Shown here in pieces: positions 1 through 64,000 of a DNA stretch of 64,000 nt. Within the stretch, counting starts at the first letter, position 1, and each line of letters opens with the position of its first letter. The position numbers were made by a program, and so were the translations under genes. The DNA is taken from the NCBI RefSeq assembly GCF_027891095.1, contig NZ_JAQIIO010000002.1, positions 186,001 through 250,000 of the forward strand. Direction: 5' to 3'. The notes beneath the pieces were generated by a model. That model did not search any database. It was not told where the DNA came from and saw only the letters and a list, made by a program, of their open reading frames with translations. This stretch comes from Aliiroseovarius salicola (GTDB lineage: Bacteria; Pseudomonadota; Alphaproteobacteria; Rhodobacterales; Rhodobacteraceae).

Positions 1-20
1 CAGGTGACGGAGGATAAGCG

Positions 21-671
21 ATGCTCTTTGGCAAACAGAAAAAACTGACACTGGTGGACGGATCTGAGGCTTTGCCGGGACGAGCAGACCCAATTCCGAC
101 CGCAGAGATCCACCATGTCTTTGGTCGCCCTCTTACTTTGGAGGTGCCGGAAGGACACGAGGTCGCCATATTCGGTATGGGTTGTTATTGGGGGATCGAA
201 CGGATCTTCTGGCAACAACCCGGTGTCTGGCTGACAATGGTCGGGAATGCAGGTGGCTATACGCCCAATCCGACTTATGAAGAGCTTTGCACCGGGCAAA
301 CCGGCCACACGGAGGTTGTGCGTGTGGTCTATGATCCGGCGAAGACCAGCTTTGAGGCGCTCTTGAAAGTGTTCTGGGAAAACCACGACCCAACTCAGGG
401 AATGCGGCAAGGCAATGATATGGGCACGCAGTATCGCTCGGCCATCTATGTCACAAGTGAAGCCCAGCTGGATGCAGCCCGCAAATCCGCCGCCGAGTTC
501 GGGCCGCGCCTGACAGCCCAAGGCTATGGACCCATCACCACTGAAATAGCGATGGCCGGGGAGTTTTACCCCGCTGAAGCGTATCACCAGCAATACCTGT
601 CGAAAAATCCGGCAGGATATTGTGGGGTCGGCGGCACCGGTGTGACCTGCCCAATTGGAACCGGTGCCTGA
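21..671 (+). CDS. msrA: Peptide-methionine (S)-S-oxide reductase MsrA
   Basis: Repairs oxidised methionine (the S-sulfoxide) in proteins, using a catalytic cysteine recycled by thioredoxin; cytosolic. The 216-residue product is normal for the long MsrA class. The active-site motif reads GCYWG at residues 54-58 with catalytic Cys55, a Phe-to-Tyr variant of the usual GCFWG. Cys201 and Cys210 near the C terminus sit where the resolving cysteines of E. coli-type MsrA lie. The internal GTQYRS segment (135-140) is also typical. The gene stands alone; an interspersed palindromic repeat follows it. The start is the ATG with GGAGGATAAGCG upstream. Family assignment is secure. Confidence 0.96.
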
Positions 672-730
672 CCGCTCAAATGTGCTGCTGCCAAAAGCAA
701 CCGGGCTGTGCCCGTTTTCCTTTGTTGGCG

Positions 731-814
731 GTGGCTCACTGCGTGAGCCTGAGGGGGCGCTGCCCCTCGCGAGGCAAGCTCGCTCACCCCGGGATATTTA
801 TCACCAGAAAATGA
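731..814 (+). repeat. Interspersed palindromic element, half unit (copy 1)
   Basis: One arm of the repeat family, in the order GTGGCTCAC/GTGAGCC hairpin, GGGGCGCTGCCCC hairpin, GCGAG/CTCGC hairpin, CCCCGGGATATTT core and a CACCAGAAAA end. It lies in the 312-base gap between msrA and prmA. The rest of that gap (about 815-983) shows only the ribosome binding site of prmA; I see no gene in it. Confidence 0.9.
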
Positions 815-983
815 GCACGCACCCATGGTTGTCGGGGGTAATTGGTTTTATCGAATATTTGAAGAGTACCACGCGAAGCGCCCGCCTCACCCTGCTTCAC
901 CCTGATGGCCAACGCAGGGTCGGACCACTTGACCCTGCCGCAGTCCCCCGCTAGGCCCGTTTCAACCATTGAAAGGACCTGCC

Positions 984-1850
984 ATGCCCACTTGGACTGC
1001 TCTTACCACCCTGTCGGGTCAGGACGCTGCTGACGCACTTGGTCTCGCGATGGAGACCCTGTCACCAGAACCTACCGGGATTGGGATCTTTGAGGTCGAA
1101 GATAACAGCGGGCTTTGGGAAGTGGGGGGCTATTTCACCGAGCAACCGGATCACGCTGGACTGGCGCTGTTGGCGCGCCTGCATGGCGCAAAGGATTTTA
1201 CCGTCTCGGAATTGCCCGAAATCGATTGGGTGGCCCATGTGAAGCGGGAACTGGCGCCAGTTGAGGCGGGCCAGTTCTATGTTCATGGCGATCACGATAC
1301 GGACACGTTGCCCGAAGGAAAAGTCGGACTTCTGATCGAAGCGGCCATGGCTTTTGGTACAGGACATCATGGGACGACGCTGGGCTGTTTGCGGGCGCTT
1401 GACCGATTGGCCGGTCAGGGGTTCGTGGGAGAAAACGTGGCAGATATCGGTTGCGGCACCGCTGTATTGGCGATGGCTGCGGCAAAGATCTGGCCCAACC
1501 CTGTGCTGGCGTCTGACATTGATGAGGTTGCTGTGGATGTGGCAAAGGCAAATGTTGCAGCGAACGGGCTTGTTGGACGCGTAAACTGTGTCGAGGCGGC
1601 GGGGTTTGACGCCCCTGAATTGCGCGAAGCTGCGCCGTTTGACCTCGTTTTCGCGAATATTCTCAAGGGTCCGTTGATCGGCCTGGCTCCGGACATGGGG
1701 CAATCGATTCGTCGCGGTGGTTACGCGATCCTGTCGGGAATTCTCAATCCGCAGGCAGACGAAGTGATCTCGGTTTATCAACAAAATGGGTTCAATCTGG
1801 TCTCACGTGATGAGATTGTTGATTGGACGACGCTAATCTTGGCTAAATAA
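984..1850 (+). CDS. prmA: Ribosomal protein L11 methyltransferase PrmA
   Basis: S-adenosylmethionine-dependent methyltransferase expected to methylate ribosomal protein L11. The 288-residue product has the PrmA order: an N-terminal substrate-recognition region, AFGTGHHGTT at about 123-132, the SAM-binding motif DIGCGTAVLA at 154-163, and NILKGP at 225-230, equivalent to the NILA/NILK catalytic loop. The ATG at 984 is preceded by GAAAGGA about 7 bases upstream; an in-frame TTG further upstream lacks a better site. Alphaproteobacterial PrmA proteins often diverge at the N terminus, and this one is of that type. It is followed by a small membrane protein gene about 100 bases downstream. Confidence 0.93.
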   Translation: MPTWTALTTLSGQDAADALGLAMETLSPEPTGIGIFEVEDNSGLWEVGGYFTEQPDHAGLALLARLHGAKDFTVSELPEIDWVAHVKRELAPVEAGQFYVHGDHDTDTLPEGKVGLLIEAAMAFGTGHHGTTLGCLRALDRLAGQGFVGENVADIGCGTAVLAMAAAKIWPNPVLASDIDEVAVDVAKANVAANGLVGRVNCVEAAGFDAPELREAAPFDLVFANILKGPLIGLAPDMGQSIRRGGYAILSGILNPQADEVISVYQQNGFNLVSRDEIVDWTTLILAK

Positions 1851-1952
1851 GGCTGGATTGCGGCGGAAACAGTTTGTTTCCTCGAAATTTTGCCATTTTT
1901 CGTTAAATTGAATGGTGACTTCGTTGGTGGGGGCCAACCAGAGGTTCAAAGT

Positions 1953-2297
1953 ATGGCTGATGTGAACTACGCAACATTTAGTAAGCGAAAGCACGCCATT
2001 GAAAAACGGCATCGCGAGATGTCAGGTGGCTATATTGAATTGGTCGAGCGGGACGGTCTTCTGGTTCCGAAGTCCAGTCGTCGCCAGCGCAGACTTCCGC
2101 TGCGTGGCATGGCTATTATCCTTATGCTATTTTTGGTGTTTAAGGGTTTCCTTATCGTGCAGCTTGGCAGCACGACTTTTAGCGATCGCGTTGATAAACT
2201 GGCCAATGGTTCTCCGGTCGAGCAGGTCGGGGCTTGGGTCATGGCCATAGATCCTATTTCAATGTGGATTTCAGAACAGATGAAAACTCTGATGTAA
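1953..2297 (+). CDS. Small single-span membrane protein, unknown function
   Basis: The 114-residue product has a basic N-terminal region (about 1-50) rich in Lys, Arg and His, then one hydrophobic segment (around GMAIILMLFLVFKGFLIV, residues 53-70), then a short periplasmic C terminus. I do not recognise the family. The ATG at 1953 with GAGG 9 bases upstream is preferred to an in-frame start at 1890, because the extra residues do not look like part of the fold. It is followed at once by a strong terminator, so it is the last gene of its transcript, perhaps shared with prmA. Confidence 0.75.
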   Translation: MADVNYATFSKRKHAIEKRHREMSGGYIELVERDGLLVPKSSRRQRRLPLRGMAIILMLFLVFKGFLIVQLGSTTFSDRVDKLANGSPVEQVGAWVMAIDPISMWISEQMKTLM

Positions 2298-2334
2298 TAT
2301 CATCAGATGGGGAAATTACGGCCCCAAACAGGCA

Positions 2335-2366
2335 AAGCCTCGGCCTTCAAGCCGGGGCTTTTTTTT
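2335..2366 (+). terminator. Rho-independent terminator
   Basis: Stem AAGCCTCGGC / GCCGGGGCTT (with one G-T pair) around the loop CTTCAA, followed by a run of T. It ends the transcript of the small membrane protein gene. It could also slow transcription from the opposite side, although the lipoprotein gene that ends at 2428 on the other strand lacks its own obvious terminator. Confidence 0.9.
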
Positions 2367-2427
2367 GAGCGCCTGCCCAATCGAATGAGGCGTGCAGAAA
2401 AACGCGCTTCTGTTCTGAATGCTTTCC

Positions 2428-2982
2428 TTACTGGGCTGGTTCAAATACCGGCAGAGGCGCGTAATTGATCAGGCCAAGAGTGCGGGCCGTTTCCAGCGTC
2501 AGGATCTCGCTATTGAAAGTTGGGCGTTGAAACGCCCGGATCGCCATGCGTGTCGGAGCATCCATTACTCCTGTTATTGGTCCGCGATACACGCCGCGCA
2601 CGGCAAGGGCACGCTGTACTGAGGAAATGAATTCCGGTGTCAGTATGTCGGGGCAGGGAACCTCGAAATAATAGGTCTGTCCACCCGCTGTGACCACCTG
2701 GCGTGTGGCCGTTTCATAGCGCGGAGGCGCGATAATCGTGCTGCCGTCATGTGAAAACCTCGCGGGTTCCACCAAACGACTTTCTGTTACTGTTTCAATT
2801 GCTGCCGGTGTGGTGTCCTGTCCGTAACAGGCACCTTCTCGCCCTCCATCGGGGCCTTCCCCCGGGGGAATCAACCGGGCACCTTCCGGTGGTTTTGTTA
2901 CATCGGGCGCAGGTGGGGTGCAGGCGGAGAGAGCCAGCCCAAAGCACAGCCCGGACATCAGGAGGTAAGGAAGGCGCGTCAT
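2428..2982 (-). CDS. Lipoprotein with peptidoglycan-binding-like domain
   Basis: The 184-residue precursor begins with a signal peptide ending in the lipobox LSAC, so Cys21 should be lipidated and the protein anchored in a membrane facing the periplasm. The middle is Pro/Gly-rich. The C-terminal part (about 110-175: PDILTPEFISSVQRAL...RGVYRGPITGVMDAPTRMAIRAFQ) matches the PG_binding_1 pattern (repeated short helices with a G-x-x-D/T-x-x-T-R-x-A-I-x-x-F-Q end). This suggests cell-wall attachment; no catalytic domain is visible. It is divergent from the ferredoxin gene. Confidence 0.82.
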   Translation of the reverse strand: MTRLPYLLMSGLCFGLALSACTPPAPDVTKPPEGARLIPPGEGPDGGREGACYGQDTTPAAIETVTESRLVEPARFSHDGSTIIAPPRYETATRQVVTAGGQTYYFEVPCPDILTPEFISSVQRALAVRGVYRGPITGVMDAPTRMAIRAFQRPTFNSEILTLETARTLGLINYAPLPVFEPAQ

Positions 2983-3047
2983 GTCTGCTCGTTTCTGTTG
3001 CGACCGTGATTTGGCGGAACGTAGCGGGTTTTGACGACCTTCGATAG

Positions 3048-3532
<485 letters not shown>

Positions 3533-3533
<1 letters not shown>

Positions 3534-4300
3534 TGGCGGTCAAAGCACCGCGTCTGTCCGCCCGAATGTGGCGACCAGCTGTGCGCGGTGCGGTGCTGTC
3601 CTTGGTATGTGTGGCAACCGGGGCGGTGGCGGATCCGATTGTTGATGCCCGATATGATGGCCCCACCACTCGCTACCCACATGGGGTGCTCGGGGACGCG
3701 GTGGAGCATGACACATTGGTGGTTCGGCTCGCCTCAGGGCAGGAACTGCGCGCCACATGGCCGGATCCCATTGTTTTCGAGGATACCCACCCACGCCTTG
3801 TCGATCTGGATGGAGATGAAACCCCGGAAGTGATGGTGGTGGAAAGCCATCAGCAATATGGGGCACGGCTGGCGATCTGGTCGGTTGATCAGGGCGCGCT
3901 GACCCGTTTGGCTCAAACCCCGTTCATCGGCACCCGCTATCGCTGGCTCGCTCCGGTTGGCGCAGCAGATCTTGATGGCGATGGGGCTGTTGAAGTCGCT
4001 TATGTAGACCGACCGCATCTTGCGAAAACTCTGCGTGTCTGGAGGTTTGAACGCGGTGGTGAGGAGGCAAGCCTCAGTGAAATCGCATCTAAACCCGGTT
4101 TGACCAACCATAAGATTGGCCAAGATTATATCACTGGCGGCATTCGTGAATGTGGTGAGGGGCCAGAAATTGTGACTGCCGACGCGCAATGGCAAAATAT
4201 CATGGTGACGCGTCTCATTGATGGGAACCTTGTCAGCCGCGCGGTCGTGCCATTCGACGGGCAGGCTGCCGTTAAATCCGTGCTGTCCTGTAAAAAATAA
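3533..4300 (+). CDS. Exported FG-GAP/VCBS-like repeat protein
   Basis: The 255-residue precursor has a signal peptide (hydrophobic segment around 18-32, cleavage near AVADP). Two calcium-binding-like repeats are visible: LVDLDGDETPEV at about 89-100 and AADLDGDGAVEV at about 145-156, the D-x-D-G-D pattern of FG-GAP/VCBS beta-propeller blades. It is likely a periplasmic beta-propeller protein; its ligand is unknown. The start overlaps the ferredoxin stop by one base. This coupling of a cytosolic ferredoxin to an exported propeller is not explained by either family. Confidence 0.8.
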
Positions 4301-4309
4301 CCCGACAAA

Positions 4310-4459
4310 GGGGCGCTGCCCCTCGCGAGACAAGCTCGCTCACCCCGGGATACTTCTGACCAGAAAATAATGAAATCCATCTGCTATTTTCTGGTTTCAA
4401 ATATCCTGGGCTGAAGGGCAAAGCCCCTGTTAGGCTTACGCAGTGAGCCACCGACAGTG
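4310..4459. repeat. Interspersed palindromic element, head-to-head pair (copy 2)
   Basis: A full inverted pair. The forward arm (4310-4369) runs from GGGGCGCTGCCCC through the GCGAG/CTCGC hairpin and CCCCGGGATACTT to GACCAGAAAA. The reverse arm (about 4382-4459) runs from TTTTCTGGTTTC through AAATATCCTGGG and GGGCAAAGCCCC to a GTGAGCC-type hairpin. It fills most of the space between convergent genes. Confidence 0.9.
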
Positions 4460-4486
4460 CCAAGCGAAACCGAGGCCTGTGGCTCC

Positions 4487-4526
4487 ACAAAAAAAACGCC
4501 CCGCGAACCGGTTCAGTGCGGGGCGC
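4487..4526 (-). terminator. Rho-independent terminator of purD
   Basis: Read on the minus strand, the stem CGCCCCGC / GCGGGGCG (4518-4525 with 4497-4504) encloses a loop that is itself partly paired and is followed by a run of eight T. It lies about 20 bases beyond the purD stop codon. Confidence 0.92.
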
Positions 4527-4547
4527 ATTTGGTTGATACATGGAAGC

Positions 4548-5810
4548 TTAAAGTGCGCGCCAGCCGATGTCCGAACGATAAAATCCTTCAGGCCAGTCGA
4601 TCTGATCGATCATCGCATAAGCCCGGTCACGCGCCTCTTGCAGGCTGTCACCACGGGCGGTCACGTTCAGGACGCGCCCGCCGGTGGCAGTGATTTTTCC
4701 GTCATTCGCCGTGGTGCCCGCGTGGAACACCATGTTTTTGCTGTCTTCGGGAAGGTCACCCAACCCGTTGATCACAGTGCCTTTTTCATACGACCCCGGA
4801 TATCCGTCTGCCGCATAGACCACGGTGATCGCATGGTCATGTGCCCAGTTCACCTGCGCCTCGTCCAGCCGCCCTTCGGCGCAGGCCAAAAGCAGGTCAA
4901 GGGCTTGCGCGCCGAGGCGCATCATCAGCACCTGACATTCCGGATCACCAAAGCGCACGTTGTATTCCACCAGACGCGGCTTGCCATCCTTGATCATCAG
5001 ACCCGCATAAAGCACCCCTTGATAAGGAGTGCCACGCAGGGCCATCTCGGCCACAGTGGGAATCACGATCTCATCCATCGCCTTGGCGGCGATCTCATCG
5101 GTCAGAACCGGAGCCGGCGAATAGGCGCCCATACCACCGGTGTTGAGCCCGGTATCGCCTTCGCCCACACGTTTGTGGTCCTGTGCGGTGCCCACAGCCA
5201 GAGCGGTTTTGCCGTCGCAAAGGATGAAATAGGAGGCTTCTTCGCCTTCCATGAATTCCTCGATCACCACTTCGGCGCCAGCGCCGCCAAAGGCGCCACC
5301 GAACATATCATCGATTGCGTCGAGGGCGGTTTGCTCATCCATCGCAACGATCACGCCTTTGCCTGCGGCTAGACCGTCTGCCTTGACCACAATCGGAGCA
5401 CCCTGTTCGCGGATATAGGCTTTGGCAGAACCCGGATCGGTGAAATGGCCATAGGCGGCCGTTGGGGCACCTGCTGCATCGCAGATTTCTTTGGTGAAGC
5501 TTTTTGACGCTTCAAGTTTTGCCGCTTCCGCCGAGGGGCCAAACACTTTGATTCCCGCCTCGCGCAAACGATCCGCCACGCCAGCGGCCAGAGGGGCTTC
5601 GGGCCCCACAATGACGAAATCCACACTGTTTTCCTGTGCAAACTCGACCACAATACCGCCATCATCGATACTGATCGACGCGCATTCCGCAATTGCGCTC
5701 ATGCCGGCATTGCCCGGTGCACAGATCAAGCGATCACATTTGGGGTTCTGCTTGACCGCCCACGCCAGTGCGTGTTCACGTCCGCCGCTTCCGAGAATAA
5801 GGATGTTCAT
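4548..5810 (-). CDS. purD: Phosphoribosylamine--glycine ligase PurD
   Basis: ATP-grasp enzyme of de novo purine synthesis that joins 5-phosphoribosylamine and glycine. The 420-residue length is standard. The N-terminal MNILILGSGGREHALAW is the GARS signature, followed by the ATP-grasp core with APIVVKADGLAAGKGVIVA (about 134-152) and the metal-binding region RFGDPECQVLMMRL (about 287-300). It is divergent from xseA, with only about 80 bases between the two starts, so their promoters probably share this gap. Confidence 0.97.
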   Translation of the reverse strand: MNILILGSGGREHALAWAVKQNPKCDRLICAPGNAGMSAIAECASISIDDGGIVVEFAQENSVDFVIVGPEAPLAAGVADRLREAGIKVFGPSAEAAKLEASKSFTKEICDAAGAPTAAYGHFTDPGSAKAYIREQGAPIVVKADGLAAGKGVIVAMDEQTALDAIDDMFGGAFGGAGAEVVIEEFMEGEEASYFILCDGKTALAVGTAQDHKRVGEGDTGLNTGGMGAYSPAPVLTDEIAAKAMDEIVIPTVAEMALRGTPYQGVLYAGLMIKDGKPRLVEYNVRFGDPECQVLMMRLGAQALDLLLACAEGRLDEAQVNWAHDHAITVVYAADGYPGSYEKGTVINGLGDLPEDSKNMVFHAGTTANDGKITATGGRVLNVTARGDSLQEARDRAYAMIDQIDWPEGFYRSDIGWRAL

Positions 5811-5890
5811 GCGCTTTCCCCTGCTTGGCCTTCACTCATGGGCGTTCTAAAGTCAGGGCGCGCAAATCACAAGAAAAGAGACGTCGCACC

Positions 5891-7483
5891 ATGTCAGATC
5901 TGATCGACGATCCCGTTCCGGGGCAGAATACGCCCGAATATACCGTGGCCGAAATCTCGGGTGCGGTGAAGAAGACCATCGAAGGCGCGTTTGGTCGTAT
6001 CCGTGTGCGTGGTGAGGTTGGTCGTGTCTTCAGGGCACGTTCCGGGCATCTTTATTATGACATCAAGGATGACGGTAATGTGCTGGCCTGCACCACCTGG
6101 AAAGGACAGGCAGCTCGACTGAGTGTCCAGCCCGAGGAAGGGATGGAGGTGATTGTCACCGGCAAGCTGACTGCCTTTGGTGCCCAGTCCAAATACAACA
6201 TAAATGTGGATGAGGTGGTCGTCGCGGGCGAAGGCGCGCTGATGGCGATGCTGGAAAAGCGTAAGAAAGCTCTGGCGGCCGAAGGGCTGTTTGACGAAGG
6301 CCGCAAACAGAAGATCCCGTTTCTGCCGGAAATCGTCGGGGTGATTACCTCCCCATCTGGTGCCGTCATTCGAGATATCCTGCATCGCCTGCGTGACCGC
6401 TTTCCACGCAAGGTGCTGATCTGGCCGGTGGCGGTGCAAGGGGCGGCCTGTGCGCCGGAGGTGGCCCGTGCCATCGAAGGGTTCAACAAGCTCACGCCGG
6501 GTGGGGCCTTGCCACGCCCTGACCTGCTTATCGTGGCCCGTGGTGGTGGCTCCATCGAAGATCTTTGGGGGTTCAACGAAGAGGTTGTCGCGCGTGCCGC
6601 CGCCGCTTCACAAATCCCGCTTATTTCGGCGGTGGGACATGAAACAGACACGACGCTGATCGATTTTGTCTCCGATCTGCGCGCACCGACCCCAACTGCG
6701 GCCGCCGAACATGCGGTGCCGGTGCGGTTGGAGCTTCTGGCCTGGGTGGATGAAGCGGGCGCGCGACTTTCGCGTGCCATGGGGCAGGGAGTGACGCAAC
6801 GTGGGCAACGTTTGCGCGACCTGTCTCGCGCGCTGCCGCGTCCCGAGACGCTGCTTGATGCGCCGCGTCAACGGTTGGACCGCGCCGAAAAGGACCTGCC
6901 CGCGGCGCTGCGCAACGTGGCCCAAAGCCGCAAGGTGCAGCTGACGCAGGTGGCCTCTGGTTTGCGCTCGCAATCCCTAGTGTCTTTGATTGGACAGCGA
7001 AAAGAGCGGATTACCACTTTGGGGGATCGGCTGGCGCCTGCCCTGTCCAGAACCAATACGGAAAAACGCAGGGAGTATTCACGTGTTGCAGCTCGACATA
7101 ATGCGGATCGTATTTTCGCGGAATGCGCACGCAAACAAGGTGAGATTCATGAGTTGTCCACCCGTCTGTCTCGCGCCTTCGAGGCAAACACCACCCGTCA
7201 CCGCGACCGCCTGACTGCAATGGAACGGATGCGCCAGACATTGGGCTACACGGAAACCCTGAAACGTGGATATGCGGTGGTGCGCGGGGATGGAGAGCTC
7301 GTCACCACCAGCGTTGCCGCGCGCGCCGCGACCGCGCTTGAAATCGAGTTCGCCGATGGACGTTTGCCGTTGGATGGATCAACGCCGCCACCTCCGCCCA
7401 GTTCAACCAACGCACAGCCGAAACCCGCGCCCAAAAAGGCGAAATCTGCAAAACCCAGCCCAGATCAGGGATCGTTGTTCTAA
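5891..7483 (+). CDS. xseA: Exodeoxyribonuclease VII large subunit XseA
   Basis: Large subunit of exonuclease VII, which degrades single-stranded DNA together with XseB. The 530-residue protein has an N-terminal OB-fold (about 15-110: YTVAEISGAVKKTIEGAFG...VRGEVG), then the nuclease domain with GVITSPSGAVIRDI, ARGGGSIEDLWGFNEE and SAVGHETDTTLIDFVSDLRAPTPTAAAE. A long coiled-coil region and a Pro/Lys-rich tail follow. The ATG at 5891 fits the family start (MSDL...); an earlier in-frame ATG at 5825 only adds residues encoded in the purD-xseA promoter gap. xseB is not in the window. Confidence 0.96.
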   Translation: MSDLIDDPVPGQNTPEYTVAEISGAVKKTIEGAFGRIRVRGEVGRVFRARSGHLYYDIKDDGNVLACTTWKGQAARLSVQPEEGMEVIVTGKLTAFGAQSKYNINVDEVVVAGEGALMAMLEKRKKALAAEGLFDEGRKQKIPFLPEIVGVITSPSGAVIRDILHRLRDRFPRKVLIWPVAVQGAACAPEVARAIEGFNKLTPGGALPRPDLLIVARGGGSIEDLWGFNEEVVARAAAASQIPLISAVGHETDTTLIDFVSDLRAPTPTAAAEHAVPVRLELLAWVDEAGARLSRAMGQGVTQRGQRLRDLSRALPRPETLLDAPRQRLDRAEKDLPAALRNVAQSRKVQLTQVASGLRSQSLVSLIGQRKERITTLGDRLAPALSRTNTEKRREYSRVAARHNADRIFAECARKQGEIHELSTRLSRAFEANTTRHRDRLTAMERMRQTLGYTETLKRGYAVVRGDGELVTTSVAARAATALEIEFADGRLPLDGSTPPPPPSSTNAQPKPAPKKAKSAKPSPDQGSLF

Positions 7484-7496
7484 GCGGTTAACGTGC

Positions 7497-7644
7497 GGGG
7501 GCGCTGCCCCCGGCTTCGCCTCCCCCGAGGTATTTGGAACAAGGAAAAGAACATGGGACAAGAGCAGGCTTGCGGGCCGCCCTGTTCATTTTCTGGTCAC
7601 AAATATCCCGGGGTGAGCCTCGAAGAGGCGAGGGGCAGCGCCCC
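7497..7644. repeat. Interspersed palindromic element, head-to-head pair (copy 3)
   Basis: The forward arm begins with GGGGGCGCTGCCCCC and reads through CCCCCGAGGTATTT. The reverse arm ends with TTTTCTGGTCACAAATATCCCGGGG, the GCCTC/GAGGC hairpin and GGGGCAGCGCCCC. The reverse arm abuts the stop codon of rluB. The element separates the convergent xseA and rluB genes, where a bidirectional terminator would be expected. Confidence 0.9.
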
Positions 7645-8625
7645 TTAGCGTTTAGGACCTCGGCGGCCTGTGGGCTTTCCGGTTGGTTTTCCCCCCGGTT
7701 TTCCACCAGAATTTCCTGCCGGACGGCCTGTGGGTTTGCCCGATCCTTTGCCGCCAGAGCCTTTGCCCTTGAATGCCGGGCGTCCGCTCCGTGCATCCGC
7801 ACGTTCCTTGGCGCGGTCGGTGCGTTCCGACAGTTTCGCGGCCTTGCCTTTGCGCTGTCTTACCGGAGCGCGCTTTTCTTCTTCGCCATCCAATCCGAGT
7901 TGATCTCGCATCACACGGCGGCGCACTTCTTCAACTTCACCCGCCTTGAGCGTGCCAAGTTGGAACGGGCCATAGCTCACGCGGAGCAGGCGGTTCACGG
8001 ACAGACCCACCGATTCCATTGCGCGGCGGATTTCACGATTCTTGCCTTCGCGCAGGCTGACAGTCAGCCACGCGTTTGACCCCTGCTGCCGATCAATTGA
8101 CACCGTCATCGGCTGGAACCGTTCCCCTTCCAGGGTGATGCCCTTGCGGATAGGTGCAATCATCTCGTCGGTGGGGGCGCCTTTGACCCGAACCCGGTAT
8201 TTGCGGACCCAACCGGTTGACGGGAGTTCGAGTTTCCGTTTGATCTCACCATCGTTTGTCAGCAGCAATAGACCCTCGGAATTGAGGTCAAGCCGTCCCA
8301 CACTCATCACCCGGGGCATGTCCTCGGGCAGCGCATCAAACACTGTCTCACGCCCCTTTTCGTCCTTGGCGGTGGTCACCAGCCCGGTGGGCTTGTGGTA
8401 CAGCCATAGGCGGGCGGGTTCGGGCTCGGCCAGTTGTTTGCCGTCAACAATGATCCGATCCTTGTCCGTCACATTCAGGGCGGGGCTGGTGATGACCTTG
8501 CCATTCACGCTCACACGACCGGCCTCGATCATGCGTTCAGCTTCGCGGCGGCTTGCCACGCCAGCGCGGGCCAGAACTTTGGCGATGCGGTCGCCAGCTG
8601 GCGTTTTGGGTGTTTCTTTGCTCAT
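7645..8625 (-). CDS. rluB: 23S rRNA pseudouridine synthase, RluB family
   Basis: Converts a uridine of 23S rRNA helix 80/89 region to pseudouridine. The 326-residue product starts with an S4 RNA-binding domain (about 10-60: RIAKVLARAGVASRREAERMIEAGRVSVNG) and continues with the RsuA/RluB catalytic domain, with GRLDLNSEGLLLLTNDG around the catalytic Asp and the later GKNREIRRAMESVGL. After residue about 235 there is a basic, low-complexity tail rich in Lys, Gly, Pro and Arg. The internal ATG at 8625 (MSKET) is preferred over the ATG at 8652. Distinction from RluE/RluF paralogues rests on overall layout. Confidence 0.9.
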   Translation of the reverse strand: MSKETPKTPAGDRIAKVLARAGVASRREAERMIEAGRVSVNGKVITSPALNVTDKDRIIVDGKQLAEPEPARLWLYHKPTGLVTTAKDEKGRETVFDALPEDMPRVMSVGRLDLNSEGLLLLTNDGEIKRKLELPSTGWVRKYRVRVKGAPTDEMIAPIRKGITLEGERFQPMTVSIDRQQGSNAWLTVSLREGKNREIRRAMESVGLSVNRLLRVSYGPFQLGTLKAGEVEEVRRRVMRDQLGLDGEEEKRAPVRQRKGKAAKLSERTDRAKERADARSGRPAFKGKGSGGKGSGKPTGRPAGNSGGKPGGKPTGKPTGRRGPKR

Positions 8626-8710
8626 ACCCCGCCATACCCTGCGCGGGCGCAAAGGGCCAGAACGAAAACCCGGGGTTGGCTTTGTGGAAAAGGACAGGCA
8701 TCAAGGCGGT

Positions 8711-9166
8711 ATGACCCGGTTCAACACATATATGCAGGTCGCGCTGGACGAAGCGCGCGCCGCCGCCCGGCGGGGCGAAGTGCCAGTTGGCGCGGTGATT
8801 GTTGCACCGTCGGGCGAGGTTGTCGCCCAGGCGGGGAACCGGACACGTGAGCTGAACGACCCAAGTGCGCATGCCGAGATGCTGGCGATCCGGGCGGCAT
8901 GTGCCGCTGTTGGGTCTGAACGCCTGACCGGGCATGATCTTTACGTCACGCTAGAACCTTGTCCCATGTGTGCTGCGGTGATCTCTGCCGCGCGTATTCG
9001 CAGGCTCTATTATGGTGCTGCGGACCCAAAATCTGGTGGCGTCGCGCAGGGGCCGCGTGTCTTTGCGCATCCGCAATGCCATCATGTGCCAGAGGTTTAT
9101 GACGGGATATCCGAGGCAGAATGTTCTGCCCTGCTGAGTGATTTTTTCAAAGAGATGCGGGGCTGA
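8711..9166 (+). CDS. tadA: tRNA adenosine(34) deaminase TadA
   Basis: Deaminates A34 to inosine in tRNA-Arg(ACG); essential in most bacteria. The 151-residue protein has the cytidine-deaminase zinc motif HAEMLAI at 54-60 (His54 ligand, Glu56 proton shuttle) and PCPMC at 83-87 (Cys84 and Cys87 ligands). The ATG at 8711 gives the family length; a much longer open frame upstream runs antisense to rluB and is not part of the protein. It is divergent from rluB and directly followed by a transporter gene whose ATG lies just after the tadA stop. Confidence 0.96.
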   Translation: MTRFNTYMQVALDEARAAARRGEVPVGAVIVAPSGEVVAQAGNRTRELNDPSAHAEMLAIRAACAAVGSERLTGHDLYVTLEPCPMCAAVISAARIRRLYYGAADPKSGGVAQGPRVFAHPQCHHVPEVYDGISEAECSALLSDFFKEMRG

Positions 9167-9167
9167 C

Positions 9168-10085
9168 ATGGATCTGGCGCTGGCGATTCTGCCGATCCTG
9201 CTCACGCTGCTGACGGGATATGGATTGGTGGCAACGGGCATGATCCCGAAGGAACATTGGCCTGCGATCGAGACCTTGTCCTTTCGTCTGCTGATCCCGG
9301 TGATCCTGCTTCGAATCATATCCAAAGTGGATTTTGGGGCCGCCAGTGTCGGACCGTTTGCCCTGACACTGATCAGCACCGTCAGCCTTGCAGCACTGGC
9401 CGTGCTGGGGTTGCGTCTTTTGTCACAATCCGCCCTCCCCAATCCCGGGTTCACAACGCTTTTTCAGACCACCACACGTTGGAACGGGTTTGTGGGACTG
9501 GCTGCGGCTGAACTGTTTCTTGGGGTCGAAGGGACGGCTTTGATCGCGCTTGCGATGGCGGTGCTGGTGGCGCCATTGAATGTGGTCAATGTTGCGGTCC
9601 TCTCAAGTTTCGGACCAAACAAGGTTTCAGCTGGCCGTGTTGCGCTGAATATTCTTAAAAACCCGCTTGTGCAGGGCGGAGCGCTTGGGCTGGCACTCAA
9701 TCTGGGCGGGGTGGCGCTCCCCAAGCCGATTGATGACACGTTGGAGTTAATTGGTCGCGCCGGTCTTGGCGTGGGGATCCTCGCGATCGGCGCAGGGATC
9801 TCGTTCAAGCGGCTGCTTCTTCCCCATTGGCATACGATTCTTGGGTTCGCCCTGCGTCCGGGGCTGATCTGCATGATTTTCCTTGCCATCGCGCCGATCT
9901 TTGCTTTGACACCAGAGCAGATGCTGGCGGGTATTTTTGTGTTTGGCGTGTCCTGTGCCACCAATGGCTATGTGGTGGCCCGGCAAATGGGGGGCGACGC
10001 TGATCTTTATGCCGACGTGATGACGTGGCAGACTGTCCTGTCGCTGGTGTTTTTACCTGCCATGGCGATCTGGCTTTTACAGTAA
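9168..10085 (+). CDS. AEC family (auxin efflux carrier-type) permease
   Basis: The 305-residue protein is almost entirely hydrophobic, with about ten membrane segments arranged as two five-helix halves, as in AEC/BASS-fold transporters. Asn-containing breaks such as TTRWNGFVGLAAAE (around 105-118) and SCATNGYVVARQMGG (around 262-276) match AEC crossover regions. Members export or import organic acids such as malate; the substrate here cannot be read from sequence. The ATG follows the tadA stop by one base, so they are co-transcribed. An open frame further upstream overlaps tadA and was not used. Confidence 0.88.
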   Translation: MDLALAILPILLTLLTGYGLVATGMIPKEHWPAIETLSFRLLIPVILLRIISKVDFGAASVGPFALTLISTVSLAALAVLGLRLLSQSALPNPGFTTLFQTTTRWNGFVGLAAAELFLGVEGTALIALAMAVLVAPLNVVNVAVLSSFGPNKVSAGRVALNILKNPLVQGGALGLALNLGGVALPKPIDDTLELIGRAGLGVGILAIGAGISFKRLLLPHWHTILGFALRPGLICMIFLAIAPIFALTPEQMLAGIFVFGVSCATNGYVVARQMGGDADLYADVMTWQTVLSLVFLPAMAIWLLQ

Positions 10086-10098
10086 GGAAACGGCGGTC

Positions 10099-10259
10099 AA
10101 GGGCGTTGCCCCTCTTGCCCCCTACGGGATCAATTCACCCCAGGATATTTTCGGCAAGAGGAAAGAACGGGTCTTGTCTTCCTCTTGCTGTAAGTATCCC
10201 GGGGTGAGCGAGCTTGTCTCGCGAGGGGCAGCGCCCCTCAGGCTCACGAAGTGAGCCAT
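10099..10259. repeat. Interspersed palindromic element, head-to-head pair (copy 4)
   Basis: The forward arm is degenerate (GGGCGTTGCCCC, then TCACCCCAGGATATTTTCGGCAAGAGGAAA). The reverse arm is well preserved: CCTCTTGCTGTAAGTATCCCGGGGTGAGCGAGC, the GCGAG hairpin, GGGGCAGCGCCCC and GGCTCACGAAGTGAGCC. It separates the convergent AEC permease and MBL hydrolase genes. Confidence 0.9.
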
Positions 10260-10307
10260 GTGCACGCCTGTCGACCAGCGGGAGTATGGGCGTGCGAGGG
10301 CTGCGGA

Positions 10308-11000
10308 TCACAAGGTGATCGGCACCAGAACCTCGGGTTCCACCACATCCACTCCGGGCAAACCGTCGCGCAGGGCCTCCGCCGATTGCTCAAGCAGAGG
10401 GAAGGTACGGTAGTGGCAGGGGATCACGGTCTTGAAGTCAAAGTAGCGTTTGGCCGCGTAGGCAGCGCGTGACATATCCATGGTGAAATGGCCGCCAGCG
10501 CAGAGAATGCCTATATCCGGTTTGTGCAGATCCCCCATCCACTCCATATCCGCCATAATGTCGGTGTCGCCTGACAGGTAGATCATGTGACCCTCGCCCG
10601 CGATCATGTACCCGGCCTCGGCCCCGGTGTAGATCGGCCCGTTGGCGCCAGCCATGGACGAGCTGTGCGTGGCATTCACCATCGTAACTTTCGCACCATT
10701 CAGATCTACTGTGCCGCCTTTGTTAAAGCCGACCACGTCGATTTCATGTTTATGTTCCCACCAGCTCATCAGGTCGTAAATGCCGACGCAGGTGATGTTC
10801 AGCTCACGACAGATATCCAAGGCATCGCCAATATGATCGCCATGTCCATGGGTCAGCACGACATGTGTGGCCCCGGCGATCGCCTCTTCGCGGCGCTCTT
10901 CGGGGAACATCGGGTTTCCCGTCATCCACGGATCGACCAGTAGAACGGCCTCCTCGATCTCGATCCGAAATCCCGCATGTCCCAGCCATGTAATCCGCAT
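10308..11000 (-). CDS. UPF0173-type metal-dependent hydrolase (MBL fold)
   Basis: The 230-residue protein has the metallo-beta-lactamase fold signature THGHGDHIGD at about 50-59 (His ligands and Asp), preceded by the N-terminal MRITWLGHAGFRIE typical of the UPF0173 group. Further ligands are likely in NATHSSS, LSGDTDIM and the C-terminal IPCHYRTFP. The physiological substrate of the family is not settled; UlaG-like lactonase or phosphodiesterase activity is possible. It is divergent from gatC with about 150 bases between the starts. Confidence 0.92.
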   Translation of the reverse strand: MRITWLGHAGFRIEIEEAVLLVDPWMTGNPMFPEERREEAIAGATHVVLTHGHGDHIGDALDICRELNITCVGIYDLMSWWEHKHEIDVVGFNKGGTVDLNGAKVTMVNATHSSSMAGANGPIYTGAEAGYMIAGEGHMIYLSGDTDIMADMEWMGDLHKPDIGILCAGGHFTMDMSRAAYAAKRYFDFKTVIPCHYRTFPLLEQSAEALRDGLPGVDVVEPEVLVPITL

Positions 11001-11149
11001 AGTCGCCTCCCAGAAATCTCTCCTGTTATCACAGTAGCGCAGAAACCCGATCAGTCACTCGGCTATCACGTCGCAGGCGCTTGCCCCTTTGGCGTCCACG
11101 GGCTAAACGGGTCGGCAACAAATCTCGCGAAACTCATTGGGGGCCCCCC

Positions 11150-11437
11150 ATGTCGATCGACATCGAAACCGCGCGCAAGGTTGCGCATCTCGCCCGGATC
11201 CGGGTGGAAGAAGACCGCCTGCCGGAACTGGCTGAAAACTTCAACGCCATCCTTGGCTTTATCGAACAGCTCAACGAGGTGGATGTTGAGGGTGTTGAAC
11301 CCATGACCTCGGTCACCCCGCAGCGCCTGAAACGCCGCGAGGACGTCGTGACCGAAGGCGACATGCCCGAGAGGATCCTGTCCAACGCCCCCGATGCCCG
11401 CGAAGGGTTTTTTGCTGTTCCGAAGGTGGTTGAGTGA
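11150..11437 (+). CDS. gatC: Asp-tRNA(Asn)/Glu-tRNA(Gln) amidotransferase subunit GatC
   Basis: Small subunit of the GatCAB transamidase that converts misacylated Glu-tRNA(Gln) or Asp-tRNA(Asn). The 95-residue protein starts [17 protein letters not shown] and has the central helix-turn and EPMTS segment (residues 50-54) that threads between GatA and GatB. The ATG at 11150 follows GGGGGCCCCCC, a poor ribosome binding site. The stop overlaps the gatA start, so translation is coupled. gatB is not next to gatA here and is not in the window. Confidence 0.96.
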
Positions 11438-12924
11438 TGACTGAACTGAACAAATTGACCATTGCCGACGCCCGTGACGCCATGCGCAAGGGCGATCTGA
11501 CCTCGGCAGAGCTGACCGATGCGTGCCTTGACGCCATCGAAGGCGCCGATGCGCTGGGTGCTTTTGTACACAATACGCCTGATCTGGCGCGCGAGCAGGC
11601 CAAAGCCGCAGATGCACGCATTCAGGCAGGCGACGCGCCGGACATGTGCGGTATTCCGCTGGGCATCAAGGATCTCTTCTGCACCAAGGGCGTACCCTCG
11701 CAGGCGGCGTCGCGCATCCTCGAAGGGTTCACCCCGGAATACGAATCGACCGTCAGCCAGAACCTGCTGGACAATGGCACGATCATGCTGGGCAAGCTCA
11801 ACATGGATGAGTTCGCCATGGGCTCGTCGAATGAGACCTCGTGCTATGGCAATGCCGTGAACCCGTGGCGTCGCGGCAATGAAGATACCGCTCTTACTCC
11901 GGGTGGATCATCCGGGGGGTCTGCTTCCGCTGTGGCTGCTGATCTCTGCCTTGGTGCAACCGGCACCGACACCGGCGGCTCGATCCGCCAGCCCGCCGCC
12001 TTCACCGGCATCACCGGCATCAAACCCACCTACGGTCGCTGCTCGCGCTGGGGTGTGGTGGCCTTTGCCTCCTCGCTGGATCAGGCCGGTCCGATGACCA
12101 AATCGGTGCGCGATGCCGCGATCATGCTTGAGGCCATGTGTGGCCATGACGCCAAAGACAGCACCTCTGCCGATCTGGCCGTGCCGAATTTCGAAGCGAT
12201 GTTGACCGGCGACATCAAGGGCAAGAAAATCGGTATTCCGAAAGAATACCGTATGGACGGTATGCCGGACGAAATCGAAGCGCTCTGGGCCAAAGGCGCG
12301 GACATGCTGCGCGACGCGGGCGCCGAGATTGTCGATATCTCGCTGCCGCATACCAAATACGCGCTGCCAGCATATTATGTGATTGCACCGGCAGAAGCCT
12401 CATCGAATCTTGCCCGCTACGATGGTGTGAAATACGGCCACCGCGCCACGCTGGAAGCGGGTGATGGCATCAATGACATGTATGAAAAGACCCGCGCCGA
12501 AGGCTTCGGATCCGAGGTGCAGCGCCGTGTGATGGTGGGCACCTACGTGCTGTCAGCCGGTTTCTATGACGCCTATTACAACCGCGCCCGTCGGGTGCGC
12601 ACGCTGATCAAGAAAGACTTTGACGACGTGTTTGCGCAAGGTGTGGATGCGATCCTGACCCCGGCCACCCCATCGGCTGCTTTTGGTTTGGGCGAGATGA
12701 AGAATGCCGATCCGGTCAAGATGTATCTCAATGACGTCTTTACCGTGACTGTGAACCTCGCCGGTCTTCCCGGCATCGCAATCCCAGCCGGTCTTGATGC
12801 GCAGGGCTTGCCGCTGGGTTTGCAGTTGATCGGACGCCCATGGGAAGAGGGTGATCTGCTGAATATCGCCCATGAGGTCGAGGCCCGCGCCGGTTTTGTG
12901 GCGAAGCCCAATAAATGGTGGTAA
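11437..12924 (+). CDS. gatA: Asp-tRNA(Asn)/Glu-tRNA(Gln) amidotransferase subunit GatA
   Basis: Amidase-signature glutaminase of the GatCAB complex. The 495-residue protein shows the Ser-cisSer-Lys triad at Lys78 (GIKDLF), Ser158 ([10 protein letters not shown]) and nucleophile Ser182 (TGGSIRQP), with the 24-residue Ser-Ser spacing seen in characterised GatA. The ATG at 11437 overlaps the gatC stop by one base; a GTG at 11434 is an alternative that adds one residue. It is followed by a lipoprotein gene 42 bases downstream. Confidence 0.97.
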
Positions 12925-12966
12925 ACCCAGCGGATCCAAAAGGATGATCTGAAGGAAGGAAAAGAG

Positions 12967-13782
12967 ATGCGCAGTCTGATCGTACCGGCATTTGCCGTTG
13001 TTTCCATGGCGGGGCTGACCGCCTGTGTCGACACACGGATCCCGGACAGTGCAGCGCATCTTCCGAACCAGACGACCCCCACCGGCGCACCGCTTTCGGC
13101 AATGATCGAGGGCAGCTCAGTCTCCTCGCAGCCTCTTGGCGGTGCCACCCCGACGTCCACGACGCAGGGTCAAACGACGGCGATCGCATCAAGCACTGGT
13201 GCGATCTCCGACGAGCAGAATTTCCAGGCAGTCTCTGCCCGAGAAACCATCGAAAGCGATGCCGCCCGCCGCGCCGCGAACCAAGCGCAATACCAGCAGA
13301 TTCAGCCGACCGAGCTTCCGCAGCGCCCACGCGGACAGGCGATCTCGATTGTTGATTACGCATTGTCGACCACAAACAATGTGGGAGAGGCGCAATACAA
13401 GCGGTTTAGCCTTGGCGGTAAAAATCGCTATGACCGGAATTGTGCCAGTTATGGATCACCCGATATTGCACAACGCGCTTTTCTTGCGTCCGGTGGGCCA
13501 AAGCGTGACCGCTATGGCATTGACCCGGATGGTGATGGATTTGCCTGTGGCTGGAGCCCTGCATCGTTCAGAAAGGTGCAAGCGACCCCGGCTCCTGCTC
13601 CTGCTACCTCCAGCGGGGCGGTTAACGCTTCGGATCTGGCCGCCGCCGGCATCACCGGAGCACCCCAGACCCAGACCAGTTCTAGCAAGCCGCTGACCGG
13701 AGCAGATGGCACGCAAGCACCGCTGCCCATCATGCCGGTGGCTCCTCTGCCGGGCGAAACGCTGAATATCTCGACCGAGTGA
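12967..13782 (+). CDS. Lipoprotein with excalibur-like calcium-binding domain
   Basis: The 271-residue precursor has a lipobox LTAC, so Cys20 should be lipidated. A long Ser/Thr/Gln-rich linker follows. Residues about 155-195 (NRYDRNCASYGSPDIAQRAF, then DRYGIDPDGDGFACGW) match the excalibur layout: a Cys, a helix beginning AQ-x-A-F, then D-x-D-G-D-G-x-A-C closing a small disulfide-bonded calcium site. The C terminus is again low complexity. RBS AAGGAAGGAAAAG. It sits one base from the start of a peptidoglycan amidase gene, so a joint role at the cell wall is plausible but inferred. Confidence 0.8.
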   Translation: MRSLIVPAFAVVSMAGLTACVDTRIPDSAAHLPNQTTPTGAPLSAMIEGSSVSSQPLGGATPTSTTQGQTTAIASSTGAISDEQNFQAVSARETIESDAARRAANQAQYQQIQPTELPQRPRGQAISIVDYALSTTNNVGEAQYKRFSLGGKNRYDRNCASYGSPDIAQRAFLASGGPKRDRYGIDPDGDGFACGWSPASFRKVQATPAPAPATSSGAVNASDLAAAGITGAPQTQTSSSKPLTGADGTQAPLPIMPVAPLPGETLNISTE

Positions 13783-13783
13783 C

Positions 13784-14443
13784 GTGAGCACCCTTCACAT
13801 CCTGCAACGACCATCTCCGAATTTCGGACTGCGTCGTGAGGGGCTGTGTCCTTCTCTGATCGTATTGCACTATACGGCAATGGACAGTGCGGAGGCCGCA
13901 TTGGAACGGTTGTGCACGTCTGAGTTCGAAGTCTCTGCCCATTACCTGATTTGTCGCACCGGGACCATTTATCAACTGGTTGATGAGGACATGCGCGCCT
14001 GGCATGCCGGGGCAGGGGAGTGGGCCGGGCAGCAGGATATCAATTCGCGATCCATTGGCATCGAACTCGACAATGATGGCACCAGCCCCTTCCCTGAACC
14101 GCAAATGGCCGCGCTTGAGGCGCTCATGTCCGGGATCATGATCCGTTGGAACATCCCGCCTGAGCGCGTGATTGGCCACAGTGACATGGCACCGGGCCGC
14201 AAGGTGGACCCAGGCCCGCGCTTTGACTGGATGCGTCTGGCGCACATGGCTCTTGCGGCCCCCTCTGGTCATGGCTCCGCCCCGCAAGTCTGTACGGTTG
14301 AGGCATTCCGCGCGCGGGCGCGTGCCGCTGGCTATACCTCTGAAACCGATGATGCGACGCTGCTTGCCACTGTGCGTCTGCGCCACCGCCCCTGGGCGAC
14401 CGGACCACTGTCCCCCGATGATATTTCAGCCCTCACGGTTTGA
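13784..14443 (+). CDS. N-acetylmuramoyl-L-alanine amidase, AmpD/Amidase_2 family
   Basis: Zinc amidase cleaving between N-acetylmuramic acid and the stem peptide. The 219-residue product has ligands His29 (LIVLHYTAM), His132 (VIGHSDMAPGRK) and Asp142, with Lys140 in the catalytic KVDPGPRFDW motif. No signal peptide is visible, so it is probably the cytosolic AmpD-type recycling enzyme acting on anhydro-muropeptides. The start is a GTG one base after the stop of the excalibur lipoprotein gene, so the pair is co-translated. An extra C-terminal stretch (about 175-219) may be a degenerate peptidoglycan-binding helix bundle. Confidence 0.9.
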   Translation: MSTLHILQRPSPNFGLRREGLCPSLIVLHYTAMDSAEAALERLCTSEFEVSAHYLICRTGTIYQLVDEDMRAWHAGAGEWAGQQDINSRSIGIELDNDGTSPFPEPQMAALEALMSGIMIRWNIPPERVIGHSDMAPGRKVDPGPRFDWMRLAHMALAAPSGHGSAPQVCTVEAFRARARAAGYTSETDDATLLATVRLRHRPWATGPLSPDDISALTV

Positions 14444-14462
14444 GCGGATGAACTGCTTCAAC

Positions 14463-14522
14463 TTTTTTCTTGCGAAAAATACCTCGGGGTGAGCGGTGAA
14501 ACCGCGAGGGGCAGCGCCCCTC
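14463..14522 (-). repeat. Interspersed palindromic element, half unit (copy 5)
   Basis: A reverse half unit: TTTTTTCTTGCGAAAAATACCTCGGGG, a TGAGCGGT/ACCGCGAG step and GGGGCAGCGCCCC. The GTGAGCC hairpin module is absent. It lies just upstream of the rnpB promoter. Confidence 0.85.
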
Positions 14523-14534
14523 TACCCTTCATGC

Positions 14535-14563
14535 TTGACGTCACGCTCGTGCGTTCCTATGTC
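14535..14563 (+). promoter_or_regulatory. Promoter of rnpB
   Basis: TTGACG and TATGTC hexamers separated by 17 bases. The RNA 5' end predicted from the P1 helix lies 8 bases after the second hexamer, the expected distance for a housekeeping sigma promoter. Confidence 0.75.
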
Positions 14564-14570
14564 CTCCCCA

Positions 14571-14960
14571 CGCGGATGGCCGGATGACCGCGGGTGACTG
14601 GTGGAGCTTGCTTCATCGTGACGCGAGGAAAGTCCGGACTCCATAAGGCAACGGTGCCGGGTAACGCCCGGCGGGGGCAACCCCAGGGAAAGCGCCACAG
14701 AGATGAGACGGCCCTGTATATCGGGGTCACGGTGAAACGGTGGGGTAAGAGCCCACCGCGCTTCTGGCAACAGCGGCGGCACGGCAAGCCCCACCGGGAG
14801 CAATGCCAAATAGGGATCGCAAGGAACGCAAGTTCCGGGGCTGCCTTGGCCCTTGCAGATTCGGGTTGGCAGCTTGAGCGTCCTGGCAACAGGCCGCCTA
14901 GAGGAATGGTCATCCAGAGCTTTCGGGCTCGGACAGAATCCGGCTTACAGGCCATCCGCG
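14571..14960 (+). ncRNA. rnpB: RNase P RNA, bacterial type A
   Basis: Catalytic RNA of RNase P, which trims tRNA 5' leaders. The ends are set by a perfect 11-base-pair P1 helix: CGCGGATGGCC at 14571-14581 with GGCCATCCGCG at 14950-14960. The universally conserved GAGGAAAGTCCGGACTCC lies at about 14625-14642 and the 3' conserved ACAGAATCCGGCTTACAGGC at about 14932-14951; together they form P4. The P15-P17 region includes the GGTAA-type segments typical of alphaproteobacteria. Repeat half units flank it on both sides. Confidence 0.97.
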
Positions 14961-15033
14961 TTTATTTCCTATGATTCCCTGTAGCGAACGGATGCTCCCG
15001 CGGGCGCATTCCCTTCGGTCAATGCCCTTGGGT

Positions 15034-15112
15034 GTGGCTCACCTCGTGAGCCTGTTGGGGCTCTGCCCCAGGCTTTCAGCCTCCCCCGGGATATTTCTGA
15101 CCAGAAAAAGAA
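15034..15112 (+). repeat. Interspersed palindromic element, half unit (copy 6)
   Basis: A forward half unit: GTGGCTCACCTCGTGAGCC hairpin, GGGGCTCTGCCCC, GGCTTTCAGCC, CCCCGGGATATTT and CTGACCAGAAAAAG. It follows rnpB and could aid transcript termination there. Confidence 0.9.
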
Positions 15113-15143
15113 GGGAGAAGCATGAGATTTCCGGGCTTTGCGG

Positions 15144-15171
15144 TTGACTCGGGGGCTGGGGGCGCTAAAAG
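15144..15171 (+). promoter_or_regulatory. Candidate promoter of rpmG
   Basis: TTGACT and TAAAAG separated by 16 bases, ending 57 bases before the rpmG start. The -35 hexamer is near consensus and the -10 is weak. Confidence 0.45.
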
Positions 15172-15227
15172 GCGGGTTCCAGAGATATACCCGGGCACCC
15201 GCCCGTGCCCGATGAGGAGTTAGTGAT

Positions 15228-15395
15228 ATGGCGAAGCCGACCACAATCAAGATCCGCCTGAACTCGACTGCGGATACCGGCCACTTCTATGTGACCAAGA
15301 AAAACGCACGCACCATGACCGAGAAAATGGTTGTGCGCAAATATGACCCCGTTGCTCGCAAGCACGTGGAATACAAAGAAGGCAAGATCAAGTAA
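15228..15395 (+). CDS. rpmG: 50S ribosomal protein L33
   Basis: The 55-residue protein begins [18 protein letters not shown] and ends EYKEGKIK, matching bacterial L33 over its whole length. It is the cysteine-free (C-minus) form, lacking the CxxC zinc ribbons of zinc-binding L33 paralogues. A GAGGAG ribosome binding site lies about 8 bases before the ATG. It is a single-gene unit followed by a terminator. Confidence 0.97.
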
Positions 15396-15430
15396 GATCT
15401 TGTGAGCTTTGCGCGTCAGAAATGGCGAAA

Positions 15431-15460
15431 AAGGGCCGTCCCGTTGGGGCGGCTTTCTTG
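15431..15460 (+). terminator. Rho-independent terminator of rpmG
   Basis: Stem GCCGTCCC / GGGGCGGC (one G-T pair) around a GTT loop at 15435-15453, followed by TTTCTTGCGTTTT. Confidence 0.82.
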
Positions 15461-15502
15461 CGTTTTGGGTAGGATGCCGGGCGTCGGAGAGGTGGGCGCT
15501 GT

Positions 15503-16207
15503 TCAGCGGTGCAGGATCTGCTGGGCTACGCGCGCTCCCATCACCTGATAGGTGTTCGGGCCGGGGTGAAACCCGTCCTCGGCCCACATTTCCGGTGTCA
15601 TCGGAACATCGAAGGGCATGTAATCCACCCCCAGTTTGAGGGCTTGCTGGGCCAAGGCCCGGTCAAAGCGTCGTGCCTGAACACCGAGAAACCAGCGCAA
15701 CGGTTGTGGCAACAGGGGGAAGTTGCCCAGCGGCGGGATCCCGGCAACGATCACCCGTTTTACCCCCCAATCCTCGCGCAGGTGGCGATACAGCTCTTCG
15801 CGTAGTCTCAGCAGGCGTTTCAGGGGGATCTGGGTGGTGATGTCATTTACCCCCAGCACCACCAGCGCCACATCCACATATTCCGGTGTTTGGGACTTCA
15901 GCAGGGGCAGGGTGTCGCGTGTGGTGCTGCCGGTGCGGGCGATCAGGTGCCAGTGTACGGTGTAAGAACTGCCAAGCGCCTGAGCCAGTTGTCCGGACAG
16001 GGCTTCGTTTTGGTGTGGCGCACCCACCCCGGCAGCAGAGCTATCCCCCGTGAGAAGAAGGTTCAGTGCGGGGCCTCGGCCATAAACGCCAGACCGATGG
16101 CCGGGTGGCTCTGGCAGGATCCGTGCGGTTTTGCGCACGCGCAGCGCCTGTGCCGTCAGCAGGGGGCTGAGCAGCAGCTTGGCAATGGTTTCGAAATACT
16201 TCTGCAC
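15503..16207 (-). CDS. SGNH/GDSL-family hydrolase
   Basis: The 234-residue protein contains the SGNH blocks: LLLTGDSSAAGVG at about 50-62 (nucleophile Ser56 in GDS), the oxyanion Gly in ARTGSTT, LVVLGVNDIT (Asn of block III) and the catalytic pair DGFHPGPNTY near the C terminus. These enzymes hydrolyse esters (lipids, acetylated sugars). No cleavable signal peptide is clear, though residues 5-20 are mildly hydrophobic. The substrate is unknown. A terminator of the upstream gene separates it from the BI-1 gene. Confidence 0.9.
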   Translation of the reverse strand: MQKYFETIAKLLLSPLLTAQALRVRKTARILPEPPGHRSGVYGRGPALNLLLTGDSSAAGVGAPHQNEALSGQLAQALGSSYTVHWHLIARTGSTTRDTLPLLKSQTPEYVDVALVVLGVNDITTQIPLKRLLRLREELYRHLREDWGVKRVIVAGIPPLGNFPLLPQPLRWFLGVQARRFDRALAQQALKLGVDYMPFDVPMTPEMWAEDGFHPGPNTYQVMGARVAQQILHR

Positions 16208-16254
16208 CGAGGTACCCTATTCTCACATGCGCCGGGTCAGGTTCCGGCAGTGAC

Positions 16255-16284
16255 AAAAAAAGGGCCGGTCGCGGTGACCGGCCC
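16255..16284 (-). terminator. Rho-independent terminator of the BI-1 gene
   Basis: A perfect 9-base-pair stem GGGCCGGTC / GACCGGCCC with loop ACCGC on the minus strand, followed by seven T. It lies about 40 bases beyond the stop codon of the BI-1 family gene. Confidence 0.95.
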
Positions 16285-16321
16285 CCGTTTCATATTGATC
16301 CACTCAGATCAATCCGTTCAA

Positions 16322-17095
16322 TCATTCGCGGTTGCCCAGGAATTGCAGCAGGAACATGAACAGGTTGATGAAATCGAGATAGAGGTTCAGCGCCCCCATG
16401 ATGGCCGATTTCGCCAGCCATTCGCTGTCCATTGCATGTGCATGGGCAATATAGTCGGTCTTGATTTTCTGCGTGTCATAGGCGGTCAGGCCAGCAAAGA
16501 TCAGCACACCCAGCACGGACACCACAAAATGCAGCATCGGCGAGCCGAGGAAGATGTTGACGATTGAGGCGATGATAATGCCGATCAGACCCATGATCAG
16601 GAAGGCACCCAGCGGCCCCAGGTCACGCTTGGTGGTGTAGCCATAAAGGCTTAGACCGGCAAAGGCGACGGACGTGATCAGGAAGGTTTGCACAATCGAG
16701 ATGCCGGTGAAGACCAGGAAGATCGAGCTGATCGACAGGCCCATCAGAACCGCAAACGCATAGAAGAACAGCTGTGCGCCAGCTGCCGACAGGCGGTTGA
16801 TTGCGGCGCCAAAGGCAAAAACCATGGCCAGCGGGGCAAACATGATCACCCATTTCAGCGGTGAGGCGTAAAGTGCGGTGCCCAGACCGGTAAGATATTG
16901 ACCTTCGCGGATTGCGGCGGTCGCGCCGGTTGGGTCGGTGGTAACGGCCAGACCAGCAATGGCCCAGCTGGCCAATGCGGTGATCAACAGACCCACCGAC
17001 ATGGTGCCATACACCTTGTTCATATGGGCGCGCAGCCCCTCATCGATCGCAGCGCGCGTACCTACGCCAGCGCGGATCGTGTCAAATTCAGCCAT
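16322..17095 (-). CDS. BI-1 (Bax inhibitor-1)/YbhL-family membrane protein
   Basis: The 257-residue protein starts MAEFDTIRAGVGTRAAIDEGLRAHMNKVYG and has seven hydrophobic segments. The family motif is visible as LTAYDTQKIK at about 201-210, followed by the final membrane segment NLYLDFINLFMFLLQFLG. BI-1 proteins are pH-sensitive calcium leak channels in studied cases; the bacterial role is unclear. The ATG at 17095 is preceded by an excellent GGAGG site, whereas an in-frame start further upstream lacks one. Confidence 0.94.
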   Translation of the reverse strand: MAEFDTIRAGVGTRAAIDEGLRAHMNKVYGTMSVGLLITALASWAIAGLAVTTDPTGATAAIREGQYLTGLGTALYASPLKWVIMFAPLAMVFAFGAAINRLSAAGAQLFFYAFAVLMGLSISSIFLVFTGISIVQTFLITSVAFAGLSLYGYTTKRDLGPLGAFLIMGLIGIIIASIVNIFLGSPMLHFVVSVLGVLIFAGLTAYDTQKIKTDYIAHAHAMDSEWLAKSAIMGALNLYLDFINLFMFLLQFLGNRE

Positions 17096-17226
17096 ATTTG
17101 CCTCCAACAAATCACAAGTCGGCAGCCCCAAACAGAAACCGCCCTTGACCGTAATATCGGCAAGAGCGGTTGGTTTTTCAAGGGGATTGGCAGGGCTTTA
17201 CCCTGTTAATTACCGTCAAAGTTGCT

Positions 17227-17439
17227 TTAGCAAACCCAGTGTGACGGAACATCCCAGATTGGCTTTCGCGATTCCTGGTGTGCCTGAGCCGGAGTCACAC
17301 CAATATCATTCAGGCGTACATCGTTCATTTCGGCCAGCGCTTTGCGTTCACGTTGGATCTGAAACGCGTAGGAAATCCAGGCAAACGGCGAGAAGGCACG
17401 TTTCTGGGTGGGGGTGTTGGTGCAAGTTATCGCGGTCAT
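17227..17439 (-). CDS. DUF1127 domain small protein
   Basis: The 70-residue protein has the DUF1127 pattern in its second half: RERKALAEMNDVRLNDIGVTPAQA followed by HQESRKPIWD. Such short basic proteins in alphaproteobacteria have been linked to RNA handling and phosphate or carbon balance. The ATG at 17439 is chosen because AAAGGAGT stands just upstream; the frame is open for 16 more residues. It is divergent from a LysR regulator, which probably controls it. Confidence 0.85.
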   Translation of the reverse strand: MTAITCTNTPTQKRAFSPFAWISYAFQIQRERKALAEMNDVRLNDIGVTPAQAHQESRKPIWDVPSHWVC

Positions 17440-17511
17440 CTTCTCTACTCCTTTCTTGAAACGGATCATTTGACCCGTTAGCATCACATTTCTTGATCGT
17501 TATGACTCATG

Positions 17512-17526
17512 TTGAGCGATTATCAA
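17512..17526. promoter_or_regulatory. Candidate LysR-type operator between DUF1127 and lysR genes
   Basis: TTGAGCGATTATCAA is an imperfect palindrome (TTGA-N7-TCAA) containing the T-N11-A spacing of LysR sites. It sits in the 125-base divergent gap, where the adjacent LysR protein is expected to bind. Inferred from position and symmetry only. Confidence 0.45.
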
Positions 17527-17564
17527 AATGAATGTTTATGCATCGAATCATCAAGGATTGTGAT

Positions 17565-18419
17565 ATGCCAAGAAATCTGGACCTGACCGCGTTGCGCAGC
17601 TTTGCCACTGTTGCGGATTCGGGGGGTGTGACGCGGGCGGCGGGGTTGCTCAATCTCACGCAGTCTGCGGTTTCGATGCAGCTCAAGCGGCTTGAGGAAA
17701 GCCTGGGGCGCGCGCTGCTGGATCGCTCGGGTCGCGGCGTTGCGCTTACGGCGGATGGCGAACAACTGCTGGGATATGCACGTCGGATGCTCAATCTAAA
17801 TGACGAGGTGTATTCGCGCCTGACAGATCACGCCTATGAGGGTGAGATCGTTTTGGGCGTGCCGGCTGACGTGGTTTATCCAGCGATTCCCAAAGTTCTG
17901 AAAACCTTTCATGCAGAATACCCGCGTATGAAGGTCCAGTTGATCTCGTCGTACACAAGCCGGTTGAAAGCGATGTTCGGCCGCGGGGAATGTGACATCA
18001 TCCTGACAACAGAGGATATGGTGGATGGCGGAGGCGAGATCCTGACCAGCCTGCCTTTGGTCTGGGTGGGCGCGCCAGATGGTGTTGCGTGGAAAATGCG
18101 CCCACTTCGGTTGGCGTTTGAGCATGGCTGTATCTTCCGTACGGGCGCGCAGAAGGCGCTGGACGATATGGGCATTGCCTGGGAGATGGCGGTGGAAAGC
18201 GATTCGACGCGCACCATCGAAGCGTCGCTTTCTGCGGACCTTGCTGTGCATGCCGTCGTCGATGGCACCGTGTCGCGCCAATTGGTGGTGATCGATCATG
18301 GTGGTGCGTTGCCTGAACTCAAGACCACCAATGTGAATATGTATGCCGCAGAAAGCACCAAGGATGAGGCATCGGCGGATCTGTTGACGCTGATCCGCAA
18401 TGCGTTTCTGGATTTGTGA
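17565..18419 (+). CDS. LysR-family transcriptional regulator
   Basis: The 284-residue protein has the LysR winged helix at residues 1-60 (NLDLTALRSFATVADSGGVTRAAGLLNLTQSAVSMQLKRLEESLG, with helix-turn-helix at about 18-42) and a periplasmic-binding-like effector domain from about 90 (GEIVLGVPADVVYPAIPKVLKTF). The effector cannot be predicted. The ATG at 17565 follows AAGGATTG. It is divergent from the DUF1127 gene; a LysR box candidate lies between them. Confidence 0.93.
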   Translation: MPRNLDLTALRSFATVADSGGVTRAAGLLNLTQSAVSMQLKRLEESLGRALLDRSGRGVALTADGEQLLGYARRMLNLNDEVYSRLTDHAYEGEIVLGVPADVVYPAIPKVLKTFHAEYPRMKVQLISSYTSRLKAMFGRGECDIILTTEDMVDGGGEILTSLPLVWVGAPDGVAWKMRPLRLAFEHGCIFRTGAQKALDDMGIAWEMAVESDSTRTIEASLSADLAVHAVVDGTVSRQLVVIDHGGALPELKTTNVNMYAAESTKDEASADLLTLIRNAFLDL

Positions 18420-18478
18420 GGGGGCATTGCAAAGTGTTGGCCTGGGGCGCGCAGCGCTCCGGGTTTTATGGTGCGCCG

Positions 18479-18516
18479 AAAACACTGGCCCAATTATAAA
18501 ACACTGGCCCAATTAT
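18479..18516. repeat. Perfect 19-base tandem duplication
   Basis: The 19-base unit AAAACACTGGCCCAATTAT occurs twice in direct succession at 18479-18497 and 18498-18516. It lies between the LysR gene and the unrecognised gene at 18611-19462. The remainder of the gap (18420-18610) shows no gene. Confidence 0.97.
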
Positions 18517-18610
18517 GAAGGCGTAAGGGCGCGATGCTCGCTTCTTCTGAACTGACTGCGGCACCGCGCCCTCATTAGCCATTCCCCAATAGCTGTTGAA
18601 GCGCGAGACG

Positions 18611-19462
18611 TTAATCGTGTTTCATGTTCGGATCATTGAAGTCCGTGACGATCTGATGCGGATTTGTTTGAGGCCTGAAATTATTGGTATCAGAACCCCA
18701 GTTTGGAGCACGGATCAATAAGGTCAGGTTCCCGGCCGTGCGATCGGACCAGTCATCGCCCATGCGGATCAATATGGATACGTGATATCCGGTATCGGTG
18801 AGATGCGAAGAGGAGAGATGCCCGTTGCCCGGTGGGCTTGGAAACACCCCCACACCATTGTCGATCAGCGTCCCGAGCATTGTGTTGGCCTCACTCCAAA
18901 GATGTGACGCAGTGAAATCGGACAGCAATAGGCTTGCTGCGCCTTTGAAATCCGCAATGCAACATTCTCGATAGTCCTTGTGGGCGGCATCGCTGCCGCT
19001 GAATTCGTAGTGAGAGCTTTTAAATTCAATTATGTTCACATATTCAGCTTCGCCGTACAAAGTGACACTTCCGCGAAACCCTTCGAGATTGCCTAAACTT
19101 TGCGCGTAGGACGACCCATACAGACCGCCATTTTCGCGATAGAAACTGTATCGGCATAGTTTTGTACTGTATGTCGCATTAATGAGGCTGCGGGCGGATT
19201 GAACAGACCAGCCCTTGTCTCGGAGGATGAACTTTTCTGTCTGCTCTCGCTCAATTTGCTCGGTGTAGCTTATGAGAAACGCCTCAATTCTCTCTGGCTT
19301 GGACACCAAAAGGGCATCCAGTCGAGAGAGGGCATAGTCGATGTGGCCGGGGTCGTTCGAAATTTGTTCTAAGGTACGAATAAGGTCGATGCTGTCGGTG
19401 TGTTTGTTCAGAAATTCGCGCTTGCGGCTTTTGGGAAAGAATTTGGCTATTAGGTTCATCAT
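18611..19462 (-). CDS. Unrecognised protein of AT-richer composition
   Basis: A 283-residue soluble protein with no signal peptide or membrane segment. The first 100 residues are helical and charged; the C-terminal half contains Gly/Ser/His-rich stretches (SPPGNGHLSSSHLTDTGYHV, around 216-235) and many aromatic residues. I do not recognise the family. The gene is visibly richer in A+T than its neighbours and has no partner, which suggests acquisition. Two adjacent Met codons at the start make either possible. Confidence 0.7.
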   Translation of the reverse strand: MMNLIAKFFPKSRKREFLNKHTDSIDLIRTLEQISNDPGHIDYALSRLDALLVSKPERIEAFLISYTEQIEREQTEKFILRDKGWSVQSARSLINATYSTKLCRYSFYRENGGLYGSSYAQSLGNLEGFRGSVTLYGEAEYVNIIEFKSSHYEFSGSDAAHKDYRECCIADFKGAASLLLSDFTASHLWSEANTMLGTLIDNGVGVFPSPPGNGHLSSSHLTDTGYHVSILIRMGDDWSDRTAGNLTLLIRAPNWGSDTNNFRPQTNPHQIVTDFNDPNMKHD

Positions 19463-19566
19463 GTGTTGCTGCCAAGCTTGAATCTATGTCTGCCTGAATG
19501 GTTGCAAGGAATGATGGATAGGTTGTGTCAAAATGGGTGCAGAACCAAGGCAATCGCTTGCGCCCT

Positions 19567-20538
19567 TCACCCATCCCCCATCGTGACCACAACCTTCCCG
19601 GTGGACTTGCGCGCGCGCAACAGCTCCAGCGCCACCAGAGCCTGTTCCAGTGGGAATGTCTGGCTGACATGCGGGGAGAGCTTGCCTTCCTCATACCATT
19701 TGAACAACTGCCGCAGGCTGTCCGTGACCACGTCCGGTGCAAATTTCAGGTAGCCACCCCAGTAGATTCCGATTGCGGTGATGTTCTTGACCAGCATGTG
19801 ATTGGGTTTCAGATTCGGCATGTCACCGGACGCAAATCCGATATAGAGGAACCGCCCATCCGGGTTCATCGCACGGAACGCCGCTTCGCCCTGCGCACCC
19901 CCGACTGCATCATAGACAACGTCCGCCCCACCCAGCTCTTTGACAATCGCTCGGATGTCCTGCGTTTCACTGTCGATCACATGATCAGCCCCGGCCTGTT
20001 TGCAGATCTCAAGCTTGTCTGCCCCGCGGGCACAGGCAATCACAGTTGCCCCCATCAGCTTGCCGATCTCAACCGCGGTCAGCCCAACACCTCCGGCGGC
20101 CCCCAGCACCAGCAATGTTTCACCGGCTTGCAACCTGGCTTTGTAATCAAGTGCAACATGGCTGGTGCCATAAGCAATCTGAAAGGCGGCGGCGTCTTCA
20201 AAGCTCATATTCGCGGGCAGAGGCACACAGCGGCTTGCGGGGAACACCCCTTGTTCGGCCAAGCCACCACAACCGGAAAAAACCGCAACCCGATCATTTT
20301 GTTGCAGGGTGTCAACATGGGCCCCTACCTGACGCACGATGCCTGCTGGCTCCATGCCTAAAATGGTCGGCAATGCGGGCCGCTCCTGATATTTCCCTTT
20401 TGACATCAACAGGTCGGCAAAATTCAACCCGCAGGCCTTGATCTCAATAAGCACCTGATCTGCATCGGGCAAAGCAGGCGCGGGCATCTGCCTTAACACA
20501 GGAGAGCCTGAATGATCCGTAATCTGAACTGCGCGCAT
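19567..20538 (-). CDS. Quinone oxidoreductase-like medium-chain dehydrogenase
   Basis: The 323-residue protein is a zinc-free medium-chain dehydrogenase/reductase of the NADPH:quinone oxidoreductase type. The N-terminal GroES-like domain carries CGLNFADLLMSKGKYQ, and the Rossmann domain has LVLGAAGGVGLTAVEIGKLMGATVIACA at about 143-170, the AAxGGVG signature of quinone oxidoreductases. The zinc ligands of alcohol dehydrogenases are absent. The ATG at 20538 with AAAGGAGG upstream is much better than an earlier in-frame ATG at 20673. Substrate: quinones or enones, not determinable. Confidence 0.92.
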   Translation of the reverse strand: MRAVQITDHSGSPVLRQMPAPALPDADQVLIEIKACGLNFADLLMSKGKYQERPALPTILGMEPAGIVRQVGAHVDTLQQNDRVAVFSGCGGLAEQGVFPASRCVPLPANMSFEDAAAFQIAYGTSHVALDYKARLQAGETLLVLGAAGGVGLTAVEIGKLMGATVIACARGADKLEICKQAGADHVIDSETQDIRAIVKELGGADVVYDAVGGAQGEAAFRAMNPDGRFLYIGFASGDMPNLKPNHMLVKNITAIGIYWGGYLKFAPDVVTDSLRQLFKWYEEGKLSPHVSQTFPLEQALVALELLRARKSTGKVVVTMGDG

Positions 20539-20666
20539 GATGGCCCCTCCTTTTCGGAATAATTTAGACGATCCATGCTGCGGGTGCGAGAAAGAAGCGA
20601 GCGCAACGGGCAAAATCCCCACGTCATTTTCTCTCAACAAAGAAAACGGGGTTACTTTTTTGGTGT

Positions 20667-20681
20667 TTTGCATAATGCAAA
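20667..20681. promoter_or_regulatory. Perfect 15-base palindrome upstream of the quinone oxidoreductase gene
   Basis: TTTGCATAATGCAAA is a perfect palindrome with a central A. It also fits T-N11-A. It lies about 130 bases before the oxidoreductase start and about 190 bases before the XRE gene, in their shared 335-base divergent gap. Likely an operator; the binding protein is unknown. Confidence 0.5.
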
Positions 20682-20720
20682 GCTCGGAAGGGTTGTGTTT
20701 TGGATTCGAGGTTTCCTTAC

Positions 20721-20748
20721 ATGAATCCCATTATTTATACGGATTCAT
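20721..20748. promoter_or_regulatory. Inverted repeat ATGAATCC-N12-GGATTCAT
   Basis: Perfect 8-base arms separated by 12 bases in the same AT-rich divergent gap. Could be a second operator, for example for autoregulation by the adjacent XRE protein, or an RNA hairpin. Apart from these two palindromes and the RBS of the XRE gene I see nothing else in 20539-20873. Confidence 0.45.
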
Positions 20749-20873
20749 CCCATTCAATTAGTTTCAAAATAAGTCTATGAGTTGTGCAGTATGGCCAAAA
20801 AGACAGGTTGTGGTTGTGGGGTTTGTCGTGGTTTTTAAAGCATACGCAATCTTAAGTAACGAGGAGCACGCTC

Positions 20874-21242
20874 ATGAAACATCCCGTGGATGTACATGTT
20901 GGTAAGCGTATCCGCCATCGTCGTTGGATGGTCGGAATGACACAGCAGCAGCTGGCAGAAAAAGTTGGTATCAAGTTTCAGCAGATCCAGAAGTATGAAA
21001 CCGGAATGAACCGGGTTTCTGCATCTCGCCTCTGGGACATCTCTACCGCGTTGTCGGTCCCGATCGGATTTTATTTCGAAGGGTTGGAAACTGGTGCCGC
21101 CGGTGAAGATGAACAAAGCCTGCCCAGTGATATCCTTGCTGACAAGGAAGCATTGGAACTGATACGCAGCTACTACGCCATTCCGGAAAACCAACGCCGC
21201 CGCCTGTTTGAACTGGCACGCGTTCTGTCGGATGCCGCCTGA
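20874..21242 (+). CDS. XRE-family helix-turn-helix regulator (PraR/PhrR-like)
   Basis: The 122-residue protein has a Cro/CI-type HTH at about 9-65 (VGKRIRHRRWMVGMTQQQLAEKVGIKFQQIQKYETGMNRVSASRLWDISTAL), followed by PIGFYFEGL and a C-terminal helical region. The layout matches the PraR/PhrR regulators of alphaproteobacteria, known in rhizobia for control of quorum sensing and stationary-phase genes. GAGGAG lies 9 bases before the ATG. A hisN-type phosphatase gene follows about 90 bases downstream. A GATCAG-N6-CTGATC inverted repeat lies just after its stop codon (21241-21258). Confidence 0.9.
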   Translation: MKHPVDVHVGKRIRHRRWMVGMTQQQLAEKVGIKFQQIQKYETGMNRVSASRLWDISTALSVPIGFYFEGLETGAAGEDEQSLPSDILADKEALELIRSYYAIPENQRRRLFELARVLSDAA

Positions 21243-21329
21243 TCAGTCTATTCTGATCGGTTCGGCCAGACAGCAACCGGACAGCTTGACGAAGTGATCC
21301 CGGCCCACTATCGCAACAGGAAAGCGGAT

Positions 21330-22148
21330 ATGCTTTTCGCAGATGAGGCCGGGATGGATACGCAGAGCCAACAAGACCTGATCGCCGTTGCAGAGGCTTT
21401 GGCCGATGCGGCGCGCGAGGCCGTTTTGCCCTATTTTAGGGCAGACGGATTGGATGCGGACAACAAACTGGACGCAGGTTTCGACCCCGTGACCGAAGGC
21501 GACCGCGCCGCAGAACGCGCAATGCGCGCGGTTCTCGCAGAGCGTCGCCCGCAAGATAGCATTCTCGGCGAGGAATATGGACGACACGAAGGGACGTCGG
21601 GCCTGACCTGGGTGCTTGATCCCATTGATGGCACCCGCGGGTTTCTCTCCGGCACCCCCACCTGGGGCGTGCTGATTGCGGTTGGCGATGAACATGGCCC
21701 GCATCTTGGCATCATTGACCAACCCTATATCAAGGAACGCTTTCTCGGGGGATTTGGTGCTGCATGGGTCGATGGCCCTATGGGGCGCCGCGCCCTCAAG
21801 GCCCGCGCTCCTCGCCCATTGTCACAAGCGACAATCCTCACCACCTTCCCGGAAGTCGGGGATGACGTAGAGCGCACTGCCTTCCATTCTCTCGCTGCAC
21901 AAACCCGCCTGACGCGCTATGGTATGGATTGCTACGCCTACGCACTGGTTGCTGCCGGTCAGGTCGATCTGGTGGTGGAAGCCGGACTTCAGGCCTATGA
22001 CATCCAAGGTCCAATGGCTGTTGTGCAGGCTGCCGGTGGCATTGTGACGGATTGGCAAGGCGGACCAGCTCATCAAGGCGGACGCGTGATTGCCGCCGCC
22101 AATGCTGAGATCCACGCCGCAGCACTCGCCACTCTCTCCAAAGCCTGA
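21330..22148 (+). CDS. hisN: Inositol monophosphatase-family phosphatase, probably histidinol-phosphatase
   Basis: Magnesium-dependent phosphatase of the IMPase superfamily. The 272-residue protein carries GEEYG at 80-84 and DPIDGTRGFLSG at 97-108 (metal ligands Asp97, Asp100), plus a C-terminal AYDIQGPMAVVQAAGG with the third Asp. The DPIDGT(R/K)-(A/G)-F pattern and length fit HisN histidinol-phosphatases of actinobacteria and alphaproteobacteria, although inositol phosphatase activity cannot be excluded. The ATG at 21330 follows AGGAAAGCGG; an ATG at 21354 and a GTG at 21294 are alternatives. Confidence 0.85.
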   Translation: MLFADEAGMDTQSQQDLIAVAEALADAAREAVLPYFRADGLDADNKLDAGFDPVTEGDRAAERAMRAVLAERRPQDSILGEEYGRHEGTSGLTWVLDPIDGTRGFLSGTPTWGVLIAVGDEHGPHLGIIDQPYIKERFLGGFGAAWVDGPMGRRALKARAPRPLSQATILTTFPEVGDDVERTAFHSLAAQTRLTRYGMDCYAYALVAAGQVDLVVEAGLQAYDIQGPMAVVQAAGGIVTDWQGGPAHQGGRVIAAANAEIHAAALATLSKA

Positions 22149-22184
22149 TCCCCGCGCAACGGCCCCAATCTGCGCCGCCACCGT

Positions 22185-22243
22185 TATTTTCTTGCTGGAA
22201 ATACCTCTGGGTGAGCCTCGCAGAGGCGAGGGGCAGCGCCCCT
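22185..22243 (-). repeat. Interspersed palindromic element, half unit (copy 7)
   Basis: A reverse half unit: ATTTTCTTGCTGGAAATACCTCTGGG, the GCCTCGCAGAGGC hairpin and GGGGCAGCGCCCC. It lies between the hisN-type gene and the deaminase gene on the same strand. Confidence 0.85.
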
Positions 22244-22364
22244 ACCACTTCGATCCTTGCGTCAACCGGCGCGCCTATGGCACAGTCCCGGCGCGGATCG
22301 TGTCCTTTGCCCTTTCTGGCGATCCGTCATGTTGTCTCACCGAAATGGGCGGATAGGAGGCAAC

Positions 22365-23714
22365 ATGGAATATCTCATCACAAATGCGCAATCCGTCCTG
22401 ACCATGGATGATGCCGAAGGGCCCTGTGGGCGTGAACTCACCGGTGCGGACCTTCGCATCAAGGACGGGGTGATAACTGAAATCGGTCATCACCTCGCAT
22501 CTGAAGGCGAGGTGATCCGCGCTGATAACGCCCTGGTCACACCCGGTTTCGTGAACACCCACCACCACCTGTACCAAAGCCTCACCCGCGCAGTGCCGGG
22601 TGGGCAGGATGCGCTCCTGTTTGGCTGGTTGCAGACGCTTTACCCCATCTGGTCCCGCTTTGGTCCCGAGGAAATGCGCATAAGTGCGATGGTCGGATTG
22701 GTGGAACTGGCGCTGTCCGGCTGCACATTGTCGTCCGACCACCTCTATCTCTACCCCAACGGGGCGCGGCTCGAAGACACAATCGACGGCGCACACGAGG
22801 TGGGGCTGCGCTTCCATCCCACACGTGGTGCGATGTCGATCGGTGAAAGTGACGGAGGGCTGCCGCCTGATCATCTGGTGGAACGGGAAGAGGACATTCT
22901 GAACGATTGCATCCGGGTGATTGACGGATTTCATGATCCGTCGGACGGGGCGATGGTGCGGGTTGGCGTCGCCCCCTGTTCCCCATTTTCGGTGTCGCGT
23001 GACCTGATGCGCGAAGCCGCAATTCTCGCTCGTGACAAAGGGGTCATGCTGCATACCCATCTTGCGGAAAACGACGAAGACATTGCTTATTCCGAAGCCC
23101 AGTTCGGCTGTCGACCCGGTCAATATGCCGAAGAACTTGGCTGGGTGGGGGATGACGTCTGGCACGCCCATTGCGTGAAGCTGGACGGGCAGGAAATCGA
23201 CCTCTTTTCAACCACCTCCACCGGAGTTGCCCATTGTCCCTGTTCCAACTGTCGGCTCGGCTCCGGCATCGCACCGGTGCGCCAGATGGTCGACGCGGGT
23301 GTTAGGGTGGGGCTCGGTGTGGACGGCTCGGCGTCCAATGATCAAGGCAATCTGGTCGATGAGGCGCGACAGGCGATGCTTCTGCAGCGCGTGGCGCTTG
23401 GCGCCGACAAGATGTCCGCCCGCGAAGCCTTGCGGCTGGCCACCCGTGGTGGTGCCGAAGTGCTGGGGCGCCATGACTGCGGTCAGATCGCGGTGGGCAA
23501 ACGTGCCGATATTGCGATCTGGGATTTGTCCTCCATTGAAAGCGCAGGAAGCTGGGATCCCGCCGCGCTGCTGCTCGCTGGACCTCGCCGCGTTCGCGAT
23601 CTGTTTGTGGAAGGGCGGCAGGTGGTGCGGGACGGGATGGTCACAACAGTGGACTTGCCGCGTCTCGTCGAACACCAGAACCAGTTGGCACAAAAGTTGA
23701 TATCCCAGCCCTGA
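22365..23714 (+). CDS. Amidohydrolase, probable 8-oxoguanine deaminase (COG0402)
   Basis: Zinc amidohydrolase of the AtzB/TrzN/guanine-deaminase superfamily. The 449-residue protein has the metal motif VNTHHHLYQ at about 64-72, HTHLAEN around 226-232, HAHCVKL around 265-271 and the catalytic Asp in LGVDGSASNDQGN around 322-334. The preserved Cys-containing segment AHCPCSNCRLGSG and overall length match proteins shown to deaminate 8-oxoguanine; hydroxyatrazine-type hydrolase is the other possible call. GGAGG lies 6 bases before the ATG. It converges on the guaD gene, giving two purine-type deaminases side by side. Confidence 0.82.
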   Translation: MEYLITNAQSVLTMDDAEGPCGRELTGADLRIKDGVITEIGHHLASEGEVIRADNALVTPGFVNTHHHLYQSLTRAVPGGQDALLFGWLQTLYPIWSRFGPEEMRISAMVGLVELALSGCTLSSDHLYLYPNGARLEDTIDGAHEVGLRFHPTRGAMSIGESDGGLPPDHLVEREEDILNDCIRVIDGFHDPSDGAMVRVGVAPCSPFSVSRDLMREAAILARDKGVMLHTHLAENDEDIAYSEAQFGCRPGQYAEELGWVGDDVWHAHCVKLDGQEIDLFSTTSTGVAHCPCSNCRLGSGIAPVRQMVDAGVRVGLGVDGSASNDQGNLVDEARQAMLLQRVALGADKMSAREALRLATRGGAEVLGRHDCGQIAVGKRADIAIWDLSSIESAGSWDPAALLLAGPRRVRDLFVEGRQVVRDGMVTTVDLPRLVEHQNQLAQKLISQP

Positions 23715-23721
23715 GCGCGAT

Positions 23722-23758
23722 GAGGGGCAGGATTTTGCCCCTCTTTATGCCTTTTTTT
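23722..23758 (+). terminator. Rho-independent terminator of the deaminase gene
   Basis: Stem GAGGGGCA / TGCCCCTC at 23722-23729 and 23736-23743, followed by TTTATGCC and a run of seven T. The stem resembles the GGGGC module of the repeat family, so the terminator may derive from it. Confidence 0.8.
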
Positions 23759-23829
23759 CTTGCGGGAAATACCTCGGGGGAGCGCGCAGCGCGGGGGCAG
23801 CGCCCCACCAGGCTCACGAGAGTGAGCCA
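23752..23829 (-). repeat. Interspersed palindromic element, half unit (copy 8)
   Basis: A reverse half unit: TTTTTTTCTTGCGGGAAATACCTCGGGG, a GCGCGC step, GGGGGCAGCGCCCC and the GGCTCACGAGAGTGAGCC hairpin. It lies between the convergent purine deaminase genes. Confidence 0.88.
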
Positions 23830-23880
23830 CTCCCAAGCCTGTCGCCTGCAAAGGCGTAATGGCGCGGGAGCACTTCCAGT

Positions 23881-25176
23881 TCAGAAGAGCTTCTTCCCGC
23901 CTGCCCAGACAGATATCATCGCCCGGTCATCTCCCATCATGATGGTGGGGAACAGGGCTTGCCACAGATCTTCGGCGCGATCTGCGCGCTGGGCGATCGC
24001 GGGGGTCGACGCCAGATCAATCACCGCGATATCCGCCTCATACCCCGGAGCCAAAGTGCCGATCATGTCGCCCAAGTGAATGGCATTGGCAGATCCCGCG
24101 GTCGCGAGCCACCAGAGCTGGGCTGGATGCAACGGGGTGCCGGACAACTGCCCGACTTCGTAGGCGGCGGCCATGGTGCGCAGCATCGAAAAGCTTGATC
24201 CGCCACCGGTATCTGTTGCCAGGCCGATGCGATGGCCGGTTTCCATCAGGCCCGCCATGTCAAACAGGCCCGACCCGATGAACATGTTTGAGGTGGGGCA
24301 GTGAATCAGGCTCGCATCCATCTCGCGCAGCCGGTCGCGCTCACGTTCCGTCAGGTGGATTGCATGACCAAACAGCGCCCCGTCACGCGCCAGCCCGAAT
24401 GTCTCATAGACATCCAGATAGTCGCGCGCTTTGGGAAACAGATCCTGCACCCAGGCGATCTCTTCATGTTGTTCCGAGATATGGGTCTGCATCATCAGTT
24501 CGGGATGCTCACCCCACAAGGCCCCCAATGCGTCCAGTTGCTCAGGTGTTGACGTGGGTGCAAATCGTGGAGTGATCACATAGGACAACCGATCCACCCC
24601 ATGCCATTTCTTCAACAGCGCTTTGCTGTCGTCATAGGCAGATTGCGCGCTGTCCACCAAGGTGTCGGGCGCATTGCGATCCATGCATGTCTTGCCGCCC
24701 AACACGCGCAGCCCTCGGGACTGGGCGGCGGTAAAATAGGCCTCCACGCTTTCCGGGTGAATGGTGCAATAGCTGACCGTGGTGGTGGTGCCCGTCGCGG
24801 TCACAAGATCGAAATAGGTGTTGGCAACCCTATCGGCATAAGCGCGGTCCCCAAACCGGCTTTCCTCTGGGAAAGTGTATGAATTAAGCCAGTCGATCAG
24901 CCGTTTGCCCCATGAGGCAATGATTGCGGTTTGGGGATAATGCACATGCGTATCGACAAAGCCCGGTGAAATCAGAGCGTTGCCATAATCCGTGACCTGT
25001 GCCTGCGGATAAGCTTCGCCGATGTCTGCCGCCGGACCAACAGCAAGGATCTTTCCGTTTTCGATCACCACCGCACCGCGTTCATGATGCGTGGCAGCTG
25101 TGTCGGGGCTGGTCTTGAACGGATCATTGGTGAAGGTCAGGGTCTGGCCCAGCAGAATTTCCATTGCAATGTCCAT
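23881..25176 (-). CDS. guaD: Guanine deaminase GuaD
   Basis: Converts guanine to xanthine in purine catabolism and salvage. The 431-residue zinc amidohydrolase has the first metal motif GFVDTHVHYPQ at about 72-82, the region QTHISEQHEE around 232-241, the GHAIHLTERERDRL motif and the terminal Asp in LATDTGGGSSFSML. The PQ-x(2)-IIASWGKRLIDWLNSYTFPEE segment is diagnostic of guanine deaminases. It starts at 25176 or at the ATG four codons later. It converges on the 8-oxoguanine-type deaminase gene and diverges from mgtE. Confidence 0.94.
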   Translation of the reverse strand: MDIAMEILLGQTLTFTNDPFKTSPDTAATHHERGAVVIENGKILAVGPAADIGEAYPQAQVTDYGNALISPGFVDTHVHYPQTAIIASWGKRLIDWLNSYTFPEESRFGDRAYADRVANTYFDLVTATGTTTTVSYCTIHPESVEAYFTAAQSRGLRVLGGKTCMDRNAPDTLVDSAQSAYDDSKALLKKWHGVDRLSYVITPRFAPTSTPEQLDALGALWGEHPELMMQTHISEQHEEIAWVQDLFPKARDYLDVYETFGLARDGALFGHAIHLTERERDRLREMDASLIHCPTSNMFIGSGLFDMAGLMETGHRIGLATDTGGGSSFSMLRTMAAAYEVGQLSGTPLHPAQLWWLATAGSANAIHLGDMIGTLAPGYEADIAVIDLASTPAIAQRADRAEDLWQALFPTIMMGDDRAMISVWAGGKKLF

Positions 25177-25297
25177 ATGTTAACAATTTGCCTGCACGAG
25201 CCTACGCCTCGAAAATTAACATCGCAATGTCTTTGTCCGGTTCCCTTGCCATGGCCCATGTCCTATGGTCCACGCGAAGTGTTGAGGAGGGTTGCAC

Positions 25298-26686
25298 ATG
25301 CTGGACGATCAGGTGACCGAAGACGTGCTGCCCGAGGAAGGCGACTATGAGCTGGACCGGGATGTTTTTGGACCGGTTAAAGCAGCTTTGGATTCAGGAA
25401 ATGCAGGTGCGCTGGCTCTGGCGCTTGAACCCCTTCACCCCGCTGACATTGCCGACCTCATGGAACAGCTCTCCGATGACGACCGGACAGAGTTTGTGCG
25501 CCTTTATGGCAGCGGGTTTGACGGTGAGATCCTTTCGGAACTCGATGAACGCCTGCGTGAAGATGTGGTCGAGGCGATGGAACCGGAGGTTCTGGCCGAG
25601 GCGGTGCGCGAGCTGGAAACCGACGACGTTGTTGACCTGATCGAGGACCTTGATGACCCGCAGGCCGAAGCGGTTCTCGACGCGCTCGACGATGACGACC
25701 GGGTGGTGGTTGAACAGTCGCTGTCTTATCCCGAAGAATCCGCCGGGCGCCTGATGCAGCGTGAACTGGTTGCGGCACCTCAGCATTGGAATGTCGGGCA
25801 AACCATTGATTTTCTGCGCAGCCAGACCGACCTTCCCGAACAGTTTTATCACGTGATCCTCGTCGATCCGCGAATGCGCCCAACCGGGTATGTCACCCTC
25901 GGGCGGCTGATGGGCAGCCTTCGCGCGACACCGTTGACCGCGATCATCGAAGAGAGCTTTCGCACCATTCCCGTGCGTCAGGACGAAGGTGAAGTGGCCT
26001 ATGCGTTCAATCAGTATCACCTGATTTCCGCCCCGGTGGTCGACGACGATGACCGGTTGGTCGGCGTGATCACCATCGATGACGCGATGGGGATCCTTGA
26101 TGAAGAGCATGAAGAAGACATTCTGCGTCTGGCGGGTGTGGGCGAGGAAAGCTCGTTGACTGATAAGGTGATCGAGACCACCAAGCGACGCTTTCCGTGG
26201 CTGGCGGTGAACCTGGTGACCTCAATCTTGGCCTCGCTGGTGATTGCCCAGTTTGACGCGGTGATTGCCCAGTTTGTGGCGCTTGCGGTGTTAATGCCAA
26301 TCGTTGCGTCGATGGGTGGGAACGCAGGCACACAATCTCTCACCGTGGCGGTGCGAGCACTGGCGACCAAAGACCTTACCACCGGAAACGTCTGGCGGGT
26401 GATCCGGCGCGAAGCGATCGTCGGGTTGGTCAATGGTGTGATCTTTGCGGTGGTCATGGGGGTGGTCGGGGTGATCTGGTTCAGCACGCCGATGCTCGGC
26501 GTCGTCATCGGCATCGCGATGGTCGTGAACCTTGTGGTGGCCGGGCTCGCGGGCGTTATGATCCCGGTGACATTGGAGCGGATGGACATCGACCCGGCAC
26601 TGGCTTCGGGCGCTTTCGTGACCACGGTCACGGATGTGGTCGGGTTCTTCGCCTTCCTTGGCCTTGCCGCAGTGATGCTTCTGTAA
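25298..26686 (+). CDS. mgtE: Magnesium transporter MgtE
   Basis: Mg2+ channel gated by cytosolic magnesium. The 462-residue protein has the standard order: an acidic N-terminal MgtE_N superhelix (about 30-135, with LHPADIADLMEQL), two CBS domains (about 145-270), the plug helix with acidic DEEHEEDIL, and five membrane segments from about 300, including ASMGGNAGTQSLTVAVRAL, which forms the pore. GAGGAGG precedes the ATG at 25298; a TTG two codons earlier is an artefact. It is divergent from guaD. I saw no known magnesium riboswitch in the 121-base gap. Confidence 0.97.
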   Translation: MLDDQVTEDVLPEEGDYELDRDVFGPVKAALDSGNAGALALALEPLHPADIADLMEQLSDDDRTEFVRLYGSGFDGEILSELDERLREDVVEAMEPEVLAEAVRELETDDVVDLIEDLDDPQAEAVLDALDDDDRVVVEQSLSYPEESAGRLMQRELVAAPQHWNVGQTIDFLRSQTDLPEQFYHVILVDPRMRPTGYVTLGRLMGSLRATPLTAIIEESFRTIPVRQDEGEVAYAFNQYHLISAPVVDDDDRLVGVITIDDAMGILDEEHEEDILRLAGVGEESSLTDKVIETTKRRFPWLAVNLVTSILASLVIAQFDAVIAQFVALAVLMPIVASMGGNAGTQSLTVAVRALATKDLTTGNVWRVIRREAIVGLVNGVIFAVVMGVVGVIWFSTPMLGVVIGIAMVVNLVVAGLAGVMIPVTLERMDIDPALASGAFVTTVTDVVGFFAFLGLAAVMLL

Positions 26687-26699
26687 CGGAACTCTTGAT

Positions 26700-27260
26700 A
26701 TGACCGACCTGACCGAGATGAAAGCAGCCGCACGCAAGGCCGCCTTTGCCCGCCGCAAAGAGGCCCATTCAGAAACGCGTTCTGCGCTGGGCGTGGCCCA
26801 TCTGATTGGTGAATTAACCCAGCATAAAGGCAAGGCGATTGCCGGCTATATGCCGATCAGAACCGAAATCAACCCACTGCCTGCCATGGCCGCTCTGGCC
26901 GCATGGTCCACCATTGGCGTGCCCTATATCGAGGGCGAAGGCCAGCCGCTGAAGTTTGCCAAATGGCGCCCGGACAGCAAGCTTGTCGATGGTCCATTTG
27001 GGGCGCAAGTGCCCGCACAACTCGAGTTCTTTGAGCCCGAGGTGGTGGTGGTTCCGCTGGTGGCGTTCGACCGCAAAGGCGGTCGCCTGGGCTATGGTGG
27101 TGGGTTCTATGATCGGACCTTGGAAGGGCTGCGCGCCAAACGACCGACACTGGCGATCGGTTATGCCTATGCCGCGCAAGAAGCTCAGGGTCTGCCGCTT
27201 GAACCCACGGACCAGCCGCTGGATATGATCATCACCGACGAAGGCGTGATCCGCTTCTGA
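26700..27260 (+). CDS. 5-formyltetrahydrofolate cyclo-ligase
   Basis: ATP-dependent enzyme converting 5-formyl-THF to 5,10-methenyl-THF. The 186-residue protein has the N-terminal basic helix (MKAAARKAAFARRKEAH), the substrate segment AGYMPIRTEINPLP at about 49-62 and the highly conserved VPLVAFDRKGGRLGYGGGFYDRTL at about 118-141. It starts 14 bases after the mgtE stop, so the two are probably co-transcribed; an interspersed repeat follows. Confidence 0.94.
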   Translation: MTDLTEMKAAARKAAFARRKEAHSETRSALGVAHLIGELTQHKGKAIAGYMPIRTEINPLPAMAALAAWSTIGVPYIEGEGQPLKFAKWRPDSKLVDGPFGAQVPAQLEFFEPEVVVVPLVAFDRKGGRLGYGGGFYDRTLEGLRAKRPTLAIGYAYAAQEAQGLPLEPTDQPLDMIITDEGVIRF

Positions 27261-27310
27261 CTTGGACGGTTGCGTGGGGGGGCTTTCGCTTTCGCTCAAG
27301 CGCGCTGTCG

Positions 27311-27462
27311 GTGGCTCACGATGTGAGCTTGAAGGGGCTTTGCCCCCGCCTTCGGCTCCCCCAGGATATTTTCCGTCAGAAGAAGCAGGCAATCCCGCGC
27401 TTTTCTTCTGACCAGAAATATCCCGGGGTGAGCGAGCTTGTCTCGCGAGGGGCAGCGCCCCT
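27311..27462. repeat. Interspersed palindromic element, head-to-head pair (copy 9)
   Basis: The forward arm runs from GTGGCTCACGATGTGAGC through GGGGCTTTGCCCC, CCTTCGG and CCCCCAGGATATTTTCCGTCAGAAGAAG. The reverse arm runs from CTTCTGACCAGAAATATCCCGGGG through the GCGAG hairpin to GGGGCAGCGCCCC. It fills most of the 330-base gap before the phosphoesterase gene; the rest of the gap shows no gene. Confidence 0.92.
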
Positions 27463-27590
27463 TTTTCGCCGCGCGCAATCCGAGGCCACCCCCAACCTAA
27501 GTCGGCACACGGGGGTAACGCGAGGTGTGCGCCCCTCACCCTGCGCTTCTCTCTTGCCCTTTTGGCACAACCGGCCTAGGGCTATCCTCC

Positions 27591-28412
27591 ATGAAAATAC
27601 TCTTTCTTGGCGATATCATGGGCCGTGCTGGTCGACGCGCGGTGACGGAACGTTTGACGAAACTGCGGGAAACGTGGCGGCTCGATTTTGTCGTGGCCAA
27701 TGGCGAGAATGCCACGTCGGGGCACGGGTTGTCCGGCGGCCACGCAAAGACGCTTTTTGAAGCTGGAGTGGATGTGCTCACCCTTGGCGATCACGCCTTT
27801 GACCAGCGCGACATGCTGACCTTCTGTGAGCAGGACAAGCGGATCATTCGCCCTCTGAACTATGCCAAAGGGGCACCGGGGGTTGGCGCGCGCGTGTTTT
27901 CAGACAGGCGGGGCCGCAAGATCCTTGTGGCGCAGGTTCTGGGTCAGGTCTTTATGAAGCGGGCCTTTGACGATCCGTTTTCCGCGATTGACCTCGTGCT
28001 GAACAAACACCGCATTGGGGGGGCCGTTCAGGCGGCCCTGGTGGACATTCATTGCGAGGCAACCTCGGAAAAAATGGGTATGGGCCATTGGTGTGATGGG
28101 CGCGCAAGCATTGTGGTTGGCACCCATACCCATGTGCCCACCGGTGATGCGCAGATCCTGCCCAAAGGGACGGCGTTTCAATCGGATGCCGGGATGTGCG
28201 GAGATTACAATTCCGTCATCGGCATGAAAAAGGACGAACCTCTGAACCGCTTCATCACTGGCATGGCCAAGGGGCGGTTTGAACCGGCGGCAGGAGAGGC
28301 AACCTTGTCGGGGCTTTATGTGGAAACCGACGACCGTACCGGGTTGTCCACTCGTGTCCAGATGGTGCGCGAGGGGGGGCGGCTGATGCAATCCACCCCA
28401 CTGGACGGGTAA
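27591..28412 (+). CDS. YmdB/TIGR00282-family metallophosphoesterase
   Basis: Calcineurin-like phosphoesterase. The 273-residue protein starts MKILFLGDIMGRAGRRAV (first metal Asp and the Gly-Arg loop) and has NGENATSGHGLS at 38-49, LGDHAFDQ at about 64-71 and VVGTHTHVPTGDAQIL at about 173-188, the ligand blocks of this family. Members hydrolyse 2',3'-cyclic nucleotides and cyclic dinucleotides in studied cases. The ATG at 27591 gives the standard start. The DMT transporter gene follows one base after its stop, so the two form an operon. Confidence 0.92.
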   Translation: MKILFLGDIMGRAGRRAVTERLTKLRETWRLDFVVANGENATSGHGLSGGHAKTLFEAGVDVLTLGDHAFDQRDMLTFCEQDKRIIRPLNYAKGAPGVGARVFSDRRGRKILVAQVLGQVFMKRAFDDPFSAIDLVLNKHRIGGAVQAALVDIHCEATSEKMGMGHWCDGRASIVVGTHTHVPTGDAQILPKGTAFQSDAGMCGDYNSVIGMKKDEPLNRFITGMAKGRFEPAAGEATLSGLYVETDDRTGLSTRVQMVREGGRLMQSTPLDG

Positions 28413-28413
28413 G

Positions 28414-29307
28414 GTGCAGCTCCGCCTGATCGGTTTCCTCGCGCTTCTCGGTGCAGGCTGGGCACTTACCGGGGTGCTGTCGAAACCGGTTGTCGAAGCC
28501 GGTCATGGGATTTTTGGCATTATCCTTTGGCAGATGGCCATAGGGGCGACGATCCTGACCGGGGTGTCCCGGATCAGGGGGAAATCTGTGCCCCTGACAC
28601 GCAATCACCTGCCGCTTTATTTATTTGTGGCACTTGGCGGCACCATCTTTCCAAATGCGGCAAGTTACCTATCGCTCGACCACCTGCCTGCGGGAGTGAT
28701 GGCAATCATCATTGCCGCAGTCCCGATGTTTGCTTTCCCGATGGCGCTCTTATTGAAAAGCGAGAACTTTGCTACCAAGCGTCTGTTTGGGCTTTTGGCC
28801 GGGTTGATTGGCGTTGCGATCCTGGTCGGGCCGCAATCGGCATTGCCCGAGGGGGCGTGGTTCTGGATTGCCATCGCGCTGATTGCTCCGGCGCTTTACG
28901 GGATTGAGGGCAATGTGGTGGCAAAATGGGGGACCGGGGGGCTGGATCCTGTGCAGGTGCTTGCCGGGGCATCCCTTGTCGGCCTGCCAATCGCTGGCGT
29001 GATGGCTGTTTTGACCGGAGGCTGGATCGATCCGTTTTCCGATTTCGATGGGACCAAGGGGTTGATCGTGTTGAACTCGGTCATCCATGCCTTTGTTTAT
29101 TCCGGCTATGTCTGGTTGGTGAGGCGGGCGGGCGCATCTTTTGCCGCACAGGTCAGTTATCTGGTCACCGGGTTTGGCGTGATCTGGGCAATGCTGCTCT
29201 TGGGCGAGCGGTATTCCGGTTCAGTCTGGCTGGCGCTTGCGGTGATGTTTCTGGGCCTGTTCCTGGTGCAACCGCGCACAACGGGTGCAGCGGAGCAAGA
29301 GGCATAA
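28414..29307 (+). CDS. EamA/DMT-family transporter
   Basis: The 297-residue protein has about ten membrane segments in two EamA halves (about 5-140 and 150-290), each ending with the Gly-rich VLxGPQ or LGERYSGSVWLALAVMFLG style segment. DMT exporters handle amino acids, nucleobases or drugs; the substrate is not readable. The start is a GTG one base after the stop of the phosphoesterase gene. Confidence 0.9.
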   Translation: MQLRLIGFLALLGAGWALTGVLSKPVVEAGHGIFGIILWQMAIGATILTGVSRIRGKSVPLTRNHLPLYLFVALGGTIFPNAASYLSLDHLPAGVMAIIIAAVPMFAFPMALLLKSENFATKRLFGLLAGLIGVAILVGPQSALPEGAWFWIAIALIAPALYGIEGNVVAKWGTGGLDPVQVLAGASLVGLPIAGVMAVLTGGWIDPFSDFDGTKGLIVLNSVIHAFVYSGYVWLVRRAGASFAAQVSYLVTGFGVIWAMLLLGERYSGSVWLALAVMFLGLFLVQPRTTGAAEQEA

Positions 29308-29412
29308 AATCACGCAGGATAAACGTCGTGCTTGCCCCGACTTGCTGCAATTGGCAAAACTGGCAGGAACAACCTGTTAAAAATCAGGACAGGGTCAAGG
29401 TAGGGATATTTC

Positions 29413-31194
29413 ATGGGGTTTTTCGAGTTGAGCCAGACCGCACAGGCGATCCTGTCGCTGGTGGTCGTGTTGGGCATGTTCGCGCTTTTTATCCGCGAGA
29501 CATTCCCGACCGAAGTGGTGGCCATCGCCGGTGTCTCCGTGATGTTGCTGACCGGCATCCTGCCCTATGACACAGCACTAGGGGTGCTGTCGAACCCGGC
29601 GCCGTGGACCATTGCCGGCATGTTCATCGTGATGGGAGCCCTGGTGCGCACCGGGGCGCTGAAATGGTTCACGCAGATCGCCGAGCAACAGGCCGAAGGC
29701 CGCCCGATGGTTGCCCTTGCTGCACTGATGGGATTTGTTGTGGTTGCGTCCGCCTTTGTGTCGAACACTCCGGTGGTGGTTGTGATGATCCCGGTGTTTA
29801 TCCAACTTTCCAAAAAAATCGGCCAATCGGCGTCAAAGCTGCTGATCCCGCTGAGTTACGGAGCCATTCTGGGCGGCACGCTCACCCTGATCGGCACTTC
29901 GACCAACCTGCTGGTCGATGGTGTGGCACGCGCCCATGGACTGAAGCCATTTTCGATATTTGAGGTCACGCCTCTGGGCATCATTCTGGTTATCTGGGGT
30001 ATGATCTACATTTATTTGGTTGCTCCAAGAATTCTGCCTGATCGGACTTCGATGGCAACGATGCTAGGCAGTGACAGATCACGCAAAAAATTCTTTACCG
30101 AGGCGGTGATTCCACCCGACAGCAACCTGATCGGGCGCGAGGTGAATGGTGTGCAACTGTTCAAACGTGACGGTGTCCGGCTGGTTGACGTGATCCGGGG
30201 CGATGCCTCGCTCAGGCGCGATCTGACGGGGGTAACACTTCAGCTTGGGGATCGGGTCGTGTTGCGAACCGCAATGACAGAGCTTTTGTCCCTCCAGCGC
30301 GACAAAAGCCTGAAACGCGTGGATCAGGTGTCGGCGGTGGAAACCGCGACGGTCGAGGTGCTGATCACGCCGGGGTGCAAGATGGTCGGCAAAATGTTGG
30401 GCAAAATGCGTCTGCGTCGCCGCTACGGTGTCTATCCACTTGCTGTACATCGGAAGAACCAGAACATTGGCCGTCAGCTGGATACATTGGTGGTCAAAGT
30501 GGGTGACACATTGCTGCTGGAAGGTGCGCCCGAAGATCTGTCACGCCTCGCACAGGACATGGACCTGGCGGATGTGTCCCACCCCTCTGAACGCGAATAC
30601 CGCCGAGAACATGCTCCGGTCGCCATTGCAGCACTTCTTGGCCTGGTGGTGCTGGCCGGTCTGGGAATTGCACCAATCTTCCTGCTGGCTGTGCTGGCCG
30701 TGGCGCTGGTGCTGGTCACGCGCTGCATTGATGCGGATGAGGCATTCGGTGCCGTGGATGGGCGGCTTCTGGTGCTGATTTTTGCCATGCTGGGCATTGG
30801 GGCGGCCTTGGAAAGCTCTGGTGCGGTTGCGCTGATTGCCAATGCGGTTGCACCCGTCCTTGGCAAGCTGCCACCCTTCTTGATTGTCTGGGCAATCTAC
30901 CTGCTCACATCCGTGCTGACCGAACTGGTGTCAAACAACGCCGTGGCGGTGGTTGTCACGCCCATTGCGATCGGACTTGCCGATGCGCTTGGGCTTGACG
31001 CCCGCCCACTGGTGGTCGCGGTCATGGTCGCCGCCTCGGCCAGTTTTGCCACCCCGATTGGTTATCAGACCAACACGCTGGTCTATGGCCCCGGCGGGTA
31101 TAAATTCTCGGATTTCCTCAAAGTTGGCATCCCGCTAAACCTCTCGGTTGGCATTCTGGCATCCGCGATCATCCCGTTTATCTGGCCTCTGTAA
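29413..31194 (+). CDS. SLC13/DASS-family permease with RCK_C domains (1)
   Basis: The 593-residue protein has an N-terminal membrane block (about 10-205), two cytosolic TrkA-C (RCK_C) domains (about 215-295 and 305-385), then a second membrane block to the C terminus. DASS hallmarks are visible: SNTPVVVVMIP around 118-128, the Asn loop SNNAVAVVVTPIAIG around 508-522 and the C-terminal TPIGYQTNTLVYGPGGYKFSDFLKVG. Relatives carry dicarboxylates, sulfate or other anions; substrate unknown. It faces a related gene of the same length across a repeat element. Confidence 0.92.
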   Translation: MGFFELSQTAQAILSLVVVLGMFALFIRETFPTEVVAIAGVSVMLLTGILPYDTALGVLSNPAPWTIAGMFIVMGALVRTGALKWFTQIAEQQAEGRPMVALAALMGFVVVASAFVSNTPVVVVMIPVFIQLSKKIGQSASKLLIPLSYGAILGGTLTLIGTSTNLLVDGVARAHGLKPFSIFEVTPLGIILVIWGMIYIYLVAPRILPDRTSMATMLGSDRSRKKFFTEAVIPPDSNLIGREVNGVQLFKRDGVRLVDVIRGDASLRRDLTGVTLQLGDRVVLRTAMTELLSLQRDKSLKRVDQVSAVETATVEVLITPGCKMVGKMLGKMRLRRRYGVYPLAVHRKNQNIGRQLDTLVVKVGDTLLLEGAPEDLSRLAQDMDLADVSHPSEREYRREHAPVAIAALLGLVVLAGLGIAPIFLLAVLAVALVLVTRCIDADEAFGAVDGRLLVLIFAMLGIGAALESSGAVALIANAVAPVLGKLPPFLIVWAIYLLTSVLTELVSNNAVAVVVTPIAIGLADALGLDARPLVVAVMVAASASFATPIGYQTNTLVYGPGGYKFSDFLKVGIPLNLSVGILASAIIPFIWPL

Positions 31195-31239
31195 AAGGGG
31201 CAGAGGGGGCGCTTTCGCTCACGCTCAAGCGCGCGTCTT

Positions 31240-31392
31240 GTGGCTCACTGCGTGAGCCTTGTCAGGGGCGCTGCCCCTCACGAGACAAGCTCGCTCACCC
31301 CGGGATATTTCTAGTCAGAAGAAAAGCGCGGGTCGCCTGTTTCTTCTGACTGCAAATATCCTGGGGGAGCCGAAGGCGGGGGCAAAGCCCCT
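31240..31392. repeat. Interspersed palindromic element, head-to-head pair (copy 10)
   Basis: A complete pair. The forward arm has GTGGCTCACTGCGTGAGCC, GGGGCGCTGCCCC, the GCGAG/CTCGC hairpin, CCCCGGGATATTT and AGTCAGAAGAAAAG. The reverse arm has TTTCTTCTGACTGCAAATATCCTGGGGG and GGGGCAAAGCCCC. It sits between the two convergent SLC13 genes. Confidence 0.93.
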
Positions 31393-31470
31393 CCGAGCGG
31401 AGCGAGGATACCCCAACCCCAGGCGACCCGCGAGGATCAACACGGGGCGGGAGCATTTTCTGTTCCCTGA

Positions 31471-33252
31471 TCAGAGCGGCCAGAACAGTAGGATCGAAGG
31501 AATGGACACGGCCACAACCAGCACTTCGAGAGGAAGGCCCATGCGCCAGTAGTCGCCAAACTTATACCCTCCCGGCCCAAGTATCAGTGTGTTGTTCTTG
31601 TGGCCAATCGGCGTGAGAAATGCGCAACTTGCGGCCACAGCCACGGCCATCAGGAACGGGTCAGGGTTTTTTCCGAGTGCCTGTGCCATCTGGATACCGA
31701 CGGGGGCCGCGACAATCGTGGTTGCGGTGTTGTTCAGAACATCTGACAGCGTCATGGTCACAATCATCAGAACCGTCAAAACCACCCACGCAGGAAGCCC
31801 TTCGGTGATCCCGATCAGAGTTCCGGCAATGAGTTCCGTTCCGCCCGATGTTTCAAGCGCCGCCCCAAGTGGGATCATCGACCCCAACAACACAACCACT
31901 GGCCATTCGATATGGTCGTAAATCTCGGAAATCGGCAGGATTTTCATCAGCACATAGCTGACCACCACCAGCCCAAGAGCGACAGGGAGATAGATGAGAC
32001 CAATACTCGCCGCTGCAACAGCAGCCGCAAACAACCCGATCGCCCACCAGACTTTCCGGTCTTTCGTCACGGTCAGGCCCCGTTCGGCCAGTGGCAGGCA
32101 GCCCAGCCATTCGGTCACATCGGCTTCTTTGCCGACGGGCACCAGCAAGAGCAGGATGTCACCGGGGTGAATTTCTGTCTTGCGCACCTGTTTAAAGATC
32201 CGTGTGCCCGCGCGTGAAATCCCCATCAGAACCGTATTACGCCGCCAGCCCAGCCCGACGGCTTGCGCGGTCTTGCGGGAAATGCGGGCGTTTTCGGGCA
32301 CCACCACTTCGATCTTGGACAGGCCATCGCCCTCGGCAGTGAGGGTCTCGTGTCGCGGATCTTCGGTAAACGTCAGACCAAGGGCGGCGCGAAACTCATC
32401 CAGCGCCTCGGGGCGTGCCTCAAGCACCAATGCGTCCCCGGCTTGCAGCATCGTGTTGCGCTGCACGCCATAGCGGCGTTTGCCATCCCGCACGAGGCCG
32501 AGGATCGCTACATCGTTTTTCTCAGCAACCTCATCCAGCTCCTTTACCCGTTTGCCCACATGTTTGCTGTCTTCGGGCACGGTGAGTTCCGCCACATATT
32601 GCGCGAACTCCTCCATCGGGTCACGGCCTTCGACACCTTGCTTGGGCTGTGGAATCAAGCGCCAGCCGATCAGGGCCACGAAGATCAAGCCCGCAATCGC
32701 CGTCACCCCGCCCACCGGGGCAAAGTCGAACATGTGGAAGGGTTCCCCCAGCGCCTCGCCGCGTATCGAAGCGATGATGATGTTGGGCGGCGTGCCGATC
32801 AGTGTGACCATGCCGCCAAGGATGGTGGCAAAAGACAGCGGCATCAGCGACAGACCCGGTGCGCGGCCAGCCTTGCGCGCGGTCTGCATGTCCACCGGCA
32901 TCAACAGCGCAAGTGCGGCCACGTTGTTCATGAAGGCCGACAGGATCCCGCCAACCGCCCCCATCAGGGTTATATGCGCCCCCAGTGACCGGGTGGCGTC
33001 GACCAGCGTCCGCGTGATCAGGAACACGGCACCTGAGCGCACCAGCCCGGCCGAGACCACCAAAACCAGCGCCACAACCAACGTTGCCGGATGGCCGAAA
33101 CCGGAAAACGCCTCTTTCGTCGGGACAACACCCAATACGACGCCCAGCATCAGGGCAGAAAAGGCCACAAGGTCATAGCGAAACCGCCCCCAGAGCAGCA
33201 GGGCAAAGACGGCACCAAAAAGCGAAAATAGAATGATTTGATCTGTACTCAT
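31471..33252 (-). CDS. SLC13/DASS-family permease with RCK_C domains (2)
   Basis: The 593-residue protein has the same plan as the facing permease: N-terminal membrane block with FMNNVAALALLMPVDM, two TrkA-C domains (about 205-285 and 300-380) and a C-terminal membrane block with LNNTATTIVAAPVGIQ and TPIGHKNNTLILGPGGYKFGDYWRMG. The ATG at 33252 (MSTDQIILF) is preferred over an upstream in-frame start. The two proteins are clearly homologous but not near-identical, so they are diverged paralogues or separate acquisitions, likely with different anion preferences. Confidence 0.92.
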   Translation of the reverse strand: MSTDQIILFSLFGAVFALLLWGRFRYDLVAFSALMLGVVLGVVPTKEAFSGFGHPATLVVALVLVVSAGLVRSGAVFLITRTLVDATRSLGAHITLMGAVGGILSAFMNNVAALALLMPVDMQTARKAGRAPGLSLMPLSFATILGGMVTLIGTPPNIIIASIRGEALGEPFHMFDFAPVGGVTAIAGLIFVALIGWRLIPQPKQGVEGRDPMEEFAQYVAELTVPEDSKHVGKRVKELDEVAEKNDVAILGLVRDGKRRYGVQRNTMLQAGDALVLEARPEALDEFRAALGLTFTEDPRHETLTAEGDGLSKIEVVVPENARISRKTAQAVGLGWRRNTVLMGISRAGTRIFKQVRKTEIHPGDILLLLVPVGKEADVTEWLGCLPLAERGLTVTKDRKVWWAIGLFAAAVAAASIGLIYLPVALGLVVVSYVLMKILPISEIYDHIEWPVVVLLGSMIPLGAALETSGGTELIAGTLIGITEGLPAWVVLTVLMIVTMTLSDVLNNTATTIVAAPVGIQMAQALGKNPDPFLMAVAVAASCAFLTPIGHKNNTLILGPGGYKFGDYWRMGLPLEVLVVAVSIPSILLFWPL

Positions 33253-33339
33253 ACCACAGGGATAAAGCGCAAATCCCGCTGAGGAAACTGTGATCTGCGG
33301 GGAAATTGCTCTGGCGGCCAACCCGTTACCCGAAAAGCG

Positions 33340-33933
33340 CTAGGAAAACAGAACCGGGTAAAGCGAGGCCAGAAGCAGCAGGGCCATGGTCACATTAAAG
33401 ACCGTCAGGCGGGTGGGATTGGTCAGAACGCGGCGAATTTGCTGGCCCAGGATGGTCCAGGTCGACACCGAGGGCAGGTTCACCGCGCCAAACGCCATTG
33501 CCACCAGAACCACCGCACTCATCGAGCGATCCGGTGCATAGACGGAAATTGCCGTCAGCGCCATCGCCCAGGCCTTGGGGTTGACCCATTGAAAGGCGGC
33601 AGCCTGTAGGAATGTCATGGGCGAGGCTCCGGCATGACCGGTGCCGGGCACCCCGGCCCGCGCGATCTTCCACGCCAGCCAGACGAGGTAGATCACGGAA
33701 AAGATCTTCAGCAACGTATAGCTGACCGGGAAGGCGTCAAAGACCTGCATCAAGCCAGCGCCCACCAGCACGATCATCAGGGTAAAGCCAATTCCAATTC
33801 CCAGCATGTGTGGGATGGAGCGGCGAAAACCGAAATTGGCGCCTGAAGACATCAGCATCAGATTGTTTGGCCCCGGCGTGATGGATGAGACAAAGGCGAA
33901 GGCGATAAGCGCGCTGAGGATGTCGATGCTCAT
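33340..33933 (-). CDS. LysE/RhtB-family amino-acid exporter
   Basis: The 197-residue membrane protein starts MSIDILSALIAFAFVSSITPGPNNLMLMSSG; the ITPGPNNLM motif at 19-27 is the family hallmark, followed by GxxxGxxxG-type helices and a total of about six membrane segments. The ATG at 33933 gives the family length; the open frame continues far upstream through the divergent regulator gene and is not used. The AsnC-type regulator encoded divergently 90 bases away probably controls it. Confidence 0.92.
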   Translation of the reverse strand: MSIDILSALIAFAFVSSITPGPNNLMLMSSGANFGFRRSIPHMLGIGIGFTLMIVLVGAGLMQVFDAFPVSYTLLKIFSVIYLVWLAWKIARAGVPGTGHAGASPMTFLQAAAFQWVNPKAWAMALTAISVYAPDRSMSAVVLVAMAFGAVNLPSVSTWTILGQQIRRVLTNPTRLTVFNVTMALLLLASLYPVLFS

Positions 33934-34023
33934 TGGATATTCCTGTATTGCCTCACAAGTATTCGGCATGATGCGCGCGCTGGGATTGCAAATCGGCATG
34001 AAATACCAGTAACTTTGCAACTG

Positions 34024-34476
34024 ATGACGAAGATTGATGAAATAAACCGCAAAATATTGCGCGAACTTTCCCGCGATGGGCGCCTGCCCAATATCGAACT
34101 CGCTGATCGTGTGGGCCTGTCGCCCTCCGCCTGCCTGCGCCGCGTGCAGGAGCTGGAGCGGGCGGGGGTGATCAAAGGCTATCGCGCCGTGCTTGACCCA
34201 ATGGCGATGGGGCAGGGGTTTGCCGCCTATGTCACCGTGGGGTTGAATGATCACACCAAGGCGGCGCAGGATGCGTTTGAACGCGCTATGGACCTCTATG
34301 ACGAAGTGCGCGAATGCCACAACATCACCGGCACCGTCGAATACCTGCTTCGTGTCGAGACCGAAGATCTGGCAAGCTACAAGCTTTTCCATACCGAAAA
34401 ACTCGGCACCCTGCCGCAGGTGCACCAGATCGTGACCCATGTGGTGATGGGGTCGCCCAAGGACGAACGCGCGTAA
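34024..34476 (+). CDS. Lrp/AsnC-family transcriptional regulator
   Basis: The 150-residue protein has an N-terminal HTH (KIDEINRKILRELSRDGRLPNIELADRVGLSPSACLRRVQELERAGVIKGYRA, residues 3-56) and a C-terminal RAM/AsnC_trans_reg domain (about 65-145, with VTGxxEYLLRVE-type strand ITGTVEYLLRVET) that binds amino acids and makes octamers. The ATG at 34024 is better supported than the TTG at 34015. It is divergent from the LysE-type exporter, the usual pairing of an amino-acid sensor with its exporter. Confidence 0.93.
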   Translation: MTKIDEINRKILRELSRDGRLPNIELADRVGLSPSACLRRVQELERAGVIKGYRAVLDPMAMGQGFAAYVTVGLNDHTKAAQDAFERAMDLYDEVRECHNITGTVEYLLRVETEDLASYKLFHTEKLGTLPQVHQIVTHVVMGSPKDERA

Positions 34477-34494
34477 AACGACAGCAGCCCCACA

Positions 34495-34513
34495 GGCTCA
34501 CAATGTGAGCCAC
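34495..34513 (-). repeat. Interspersed palindromic element, hairpin module only (copy 11)
   Basis: Only the terminal hairpin module, GGCTCACAATGTGAGCCAC, preceded by CAGCCCCA. It lies just beyond the AsnC-type gene and looks like a remnant of a longer copy. Confidence 0.65.
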
Positions 34514-34621
34514 CGAACGCGCGTTTGAGTGTGAACGAAAGCGCCCTTGCCCCCCTGCCACCCCTTGGGGTATTGAACGCGTCAACTGATACTCGCATTC
34601 ATAAGAATTACGGAGGTCGCC

Positions 34622-35362
34622 ATGGCGGGCCACTCAAAATGGGCAAACATCCAGCACCGCAAAGGTCGTCAGGATAAGCTGCGCTCGAAACTGTTTTCAA
34701 AGCTGGCCAAGGAAATCACCGTGGCGGCTAAAATGGGCGACCCCGACCCCGATAAAAACCCTCGTCTGCGTATGGCCGTCAAAGAGGCCAAGTCGCAATC
34801 CGTACCCAAAGATGTGATCGACCGCGCGATCAAAAAATCGCAGGGCGGCGACGCTGAAAACTATGACGAGATCCGCTATGAGGGCTATGGCCCGAACGGT
34901 GTGGCCGTCATCGTCGAAGCCATGACCGACAACAAGAACCGCACCGCATCAACCGTGCGTTCGACGTTTTCGAAAAACGGCGGCAATCTGGGTGAGACCG
35001 GATCTGTTGGTTTCATGTTCGACCGTAAGGGCGAAGTGATCTATCCGGCATCGGTTGGCGACGAGGACACGGTGATGGAAGCAGCGATTGAAGCCGGTGC
35101 CGAGGATTGCGAAAGCGATGAAGAGAACCATCGCATCGTCTGTGCCGACACCGATTTGAACGACGTGTCGACCGCACTTGAGGCGGCACTGGGCGAGTCG
35201 GAGTCGACCAAGCTGATCTGGCAACCAAACATCACCACCGAGCTGGATCTGGACAGCATGCAAAAGCTGATGAAGCTGGTGGATGCGCTGGAAGATGATG
35301 ACGACGTGCAACGCGTCACCACCAATTTCGAAGCCTCCGACGAGGTTCTGGCTCAGCTGTAA
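34622..35362 (+). CDS. YebC/PmpR-family DNA-binding or translation factor
   Basis: The 246-residue protein begins [32 protein letters not shown], the invariant YebC start, and continues with [29 protein letters not shown] and the acidic C-terminal domain. Members are described as transcription regulators and, more recently, as factors easing ribosome stalling at polyproline. GGAGG lies 6 bases before the ATG. It is a single-gene unit with its own terminator. Confidence 0.97.
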
Positions 35363-35386
35363 TCGCGTGTATCAGATGAGAGATGG

Positions 35387-35417
35387 AAACCCCGGCTACT
35401 GGTCGGGGTTTTTTTGT
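35387..35417 (+). terminator. Rho-independent terminator of yebC
   Basis: Stem AAACCCCG / CGGGGTTT at 35387-35394 and 35404-35411 around the loop GCTACTGGT, with a T run continuing to TTTTTG. Confidence 0.92.
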
Positions 35418-35522
35418 TTTGTGTGTCCCGTCAGATCATCATGTATGGGCGAGGTCCGCAGGCGTTTGGCGGCTTGATATCTATGTCTGTTCTCGGCTGA
35501 AGAACGGACAAATCAGAAATTC

Positions 35523-35909
35523 TCACCGAATGTAGCGCATAAGCACATCAGCGCGGTCGCGACCAAGGACAATCCTGCAAGAATTGATCCCAATTCCCCT
35601 TCCCGAACCTCCGCCGAACGTTGTCCCAACATAGTCGCAATGAGCGTCACGGAAGTCTGACCAAGCAGCCTGAGCTGCCTCCAAGGCTGGCTCAGCCACC
35701 GAACGGCCAATGCTTTGGTCATATTCTCTTGCCGTGCTCATCGCAAAACCCAGATACATATCAACCGTCGCATCCACCCGTTGCAGCGTGTCGGCGACAC
35801 AGCGCCCAATTTCGACCTGACTGCTCCCGCCACATTCAGAAGCTGGATCGGCCATGATAATATGCGGCGCGCTGAAAAAAATGATCAAAGCTGCGGTTGA
35901 AATTTTCAT
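35523..35909 (-). CDS. Exported LprI-like (DUF1311) protein
   Basis: The 128-residue precursor has a signal peptide (MKISTAALIIFFSAPHIIMA, cleavage near residue 20). The mature part has the DUF1311/LprI pattern: Cys near the N terminus, VEIGRCVADTLQRVDATVDM, then ALEAAQAAWSDFRDAHCDYVG, a Gly-rich loop and NSCRIVLGRDRADVL. LprI of Mycobacterium inhibits lysozyme; many relatives are of unknown role. The ATG at 35909 is chosen for its GAGGAA site and signal peptide. Composition is somewhat AT-richer than the neighbours. Confidence 0.83.
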   Translation of the reverse strand: MKISTAALIIFFSAPHIIMADPASECGGSSQVEIGRCVADTLQRVDATVDMYLGFAMSTAREYDQSIGRSVAEPALEAAQAAWSDFRDAHCDYVGTTFGGGSGRGIGINSCRIVLGRDRADVLMRYIR

Positions 35910-36226
35910 AATTAAAATTCCTCTATTCTTTGCCAAATTGTGGCACATATTCGAAAACCGGTCCATTGCGGGGAACGATCCGGAGAACCAGGAGCTGAGT
36001 CCTGAAGTATTTCGCTCAATCGCAACCAATTTCACTCCTCCACCATGTAATAGCGGTGTGGGGCGCAAGGCGGGGATAGGCGTGTGGCGCCATCCTTATT
36101 TTCTTATGTCCGCGTATGGTTGCAAACCGGCGAGGCCGGATCAGATCGCATTTTGCCACACCTCAATTTACTTTCTGTGTCGGCATAGGTCTTGCGCTTT
36201 ACCGGGCCTTCGGGTCATGTCGCGCA
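35910..36226. other. Divergent intergenic region without recognised features
   Basis: The 317 bases between the LprI-like gene and the DMT transporter gene must hold both promoters, but I see no clear promoter pair, operator palindrome, small gene or copy of the interspersed repeat. Short open frames here have no plausible start or composition. Confidence 0.6.
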
Positions 36227-37120
36227 ATGACCACACAAAACCGCCCTCTTCACGGCGTCGCCTGGATGCTTGCCGCGGGCCTCATGTTTGTCACCATGAA
36301 TGCAATGGTGAAACATGTGGGGCAGACGCTGCCCTCTGCTCAGGCGGCATTTCTGCGCTATGTGTTTGGGCTGTTTTTCGTCGCACCCGCGCTGGTGAGG
36401 GTGATGGGGATGCGGTTTGATCGCAAGACTTGGGGGCTGTTTCTGGGGCGCGGCGCGGTGCATACGGTGGCGGTGCTCTGCTGGTTCTATGCGATGACCC
36501 AGATCACCGTGGCTGAGGTCACGTCGATGAATTACCTGACTCCGATCTACGTGATGCTGGGGGCTGCGTTTTTTCTGGGGGATACATTTTCTTGGCGCCG
36601 CGCTGTCGCTGTGGGTGTGGCCTTTCTCGGGGTGCTTGTGATCTTGCGCCCCGGATTGCGAGAGCTGGGTTCGGGGCATCTGGCAATGGTGTTCACGGCG
36701 ATCAGTCTTGGTGGGTCATATCTTATCGCAAAACGCCTCTCCTCGATCACGTCCGCCGCAGTGGTGGTGGCGATGATGTCGCTGATCGTGACGGTTGGAC
36801 TGGCCCCGTTTGCGTGGATGGTCTGGGTGCCGCCCAACATGACGCAACTGGCCTGGCTGGTGGTTATCGCGGGCTTCGCCACCGGGGGGCATTACTCCAT
36901 GTCCCGCGCCTTCGCCGAAGCGCCGGTGTCTGTCACGCAACCCGTGGCCTTCACCCAGATTGTCTGGGCCGTGAGTATGGGCTATCTGCTCTTCGATGAA
37001 CCTATTGACGCCTGGGTCATTTTCGGAGCCATGATGATCATGTCGGCGGTGACCTACATCACCTGGCGTGAAGCATTGCTGAAACGGCGTGCCACTACAG
37101 TCAGTACCGCAGCCGGTTGA
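36227..37120 (+). CDS. EamA/DMT-family transporter (second)
   Basis: The 297-residue protein has about ten membrane segments in two EamA repeats (about 8-138 and 150-285). The start MTTQNRPLHGVAWMLAAGLMFVTMNAMVKHVG is the typical RhaT/S-adenosylmethionine-uptake-like style. The ATG at 36227 gives the family length, while the frame is open for 37 further codons. The substrate is unknown. A remnant repeat region follows. Confidence 0.9.
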   Translation: MTTQNRPLHGVAWMLAAGLMFVTMNAMVKHVGQTLPSAQAAFLRYVFGLFFVAPALVRVMGMRFDRKTWGLFLGRGAVHTVAVLCWFYAMTQITVAEVTSMNYLTPIYVMLGAAFFLGDTFSWRRAVAVGVAFLGVLVILRPGLRELGSGHLAMVFTAISLGGSYLIAKRLSSITSAAVVVAMMSLIVTVGLAPFAWMVWVPPNMTQLAWLVVIAGFATGGHYSMSRAFAEAPVSVTQPVAFTQIVWAVSMGYLLFDEPIDAWVIFGAMMIMSAVTYITWREALLKRRATTVSTAAG

Positions 37121-37199
37121 GCCGTTCTCAAGGGGTCGTTCCTCAATGGAATGCCTTCGGCATACATCTTGTCTCACCATCGGCTGCGCCGCTGGCTCG

Positions 37200-37390
37200 T
37201 AGTGCCTCCGGCGGAGGTATTTTCAGCAAGAAAAAAGAGCAGAGGACAGTTCCCTTTTTCTTTCCATAAGTATCTTGGGGGGGGAGGGCTTCTTGGAAAT
37301 GGTCCAGAGGATCATTTCGCTCGATGAACGGGCAGAGACCAGCCGAAGGTCGAGGGGCAGCGCCCCTTCAGGCTCACGAAGTGAGCCACC
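37200..37390. repeat. Interspersed palindromic element, degenerate pair (copy 12)
   Basis: The forward arm is eroded (CCTCCGGCGGAGGTATTTTCAGCAAGAAAA). After an unrelated stretch of about 80 bases comes a reverse arm with CATAAGTATCTTGGGG, then GACCAGCCGAAGGTC, GGGGCAGCGCCCC and GGCTCACGAAGTGAGCC. It fills most of the 366-base gap between the convergent DMT transporter and solute-binding protein genes. Confidence 0.8.
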
Positions 37391-37434
37391 GACAGCGGTC
37401 TGAAGCGTAAGCCGAAAGCCTTTTGGTTGCGATG

Positions 37435-37460
37435 AAAACGGGGTGGGTGTGTCACCCCGT
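37435..37460 (-). terminator. Rho-independent terminator of the solute-binding protein gene
   Basis: On the minus strand the stem ACGGGGTG / CACCCCGT (37453-37460 with 37438-37445) is followed by TTTTC. It lies about 25 bases beyond the stop codon. Confidence 0.85.
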
Positions 37461-37486
37461 CTCTCTTTGCCATGTTGTTGGGAAGA

Positions 37487-38956
37487 TCACTCCGACCAGC
37501 TGACCCCGGTCAGATCGTTGGCTTGTGTTGGCGCATTTTCCCAAAGGCCCTGGATCTTGGCGTTGGCCACCCCGGTTTTTGCCAACTGGAACAGGTAGCC
37601 ATTCACGTAATCCTCGGAAATGATCTGCTGCATTTGGGCCAGAAGTCCTGTGCGCTGATCCGGGTCGGATGTCATTTCCAGCGTGGCGTTCAAGTCTTGG
37701 AACTCAGGTCGGTCATACTGGAAATAGTAATCCGGCCGTGCGTAGATGCCGATGTCGGCAGGTTCGGTATGGCTGACGATGGTCAGGTCAAAATCCTTGC
37801 CCTTGAACACCTGTTCGATCCATTGCGCCCACTCGAGGTTGGAGATCTCGGTTTCAATGCCAACCTCACGCAATTGGGCGGCAATGATCTCCCCTCCGCG
37901 ACGCGCATAGGCTGGTGGGGGCAGCATCAGGCGCAGCTTCACCCCATCAGGGGCGGCTTCCGCCAGAAGCGCTTTGGATTGCTCCGGGTCAAAAGCCGAG
38001 TTTCCTGTCAGATCCACATAAGCGGGCTGGTGCGGCGCGTAGTGGGTACCGATGGGCGTGCCATAGCCAAACATCGCGCCGTCGATGATGTCCTGCCGGT
38101 TGATCGCATGGGCAATGGCCTTGCGGATGCGGACATCGTCGAGCATCGGGGCTTTGTTGTTGGTGGACAGGATGGTTTCGCCTTCGGTTGATCCGACAAT
38201 GACCTTGAATCGTGGATCCGCGTCGAATTGCGCGAGCGTTTCGGGTGCAGGGTAGATCGGAAACGCATCCACATCACCTGCCATCATTGCGGCAAAGGCG
38301 GCGTTGGGATCCGAGATGAATTTGAACGTCGCGGTGGCCAGAGCGGGTTGCGCGCCCCAGTAATCCGCATTGCGGGTGAGCGTCACATGATCGCCTTTGG
38401 CCCATTCCTTGAACTGGAACGGTCCGGTGCCAACCGGATGAGTTGCTGCCTGTTCCACGCTTTCCGGCGCGACGATCACCGCGTCCCCCCAAGCCATGTT
38501 GAAGGGGAAATTGCCATTGGGCGACGAGAGTTTCACCTCGACCGTTAGCGGATCCACCGCGGTTACGCTGTCGATCCCGGCAAACAACGCCTTTTGCGCA
38601 TTGGTGCTGTCATCCGCGCGCGCGCGATCCAGCGAGAACACCACGTCGTCGGCATTCATATCCGTACCGTCGTGGAAATTCACATCCGCCCGCAGCTTGA
38701 ACGTATAGACCGTACCATCATCGCTCACGGTCCAACTTTCTGCGAGTCCCGGGTTCACAGATCCGTCAGGACCAAACCGGGTCAGCCCTTCGAACAGGTT
38801 GGCATAGACCACCTCGTCAATCGCTGCTGCAGCACCGCCAGTAGGGTCGAGATTGGGCGGTTCCAACCCCATTCCGATGGTAATAGAATCTGATCCGGCA
38901 AACGCTGTGCCGGTCATCAGCGCAAATGCGCAGGCCGTGGATTTGAGGTGGGTCAT
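37487..38956 (-). CDS. ABC transporter substrate-binding protein, family 5 (orphan)
   Basis: Periplasmic solute-binding protein of the DppA/OppA/NikA family. The 489-residue precursor has a signal peptide (MTHLKSTACAFALMTGTAFA) and the family blocks: LEPPNLDPTGGAAAAIDEVVYANLFEGLTR at about 32-61, LAESWTVSDDGTVYTFKLRADVNFHDGTDMNADDVVFSLDRA at about 73-114, and the late VRKAIAHAINRQDI. It may bind peptides, opines or other small solutes. GGAGGA stands before the ATG. No permease or ATPase gene is adjacent, so it must use components encoded elsewhere. Confidence 0.92.
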   Translation of the reverse strand: MTHLKSTACAFALMTGTAFAGSDSITIGMGLEPPNLDPTGGAAAAIDEVVYANLFEGLTRFGPDGSVNPGLAESWTVSDDGTVYTFKLRADVNFHDGTDMNADDVVFSLDRARADDSTNAQKALFAGIDSVTAVDPLTVEVKLSSPNGNFPFNMAWGDAVIVAPESVEQAATHPVGTGPFQFKEWAKGDHVTLTRNADYWGAQPALATATFKFISDPNAAFAAMMAGDVDAFPIYPAPETLAQFDADPRFKVIVGSTEGETILSTNNKAPMLDDVRIRKAIAHAINRQDIIDGAMFGYGTPIGTHYAPHQPAYVDLTGNSAFDPEQSKALLAEAAPDGVKLRLMLPPPAYARRGGEIIAAQLREVGIETEISNLEWAQWIEQVFKGKDFDLTIVSHTEPADIGIYARPDYYFQYDRPEFQDLNATLEMTSDPDQRTGLLAQMQQIISEDYVNGYLFQLAKTGVANAKIQGLWENAPTQANDLTGVSWSE

Positions 38957-39049
38957 CGCTGTCCTCCTTTGCGGACTATCAGTCGTTCACCTCATGAAAC
39001 GCGAAGCAGGTGGTGTATTGCAAGGGGGAGTTGTGCCGTGACGTGCCCT

Positions 39050-39078
39050 TTGATTTTCTGCGCTGCAGCATGTATATA
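39050..39078 (+). promoter_or_regulatory. Promoter of panBC
   Basis: TTGATT and TATATA hexamers at 39050-39055 and 39073-39078 with the optimal 17-base spacer, 54 bases before the panB start. A clear housekeeping-sigma promoter. Confidence 0.7.
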
Positions 39079-39132
39079 GGCGCGGCGAACCGGATTGAAC
39101 AACCTGTCGACACTTTTGGGGAGGGGACACAT

Positions 39133-39960
39133 ATGTCAGCCACGAACCACACAAAGGCCCTGACGCCTTCGGATATTCGCGCCATGAAAGGCGGCGAACC
39201 GATTGTCACTCTGACGGCATACACCACGCCCATGGCGCAGATGATGGATGAACATGTTGATGTTGTGCTGGTGGGCGACAGCGTGGGCATGGTGCTGCAC
39301 GGGTTGCCCGATACGTTGGGCGTGACGATGGACATGATGTGCCTGCATGGGGCAGCGGTGCGCCGTGGCCTGACCCACCCGATGCTGGTGATTGACATGC
39401 CCTTTGGATCTTATGAAGAAAGTCCCGAAATGGCGTTTCGCAACGCAGCCCGGATCATGCGCGAAACCGGAGCGGATGCGGTCAAACTTGAGGGTGGCGT
39501 AAGCATGGCCGAAACGATCCGCTTTCTCACCTCACGATCTATTCCGGTGATGGCGCATATTGGCCTGACACCACAGGCGATCAACACGTTGGGCGGCTAT
39601 AAAGTACAGGGTCGTGGAGAAGATCGTGATCGGATCATGGCGGATGCGAAGGCTGTGGAAGAGGCGGGCGCCTTTTCGGTTGTATTGGAAAAGACCCCGG
39701 AAGGATTGTCCGACGAGATCACCGAGGTGTTGAGCATCCCGACCATCGGCATCGGGGCCAGCGCAGGTTGCGACGGACAAGTGCTGGTGGTGGATGACAT
39801 GCTGGGGCTGTTCACCGCGTTCAAACCGAAATTCGTCAAGCGGTTCGGGACTTTGGGCGTTGACGGCGCAGAGGCAATCAAGGCATACGCCGCCGAAGTG
39901 CGCGCGCGGAGCTTCCCTGCGCCGGAACATGTTTTTGCCGATGAGGTACCCGAAAAATGA
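39133..39960 (+). CDS. panB: 3-methyl-2-oxobutanoate hydroxymethyltransferase PanB
   Basis: First step of pantothenate synthesis: transfers a hydroxymethyl group from methylene-THF to alpha-ketoisovalerate. The 275-residue barrel has [14 protein letters not shown] at about 44-57 (metal-binding Asp), [27 protein letters not shown], and [10 protein letters not shown] with the catalytic region after it. The ATG at 39133 follows GAGGGGACACAT. Its stop overlaps the panC start by four bases (ATGA). Confidence 0.97.
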
Positions 39961-40793
39961 AACTGGTTCGCACCAAGGACGAGCTGCGCACGCTGCGCCG
40001 CAGTTGGATTTTCAAAGGCGAGAAAGTGGCTGTGGTGCCGACCATGGGCGCGCTGCATGCCGGGCATCTTTCGCTGGTCGAAGCGGCCAAAAAGGGCGCG
40101 GACAGGGTGATCGTGACGATATTCGTGAACCCAAAGCAGTTCAACAATCCAGATGACCTCGACAAATACCCGCGTACCGAAGAGGACGATGCGGCAAAGC
40201 TCGCGCCCTATGACATTGACGCGCTTTACGTGCCGACGCCGGACCAGATTTACCCCGATGGATTTGCCACCAATGTAAGTGTGTCTGGCCTGACCGAAGA
40301 CCTTGAGGGCGCGCATCGTCCCGGCCATTTTGATGGCGTGGCGACGGTTGTGTCGAAGTTGTTTTTGCAATCGCGCGCGGATGTCGCCTATTTCGGCCAG
40401 AAAGATTACCAGCAGATGCTGATTGTCACGCGCCTGTCAAAGGATCTGGATATTGAAACCGAGGTGGTGGGCTGCCCGACCGTGCGCGAAGAAGATGGGC
40501 TCGCCATGTCCTCGCGCAATGTGCGCCTGTCACCCGAAGAGCGCGCCATTGCCCCGGCGATGAAACGTGAGATGGACCGCGCGGCGGAGGCGATCCGCAG
40601 AGGTGCCGAGATCCGTGTGGTGCTGGACAGCGCGAAGCAACAGATCGAAAACGCCGGTTACGGTGCGGTGGAGTATCTTGAGCTGCGCGATGCTGAGACC
40701 TTGGCACCGGTCACGGACCTGTCGCGCCCCACTCGGTTGCTTGCTGCCGCGATGCTCGGTGACGTGCGGCTGATTGATAACATCGCGGTGTAA
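39957..40793 (+). CDS. panC: Pantothenate synthetase PanC
   Basis: ATP-dependent condensation of pantoate with beta-alanine. The 278-residue protein has the nucleotidyl-transferase motif [17 protein letters not shown] at about 28-44 (HxGH), [34 protein letters not shown], and the KMSKS-like MSSRNVRLS segment. The ATGA overlap with panB shows translational coupling. No panD was seen in the window. Confidence 0.97.
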
Positions 40794-40819
40794 GCCTCGC
40801 CTTCGGCTCGGTGCTTTTG

Positions 40820-40953
40820 GTGGCTTACTTCGTGAGCCTGAATCGCAGACCGAAAAAGAGGGTTCCAGTTTTCGGACCTGACCGCGCGTATTTGATGGAG
40901 GGGCTCTGCCCCTCGAGCTTCGCTCTCACCCCGGGATATTTCTGGTCAGAAGA
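40820..40953 (+). repeat. Interspersed palindromic element, interrupted copy (copy 13)
   Basis: GTGGCTTACTTCGTGAGCC hairpin, then an inserted stretch of about 60 bases, then GGGGCTCTGCCCC, the GAGC step, CACCCCGGGATATTT and CTGGTCAGAAGATGAGG. The insert separates modules that are adjacent elsewhere, evidence that the modules behave as separate parts. Confidence 0.85.
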
Positions 40954-41008
40954 TGAGGGGCGACTTGGGATGCGTTTTGGGAGTTGGGTAACACGATTTC
41001 TGACCTAT

Positions 41009-41088
41009 AAAGAGTTTAAACTTTGCCCGCGCGGACATTTAAAGAATTTCAAGTTTTGCGAATTCACCCTTTGAAGAGTTTAAAGTTT
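41009..41088. repeat. Three degenerate repeats with exact 32-base period
   Basis: Units begin AAAGAGTTTAAACTTT at 41009, AAAGAATTTCAAGTTT at 41041 and GAAGAGTTTAAAGTTT at 41073, spaced exactly 32 bases (about three helical turns). The third unit runs into the stop codon of the M20 gene. AGTTTAAACT in the first unit is a perfect palindrome. Possibly a decayed array of protein-binding sites. Confidence 0.75.
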
Positions 41089-42371
41089 CACAACAGCAAT
41101 TCCGCCAGCACCAGCGCCATCACGCCGGCGCTGTCGACCATGTCATCCACCCCCACCCACTCATCCGGCTGGTGCGCCAGATCGAGAATGCCCGGCCCGT
41201 AGGCGATACAGTTTTTCAGACGTCCGATCCGATCAATATGTTTCTGGTCATATGTGCCTGGGCTGACCACGTAAGACGGCTGCGCGCCCAGCACTTTTTC
41301 GATTGCGGCGGCAGTGGATTTGACCACGGGTGCGTCTTTTTCCGTCATGGTCGGGATCACCTCATGCATGTCGGTGATCTCATATTCAAAGTCAGGTCGT
41401 TCAGCTTTGATCTTCTCCAGCATCCGGTGAATTTCGGCCTTCACTTCACCGATGTCTTCCTCGATCAGGAAGCGGCGGTCGATCACGATGCGGCAGCGAT
41501 CTGCCACGCAAGCAGCTGGAAAACCGGTGAAATCCGGGTCTTGTTCCTGTTCGCCTCCGTGGATCGAGTTGATGTTCAAGGTGGATTGCTTTGCCCCTTC
41601 GGGCACGACCGGCATTTCTGTGCGCTTGGTGGCGAGCAGCGGGAACAGGTGGCGCTCCATCTCTTCCAACACTGCGCCCATATGGCGGATCGCACTGTCG
41701 CCGAGGAAGGGCATCGAACCATGGGCGATACGCCCCTTGGTTTCGATTTCCGCCCACCAGACGCCGCGGTGGCCAAGGCAGATCCGATCCTTGTTCAAAG
41801 GCTCCGGGATGATCACATGCTGCACCCGATCCGGATTGAAATAGCCCTGCTCGGCCAGATAGGCGACCCCGCCATAACCACCGCTTTCCTCATCCGCTGT
41901 GGCGGAGATTTCCACTGCGCCCTTATGGTCTGGATACAGGTCGACAAACACCTCGGCCGCAATGACCGACGCCGCCAATCCACCCTTCATATCGCAAGCG
42001 CCACGTCCATAGATGCGACCATCTTTCAACTCGCCGCCAAAAGGATCCTTGGTCCAGCCATGGCCGACTTCCACAACGTCGTGGTGCGAGTTGAAATGCA
42101 CACATTCCCCCGGTGTGCCGCCTTCATGCCGGGCAATCACATTCCAGCGCGGGTATTCGGTGCAGTCTCCGGGTGTCCCTTCAGCCCGGACCATCTCAAC
42201 TTTGAAGCCTCGGGTGCCAAGGCGTTCAGCCAAGTAACTGCAAATCCTGCGATAATCTTTGCCCGGTGGGTTCAGGGTTGGGATCCGTATCAGCTCTTGT
42301 GTTAGCTGGATCAATTCACCGCGCCGTGCGGAGATCTCTTTCAAAAGGGGATGGTCGGAAGCGTGTGTCAT
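41088..42371 (-). CDS. M20-family amidohydrolase, ArgE/DapE type
   Basis: Zinc-dependent deacylase or peptidase. The 427-residue protein has VHFNSHHDVVEVG at about 91-103 (first His ligand with the catalytic Asp two residues on), the bridging Asp in RGACDMKGG at about 122-130, ATADEESGGYGG with the catalytic Glu-Glu pair, and a late His ligand near the C terminus. The central dimerisation domain is present. Substrates of this subgroup include acetylated amino acids and succinyl-DAP-like compounds; none can be chosen here. The ATG is at 42371. It is divergent from the following eight-gene operon. Confidence 0.92.
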   Translation of the reverse strand: MTHASDHPLLKEISARRGELIQLTQELIRIPTLNPPGKDYRRICSYLAERLGTRGFKVEMVRAEGTPGDCTEYPRWNVIARHEGGTPGECVHFNSHHDVVEVGHGWTKDPFGGELKDGRIYGRGACDMKGGLAASVIAAEVFVDLYPDHKGAVEISATADEESGGYGGVAYLAEQGYFNPDRVQHVIIPEPLNKDRICLGHRGVWWAEIETKGRIAHGSMPFLGDSAIRHMGAVLEEMERHLFPLLATKRTEMPVVPEGAKQSTLNINSIHGGEQEQDPDFTGFPAACVADRCRIVIDRRFLIEEDIGEVKAEIHRMLEKIKAERPDFEYEITDMHEVIPTMTEKDAPVVKSTAAAIEKVLGAQPSYVVSPGTYDQKHIDRIGRLKNCIAYGPGILDLAHQPDEWVGVDDMVDSAGVMALVLAELLL

Positions 42372-42578
42372 GGAATGACGTTAGGCGGGAATCTGCATCC
42401 AGACAATGGGTTAGGGCGCGTTGGGTTTACGAGGAATGGCGCTTTCGATTTTCCACCCATAGTCGTGTGATTTCCCGCAAATGGGCTAGGTCCGATCTTG
42501 AAATCGCGCTACACTCGACCCAACTGAATGTTATTAGGATTAACTTTCACCGGTCCGGGTGGATTACAAGGAGGTTTC

Positions 42579-43661
42579 ATGTCGAAATTTGAAGCGCAGC
42601 TCAAGGAAAGTCAGGAACAGGTGGCGGAAGCGCAATCGAAGATTTCCGAGCTGACCACGCGGATTGAAACCGCACGCGCCAAGATGAAATCCGGTGAGGA
42701 CGTGTCGATTGATATCGAGAACGCGACGCTGGATGACGTGCATGCGCATACCGAGGCGATGAACGCCAATATTGCTGAACTGATCATGGGGTTGGACGAT
42801 GTGACCGCCGGATTTAGTTCGGAATTTGAACAGCTTAGGTCAAAGACTGCTTGGGAGGGGTTCATTGGAATTTTTGCCAGCGGTAAGTCCGAGGCGATGC
42901 GGCAGGAACGTCTGCGCTCGGCCTCTATTGATGACAAGCTGCAGGAGTTGATTGGCCAGTCCGACACGATTGTGCGCCTTCTGGAAGGGCAGTTGAATGT
43001 GCTCAATGAACAGAAGGGAAAAGTTGAGGGCAACCTGACCGAGACTCTGGATGAGCGGGAATTCACGGTGAAGGAGTTGGAAACGGTGCGCGCCGAGATC
43101 CTTGATATGGATCCGAAGATTATCGAGCTTGAGGGTAAGATATCCAATGAAACCGACGCCGCCGCGCGCACGGCTCTGGAAACGGAACTTGCCGATTTGA
43201 ACAAGCAATACAATGCATTGGTTCAGGATGAGCAGGTGAAAGTGGCAAAATCGCAGACGTTGGAGCGCTATATCGAAAAGGGCAAGACCTGGGTTGACTC
43301 GCTGCAAAATCAGGCGGCGACGCAGATGGTATTGATCAACAAGCTGCAGACGGACACCAAGCAGCGCGTGGTGCTCTATGATGCGCTGACCAAATCGCTG
43401 AAGACCGCACAGCAGCAGGACGTCGCGCACCGGATCAATGAAATCGGGGTTGAGACCGACAAGGAAGCACAGGCTGCGATGGCTGCGATTGGCACGGCGA
43501 CCAACCAGCGCATGGCGGACATGATGGAAGCCCACGAAGACCAGATGGTCTTTGCCCGCGAGGTGTTGGAAGCCAAGGCCAAGGCAGACGAACGCTTTGC
43601 CCGGCGGTTTGCGGCGATTGTCGAGAAGCATGACAAGAATGCGTATGGGGCAGGACAGTGA
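42579..43661 (+). CDS. Long coiled-coil protein, first gene of unnamed operon
   Basis: A 360-residue soluble protein that is almost all charged alpha helix with heptad-like spacing. The N terminus (1-45) and the middle (about 115-200) look like coiled coils; residues about 205-290 (NKQYNALVQDEQVKVAKSQTL...QMVLINKLQTDTKQRVVLYDALTKSLK) form another helical bundle. A short hydrophobic stretch WEGFIGIF at about 90-97 could touch a membrane. There is no signal peptide. It resembles PspA/TelA-type filament-forming proteins only in overall style; I do not claim homology. AAGGAGG lies 7 bases before the ATG, the best ribosome site in the operon. Confidence 0.8.
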   Translation: MSKFEAQLKESQEQVAEAQSKISELTTRIETARAKMKSGEDVSIDIENATLDDVHAHTEAMNANIAELIMGLDDVTAGFSSEFEQLRSKTAWEGFIGIFASGKSEAMRQERLRSASIDDKLQELIGQSDTIVRLLEGQLNVLNEQKGKVEGNLTETLDEREFTVKELETVRAEILDMDPKIIELEGKISNETDAAARTALETELADLNKQYNALVQDEQVKVAKSQTLERYIEKGKTWVDSLQNQAATQMVLINKLQTDTKQRVVLYDALTKSLKTAQQQDVAHRINEIGVETDKEAQAAMAAIGTATNQRMADMMEAHEDQMVFAREVLEAKAKADERFARRFAAIVEKHDKNAYGAGQ

Positions 43662-43971
43662 AACTAGGGTGACCAGCGATAATTCTATTCGGAGTTTTTT
43701 GACGGCGTTTTTCAGAAGAGCGGAATGGGTTCTCATCGTTTTGCTTAGTGTCGGTATGTTTTTTAACTCCGTCATTATTGTTGCAGTGTCCGTACTCCTG
43801 TTCTTCTGGCTTTATTTCTGGGGTGCCGTGGCATTGGTTGGTTGGGTAGTGGTCTGCGTGCTGAAGTTTTTATCGTTGTGGTCGCCATGGTGTGAACAAA
43901 AAGCAAGGAATATTGAGCTGTGGCTAGATCGTCCAAGAATGAAGGCCGGGCTTAGAAAATGGATGGACTGA
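43645..43971 (+). CDS. Small two-span membrane protein of unnamed operon
   Basis: A product of about 108 residues (from the ATG at 43645, overlapping the previous stop; a GTG at 43669 would avoid the overlap and give 100). Two hydrophobic segments are visible: AEWVLIVLLSVGMFFNSVIIVAV and the following LLFFWLYFWGAVALVGWVVVCVLKFL, with a basic C-terminal tail. The family is not recognised. The gene is AT-richer than its neighbours. The next gene starts 9 bases after its stop, so they are co-transcribed. Confidence 0.75.
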   Translation: MGQDSETRVTSDNSIRSFLTAFFRRAEWVLIVLLSVGMFFNSVIIVAVSVLLFFWLYFWGAVALVGWVVVCVLKFLSLWSPWCEQKARNIELWLDRPRMKAGLRKWMD

Positions 43972-43980
43972 CACCGAAAT

Positions 43981-45150
43981 ATGTCTGAAGAAATCAAATC
44001 CACCGAACAGGACAGCGCAGGATTTGCGCCGCGCGACCACGCCGAGCTGACCGACACGCAAATCACACGTCGCTACTTTGCCAAGTTCGACGCGATCACC
44101 GGGCATCTTGCTCGTGTGGCGGGGCAGATGGAGGCTGAAGGGCGGATGGGGCGCGATGAGGTTCAGGTCTTGGCGGAATACCTCGTCAAGCTGGGCTTCA
44201 CCTTTCGGGCGCTGTCAAACAAGTATCATTTCTCGGGAGCGGCTGGTGGAGTATCAACACAGGCGCTTACCTTTGATCGGCGTGAAAGCGGGTTTCCGGT
44301 GGCGGCGGAGCTGTTGCAGATGGCGGCGGATGCGGCGCAGGCCGAGGGGCATCTGGCGGGGATGCCCAGCGTAGATAAGCTCAAATCCGAGATGGTGAGC
44401 CAGATTGTCGGGGAACTCGCCAAACCCACCAAGCTGCAATACAGCCTGTCACAAAGGCTCTACTACGAAGAATTGGTCAAAGGGCAGCTTTTCTGGCCGC
44501 AGATGCACCCCGACGTGATCTGGCGCCGGAATGACGGCGAGGGGCGCCATGTGCGGCGTCATTACCTGATGCACTGGGCAGTTTATGACAGTGAGGTGAA
44601 CCTGCCGACGATCTACCTGATGGAAGTCGAAGACACCGGCAAATACGCGCTGCCCAAGGATGACGAACGCTGGCCGCAGGTGCAGGCGCATTTGACGGCG
44701 CAGTCAATGGCGGGATTGAAGCTGGTGACGATTGCCACCGGGTTTGATCGCGATTTTGACAACCTGCACCCGAAACGCCTGCGACGGTTCCATATCGGTC
44801 CGATGTACAGCCACACGTTCACGCGCCAGACCGGCCCGTTGCGTGAGGTTCTGGAAGAGGCGAAATCCCCCCCCGGCGAGGATTGGGCGCTGGCTTGGAC
44901 ACTGGAGGAGTTGGAAAGCCGAGAAGTGAAAGAAGAACGCTCTGGCTGGTTTGGGACAGTCGAGCGCGAAGTATTTCAGCTTGATCCCTTTGCTGGGCGG
45001 GGCGCGGATCTTGGGGCGACACGAATGGAACGTTCGATCATTCTGCCCGAACGCCCGTTTCAGGTTTTGGCAGAGAAGAACCCGCCAGGCTTTCGTGATG
45101 TACGGAAATTTGTGGTTCGCCCTGGCGGGCAGGTTCTGAGTTATCGGTGA
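43981..45150 (+). CDS. Unrecognised soluble protein of unnamed operon
   Basis: A 389-residue cytosolic protein with no membrane segment. The N-terminal third (about 25-165) is helical and contains AELLQMAADAAQAEGHLAG. The centre has a conserved-looking block WRRNDGEGRHVRRHYLMHWAVYDSEVNLPTIYLMEVED and a later RRFHIGPMYSHTFTRQTGPLREVLEEA. No known catalytic motif is seen. Position between the membrane protein and the AAA ATPase genes suggests it works with them. Confidence 0.8.
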   Translation: MSEEIKSTEQDSAGFAPRDHAELTDTQITRRYFAKFDAITGHLARVAGQMEAEGRMGRDEVQVLAEYLVKLGFTFRALSNKYHFSGAAGGVSTQALTFDRRESGFPVAAELLQMAADAAQAEGHLAGMPSVDKLKSEMVSQIVGELAKPTKLQYSLSQRLYYEELVKGQLFWPQMHPDVIWRRNDGEGRHVRRHYLMHWAVYDSEVNLPTIYLMEVEDTGKYALPKDDERWPQVQAHLTAQSMAGLKLVTIATGFDRDFDNLHPKRLRRFHIGPMYSHTFTRQTGPLREVLEEAKSPPGEDWALAWTLEELESREVKEERSGWFGTVEREVFQLDPFAGRGADLGATRMERSIILPERPFQVLAEKNPPGFRDVRKFVVRPGGQVLSYR

Positions 45151-45156
45151 GGTTGC

Positions 45157-45207
45157 TGGGGGACGCTGTCCCCCAGGCCCCCTGGGATATTTATGGTCAG
45201 AAGAAGA
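45157..45207 (+). repeat. Interspersed palindromic element inside the operon (copy 14)
   Basis: A forward half unit without the GTGAGCC hairpin: GGGGGACGCTGTCCCCC, CCCCTGGGATATTT and ATGGTCAGAAGAAG. It lies in the 97-base gap between two same-strand genes of the unnamed operon, an unusual place for this family, and could reduce read-through into the AAA gene. Confidence 0.85.
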
Positions 45208-45247
45208 GCTGGGTTTTGTATCTTCTGAAAATTTGGGAGAGTGAATT

Positions 45248-47206
45248 ATGTCAATGCCAGCAGATGTGATGGAGCTTCGCGAAGAGGAAATCCGCGCGCA
45301 TTATGATGCCGCGGCGGGGTTTTTGGACGGGTTTGATCACACACCCCGTATTGCCAAACCGAAAGTCGCGACAGCTCAGCCAGAGCGGTCATCTGGTCTT
45401 GGCACGCGGCGGCGGTTTCGCTCGACCACACCCGGACTGGTGACGCGATCCACTGCGCGACCTGAAGGGGTGCATCTGGTTGAGCGGATTGAAGGGGCAG
45501 ATGGAGGGGATCCGCTGGTCTCGCCGCTTCAGGCCACGGTGTTGCACGGGCTGCGTCGTACTCTGGCGATTGCGCTGGCCATGGGGGAGGGGTTTGCCGA
45601 AGCAACCGAACTGGCGACCCTGAAACGCGCTAATCTGCAAGGCGCGTTGGCAGGCGAGAAGAAGACCTTGTTCACCGGGCTTCTCGCGGCAGAAAGCCTT
45701 GCCGTCCTGCACGTCTTTGCCAATGCGACCGCATTCCTTCTGGCCCCGCACAGCACGGAAGTGTCGGTCGAAGTGGGCACCGTGGACGAGGTGCTGACTG
45801 ACAATGCTCCTCTGGCTTTGCATGGTGCTTTGTGGGAGTTGGATCAGGATTTGGCGGCATTTGTCGATGCAGACGAAAAGCTCGTGCCGACGGTTCTCGC
45901 TTTTGCCGAACAGCTGATGGAGAAGGTGGCCCTGCGCGCGCAAAACGCGCCGCATCTGGGGGCGTTTACGGGTGCGAATTTCCGGGTTGAGGCGGATGAG
46001 CTGACGATCTCGGGCTTCACGCCGGCGCGCAGTGCCAAAGGGTCGACACTGACCATGGCGTTCAAAAAACCGAACGAGGTTGTGGGCAATCACATTGCCA
46101 AATACCAGGCGATGAAGCTCAGTAAAATGCTGATGGCTTATGACTTTGAGCGCAAGCTAAACCCCTTTGCCGAACTGGGCGGGTTCATTTTCACCTTTAT
46201 GGGCGATGGCGCACCGGGGACGGGCAAAACTACGCTGATCCAGATGATGGCGGGGTTGGTGAATGAGTATTGTCAGGTGGCGGGCTATCCGTTCCGCTAC
46301 CAGAATTTCGGTATCGATAATATCGACAGCTATCAGGGCAAATCGGGGCAGAACGCCAAGGCGTTCATCCAGAATGTGCTCGACCCGCAGGTGATCGGGT
46401 TTGGTACGATTGATGACATTGACCAGATTGCTGGCAAGCGCGGGGACCGTCAGTCTTCAGCCGGTCAGCAGGAAGTGACCGCTGTGTTCATGGAGGCCTT
46501 TGCGGGCGCGAACACTGTGGTGCGCGGTAATTGCACCTTTGGCATGTTCTCGAACTACCCCGAAAATGTAGACGACGCGCTGCGCCAGCGGGCGGGCGCG
46601 CGGTTTTTGGTGGATGGTCCGCAGACGCGGGAGGATTACATCGACATCCTCAACCTGCTCATGGGCAAGAACCACACGATCCCGCTGGGGGAGCATGAGG
46701 CGTTTGCCGCGCAGGAAATCAAACGCGCGGTGGCAGCGAGCTTTGATGGGCACAGCCGTCCGAAAGAGGCAGGGCTTCTGAATGTGTTTGACCGGGTGCA
46801 TGGCGAGATTGGCGAGCTGGATACGATTGCCAAAATGGGCACCTATTTGAAGGCCATCCAAGTGGCGGATCCGCGGTTCACTGGGCGTGCGATCAAGAAC
46901 ATCACCGACGCGGTGAAGGTGCGCGCGATGGATTTTGAACTGCCGGATGAGTGGATGGAAAACCCCGACCTGTTCCTGTTCAAATCCTACGACGAAAAGA
47001 AAGCGATGATCGCCGACCTGCGTGTGCCGATCACCGTGGAAATGGTCATTCAGGAAATTAACCGCTACGCCGACAGCGAGTTCCGCTACGCCGACAAATC
47101 GGACGAAGTGGCGATTGAAAACATGGTGCGGGACTTTGGCCGTCAGGAAGAGGCGAAGCGGCGGTATTTGGAGAATAAGAAAATTGGGGTGAGTAAAGAT
47201 GCCTAA
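45248..47206 (+). CDS. AAA-family ATPase of unnamed operon
   Basis: A 652-residue protein. Residues about 1-300 are an unrecognised N-terminal region with a disordered basic start (30-70). The AAA module follows: Walker A GDGAPGTGKTTL at 319-330, Walker B VIGFGTIDDID at 382-392 (with Asp-Asp in place of the usual Asp-Glu), sensor-1-like MFSNYPENVDDALRQRAGARF at 433-453 with Asn436 and candidate arginine fingers Arg446/Arg448, and a helical lid after 460. It is probably a hexameric remodelling ATPase. The gene start overlaps nothing; its 3' end overlaps the next gene by 8 bases. Confidence 0.88.
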   Translation: MSMPADVMELREEEIRAHYDAAAGFLDGFDHTPRIAKPKVATAQPERSSGLGTRRRFRSTTPGLVTRSTARPEGVHLVERIEGADGGDPLVSPLQATVLHGLRRTLAIALAMGEGFAEATELATLKRANLQGALAGEKKTLFTGLLAAESLAVLHVFANATAFLLAPHSTEVSVEVGTVDEVLTDNAPLALHGALWELDQDLAAFVDADEKLVPTVLAFAEQLMEKVALRAQNAPHLGAFTGANFRVEADELTISGFTPARSAKGSTLTMAFKKPNEVVGNHIAKYQAMKLSKMLMAYDFERKLNPFAELGGFIFTFMGDGAPGTGKTTLIQMMAGLVNEYCQVAGYPFRYQNFGIDNIDSYQGKSGQNAKAFIQNVLDPQVIGFGTIDDIDQIAGKRGDRQSSAGQQEVTAVFMEAFAGANTVVRGNCTFGMFSNYPENVDDALRQRAGARFLVDGPQTREDYIDILNLLMGKNHTIPLGEHEAFAAQEIKRAVAASFDGHSRPKEAGLLNVFDRVHGEIGELDTIAKMGTYLKAIQVADPRFTGRAIKNITDAVKVRAMDFELPDEWMENPDLFLFKSYDEKKAMIADLRVPITVEMVIQEINRYADSEFRYADKSDEVAIENMVRDFGRQEEAKRRYLENKKIGVSKDA

Positions 47207-48233
47207 CGCCAGAATTAGCTTTCCAACTAAGACAGATTTGGCAACCCTGTTCGAATTTGCTAGGGATTTGGATTATTACACGCAACATGATCGGTTGATC
47301 ATCGATATGCCAAATAAGGTGTTTTGTGGCCCATTTGCAATGTTGTTGTTGGGGGCTAAGATTAAGTATTTAAAAGATAAGTGTCCCAATTTGCAGGTCA
47401 TATTTAATAATTGGGATAGCCTACCATATCTTTCTCATATGGGCTTTTATGATTTATGTGGCTTCGATCATGGAAAGATGATGGGGCAAGCCTCGGGCAA
47501 CTCTCGCTATCTTCCAATTACTCAACTGGAGGAAAAAGACTTAGTCGAAAAGCCCATCGATGAGTACGAAGAAATGCAAGATCTTTTGCAGCGCTCGGTT
47601 GATCGCATCGCACTGGTTTTAGCGCACGATCAATACGAAAACCAAGATCTCTACGATGTTCTGGGATATTCTCTGCGCGAAGTTTTTAGGAATAGCTTTG
47701 AGCATGGTGACACGTCGAGTATCTATTATTGCGCTCAATATTGGCCCACGAGCAACAAAGTCGAATTTGCGGCATGTGATTTTGGGATTGGTGTCAGAAA
47801 AGGGCTTGGGCGAAATCCGAACTTTCGTTTTAAAAAAGATAAAGATGCGCTGGAGTGTGCGCTTCTTCCAAGTGTTTCGGGGCGAACACATGAGCCAAGG
47901 CGGTCTTCGAATTGGTTCAACTCTGGCTACGGGCTGTATATGACAAATCGACTTGCTCGGAATGGTGGAAACTTTGTTATTTGTAGCGGAAATAGTGCGA
48001 TCTGTATGACGCCTAAAACTAAGAGTAACTTCGTGACTTCCTTTCCAGGAACAATTCTACGAGTGAACTTAAACGTAGGTCAAATTGGGCGTGTTCAAGA
48101 TCGTCTTGCGGAGTTTCGTGAAGAAGGAAAAATGATCGCTGCCAAAATCAAAGGTTCAGGAAATCGTCCGCCTTCAGCGATGTCACTACTTCTAAGGCGT
48201 GACTATGCTCCTTCGCCTAGGAGAGGGGGATGA
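47199..48233 (+). CDS. GHKL-type ATPase with STAS-like N terminus, AT-rich
   Basis: A 344-residue protein. Residues about 1-105 resemble a STAS-like fold (DRLIIDMPNKVFCGPFAMLLLGAKIKYL). A histidine-kinase-like ATP-binding module follows: N box LREVFRNSFEHG at 159-170 (Glu161, Asn165, His169), G1 box ACDFGIGV at 192-199 (Asp194) and G2-like SGYGLYMTNRLARNGG at 242-257. There is no phospho-acceptor domain, so it is more like anti-sigma/SpoIIAB or DUF4325-associated ATPases than a sensor kinase. The coding sequence is much AT-richer than every neighbour, yet overlaps the AAA gene by 8 bases and the next gene by 4. Confidence 0.85.
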   Translation: MPNARISFPTKTDLATLFEFARDLDYYTQHDRLIIDMPNKVFCGPFAMLLLGAKIKYLKDKCPNLQVIFNNWDSLPYLSHMGFYDLCGFDHGKMMGQASGNSRYLPITQLEEKDLVEKPIDEYEEMQDLLQRSVDRIALVLAHDQYENQDLYDVLGYSLREVFRNSFEHGDTSSIYYCAQYWPTSNKVEFAACDFGIGVRKGLGRNPNFRFKKDKDALECALLPSVSGRTHEPRRSSNWFNSGYGLYMTNRLARNGGNFVICSGNSAICMTPKTKSNFVTSFPGTILRVNLNVGQIGRVQDRLAEFREEGKMIAAKIKGSGNRPPSAMSLLLRRDYAPSPRRGG

Positions 48234-49630
48234 AACGCCTCATTAAACGCGGTCTGATGTTCGGCAATCTGATTCGGGTGGACAGCCCGGCGTTGATTGC
48301 GCGCTACAACCGTGCGTTGGAGAAGCTCTCGGGGCGGACCACAACCCTCACCGAATTTCACATCGACATTTCCGGTTTCTCGCCCGAAGTGGGTGAGGAG
48401 TTTGGGGACGATGCATATCTCAACCCCGGCGGTTGCAATCGGCAGTTCATCATCCTCACTGTTGATCAGAAAAAGGCGCCGCTTTTGAATGCGTCTTTCT
48501 CCACCTCGCGCGGGATCTTGAAACAGTTCATGGCGCAGCATGAAGCGAAGCTTTTTGCGCTCACCGCCCATGATGCGGTGGCGGGCGAGTTGGAGAACTC
48601 GGTTTATGCGGTTGGCGAGATGCGGGATGTGCTGGCGATCCGCAAGATCTCGGTTGTTGCGGACACCACGCAAAGCCATGTGGCGAACGCGCGGAAACTC
48701 GCAGAGAAGATCGACCATTTCCAGACTGCTGAGGGCGCGTGGTATGACGATCAGCTCATCGACGAGATGATAGACCTCGCCCGCGAAACCGGCGACGTGA
48801 CCCGAGTGCCGGTGGATCTGGGCACGCCCACCTATGAGCAGGGCAATTTCTGGACCAGCCATTTTGGTGGTGTCTATGTGTTTCGAGATGCCGAAACGCC
48901 TGCGCTGATCACAGCGGGAGACCGCACGCAGCTCAAAGGGGCGCCGTTTGACCGGTTCTATGATCTGGATGATGTGAATGGGATCGCGTCCTTCCTGAAG
49001 AAAAACGATCTGGTGGAGCCGGTGATCAAGGCGCGCGGTGTCGATGGCGCGCGGATCCTGCGGCAGAAAATGCAGTTCATGTTGGTGGATGCCGCGACCA
49101 ATGCCGGGATGGATCTGGGTGATATGTCACACCGCACCCTGCGCCGGATTGCCAACCGGCTTGCACAATCGCGGGGCCTGCCGGAAGCGTTCCGGGGGCT
49201 TGCCGCGATGGTGCGTTGGGCGGAAGCAGGAGGCAAATGGCCGCGGATCGACAGCCGCCATCCGTCCTATTTCTACACCCTGCGCGCACGGCCAGATCAC
49301 CCGGACCGCGACCTGATCAACCAGCTTTTGTCCGAGCTTGCACCCATGGATGTGCGCCAGCTTTTCATCTGTCACAAACAGGCCTTTTATGGTGCCTATG
49401 CCACATGGCCAGACGAAAAACGCGAGTTTGTGGCAGAGTTCCTGCATCGTGATTATATGGCAAATAAGGCGGGTGCCAGGGAGCGCCTGTTTGGAGGTGA
49501 GAAAACGGCTCTGGCTGAGAGCCCCTCGGCACGCAATCCATGGAATTCGGTCAAGCAAGACCAGGAGGCGCTGCGTGAGAAGTTGATTGATGTGGTTGGT
49601 CCCTGGGGGGCGATTGGACGGAGGAGATAA
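48230..49630 (+). CDS. Unrecognised large soluble protein of unnamed operon
   Basis: A 466-residue protein with no signal peptide or membrane segment. The N-terminal 60 residues contain a basic start (MKRLIKRGLMFGNLIRVDS) and a helical stretch; the central part has DFYDLDDVNGIASFLKKNDLVEPV-like helices. The Arg-rich region HRTLRRIANRLAQSRGLPEAFRGL (about 303-326) could bind nucleic acid or acidic partners. No catalytic motif is recognised. Its ATG overlaps the GHKL gene stop (ATGA). Its own stop overlaps the next start by one base, so three genes are translationally linked. Confidence 0.82.
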   Translation: MKRLIKRGLMFGNLIRVDSPALIARYNRALEKLSGRTTTLTEFHIDISGFSPEVGEEFGDDAYLNPGGCNRQFIILTVDQKKAPLLNASFSTSRGILKQFMAQHEAKLFALTAHDAVAGELENSVYAVGEMRDVLAIRKISVVADTTQSHVANARKLAEKIDHFQTAEGAWYDDQLIDEMIDLARETGDVTRVPVDLGTPTYEQGNFWTSHFGGVYVFRDAETPALITAGDRTQLKGAPFDRFYDLDDVNGIASFLKKNDLVEPVIKARGVDGARILRQKMQFMLVDAATNAGMDLGDMSHRTLRRIANRLAQSRGLPEAFRGLAAMVRWAEAGGKWPRIDSRHPSYFYTLRARPDHPDRDLINQLLSELAPMDVRQLFICHKQAFYGAYATWPDEKREFVAEFLHRDYMANKAGARERLFGGEKTALAESPSARNPWNSVKQDQEALREKLIDVVGPWGAIGRRR

Positions 49631-49905
49631 TGGCCTTTCTGCGACTTATCATTTTTGGCTATCTCGGGCTGACGGTGCTGTATTGGATCATCAGCCTCTA
49701 TTCCCGTTCCGTGCGCCTTGAATGGCTGGAGGGTGAGTGGGCAAAGGACCATCCAGAGGACAGTGACAGCCCCGAGCGTCAGGAGTTTTTAGATGCGGGG
49801 ATGGCCGAATATCACAAAAGCCTGCGGTCCAAACTCATCTGGCTTGTTTATATCATTCCGACCATTGTGGTCATTGTCGCACTGTTGGTGCGTAACACGA
49901 ACTGA
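49630..49905 (+). CDS. Small two-span membrane protein of unnamed operon (second)
   Basis: A 91-residue protein with two hydrophobic segments, FLRLIIFGYLGLTVLYWIISLYS (3-25) and KLIWLVYIIPTIVVIVALLV (68-87), separated by an acidic loop (WLEGEWAKDHPEDSDSPERQEF). Both ends should lie on the same side of the membrane. The family is not recognised. The start overlaps the preceding stop by one base and the following gene starts 8 bases after its stop, so it is fully embedded in the operon. Confidence 0.82.
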   Translation: MAFLRLIIFGYLGLTVLYWIISLYSRSVRLEWLEGEWAKDHPEDSDSPERQEFLDAGMAEYHKSLRSKLIWLVYIIPTIVVIVALLVRNTN

Positions 49906-49913
49906 GGTTTTCG

Positions 49914-50582
49914 ATGCAAACCGTAAAACGAACTCTCAAAATCATTCTGGTGATCCTGTTGGGGCTATGGGCTCATTATACCCTGCCGCAGCATGATATT
50001 GTGCGGGTGGTGAATACCTATCAGGAACGGCAGGATCTGGATGATTGGACCCGAATTTTCTGGGCGAGCCCGGATGACCAATCTACCGGGCTGGTGAACC
50101 GAGATGTTCAGTTCATTCAGACTGTAAGGAAGAAAACTTTCCTTCTGGGATTCTGGCGGCGTGATGCCGAGGCGGCCATGGTGTATCGCAACGAGGACAC
50201 CGGTTGGTCCTGGCCTCCATATCTGAAGTTTGACACAGCGACGTTGCAAACAGAAGTGGACGATCTGCGTTCAACACCAGAAAATCCGAAATGGGCGGTG
50301 ATTACGCATTACGGCTGGCGAAATGAGCTTTTCTCAGCCTTTCCCAATGCGGTGAAAATCCGGGCGGTCAGTGGGCCGGATGTGACAATCATTCCCTGGT
50401 TCAACATCTTCTTTTTTACGTTCTTGATTGCTGCCTGGTTGTTCCTGCGTGCGCTCTGGCGGCAGTTTCGTCAGCGGTCGATTGACCCGGCGCTGGAAGA
50501 TGTGACCGAGACCTGGGACCTGATCGATGACAAGGCGGATGAGGCCAAGGGGTGGTTCCGCGGCTGGTTCAAGCGCAAGTAA
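49914..50582 (+). CDS. DUF1523-family membrane protein
   Basis: A 222-residue protein with an N-terminal membrane anchor (KIILVILLGLWAHYTLP, 8-24) and a second hydrophobic segment (IIPWFNIFFFTFLIAAWLFL, about 155-175). The LPQHDIVRVVNT start of the periplasmic part and RDVQFIQTV are typical of DUF1523 proteins, which are found mainly in Rhodobacterales. The C terminus is charged (DLIDDKADEAKGWFRGWFKRK). It is the last gene of the operon and is followed by a strong terminator. The function of DUF1523 is unknown. Confidence 0.85.
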   Translation: MQTVKRTLKIILVILLGLWAHYTLPQHDIVRVVNTYQERQDLDDWTRIFWASPDDQSTGLVNRDVQFIQTVRKKTFLLGFWRRDAEAAMVYRNEDTGWSWPPYLKFDTATLQTEVDDLRSTPENPKWAVITHYGWRNELFSAFPNAVKIRAVSGPDVTIIPWFNIFFFTFLIAAWLFLRALWRQFRQRSIDPALEDVTETWDLIDDKADEAKGWFRGWFKRK

Positions 50583-50602
50583 GTCGATCTTATGAGGTTA
50601 AG

Positions 50603-50632
50603 AAAGCCCCGCAATTGCGGGGCTTTTTGTTT
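50603..50632 (+). terminator. Bidirectional Rho-independent terminator
   Basis: Near-perfect stem AAAGCCCCGCA / TGCGGGGCTTT at 50603-50613 and 50616-50626, with a T run on the plus side and a shorter one on the minus side. It ends the eight-gene operon and probably also the deoC-ALDH operon that converges on it. Confidence 0.95.
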
Positions 50633-50634
50633 TC

Positions 50635-50668
50635 TTGCCTTCGGCGAGGATATTTTTGGTCAGAAGAA
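50635..50668 (+). repeat. Interspersed palindromic element, short fragment (copy 15)
   Basis: CTTGCCTTCGGCGAGGATATTTTTGGTCAGAAGA: only the GCC/GGC step, the GGATATTT core and the GTCAGAA end remain. It sits beside the bidirectional terminator. Confidence 0.7.
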
Positions 50669-50695
50669 ACTGGGAGTGCGTAGCCCCTTTCCCTG

Positions 50696-53038
50696 TCATT
50701 CGCCGTAGGGCACCCAGACGGTTTTGACTTCGGTGGCGTGGGCGAGGAATTCTTTTCCTTCAGCGCGCAACCAGTCACGGGCGCGGGCGTTGTTGACCCA
50801 TGTTCGTTTCAGGTTGCCCGCGCTTTCCATCTCGACAATGGTCGAGATGTCTGCACCTGATTGCGCCCAGACAGCATCGAGGTTCAGGTGGCCCGCCATT
50901 GGAGCAGCCAAATCTACGTGTGACCCGGTGAGGATGTTCACCACCCCGGCTGGCAGGTCCGATGTCTCCAGCACCTGATAGAAATCGGTGGCGGCGAGCG
51001 GGTAGGGCTCGGACGCCACCAGCACCACACGGTTGCCCATGGCGATGGCGGGGCCCATTAGGGACACGAGGCCCAAAAGCGGAGCTTCATCCGGACAGAA
51101 CCCGCCGATCACGCCAACAGGTTCGTGCATGGCAAGCGCCACACCGCGCATCGGCACGGGTTTGGCAGCACCGTCGTATTTATCGGCCCATGCGGCATAG
51201 GTGAAGAGACGGCTGACCGCAGCTTCAACTTCCTTAGCGCCGGATTTTCCGCCGGTCATGGCGTCGATCCGGGCTGCGAACTCATCTGCGCGGGCGGAAA
51301 GGTTCTCGCCGATGTAATAAAGGATCTGCGCGCGCAGATGGGCGGTGGATTTGGCCCAGCCCTTCGCGGCATGGGCGGCCTCAACCGCGTTGCGGACATC
51401 CTTGCGGTTGGCGACCCCAACATGGCCCAGAAGCGCGCCTTTGGGAGACCAGATCGCTTGCGAGTATCCTCCATCGGGCCGGGCCTGTTTGCCCCCCACA
51501 TAGAATTTCGCGGTGCGATCGAGTGCGTCGACCTTGGCGTCTTTGGGAGCAGACACAGGCGCGATGGGTTTCAACGCCTTCGCGTCGCCTTTCGGTTTGG
51601 TATAGGCCATCAGCCCTTCCCAACCGCCTTCGCGCCCAAAGCCGCTTTCGCGCACGCCACCAAACCCGGCGGCGGCGTCAAACATATTGGTGCCATTGAC
51701 CCAGACCACACCGGCGACGAGTTTCGGCGCAATGTCGAGTGCAAGGTTCACGTTTTCGGTCCAGACGGTTGCAGCCAGCCCGTAGCGGGTGTTGTTTGCC
51801 ACTTCCACCGCTTCTGAGGGCGTGCGGAAAGTGGTGGCGACCAGCACCGGGCCGAAGATCTCTTCCTGCATCAGGGTCGCGGCGGGTGACATGCCGGTGA
51901 TCAGGGTTGGGGGGTAGTAGCAACCATTGGCGGGCAGCTCGCAAGGGGCGTGATAGACTTCGCCCTGATGTTTGCCAGCCTCCACAAGCGTGGTGACAGT
52001 TTGCAATTGCACAGGGTCGACGATGGCACCCACGTCAATGCATTTGTCCATCGGATCGCCCACTCGCAGCTTGGCCATACGGGCCTTGAGCTTGGTGTAG
52101 AAGCGATCCGCAATGCCTTCCTGCACCAGAAGCCGTGAACCCGCACAGCAGACCTGACCCTGATTGAACCAGATCGCATCCACCAGCCCCTCGACAGCCG
52201 AGTCGATATCCGCATCGTCAAACACGATGTAGGGCGATTTGCCCCCCAGTTCGAGCGTGAGTGACTTGCCGGTGCCTGCCGTAGCGCGGCGAATGAGGCG
52301 GCCCACTTCGGTGGAGCCTGTGAAGGCGATTTTGTCGATCTGCTCGTGCGAAGTGATCGCCTCGCCCACACGCCCGTCGCCAGTCACGATGTTCACGACG
52401 CCTTTTGGCAGGCCGGCTTCCTCACAGATTTGTGCAAATAGAAGTGCGGTCAGGGAGGTGTATTCAGCGGGTTTCAGAACCACCGTGTTGCCCATGGCAA
52501 TGGCCGGGGCCACTTTCCATGCGAGCATCAGCAGCGGGAAGTTCCACGGAATGATCTGGCCGCAGACCCCCAAAGCCTCACGGTCAGGGAGTTCTGCGTC
52601 CTGAAGTTGTGCCATGCCAGCATGGTAGTAGAAATGACGCGCGACCAGCGGGATGTCCACATCACGGCTCTCGCGGATTGGCTTGCCGTTGTCCAGCGTT
52701 TCCAGAACCGAAAACAGGCGTGAATGTTTCTGCATCAGGCGGGCCAGCGCATAGAGGTATTGCGCACGTTTGTGGCCGGGAAGACCCGCCCATTTGCCTT
52801 GCGCCTTGCGTGCCGCGGTCACGGCGGCATCCACCTCATCGGCAGTGGCCTGAGTGATTTGCGCCAGTTCCTCGCCATTGGCGGGATTTTTTGAAGCAAA
52901 GGTGTCGCCGGGGGCGGTCATCTTGCCATTGATATACAGGCCGAAGGGCGCGTTTTCAGCCAGCCAATCCTGTGCTTCCTTGGCGCTTTCGGGGGCGGGA
53001 CCATAGTCCATTGTTTCGAAAATCTCTTTGATGGTCAT
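50696..53038 (-). CDS. Two-domain ALDH16-type aldehyde dehydrogenase
   Basis: A 780-residue protein made of two aldehyde dehydrogenase folds. Domain 1 (about 25-500) is catalytically complete: IIPWNFPLLMLAWK (Asn166), FTGSTEVG, general base in LELGGKSP (Glu263) and FNQGQVCCAGSRLL with nucleophile Cys297. Domain 2 (about 520-780) keeps the ALDH shape (EPVGVIGGFCPDEAPLLGLVSLMGPAIAMGNRVVL) but has no catalytic Cys where it should lie (AVWAQSGADISTIVEME). This is the ALDH16 layout known from Loktanella and vertebrate ALDH16A1. The ATG at 53038 follows the deoC stop by 4 bases, so it is co-transcribed with deoC. Confidence 0.93.
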   Translation of the reverse strand: MTIKEIFETMDYGPAPESAKEAQDWLAENAPFGLYINGKMTAPGDTFASKNPANGEELAQITQATADEVDAAVTAARKAQGKWAGLPGHKRAQYLYALARLMQKHSRLFSVLETLDNGKPIRESRDVDIPLVARHFYYHAGMAQLQDAELPDREALGVCGQIIPWNFPLLMLAWKVAPAIAMGNTVVLKPAEYTSLTALLFAQICEEAGLPKGVVNIVTGDGRVGEAITSHEQIDKIAFTGSTEVGRLIRRATAGTGKSLTLELGGKSPYIVFDDADIDSAVEGLVDAIWFNQGQVCCAGSRLLVQEGIADRFYTKLKARMAKLRVGDPMDKCIDVGAIVDPVQLQTVTTLVEAGKHQGEVYHAPCELPANGCYYPPTLITGMSPAATLMQEEIFGPVLVATTFRTPSEAVEVANNTRYGLAATVWTENVNLALDIAPKLVAGVVWVNGTNMFDAAAGFGGVRESGFGREGGWEGLMAYTKPKGDAKALKPIAPVSAPKDAKVDALDRTAKFYVGGKQARPDGGYSQAIWSPKGALLGHVGVANRKDVRNAVEAAHAAKGWAKSTAHLRAQILYYIGENLSARADEFAARIDAMTGGKSGAKEVEAAVSRLFTYAAWADKYDGAAKPVPMRGVALAMHEPVGVIGGFCPDEAPLLGLVSLMGPAIAMGNRVVLVASEPYPLAATDFYQVLETSDLPAGVVNILTGSHVDLAAPMAGHLNLDAVWAQSGADISTIVEMESAGNLKRTWVNNARARDWLRAEGKEFLAHATEVKTVWVPYGE

Positions 53039-53042
53039 GATC

Positions 53043-54098
53043 TTACCCAATCGGATGGCGGTGGCCGGCGGAGTAGTGGCCGGTCAGGTGATGTTCAAGC
53101 TGGCGTTCAATGTCACCCAGAAGGGACGAGGCACCAAAGCGGAAAAGATGTGGGGTGAGCCATTCATCCCCCAACTCTTCCTTGATCAGTGCAAGATAAG
53201 TGATCGCGTCCTTGGCCTTGGAAATGCCGCCCGCGGGCTTGTAGCCGACGCGGTATCCGGTGGCTTCGAAATAGTCGCGGATCGCGCGGATCATCACCAG
53301 CGACACGGGTAGGGTGGCGTTCACGCTTTCCTTGCCGGTTGAGGTCTTGATGAAGTCGGCGCCTGCCATCATGCACACGAGGGACGCGCGGGCGACATTG
53401 CGCAAGCTGCCCAGCTCACCTGTTGCGAGAATTGCCTTCACATGGGCATCCCCACAGGCCTCACGAAACGCTTTCATTTCGTCATAAAGCGCCTGCCAGT
53501 CTCCGGTCAGCACATGGCGGCGAGAAATCACGATGTCGATCTCTGTGGCCCGGGCCTTCACGCTCTCGCGGATTTCTTCCAGACGCAGATGAAAGGGGGA
53601 CAGGCCCGCCGGGAAACCGGTGGAGACCGCCGCCACCGGAAGGGTTGCACCCAACTGGTCAAGCGTTGCCACTGCGGGCTCAATCATGTCGTGATAGACA
53701 CACACCGCCCCAGTGGTCAGCCCCGTCATATCGAGGGCTTCGAGCAGATCCGGGCGGACCGGCTGCACTGCCTTGGCCACCAGCCTGCGCACGCGACCGG
53801 GTGTGTCATCGCCAGAAAGCGTCGTCAGGTCGATCATGCTGATCGCCTTCAAAAGCCAAGCGGCCTGATGCTCTTTCTTGACCGAACGACGTCCGGGCAG
53901 TGTGGCGCAGCGTCGTTCAATGGCCGAGGTATTGGCCTGAGCGGCACGCACCCAGTCCATGTCCAGGTCGATGCCTGGGTTTCGATTGTCGGCGATTTGG
54001 GGCAGCTGAGCTGGCGCCTGACCCTGGGGCACGGAATGCCCCTGTTTTTGGTCGTGTCGTTGTTCACTAAGCACGTTTGATCCCTTTGCGTGATCCAT
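53043..54098 (-). CDS. deoC: Deoxyribose-phosphate aldolase DeoC
   Basis: Cleaves 2-deoxyribose 5-phosphate to glyceraldehyde 3-phosphate and acetaldehyde. The protein (up to 351 residues) is the long DeoC class. Schiff-base lysine lies in ADFIKTSTGKESVNATLPV and the second active-site lysine in GYRVGYKPAGGISKAKDAI. IDLTTLSGDDTPGRVRRL is the N-terminal catalytic Asp region. The first 45 residues are poorly constrained and the true start may be internal, nearer NPGIDLDMDWVRAAQAN. It is the first gene of a two-gene operon with the ALDH16 gene and is divergent from oppA. Confidence 0.93.
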   Translation of the reverse strand: MDHAKGSNVLSEQRHDQKQGHSVPQGQAPAQLPQIADNRNPGIDLDMDWVRAAQANTSAIERRCATLPGRRSVKKEHQAAWLLKAISMIDLTTLSGDDTPGRVRRLVAKAVQPVRPDLLEALDMTGLTTGAVCVYHDMIEPAVATLDQLGATLPVAAVSTGFPAGLSPFHLRLEEIRESVKARATEIDIVISRRHVLTGDWQALYDEMKAFREACGDAHVKAILATGELGSLRNVARASLVCMMAGADFIKTSTGKESVNATLPVSLVMIRAIRDYFEATGYRVGYKPAGGISKAKDAITYLALIKEELGDEWLTPHLFRFGASSLLGDIERQLEHHLTGHYSAGHRHPIG

Positions 54099-54185
54099 CT
54101 GTGTTTGTTTTGGTCAATCAGGGCAAAAAAATCGGATGATTTTTGTGCCGTGCAAGGGTGGCATGGGCGCTAACAAATGGCAAGA

Positions 54186-54201
54186 TTTACCAGATGGTAA
54201 A
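54186..54201. promoter_or_regulatory. Palindromic operator candidate 1 upstream of oppA
   Basis: TTTACCAGATGGTAAA: perfect 6-base arms around AGAT. It shares its arms with the second site at 54304-54319, 118 bases away. Both lie in the AT-rich gap (54099-54467) between divergent deoC and oppA. Confidence 0.7.
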
Positions 54202-54303
54202 AAATTGTTACAGTATTTGCGGGTGAAATGTTTATTGATATCGTTAAAACGACAGAAATTACAGGGCTGATAGTACATTCTAACCGAGCAATGCGGCAAA
54301 ATG

Positions 54304-54319
54304 TTTACCGGCCGGTAAA
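54304..54319. promoter_or_regulatory. Palindromic operator candidate 2 upstream of oppA
   Basis: TTTACCGGCCGGTAAA: the same TTTACC/GGTAAA arms around GGCC, here extending the palindrome to the full 16 bases. The pair is well placed for DNA looping by a dimeric regulator. The gap also shows GAGACGGGACTGAGTCCCGGAG-type hairpins near 54370; no small gene is seen in it. Confidence 0.72.
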
Positions 54320-54467
54320 AAAGTTGTTTCCGAGAATATTGTTCGCATAGGATGCCCCATCCGCGCGCTGAGACGGGACTGAGTCCCGGAGCGATTGACG
54401 TGAATGGGGGAGACCTGAATTCACACACCCACAGCGCGCGCATGAAATTAGTAATGGGAGAACCTTC

Positions 54468-56093
54468 ATGACTTATTCTATTAAAGCCGCCCTGCTCGGC
54501 TCGGCCCTTGCGCTGGCGAGCCCGGCTCTGGCAGCTGGCACCCATCCGGTGACCGGCGAAAAGCTGGCTGACGAGCAAACTTTCACCTATCGCGTGCTGG
54601 ACGAACACACCTCAGTTGACCCGCAGATTGTGGAAGACGTGTCGGGATCCGAGATTGTGCGTGACCTGTTTGAAGGTCTCTACAATCAGGACAAAGACGG
54701 CAATCTGGTGCCGGGCGTCGCTGAGAGCCACACCACCAATGATGACAAAACCGTCTACACCTTCACCCTGCGCAAAGACGCCAAATGGTCCGACGGCAAG
54801 TCGGTGACCGCTGGCGATTTCGTTTACGCCTGGCAGCGTCTGGCCGATCCGGCAACCGCCTCCGAGTACCAGTGGTACATGGAAGTGATGAACATCAAGA
54901 ATGCTGGCGCTGTCATGTCGGGGGATGCTCCTGTGACCGATCTGGGCGTGAAAGCCATCGACGATCACACGCTGGAAGTGACTCTGGAAAGCTCGCTGCC
55001 GTATTTCGCGCTGACCACCACCCACACCTCGACCTTCCCGACCCCAAAATGGGCAATTGATGCCCATGGTGCTGACTGGATCAAGCCTGCAAACATCGTT
55101 GTGAACGGCGCCTACAAGCTGACCGAGCATGTTGCCAACGAACGTCTGGTGCGTGAACGCAACGATATGTACTGGGACAACGGCAATACCATCATCGACA
55201 AAGTTGTGTCGCTGGTTATCAACGACGAGAACGTCGCCCTGACCCGCTACATGGCTGGCGAACTGGACCGCACCGAGATCCCGGCTGGTCAATACCCTTC
55301 GCTGTCGCAATCAAACCCGGATGAAGCCACCGCTTTCCCGCGTCTGTGTTCCTACTACTACACCATCAACGTGTCAGATAACGCACCGGAATTCCTGAAA
55401 GACGTACGTGTGCGTCAGGCTCTGTCCTATGCGATCAACCGCGACATTATCGTCGACAAGGTGCTGCAGGGCGGCCAGACCCCGGCCTATACTTTTACCC
55501 CGGGTGCAACTGCCAACTTCGCTGTACCATCGGTGGATTACTCGGGCTGGACCCAAGCCGAGCGCAACGAAAAAGCGGCTGCTCTGATGTCAGAGGCTGG
55601 CTATGACAAGTCGAACCCGCTGGACATCACCCTGATCTACAACACTTCGGAGGCGCACAAGAAAGTGGCCATCGCTGTGTCGCAGATGTGGAAACAGGCG
55701 CTGGGTGTGAAAGTCACTCTGGAAAATCAGGAATGGAAAACCTTCCTGAACACCCGTGGCGAGCAGAACTATGAAATCGCACGCGCCGGTTGGTGTGGTG
55801 ACTATAACGAAGCTTCGACCTTCCTGGATCTGGTCCAGTCGGGCTCGGGCTACAACGACGCCAAATATGCCAACGACATGGTTGACGGTCTTCTGAAAGA
55901 CGCCAAGACCATGGACAACCCGCAACCAAACTATACCAAGGTTGAGGAAATCATTGCCGCCGACATGCCGATCATTCCGATCTATCACTATGCTGGCAGC
56001 TTCATGATCAAACCGGACCTCATCGGCAGCTGGCCGGTGAAGAACGTGGAACAGAACTGGTACTCGAAAGACCTCTACAAGGTGGCCGAGTAA
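54468..56093 (+). CDS. oppA: Oligopeptide ABC transporter substrate-binding protein OppA
   Basis: Periplasmic peptide receptor. The 541-residue precursor has a signal peptide (MTYSIKAALLGSALALASPALA) and the SBP family 5 blocks: the N-terminal NVDPQIVEDVSGSEIVRDLFEGLYN region and the domain with LPGVAESHTTNDDKTVYTFTLRKDAKWSDGKSVTAGDFVYAWQRL. The later VRQALSYAINRDIIVDKVLQG and the C-terminal AGSFMIKPDLIGSW are also typical of OppA/MppA. It is the first gene of the oppABCDF operon. A stable hairpin follows its stop, as is common after highly expressed receptor genes. Confidence 0.95.
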   Translation: MTYSIKAALLGSALALASPALAAGTHPVTGEKLADEQTFTYRVLDEHTSVDPQIVEDVSGSEIVRDLFEGLYNQDKDGNLVPGVAESHTTNDDKTVYTFTLRKDAKWSDGKSVTAGDFVYAWQRLADPATASEYQWYMEVMNIKNAGAVMSGDAPVTDLGVKAIDDHTLEVTLESSLPYFALTTTHTSTFPTPKWAIDAHGADWIKPANIVVNGAYKLTEHVANERLVRERNDMYWDNGNTIIDKVVSLVINDENVALTRYMAGELDRTEIPAGQYPSLSQSNPDEATAFPRLCSYYYTINVSDNAPEFLKDVRVRQALSYAINRDIIVDKVLQGGQTPAYTFTPGATANFAVPSVDYSGWTQAERNEKAAALMSEAGYDKSNPLDITLIYNTSEAHKKVAIAVSQMWKQALGVKVTLENQEWKTFLNTRGEQNYEIARAGWCGDYNEASTFLDLVQSGSGYNDAKYANDMVDGLLKDAKTMDNPQPNYTKVEEIIAADMPIIPIYHYAGSFMIKPDLIGSWPVKNVEQNWYSKDLYKVAE

Positions 56094-56107
56094 TCTCTGA
56101 CCGAAAC

Positions 56108-56130
56108 GGGGCATCGCATCGCGGTGCCCC
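56108..56130 (+). promoter_or_regulatory. Intercistronic hairpin after oppA
   Basis: GGGGCATCGC / GCGGTGCCCC (ten base pairs with one G-T, loop ATC) without a T run, 14 bases after the oppA stop and 250 bases before oppB. Such hairpins protect the upstream part of the message from 3' decay and let the receptor be made in excess over the permease. No gene is seen in the rest of the gap to 56379. Confidence 0.7.
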
Positions 56131-56379
56131 ATCAATCGCGGATCAGAGCTTGAGCAACCGCCTTGAACCACCCGAAAGAATCTGACAATTGCCCGCGGCC
56201 TGAGGCGCGGTACCCCAAGTGAATGCGCGGGGTTTTTGTGATACTCAGGTGGCAAGTTACCGCAAAATTAGGTGGATCATGTGAGGTGGCAGCCTCGTGT
56301 CGTTCACAATTGGGGACAGTTTCAGCCGCGCTTGACTTTGATCAAAGCAATGGTTGCGGCGCTGTTACATGGGGACAAG

Positions 56380-57303
56380 ATGTTCAACTTCATCTTACGC
56401 AGGATCGCCGTCGCGATCCCAACACTGATCATTCTCTTGATCGCAAGTTTCTGGCTGATGCAGACCGCTCCGGGCGGCCCGTTCACTTCCGAACGGCCCT
56501 TGCCCGCGCAGGTGCTCGCCAATATCGAAGCCAAATATGGGCTCGACCAACCGATTTACAAACAGCTTTGGGATTATGTCGTGGGCATCGTGACCCAGTT
56601 CGACTTTGGCCCGAGCTATAAATACAAGGACCGGTCGGTCAATGACATCATCGCGCAGGGTTTCCCGGTCACGCTGACCTATGGGGTGATTTCCTTTGTG
56701 CTGGCGATCATTGTTGGCGGCATTCTGGGCATGGCCGCGGCCATTCGCCAGAACAGCTGGCTCGACTATTTCGCCGTGGGTGTGACCATCGGCGCGCAGG
56801 TGTTGCCGAACTTTGTCATGGCGCCGATCCTGATCCTGATCTTCACGCTTTGGCTCGGCTGGTTGCCTGGCGGTGGCTGGAACGGCGGCCAGTGGGAAAA
56901 CATCATCATGCCGGTGATTGCGCTGTCGACATCTTACATGGCGTCGATTGCCCGTTTGACCCGGTCTTCGATGCTTGAGGTGCTGCGGTCGAACTTTATC
57001 CGCACCGCCCGCGCCAAGGGCCTGCCCGATCGCACGATCATTTTCCGCCACGCGCTGAAACCCGCGCTTCTGCCGGTGATCTCTTACCTCGGGCCAGCCT
57101 TTGTGGGCATGGTCACCGGGTCGTTCATCATCGATGCGATCTTCGGCACCGGTGGTATCGGTTATTTCTATGTAAACTCGGCCTTCAACCGCGACTATGC
57201 GGTGATGATGGGCCTGACGATCCTTCTGGGTTCGATGACGATCCTGTTCAACATGGTGGTCGACATCCTGTACGCCTGGATCGACCCGAAAATCCGTCTG
57301 TGA
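56380..57303 (+). CDS. oppB: Oligopeptide ABC transporter permease OppB
   Basis: Inner-membrane permease. The 307-residue protein starts MFNFILRRIAVAIPTLIILLIASFWLM and has six membrane segments, a large periplasmic loop after the first, and the EAA-type cytoplasmic loop YMASIARLTRSSMLEVLRSNFIRTARAKGLPDRTIIFRHALKPALLPVISY, which contacts the ATPases. The ATG at 56380 gives the family length; an in-frame ATG at 56272 would add 36 unrelated residues. Confidence 0.95.
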   Translation: MFNFILRRIAVAIPTLIILLIASFWLMQTAPGGPFTSERPLPAQVLANIEAKYGLDQPIYKQLWDYVVGIVTQFDFGPSYKYKDRSVNDIIAQGFPVTLTYGVISFVLAIIVGGILGMAAAIRQNSWLDYFAVGVTIGAQVLPNFVMAPILILIFTLWLGWLPGGGWNGGQWENIIMPVIALSTSYMASIARLTRSSMLEVLRSNFIRTARAKGLPDRTIIFRHALKPALLPVISYLGPAFVGMVTGSFIIDAIFGTGGIGYFYVNSAFNRDYAVMMGLTILLGSMTILFNMVVDILYAWIDPKIRL

Positions 57304-57313
57304 GGGTAGAGAT

Positions 57314-58258
57314 ATGACAGACAAACTCGCTCAACCCTTTACGCAAGCCAAAACCGCCGAAATGGCAGATCGCATGGCGCAAGAAGACGTGCAGGGACGC
57401 TCGCCCTGGACCGATGCACGCCGCCGGTTCATGGCCAACAAGGCCGCGATGACTTCGGTTCTCGTGCTGCTTTTGGTGTTTATTTTCTCGATCTTTGGTC
57501 ATTCGCTAAGCGTGTTTGATATCGAAACCATCGACTGGGACGTGCTCGGAAACGTGAAAGAAGCCGGACGGCCCTCGCTTGAAAACGGCCACTTCTTCGG
57601 CTTTGATGAAAACGGCCGTGACCTTTACAACCGTGTGGTTCAAGGGTCGCGCATCTCGCTGGCCGTAGGGGTCGTTGGCGCCCTTGTGGCGGTGATTGTC
57701 GGCACTGTTTACGGTGCCACCGCTGGTTTTATTGGCGGTCGCACCGACAGCATCATGATGCGCCTCGTCGATATCTTCATGTCGATCCCCTACATGTTCG
57801 TGCTGATCCTTCTGCTGGTTGTCGCCGGTCGTTCGATCACCATGATCTTTGTCGGGATCGGCCTGACCGCATGGCTTGACATGAGCCGGATCGTGCGCGG
57901 CCAGACGCTCTCGATCAAGAACCGGGAATTCGTCGAAGCCGCTGTGGCGATTGGTGTGCCCACGTGGCAGATTATCTTCCGCCACATCGTGCCCAACCTT
58001 CTGGGTGTGGTGGTGGTTTACGCCACGCTTCTGGTGCCGCAGATGATCCTGACTGAAAGCTTCATCTCGTTCCTTGGGCTTGGTGTGCAGGAACCGCTGA
58101 CCTCTTGGGGGGCGCTGATTTCGGAAGGGGTGAAGAGCATGAACTATGGCACGCTCTGGCAACTTGCCTTCCCGCTTGGTTTCTTTGTGGTCACCATCTT
58201 CTGTTTCTTCTTCATCGGCGACGGCCTGCGCGATGCGCTGGACCCGAAAGATCGCTAA
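57314..58258 (+). CDS. oppC: Oligopeptide ABC transporter permease OppC
   Basis: Partner permease of OppB. The 314-residue protein has a long cytosolic N terminus (FTQAKTAEMADRMAQED...SPWTDARRRFMANKAAMTSVL), six membrane segments, and an EAA loop WLDMSRIVRGQTLSIKNREFVEAAVAIGVPTWQIIFRHIVPNLLGV. It starts 10 bases after the oppB stop and lies in the middle of the operon. Confidence 0.95.
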   Translation: MTDKLAQPFTQAKTAEMADRMAQEDVQGRSPWTDARRRFMANKAAMTSVLVLLLVFIFSIFGHSLSVFDIETIDWDVLGNVKEAGRPSLENGHFFGFDENGRDLYNRVVQGSRISLAVGVVGALVAVIVGTVYGATAGFIGGRTDSIMMRLVDIFMSIPYMFVLILLLVVAGRSITMIFVGIGLTAWLDMSRIVRGQTLSIKNREFVEAAVAIGVPTWQIIFRHIVPNLLGVVVVYATLLVPQMILTESFISFLGLGVQEPLTSWGALISEGVKSMNYGTLWQLAFPLGFFVVTIFCFFFIGDGLRDALDPKDR

Positions 58259-58271
58259 GGGGGTATGAGTA

Positions 58272-59246
58272 ATGGCATTACTTGAAGTTCGTGACCTGCG
58301 GGTCCAGTTCGACACCCCTGACGGCACCGTGACCGCGGTAGACGGGATCAGCTTTGACCTGCAAGAGGGCGAAACCCTCGGTGTGGTGGGCGAAAGCGGA
58401 TCGGGTAAATCCCAAACCGTCTTTGCGATCATGGGCTTGCTGGCGCAAAACGGCAAAGCATCGGGATCGGTGAAGCTTGATGGGCAGGAGATCCTGAACC
58501 TGCCCACTTCCAAGCTCAACAAGATCCGCGCAGAAAAGATTGCGATGATCTTCCAGGATCCTATGACCTGTCTGAACCCGTTCCTGCGGGTCTCCGATCA
58601 GATGGCCGAGGTGCTGACACATCATCATGGCCTGTCGAAATCAGAAGCCATAAGGCGCTCGGTCGAGCTTTTGGATGCGGTGCGCATTCCAGAGGCGAAA
58701 AAACGTGTGACCATGTATCCGCACGAGTTTTCGGGTGGGATGCGTCAGCGCGTGATGATCGCGATGTCGCTCCTGTGCAAACCTGATGTACTGGTGGCGG
58801 ATGAACCCACCACCGCGCTTGACGTGACAGTTCAGGCGCAGATCATGGACCTACTTTCGGATCTGCAACGCGAGTTCAACATGGCGATCATCCTGATCAC
58901 CCATGACCTCGGCGTCGTGGCAGGGTCGTGCAAGGAAACGCTGGTCATGTATGGTGGGCAGCAGATGGAATACGGCACCACCGAGGGCCTGTTCGAGATG
59001 CCAACCCATCCCTACACGATGGGTCTTCTCAAGGCCGTGCCGCGTCTGGATGTGGAAAGCGCGCTGCTTGCCACGATCCCCGGCAGCCCCCCCAACATGA
59101 TGAACATGCCTAAGGGATGCCCCTTCTCACCGCGCTGCGATTTCGCCTCTGATATCTGTGCTACTCAGCGACCCACGCTGGATGGAGTAACCGGCCGCAA
59201 AGTGCGCCGCCGCGCCTGCCTTAAATCGCTGGAGGAACTGGCATGA
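58272..59246 (+). CDS. oppD: Oligopeptide ABC transporter ATPase OppD
   Basis: Cytosolic ATPase. The 324-residue protein has Walker [10 protein letters not shown] at about 38-46, the ABC signature [15 protein letters not shown] near 152-166, Walker [15 protein letters not shown] and the H-loop [10 protein letters not shown]. The C-terminal extension ([29 protein letters not shown], from about 265) is the oligopeptide/dipeptide domain with clustered Cys residues that can carry an iron-sulfur cluster in this family. Its stop overlaps the oppF start by four bases. Confidence 0.96.
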
Positions 59247-60238
59247 AAGACATGAATGCGTCCGACCCGCTTTTGAAAGTGCGCGACCTCAAAGTCTGGT
59301 TTTCGATCAAGCGCGACGGGGCCATGCCATGGACACCCCATGACACGCTCAAAGCTGTGGACGGGGTGGATTTCGAGCTGATGCCGGGCGAGACCCTTGG
59401 TATCGTGGGCGAAAGCGGTTGCGGTAAATCAACTCTGGCCCGTGCCATTATGCGCATGGTCCCTGCCGAGGCTGGCACTGTGATGTGGCTGGGCGATGAT
59501 CTGCTGTCGATCTCCAAGCGCCAAATGAATGCACACCGCAAAGAGATGCAGATGATCTTTCAGGATCCGCTTGCATCGCTCAACCCGCGCATGACCATCG
59601 GCCAGATTGTTGCCGAACCGCTCAAGACCCACTTTCCGAACCTGAAGGATAAAGAAGTCAAACAGCGGGTGCGCGAAGTGCTCGACCGCGTCGGCATTCT
59701 GCCCAACATGATCAACCGTTATCCGCACGAGTTCTCCGGAGGTCAGTGCCAGCGTATCGGCATCGCCCGCGCTCTGGTGGTGAAACCGAAGATGATCATC
59801 TGCGACGAGCCGGTTTCGGCGCTTGACGTGTCGATCCAGGCGCAGGTGATCAACCTCTTGATGGAGTTGCAGGAAGAGATGGGGTTGAGCCTCATCTTCA
59901 TCGCGCACGACCTGTCGGTGGTGAAACACATCTCGACCCGCGTGATGGTGCTCTATCTGGGCAATGTGATGGAAATCAGCGAGTCGGATCAACTCTACCG
60001 CGCGCCGGGCCATCCCTATACCGAGGCGCTGATCTCGGCGGTGCCGATTCCGGACCCGAAAGCAGAAGCCTCAAAAGAGGTGATGCTTCTGGACGCGGAT
60101 CTTCCCTCACCCCTCAATCCTCCGTCAGGCTGTGTCTTCCGAACCCGTTGCCCACATGCAAAAGACATCTGTGCGCAGGAAAAGCCGATGCTGACGGATC
60201 GTGGCAATGGCCAACAGGTTGCCTGCCACCTGCGCTGA
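59243..60238 (+). CDS. oppF: Oligopeptide ABC transporter ATPase OppF
   Basis: Second ATPase of the Opp complex. The 331-residue protein has Walker [10 protein letters not shown], the signature [15 protein letters not shown], Walker [14 protein letters not shown] and the C-terminal oligopeptide domain with [16 protein letters not shown]. Its ATG overlaps the oppD stop (ATGA). It is the last gene of the operon and is followed by a weak terminator and a repeat half unit. Confidence 0.96.
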
Positions 60239-60258
60239 TCCAGTGCGATACTTAAGAT

Positions 60259-60290
60259 AAGGCTCCACCAATTTGGTCGGGGCCTTTTCT
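60259..60290 (+). terminator. Probable terminator of the opp operon
   Basis: Outer stem AAGGC / GCCTT (60259-60263 with 60282-60286) with an inner ACCAA/TTGGT pairing, followed by TTTTCT. The stem is bulged, so efficiency is uncertain. Confidence 0.65.
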
Positions 60291-60317
60291 ATCTGTAAAT
60301 GCGGGCATCAGGCATGG

Positions 60318-60402
60318 TCTTTTTTCTTGCGAAAATACCTCGGGGTGAGCCTCAAAGAGGCGAGGGGCAGCGCCCCTGAACAGGCTCACATCGTGAGCCA
60401 CC
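60318..60402 (-). repeat. Interspersed palindromic element, half unit (copy 16)
   Basis: A reverse half unit: TCTTTTTTCTTGCGAAAATACCTCGGGG, the GCCTCAAAGAGGC hairpin, GGGGCAGCGCCCC and GGCTCACATCGTGAGCC. It lies between convergent oppF and copZ. Confidence 0.9.
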
Positions 60403-60448
60403 GTGCGCGGCCCGAAGCATAAGCTGAGGGCCACTTGGTCAACCGTCG

Positions 60449-60643
60449 TCATGCAGGGCTGGCGGGAAATCCGATCTCATCAAGCAATGCGACCACCTGA
60501 TCCGCGTTCAACCCGGCGACTGTCACTTTTCTCGCTTCCATATCAAAGCTCAATTCAACGCCCTCTCCGGCATTTTCCAAAGCCTCAGTGATCGAAGCTT
60601 TGCAATGGCCACAGCTCATATCTGGTACGTTGAAAGTGGTCAT
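60449..60643 (-). CDS. copZ: Copper chaperone, heavy-metal-associated domain (CopZ-like)
   Basis: A 64-residue single HMA domain with the metal-binding MSCGHC motif (Cys11, Cys14) near the N terminus, then the usual beta-alpha-beta order with VELSFDMEARKVTVAG. It should carry Cu(I) to a P1B-type ATPase. GGAGA stands before the ATG. It is divergent from the copper-type ATPase gene 139 bases away, the expected pairing of chaperone and pump. Confidence 0.93.
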   Translation of the reverse strand: MTTFNVPDMSCGHCKASITEALENAGEGVELSFDMEARKVTVAGLNADQVVALLDEIGFPASPA

Positions 60644-60782
60644 ATCAGGTCTCCTTTTCCTTAGCCCAGATTGCGCGACATTTCCTCACGGTCAATAGGT
60701 GTTCTGATCCTGTCAGGCCTCTTGACCTTTTGTCGCATCGGCCCCTTATGTGAAGAGCAACCCCATCTGAAAGGATCCGGCC

Positions 60783-63230
60783 ATGGCCGCCGCGAAACGC
60801 CTCTCGCTTGAAATCGAAAACATGTCCTGCGCGTCTTGTGTCGGGCGGGCGGAAAAAGCGCTTGCCGGAGTGGATGGGGTGTCTGAGGCCACGGTGAACC
60901 TCGCCACAGAAACCGCAGCGGTCGAGTTCGCGGCACCTGCCAATACCAATTCAATCGCCAAGGCGCTGGATCGCGCAGGATACCCGGCACGTCGTGCCAC
61001 GGCTGTACTTGATGTCGAGGCAATGTCCTGTGCCGCTTGTGTCGGGCGTGTTGAACGGATGCTAGCCTCCACACCCGGAGTTCTGGAAGCGCGGGTGAAC
61101 CTCGCCACGGAAAGGGCATTTGTGACCTATCTTCCCGGTGCTGTGACGCCCGAAGAAATGTCTCTTAAGCCCAGCAAGGCAGGTTTTCCGACCCGTCCCC
61201 GTGCAGATGGTGCTCCGCGAAAGGATACAAAAGAAGAAGATGCGCGCCGGCTTGCGCGCGCAGCACTGCTTGCCGCAGTGCTGGCCGCCCCGGTGTTTGC
61301 TCTCGAAATGGGGGGGCACCTGTTCCCTGCGTTTCACCACTGGGTCGCCGCCAATATCGGCATTCGCGTCAGCCAGCTCATTCAACTTGTGCTGACCACA
61401 TTGGTGCTGTTTGGCCCCGGACGTCTTTTCTTCACCAAAGGCATCCCTGCGCTTTTGCGCGGCGCACCGGACATGAACGCATTGGTCGCGATCGGGACGT
61501 CCGCAGCCTATGCCTATTCGGTGATCGCAACGGTGGCCCCTAAACTCCTGCCTGCTGGCACCGCAAATGTCTATTTCGAAGCCGCCGCGGTGATTGTCGT
61601 GCTGATCCTCTTGGGACGTGTGATGGAAGCCCGTGCCAAAGGGCGAACAGGCGAAGCCATCCGGGCCCTCGTTGCCCTGCAGCCACGAGAAGCGGTGGTG
61701 GAGACAGATGGAAAAGCCGTCACCCGTCCTATCGCTCAGGTGGTCACGGGGGAAGTGCTGTTGGTCAAACCCGGCGGACGCCTCCCTCTCGACGGCGAAG
61801 TGATTGAAGGCACGTCCCATGTGGACGAGGCTATGATCACGGGAGAGCCAGATCCGGTGGCGAAAAAACCCTGCGACGCGGTGGTGGGTGGCACGGTGAA
61901 CGGGGCAGGGGTATTGCGGGTGCGTGTGACCCATACCGGGCCGGACACGATGCTCGCCCAGATCATTCGTATGGTTGAAGACGCGCAGGGGGCCAAGCTG
62001 CCCATTCAGGCGCTGGTCGACAAAGTGACCGCCGTGTTTGTGCCCGTGGTGATGGGAATTGCCGCTTTGACCGTTATGGTATGGCTCATGATTGGACCCA
62101 GTCCGGCACTTGGGCTTGCGCTGGTCGCAGGGGTGTCCGTGCTGATTATTGCCTGCCCCTGCGCAATGGGGCTGGCCACACCAACCTCGATCATGGTGGG
62201 CACCGGGCGCGCGGCCCAATTGGGGGCGCTCTTCCGTCGCGGCGATGCGCTGCAAACCTTGCAGGACGCAGCCGTGGTGGCTTTTGACAAGACCGGCACG
62301 TTGACGGCAGGTCGCCCGGAACTGACTGCGGTTCTGATCGCGGACGGGCAGGATGAAGCTCAAGTTCTGGCGCTGATTGCCGCTGTTGAGGCTGAAAGCG
62401 AACACCCATTGGCGCAATCGATCTTGCGCGGGGCTGAAGCCCGGGGGATTGCTCCAGCCAAAGCCGAAGGGTTCAAGGCCGAAATAGGCATGGGGGTGCG
62501 CGGAACGGTTGATGGTCACGCCGTTCTGGTTGGCTCTCAAACTTTCATGGCACAAGCGGGTGTGGCCCTCACAGATTTGGTCGAGCGGGCAGAGCCCCTG
62601 CGCACGAAAGGGCATGGTGTGTTCTTTGCGGCTGTCGACGGTAAACTTGTGGCGCTGTTAGGGGTTTCTGACCCCATCAAGCCGGAGACCAAAGCGGCGC
62701 TTGAGGTGCTGCACAGCCAAGGCAAACAACTTGCGATGATCACCGGCGACGATCCGGGAACCGCTGCGGCAATTGCCGGTCAGCTGGGCATCGATATCGT
62801 GGTGGCTGGGGTGTTGCCTGGCGGCAAGGTGGACGCGCTGAAAGATCTGCGCGCCGCGCATGGCCCCGTCGCGTTTGTCGGGGACGGGATCAACGATGCG
62901 CCGGCTTTGGCCGAGGCTGACGTGGGGCTTGCGATTGGCACTGGCACCGATGTGGCGATCGAAGCAGCCGATGTGGTGCTTGCCTCGGACAGCCTGTCCG
63001 GTGTTGCCAACGCATTTGAAGTGAGCCGCAGGACCATGACCAATATCCGCCAGAACCTGGTCTGGGCCTTTGGCTACAATGTCATCCTGATCCCGGTTGC
63101 CGCAGGGCTGCTGTACCCGGTCTGGGGTGTTCTTTTGTCCCCGATGCTGGGTGCATTTGCCATGGCAGCAAGCTCGATTATGGTACTGACCAATGCGCTA
63201 CGGCTACGCTTTGTAAAATCAATCGTTTGA
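60783..63230 (+). CDS. copA: Copper-exporting P1B-type ATPase CopA
   Basis: Cu(I) efflux pump. The 815-residue protein has two N-terminal HMA domains, with Cys16/Cys19 in MSCASC and Cys83/Cys86 in MSCAAC. The membrane motif IACPCAMGLATPTS has Cys458-Pro-Cys460, the monovalent copper/silver type. The P domain has DKTGT with phosphorylated Asp502, the N domain has SEHPLAQS with His541-Pro542, and FVGDGINDAPALAEAD lies near 700. Eight membrane segments are expected. It is divergent from copZ. No CueR-type regulator gene lies in the window, and I saw no convincing MerR-type operator between the two genes. Confidence 0.96.
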   Translation: MAAAKRLSLEIENMSCASCVGRAEKALAGVDGVSEATVNLATETAAVEFAAPANTNSIAKALDRAGYPARRATAVLDVEAMSCAACVGRVERMLASTPGVLEARVNLATERAFVTYLPGAVTPEEMSLKPSKAGFPTRPRADGAPRKDTKEEDARRLARAALLAAVLAAPVFALEMGGHLFPAFHHWVAANIGIRVSQLIQLVLTTLVLFGPGRLFFTKGIPALLRGAPDMNALVAIGTSAAYAYSVIATVAPKLLPAGTANVYFEAAAVIVVLILLGRVMEARAKGRTGEAIRALVALQPREAVVETDGKAVTRPIAQVVTGEVLLVKPGGRLPLDGEVIEGTSHVDEAMITGEPDPVAKKPCDAVVGGTVNGAGVLRVRVTHTGPDTMLAQIIRMVEDAQGAKLPIQALVDKVTAVFVPVVMGIAALTVMVWLMIGPSPALGLALVAGVSVLIIACPCAMGLATPTSIMVGTGRAAQLGALFRRGDALQTLQDAAVVAFDKTGTLTAGRPELTAVLIADGQDEAQVLALIAAVEAESEHPLAQSILRGAEARGIAPAKAEGFKAEIGMGVRGTVDGHAVLVGSQTFMAQAGVALTDLVERAEPLRTKGHGVFFAAVDGKLVALLGVSDPIKPETKAALEVLHSQGKQLAMITGDDPGTAAAIAGQLGIDIVVAGVLPGGKVDALKDLRAAHGPVAFVGDGINDAPALAEADVGLAIGTGTDVAIEAADVVLASDSLSGVANAFEVSRRTMTNIRQNLVWAFGYNVILIPVAAGLLYPVWGVLLSPMLGAFAMAASSIMVLTNALRLRFVKSIV

Positions 63231-63260
63231 TTCCGAGCGATATCCAGAAACTCCATTTGA

Positions 63261-63274
63261 TTGACGGACATCAA
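63261..63274. promoter_or_regulatory. FNR/Crp-type box upstream of the acyl-CoA synthetase gene
   Basis: TTGACGGACATCAA matches the FNR/FnrL consensus TTGAT-N4-ATCAA at 9 of 10 fixed positions. It lies 94 bases before the start at 63368, within the range for activation from an upstream site. The regulator gene is not in the window. Confidence 0.6.
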
Positions 63275-63367
63275 AGCGGAATTTCCTGAACCGGTTATCA
63301 CTGGCCTGACAAATAATTTTGTCGGGCCGGGAAGCGGCCTGACACGGGTTCGTTTCAGGAGTTCACC

Positions 63368-64000
63368 ATGGACGCCCATCCGCTCAATGCGTTGTTCAAT
63401 CCCAAAGCCATCGCCATTTTCGGTGCCAGCGTCACATCAAGTTCGGTTGGAGCGCTGACCTACGCAAACCTTTTGGAGGGCGGTTTTCGGGGTAAGATCT
63501 ACCCGGTCAATCCCAAGCATGACCTGTTGGGAGAAGTGACCTGTTATAAGCGCGCGGTGGATCTGCCGGACGGGGTTGATCTGGCTGTCATCGCGACGCC
63601 CGCCCGTGTGGTGCCTGCGATCTTGCGAGATCTGGGCGAGGCTGGGATCAAACACGCGATTGTTCTGTCGGCCGGGTTTGGAGAAGGGGCCAACAAGGAT
63701 GATCGGCGCGGCAAAGCGCTGGAGGCTGAGGCCATCGCCGCCGCTCGCAAATATGGCATCCGTTTCATGGGGCCGAATTGTGTGGGGCTGACCCGGCCAT
63801 GGCTAGGGCTGAATGCGTCCTTCCTGCGCACGCAGGCGCCAAAAGGGCGGTTGGCGTTGGTGTCCCAATCAGGCGCACTCCTGTCAGCCATCGCGGATTG
63901 GGCCGGGCCCCACCATTCCGGGTTTTCCGCCATGGTGTCACTTGGCAACTCGGTCAATATTGACTTTGGCGATGTGGTTGAGTTCCTTGCCACGGACCCC
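63368..64000 (+). CDS. NDP-forming acyl-CoA synthetase (acetate--CoA ligase type), 5' part
   Basis: An open frame of 211 codons that runs off the end of the window. Residues 1-125 form a CoA-binding Rossmann domain (MDAHPLNALFNPKAIAIFGASVTSSSVG, IYPVNPKHDLLGEV and VDLAVIATPARVVPAIL). From about 130, GIRFMGPNCVGL, RLALVSQSGALLSAI and SLGNSVNIDFGDVVEFL match the succinyl-CoA ligase-like domain of ADP-forming acetyl-CoA synthetases. The remaining part should hold an ATP-grasp domain and perhaps a GNAT domain (as in Pat). GGAG lies 6 bases before the ATG. An FNR-like box upstream points to oxygen control. Confidence 0.9.
   Translation, partial: MDAHPLNALFNPKAIAIFGASVTSSSVGALTYANLLEGGFRGKIYPVNPKHDLLGEVTCYKRAVDLPDGVDLAVIATPARVVPAILRDLGEAGIKHAIVLSAGFGEGANKDDRRGKALEAEAIAAARKYGIRFMGPNCVGLTRPWLGLNASFLRTQAPKGRLALVSQSGALLSAIADWAGPHHSGFSAMVSLGNSVNIDFGDVVEFLATDP

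Follow-up and report, generated by a model that had tools for sequence, protein, structure and literature searches.

A four-gene core and two variable gene slots in an operon of Aliiroseovarius salicola and its relatives

Do eight closely packed genes on one strand form one system? The question is raised by positions 42579-50582 of a 64,000-nt stretch of Aliiroseovarius salicola DNA (contig NZ_JAQIIO010000002.1), called the window here, in which the first-pass annotation had described an operon of eight same-strand genes. All eight ORFs, numbered g1 to g8, were indeed found on the plus strand, and their successive junctions measure -17, +9, +97, -8, -4, -1 and +8 bp. The first ATG, that of g1, is preceded by the Shine-Dalgarno-like AAGGAGG, and at the operon end there is, as had been claimed, a 12-pair terminator-like hairpin followed by a T tail (50601-50628, plus strand). 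As for the operon itself, the claim stands in part. The eight ORFs do lie close together, but a weaker terminator-like hairpin (45172-45186, plus strand) sits within the 97-bp gap between g3 and the AAA ATPase gene, and the plus strand upstream of gene 1 showed no sigma-70-like site, so the single transcript is putative. The base composition is uneven too: the GC content is 45.8% in g2 and 44.1% in the GHKL ATPase gene (g5), against 54.7-58.9% in the four genes called the core below. The eight genes are not one eight-part system, and consist instead of a four-gene core, two residents and two variable cargo genes.

Which genes are inherited together? The co-inherited unit is made up of the 360-aa helical, coiled-coil protein g1 (42579-43661), the 389-aa soluble protein g3 (43981-45150), the 652-aa AAA ATPase g4 (45248-47206) and the DUF6638 protein g6 (48230-49630), all on the plus strand; with rare exceptions they are present together or absent together. 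Among 121 Rhodobacterales genomes, g1, g3 and the AAA ATPase occur in the same 70, and the AAA count reaches 71 only through a weak partial match of 35% identity in genome G117. DUF6638 is present in 14 of the 27 same-family genomes listed, all 14 with the AAA gene, and is absent from the other 13, all without it. Four genomes (G018, G020, G021 and G023) have none of the core genes, yet a small 3-TM gene of the AAA-DUF6638 interval (slot B below) adjoins DUF1523 there; DUF6638 therefore tracks g1, g3 and the AAA gene and not its neighbour. The exceptions to the unit are a metagenome-assembled locus with the AAA gene alone (L072) and a locus without DUF6638, g7 and DUF1523 (L106).

The order g1-g3-AAA-DUF6638 is retained in Halomonas, in Sinorhizobium and Rhizobium records (Rhizobiales) and on Vibrio plasmids of about 0.9 Mb. 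The exact six-gene order, with g7 and DUF1523 following the core, is found in 67 of 110 loci from many genera, many of the other loci being cut short, and this recurrence is more than chance. The slowest-evolving core protein is g1, with a median pairwise identity of 79%, while that of the AAA ATPase is 75% (127 loci each); the housekeeping neighbours ALDH, dapE and deoC give 73-81%, a range taken from only 24-27 loci, which are a smaller and possibly closer set. Of the earlier reading, a gene order conserved across Rhodobacterales is supported, with the AAA ATPase beside the helical protein. A single eight-gene system is not supported, since g2 and the GHKL gene are interchangeable cargo and DUF1523 occurs in 47 of 51 genomes without the core.

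The last two genes behave differently from the core. The 91-aa membrane protein g7 (49630-49905) and the DUF1523 protein g8 (49914-50582; PF07509, E 9.6e-62), both on the plus strand, are residents which can persist when the core is missing. DUF1523 was found in 117 of the 121 genomes, including all 70 with the core, and g7 lies beside it in 11 of the 16 core-less loci read.

Where in the operon does the gene content vary? Before counting, 8 of 140 loci were dropped as near duplicates, their AAA DNA agreeing with that of another locus at more than 98.5% of positions; where a contig end cuts a locus, some intervals are missing. The interval between g1 and g3, slot A (43662-43980 in the window), has a median of 179.5 bp in 128 loci and reaches at least 300 bp in 36 of them. 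The hypervariable interval between the AAA gene and DUF6638, slot B (47207-48229), has a median of 663 bp in 127 loci, with at least 300 bp in 104. The g3-AAA gap is that long in 11 of 131 loci, and neither of the two downstream junctions ever is (0 of 119 each). The operon has two variable intervals, of which slot B is the strongly variable one; the downstream junctions do not vary in this way. Slot A and the g3-AAA gap are large only in some loci. At the other extreme, slot B is no longer than 60 bp in 8 of 127 loci, including Halomonas and some Rhodobacterales, and measures about 50 bp in the Vibrio records. Compared with the AAA gene of the same locus, slot B is more than 5 GC points lower in 61 of 104 loci and higher in 1.

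The slot-B genes are replaced cleanly, from the AAA stop codon to the DUF6638 start codon. In two genomes whose AAA proteins are 99.8% identical, the slot-B genes are unrelated; DNA similarity stops at the AAA stop and returns at the DUF6638 start. Gene-exact swaps were seen in the pair L206 and L223 and in two of four further pairs examined. Of 110 loci, 78 have the first cargo start between -20 and +30 bp from the AAA stop, and 82 have the last cargo stop at such a distance from the DUF6638 start; cargo often overlaps both neighbours by 4 bp. With swaps of this kind in close relatives, one can observe directly how operon parts are exchanged.

The window has one cargo gene in each slot. In slot A, g2 (43645-43971, plus strand) encodes a 108-aa protein with probable TM helices, as judged by eye; it was matched only in the window's own locus among 110 loci and has no family match above the cut-off. 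In slot B, g5 (47199-48233, plus strand) encodes a 344-aa GHKL-type ATPase and overlaps the AAA gene by 8 bp and DUF6638 by 4 bp. It occurs in the window's locus and in three others among the 110, and has relatives on plasmids and in phage records. The first-pass annotation had called it a GHKL ATPase, which fits its match to PHROG 3364 (E 1.5e-26) and a partial match to the PADLOC DrmA model (E 3e-7), though the Pfam match to HATPase_c_2 (E 0.01) is below the cut-off.

There is a further question of concern, what kind of genes do the slots hold? The two slots together contain 195 ORFs of at least 70 aa, which fall into 116 groups, 94 of them singletons; many singletons may be spurious ORFs. 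The families found include Mrr, AbiJ, putAbiC, PIN, DEDDh and DUF2971, often in AT-rich genes, and Mrr and DUF2971 recur at slot B in several loci. By these matches, several slot-B genes are members of families that occur in anti-phage defence or toxin-antitoxin systems. Is the cargo then enriched in defence genes? PADLOC gave no sign of it: 16 models were matched in 61 cargo proteins, which were picked by eye as plausible ORFs, with some genomes entering twice under different locus ids, and are not a random sample, against 15 in 61 flank proteins. The raw matches therefore show no defence excess over flanking genes, although specific defence families are present. Another set, of 10 profiled cargo proteins, was likewise chosen. 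Pfam found 12 families in the 61 cargo proteins versus 86 in the flank set, and most cargo had no match.

Some cargo groups deserve mention. The commonest is the small 3-TM family, found in 32 loci; since all of its 35 strong matches in the 121 genomes sit at the operon locus, it is a resident and not mobile cargo. Relatives of cargo group 1 occur elsewhere in 7 genomes. As to whether this group is AbiC, the result was divided: seven members compared with putAbiC had no match, but its member L209 had one (E 1e-13). The motif RN-x4-H, read by eye as HEPN-like, is present in 4 of 5 members of cargo group 2. Slot A of L223 has an ORF that looks PemK/MazF-like by eye and matched no Pfam family at E up to 0.05. 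One slot B carries a transposase.

What might the core do? The AAA ATPase matches PF00004 (E 1.3e-11). The Walker A motif GDGxPGTGKT, the pair Asp389-Asp390 and the motif YQG, an aromatic-x-Gly pore-loop-like motif, are invariant in 11 sequences including Vibrio. The Walker A and B motifs and the aromatic pore loop have recognised roles in AAA proteins, and Walker B is usually Asp-Glu; here it is Asp-Asp. Apart from this Asp in place of the usual Glu, the protein has the Walker motifs and pore-loop-like motif of a classical AAA, as in Vps4; among solved structures, it comes closest by sequence to chains of an i-AAA protease, fidgetin-like 1 and Vps4. The claim of a remodelling-type AAA ATPase beside a helical protein is thus supported. 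As to the MIT domain of the AAA partner in ESCRT-III/Vps4 systems, nothing in Pfam matched the N-terminal region of the ATPase at E up to 1. The protein gave no match in phage records.

Two soluble proteins of the operon had been called unrecognised. This does not hold for g6, which is DUF6638 (PF20343, E 3.2e-202), and holds for g3, for which neither Pfam nor NCBIfam gave a match at E up to 1. Kinship between g3 and DUF6638 was rejected by profile comparison. The predicted structure of g3 is confident (pLDDT 89.1, pTM 0.88), yet a fold search of PDB and BFVD gave no match at E 0.001 or better, and among the matches listed the TM to the query was about 0.15 or less. The g1 model has low confidence (mean pLDDT 64.7), its confident part being a long hairpin of helices 117-190 and 194-280. 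Searched in PDB with this model, g1 has no match at E 0.001 or better; the best matches are designed bundles, SMC coiled coils and alpha-pore-forming toxins, all at E 0.004 or above, and among the best 50 of 922 the TM to the query is at most 0.43 and no chain is named PspA or ESCRT-III. Sequence searches of solved structures with g1, g3, DUF6638 and the GHKL protein gave no meaningful match.

The annotation had also likened the operon to PspA- or TelA-type systems, and this kinship failed for g1. No match to PF04012 or PF05816 was found at E up to 1, hhalign gave a probability of 0.7% against 8 Rhodobacteraceae PspA-like ORFs and 0.3% against 15 TelA ORFs, and the window's genome has one separate TelA gene and one separate PspA-like gene. 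In locus L140, an ORF that looks PspA-like by eye lies near the operon.

Why would a fixed core stand beside genes that change? The reading we prefer, with a probability of about 0.5, is that the four genes are a vertically inherited machine and that their operon also serves as a landing platform for genes that can be exchanged. Exchange would take place by homologous recombination in the conserved genes on either side, without need of an integrase, and would survive selection because the newcomer would be co-transcribed and translationally coupled. Part of the soluble cargo may protect against phages by nuclease or abortive-infection action. Most cargo may function without the core, as the short slots B and the relatives of the GHKL gene and of group 1 elsewhere suggest. 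From the sequence motifs, and with a weak g1 model, we infer a protein-remodelling role for the core: the AAA ring might thread or disassemble the helical g1, g3 and DUF6638 might act as partners, and the small membrane proteins would lie near the membrane. A pure landing-platform view leaves unexplained why cargo is found in slots A and B and none at the downstream junctions.

One alternative is that the core itself is an immune system: g1, g3, the AAA ATPase and DUF6638 would sense infection or restrain a toxic effector, and the slots would hold interchangeable effectors, much as CBASS operons join a constant sensor to effectors that vary. We regard this as a tentative possibility. The large inserts concentrate in the two intervals flanking g3-AAA, they include nucleases and Abi-type, PIN, GHKL and HEPN-like proteins, they often overlap the AAA gene and DUF6638 by 4 bp, and the core is patchy, in 70 of 121 genomes. 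However, slot B is nearly empty in some loci, so an effector in slot B is not essential; g1 and the AAA ATPase look about as conserved as the possibly closer ALDH, dapE and deoC sets; and cargo relatives are found without the core. A bolder form, which we hold just as doubtful, would make the four genes the unchanging engine of a still undescribed modular immune system, where a threading AAA ring governs a helical assembly that holds or releases the effectors of slots A and B, and populations change effectors gene for gene by homologous recombination in the core genes. If so, the slot effectors would be membrane, nuclease or toxin proteins, and their change would reach down to genomes with 99.8% identical AAA proteins.

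Another alternative, in our view unlikely, is that the slots are insertion-tolerant gaps which gather neutral genes and spurious ORFs; cargo genes would then share no purpose, and the core would be an ordinary housekeeping accessory. PADLOC models matching cargo no oftener than flank genes, the many singletons and the transposase all fit this. But the placement is very uneven (104 of 127 loci for slot B, 0 of 119 downstream), stop-to-start boundaries with 4-bp overlaps are frequent, and whole domain families recur at slot B. Least probable is a membrane-stress system of the PspA/ESCRT or TelA type, with a filament protein, a disassembling ATPase and membrane partners: the relatives and pore-loop-like motif of the AAA ATPase, the g1 hairpin with membrane proteins adjoining and the ORF in L140 speak for it, but the failed profile matches, the lack of any chain named PspA or ESCRT-III among the 50 fold matches listed and the separate TelA and PspA-like genes speak against it, and it leaves the slots unaccounted for.

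Under the preferred reading of a core with a landing platform, the core is a widely conserved, uncharacterised AAA machine. Among the literature search results, no paper on DUF6638 was found, DUF1523 appeared in 4 papers, all with other topics, and no title named the operon. What is more, reading the AAA-DUF6638 interval genome by genome offers a simple new way to seek defence or toxin genes.

How does the operon compare with known systems? With Vps4/ESCRT-III and PspA systems it shares a classical-type AAA ATPase with a pore-loop-like motif beside a helical protein; unlike there, g1 is not detectably related to PspA and the operon partners are unrelated by name. With TelA it shares a helical soluble protein of similar length, but g1 has no profile relationship to PF05816 and the same genome has its own TelA gene. 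The GHKL cargo resembles DISARM DrmA (PDLC02567), but only over residues 49-211 of the 1750-residue profile, and the operon was rejected as DISARM since no other DISARM model matched in it at E up to 1. As in CBASS-like operons, a fixed core is linked to an interchangeable gene, but the slot can be empty and the core is vertically inherited; no CBASS model matched the core except for a generic AAA match (PADLOC TRIP13, E 1.9e-4). Core defence hotspots, reported for example in Pseudomonas aeruginosa (PMC10250203), are bounded by conserved genes, and the operon is like them in having variable, partly defence-type genes between conserved flanks at a fixed site. Unlike those hotspots, its variable stretch is internal to a conserved operon, where it separates consecutive core ORFs and usually holds one or two genes, often with 4-bp overlaps.

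Which genes of the operon are inherited together? The window's AAA protein was used as query against 121 Rhodobacterales genomes and a species-level genome collection (best 80 of 568 loci), and the presence of the window's proteins was scored by tblastn at 110 loci. The AAA gene was present at 110/110 loci, the soluble-protein gene g3 at 109, DUF6638 at 103, the coiled-coil gene g1 at 91, the membrane gene g7 at 75 and DUF1523 at 73, the misses of g1, g7 and DUF1523 coming largely from 30 short loci. The GHKL gene was found at 4/110, the window's own among them, and the small-protein gene g2 at the window's own only (1/110). By profile searches, g1 and g3 are confined to the same 70 of the 121 genomes as AAA, which has one additional weak match beyond them. 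DUF1523 (window copy at 49914-50582) occurs in 117 of the 121, namely in 70/70 with the core and 47/51 without it. At 16 core-less loci (L168-L183), g7 adjoins DUF1523 in 11 and is missing there in 5, and dapE is kept upstream, as in the window, in 5 (L169, L170, L171, L174 and L177). Exceptions to the unit are L072, a MAG with AAA and no other core gene, and L106, without DUF6638. The first-pass annotation had read the eight genes as one system. Its boundary was wrong: there is a conserved unit of four genes (g1, g3, AAA and DUF6638, the core), two resident membrane genes (g7 and DUF1523) and two slots for exchangeable cargo, slot A between g1 and g3 and slot B between AAA and DUF6638. As to gene order over Rhodobacterales, the core is kept, while g2 and the GHKL gene are rare.

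The slot architecture is well supported by the intervals measured at 132 loci, after 8 near-duplicates were taken out of 140. The median interval is 179.5 bp in slot A (at least 300 bp in 36/128 loci), 69 bp between g3 and AAA (11/131) and 663 bp in slot B (104/127); the junctions DUF6638-g7 and g7-DUF1523 have medians of 3 and 10 bp and never reach 300 bp (0/119 each). Slot B is 60 bp or shorter in 8/127 loci (Halomonas-type L085, L093 and L141, alphaproteobacterial L140, and L091, L104, L186 and L222). Its GC content is more than 5 points below that of its own AAA gene in 61/104 loci and above in 1/104; in the window, g2 has 45.8% and the GHKL gene 44.1%, against 54.7-58.9% for the four core genes. 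ORFs of 70 aa or more number 195 across the two slots, some surely spurious, and fall into 116 groups with 94 singletons. A slot-B group is common to 6 of 25 locus pairs with AAA identity of at least 95%, and to 24 of 42 pairs at 90-95%. Slot B of L096 has a 412-aa opposite-strand ORF (10830-12068) beside a co-directional cargo ORF.

How exact are the swaps in slot B? In L206 and L223, which belong to two genomes of a single genus, the AAA proteins are 99.84% identical, and the DNA is about 95% identical to a point no more than 2 bp from where the AAA stop codon ends. This similarity resumes at the DUF6638 ATG; the enclosed slot-B genes (241 and 293 aa) do not match each other as DNA at E up to 1e-3. 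Two of four further pairs examined have boundaries just as exact (L078/L095 and L064/L078); L044/L046 and L076/L078 have one boundary displaced by about 12-15 bp. The first cargo ORF starts -20 to +30 bp from the AAA stop in 78/110 loci, and the last ends within the same range of the DUF6638 start in 82/110, the offset -4 being commonest at both ends. Crossover in the conserved flanking genes would be the simplest mechanism of cargo exchange.

The cargo differs in how far it is tied to this locus. GHKL relatives occur apart from the core in 4/121 genomes (G004, G008, G114 and G115, that of G008 being a broken match at contig ends), in seven plasmid records (five of them typed conjugative) and, at 23-32% identity, in four phage records. 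Cargo group 1, a TM plus coiled-coil family of 16 loci whose member in L209 carries a putAbiC domain, has 8 strong matches, at slot B, and 7 weaker matches at other places. For group 0, a small 3-TM family of 32 loci, all 35 strong matches in the 121 genomes (E 1e-20 or better) lie at this operon locus, 27 in slot B and 8 in core-less genomes, no farther than 1.4 kb from DUF1523; the many weak matches elsewhere (E 1e-5 to 1e-3) sit in longer ORFs, about 280 aa, and resemble other membrane proteins. In 4 of those 8 core-less genomes (G018, G020, G021 and G023), a whole-genome search found no DUF6638. DUF6638 has thus been gained or lost with g1, g3 and AAA despite the 3-TM gene between, which favours reading the four as a single functional unit.

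What does the cargo encode? Family assignments come from scans of 61 selected cargo proteins and a further 10. They include Mrr endonucleases (L067, L192; PADLOC type IV restriction), DUF2971/PADLOC PDC-S31 (three members; the group of L052, L057 and L215), a DUF433 protein together with a PIN_10 toxin-like protein (L043), an RNase_T/DEDDh exonuclease/PDC-S48 (L223), AbiJ_NTD4 (L145), DUF559 (L087, L139), DUF3825 (L019, the same gene as L204), sub-threshold DUF4145 (L011, L205) and GHKL-type matches in two members, presumably L028 and L066. An RN-x4-H motif, judged by eye to be HEPN-like, is present in four members of group 2 (5 loci). Outside Rhodobacterales, slot B repeatedly carries DUF559-type endonuclease genes (L138, L139 and L142; group 4), and slot B of S. 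meliloti Ak57 (L224 10974-12719) has an endonuclease-domain gene beside an IS4-type transposase. The 61 cargo proteins matched 16 PADLOC models and 61 flank proteins 15, no enrichment by this count; Pfam families matched number 86 for flank proteins and only 12 for cargo. A defence role of the cargo is plausible, without statistical enrichment in PADLOC counts.

In the window, the eight genes do lie on a single strand, the majority overlapping or a few bases apart, and a 12-pair terminator-like hairpin stands at the operon end, where a strong terminator had been claimed. A single transcript over the eight is no more than likely, since the 97-bp gap between g3 and AAA contains a second terminator-like hairpin, a smaller one, and the + strand upstream gave no sigma-70-like site. 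A hairpin followed by ATATTT(A/T)TGGTCAGAAGAA, seen by eye, has two copies, in the g3-AAA gap (45171-45207) and past the operon terminator (50632-50668), and looks like a repeated intergenic element. The family scan gave PF00004 for AAA (E 1.3e-11), DUF6638 (E 3.2e-202), DUF1523 (E 9.6e-62) and a sub-threshold HATPase_c_2 match for the GHKL protein, with no family above cut-off for g1, g2, g3 and g7. The GHKL protein also matches PHROG 3364 (E 1.5e-26) and, partially, DrmA (E 3e-7).

Does the core reach beyond Rhodobacterales? DUF6638 is in 26/398 Pseudomonadota genomes, and six loci that do not belong to the Rhodobacterales family (L137-L142) keep the order g1-g3-AAA-DUF6638. Four come from a single alphaproteobacterial family, probably Rhizobiales by resemblance, with identities of 41-42% for g1, 29-30% for g3, 54-57% for AAA and 31-33% for DUF6638; one is from another, and one is nearly identical to Halomonas loci L085 and L093 (AAA 96-97%). 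AAA is also found in 10 PLSDB records (4 Sinorhizobium, 1 Rhizobium, 1 Shinella and 4 Vibrio, the Vibrio plasmids of about 0.9 Mb), with no match in phage records. The four core genes are in order in 5/5 PLSDB records read (S. meliloti Ak57, R. leguminosarum, Sinorhizobium K101, V. parahaemolyticus and V. vulnificus); the two Vibrio records have them side by side, about 50 bp separating AAA from DUF6638. On these plasmids (L225, L226) the core adjoins a plasmid-annotated mfd gene.

Median pairwise identity over 127 loci is 79% for g1 and 75% for AAA, and 73-81% over 24-27 loci for ALDH, dapE and deoC; the two core genes show roughly the conservation of these neighbouring housekeeping genes, the locus sets not being matched. 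The distances of g1 correlate with those of AAA (rho 0.68), and both sets correlate with the deoC distances (0.76 for g1 and 0.65 for AAA), in keeping with vertical descent. From Rhodobacterales to Vibrio, the Walker A of AAA is invariant and its YQG motif, which would fit pore loop 1, is conserved. Its Walker B (window 46409-46423) reads Ile-Asp-Asp-Ile-Asp, and neither Asp of the Asp-Asp pair varies among 11 sequences drawn from Rhodobacterales, from relatives beyond them, from Halomonas and from Vibrio. The second acidic residue of Walker B is usually Glu; Asp in its place may slow hydrolysis. The model of g1 is entirely helical and includes a long hairpin predicted with confidence, and that of g3 is confident and mixed alpha/beta, with no significant match in a fold search. 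An AAA ring would act on the helical g1 protein, with g3 and DUF6638 as their partners.

How does the operon compare with known systems? The solved chains nearest to AAA by sequence are i-AAA protease, fidgetin-like 1 and Vps4. A PspA-like ORF was seen by eye near the operon in L140 (6402-7115), an alphaproteobacterial relative outside Rhodobacterales. The operon noticed in the first-pass annotation is real and interesting, and the analogy to PspA/ESCRT- or TelA-type membrane-stress systems is very probably wrong. The window's own genome has a TelA gene (G000:C12:331458-332453) downstream of the operon, at a distance of about 95 kb; it is unrelated to g1 by profile comparison, and g1 was rejected as a TelA relative.
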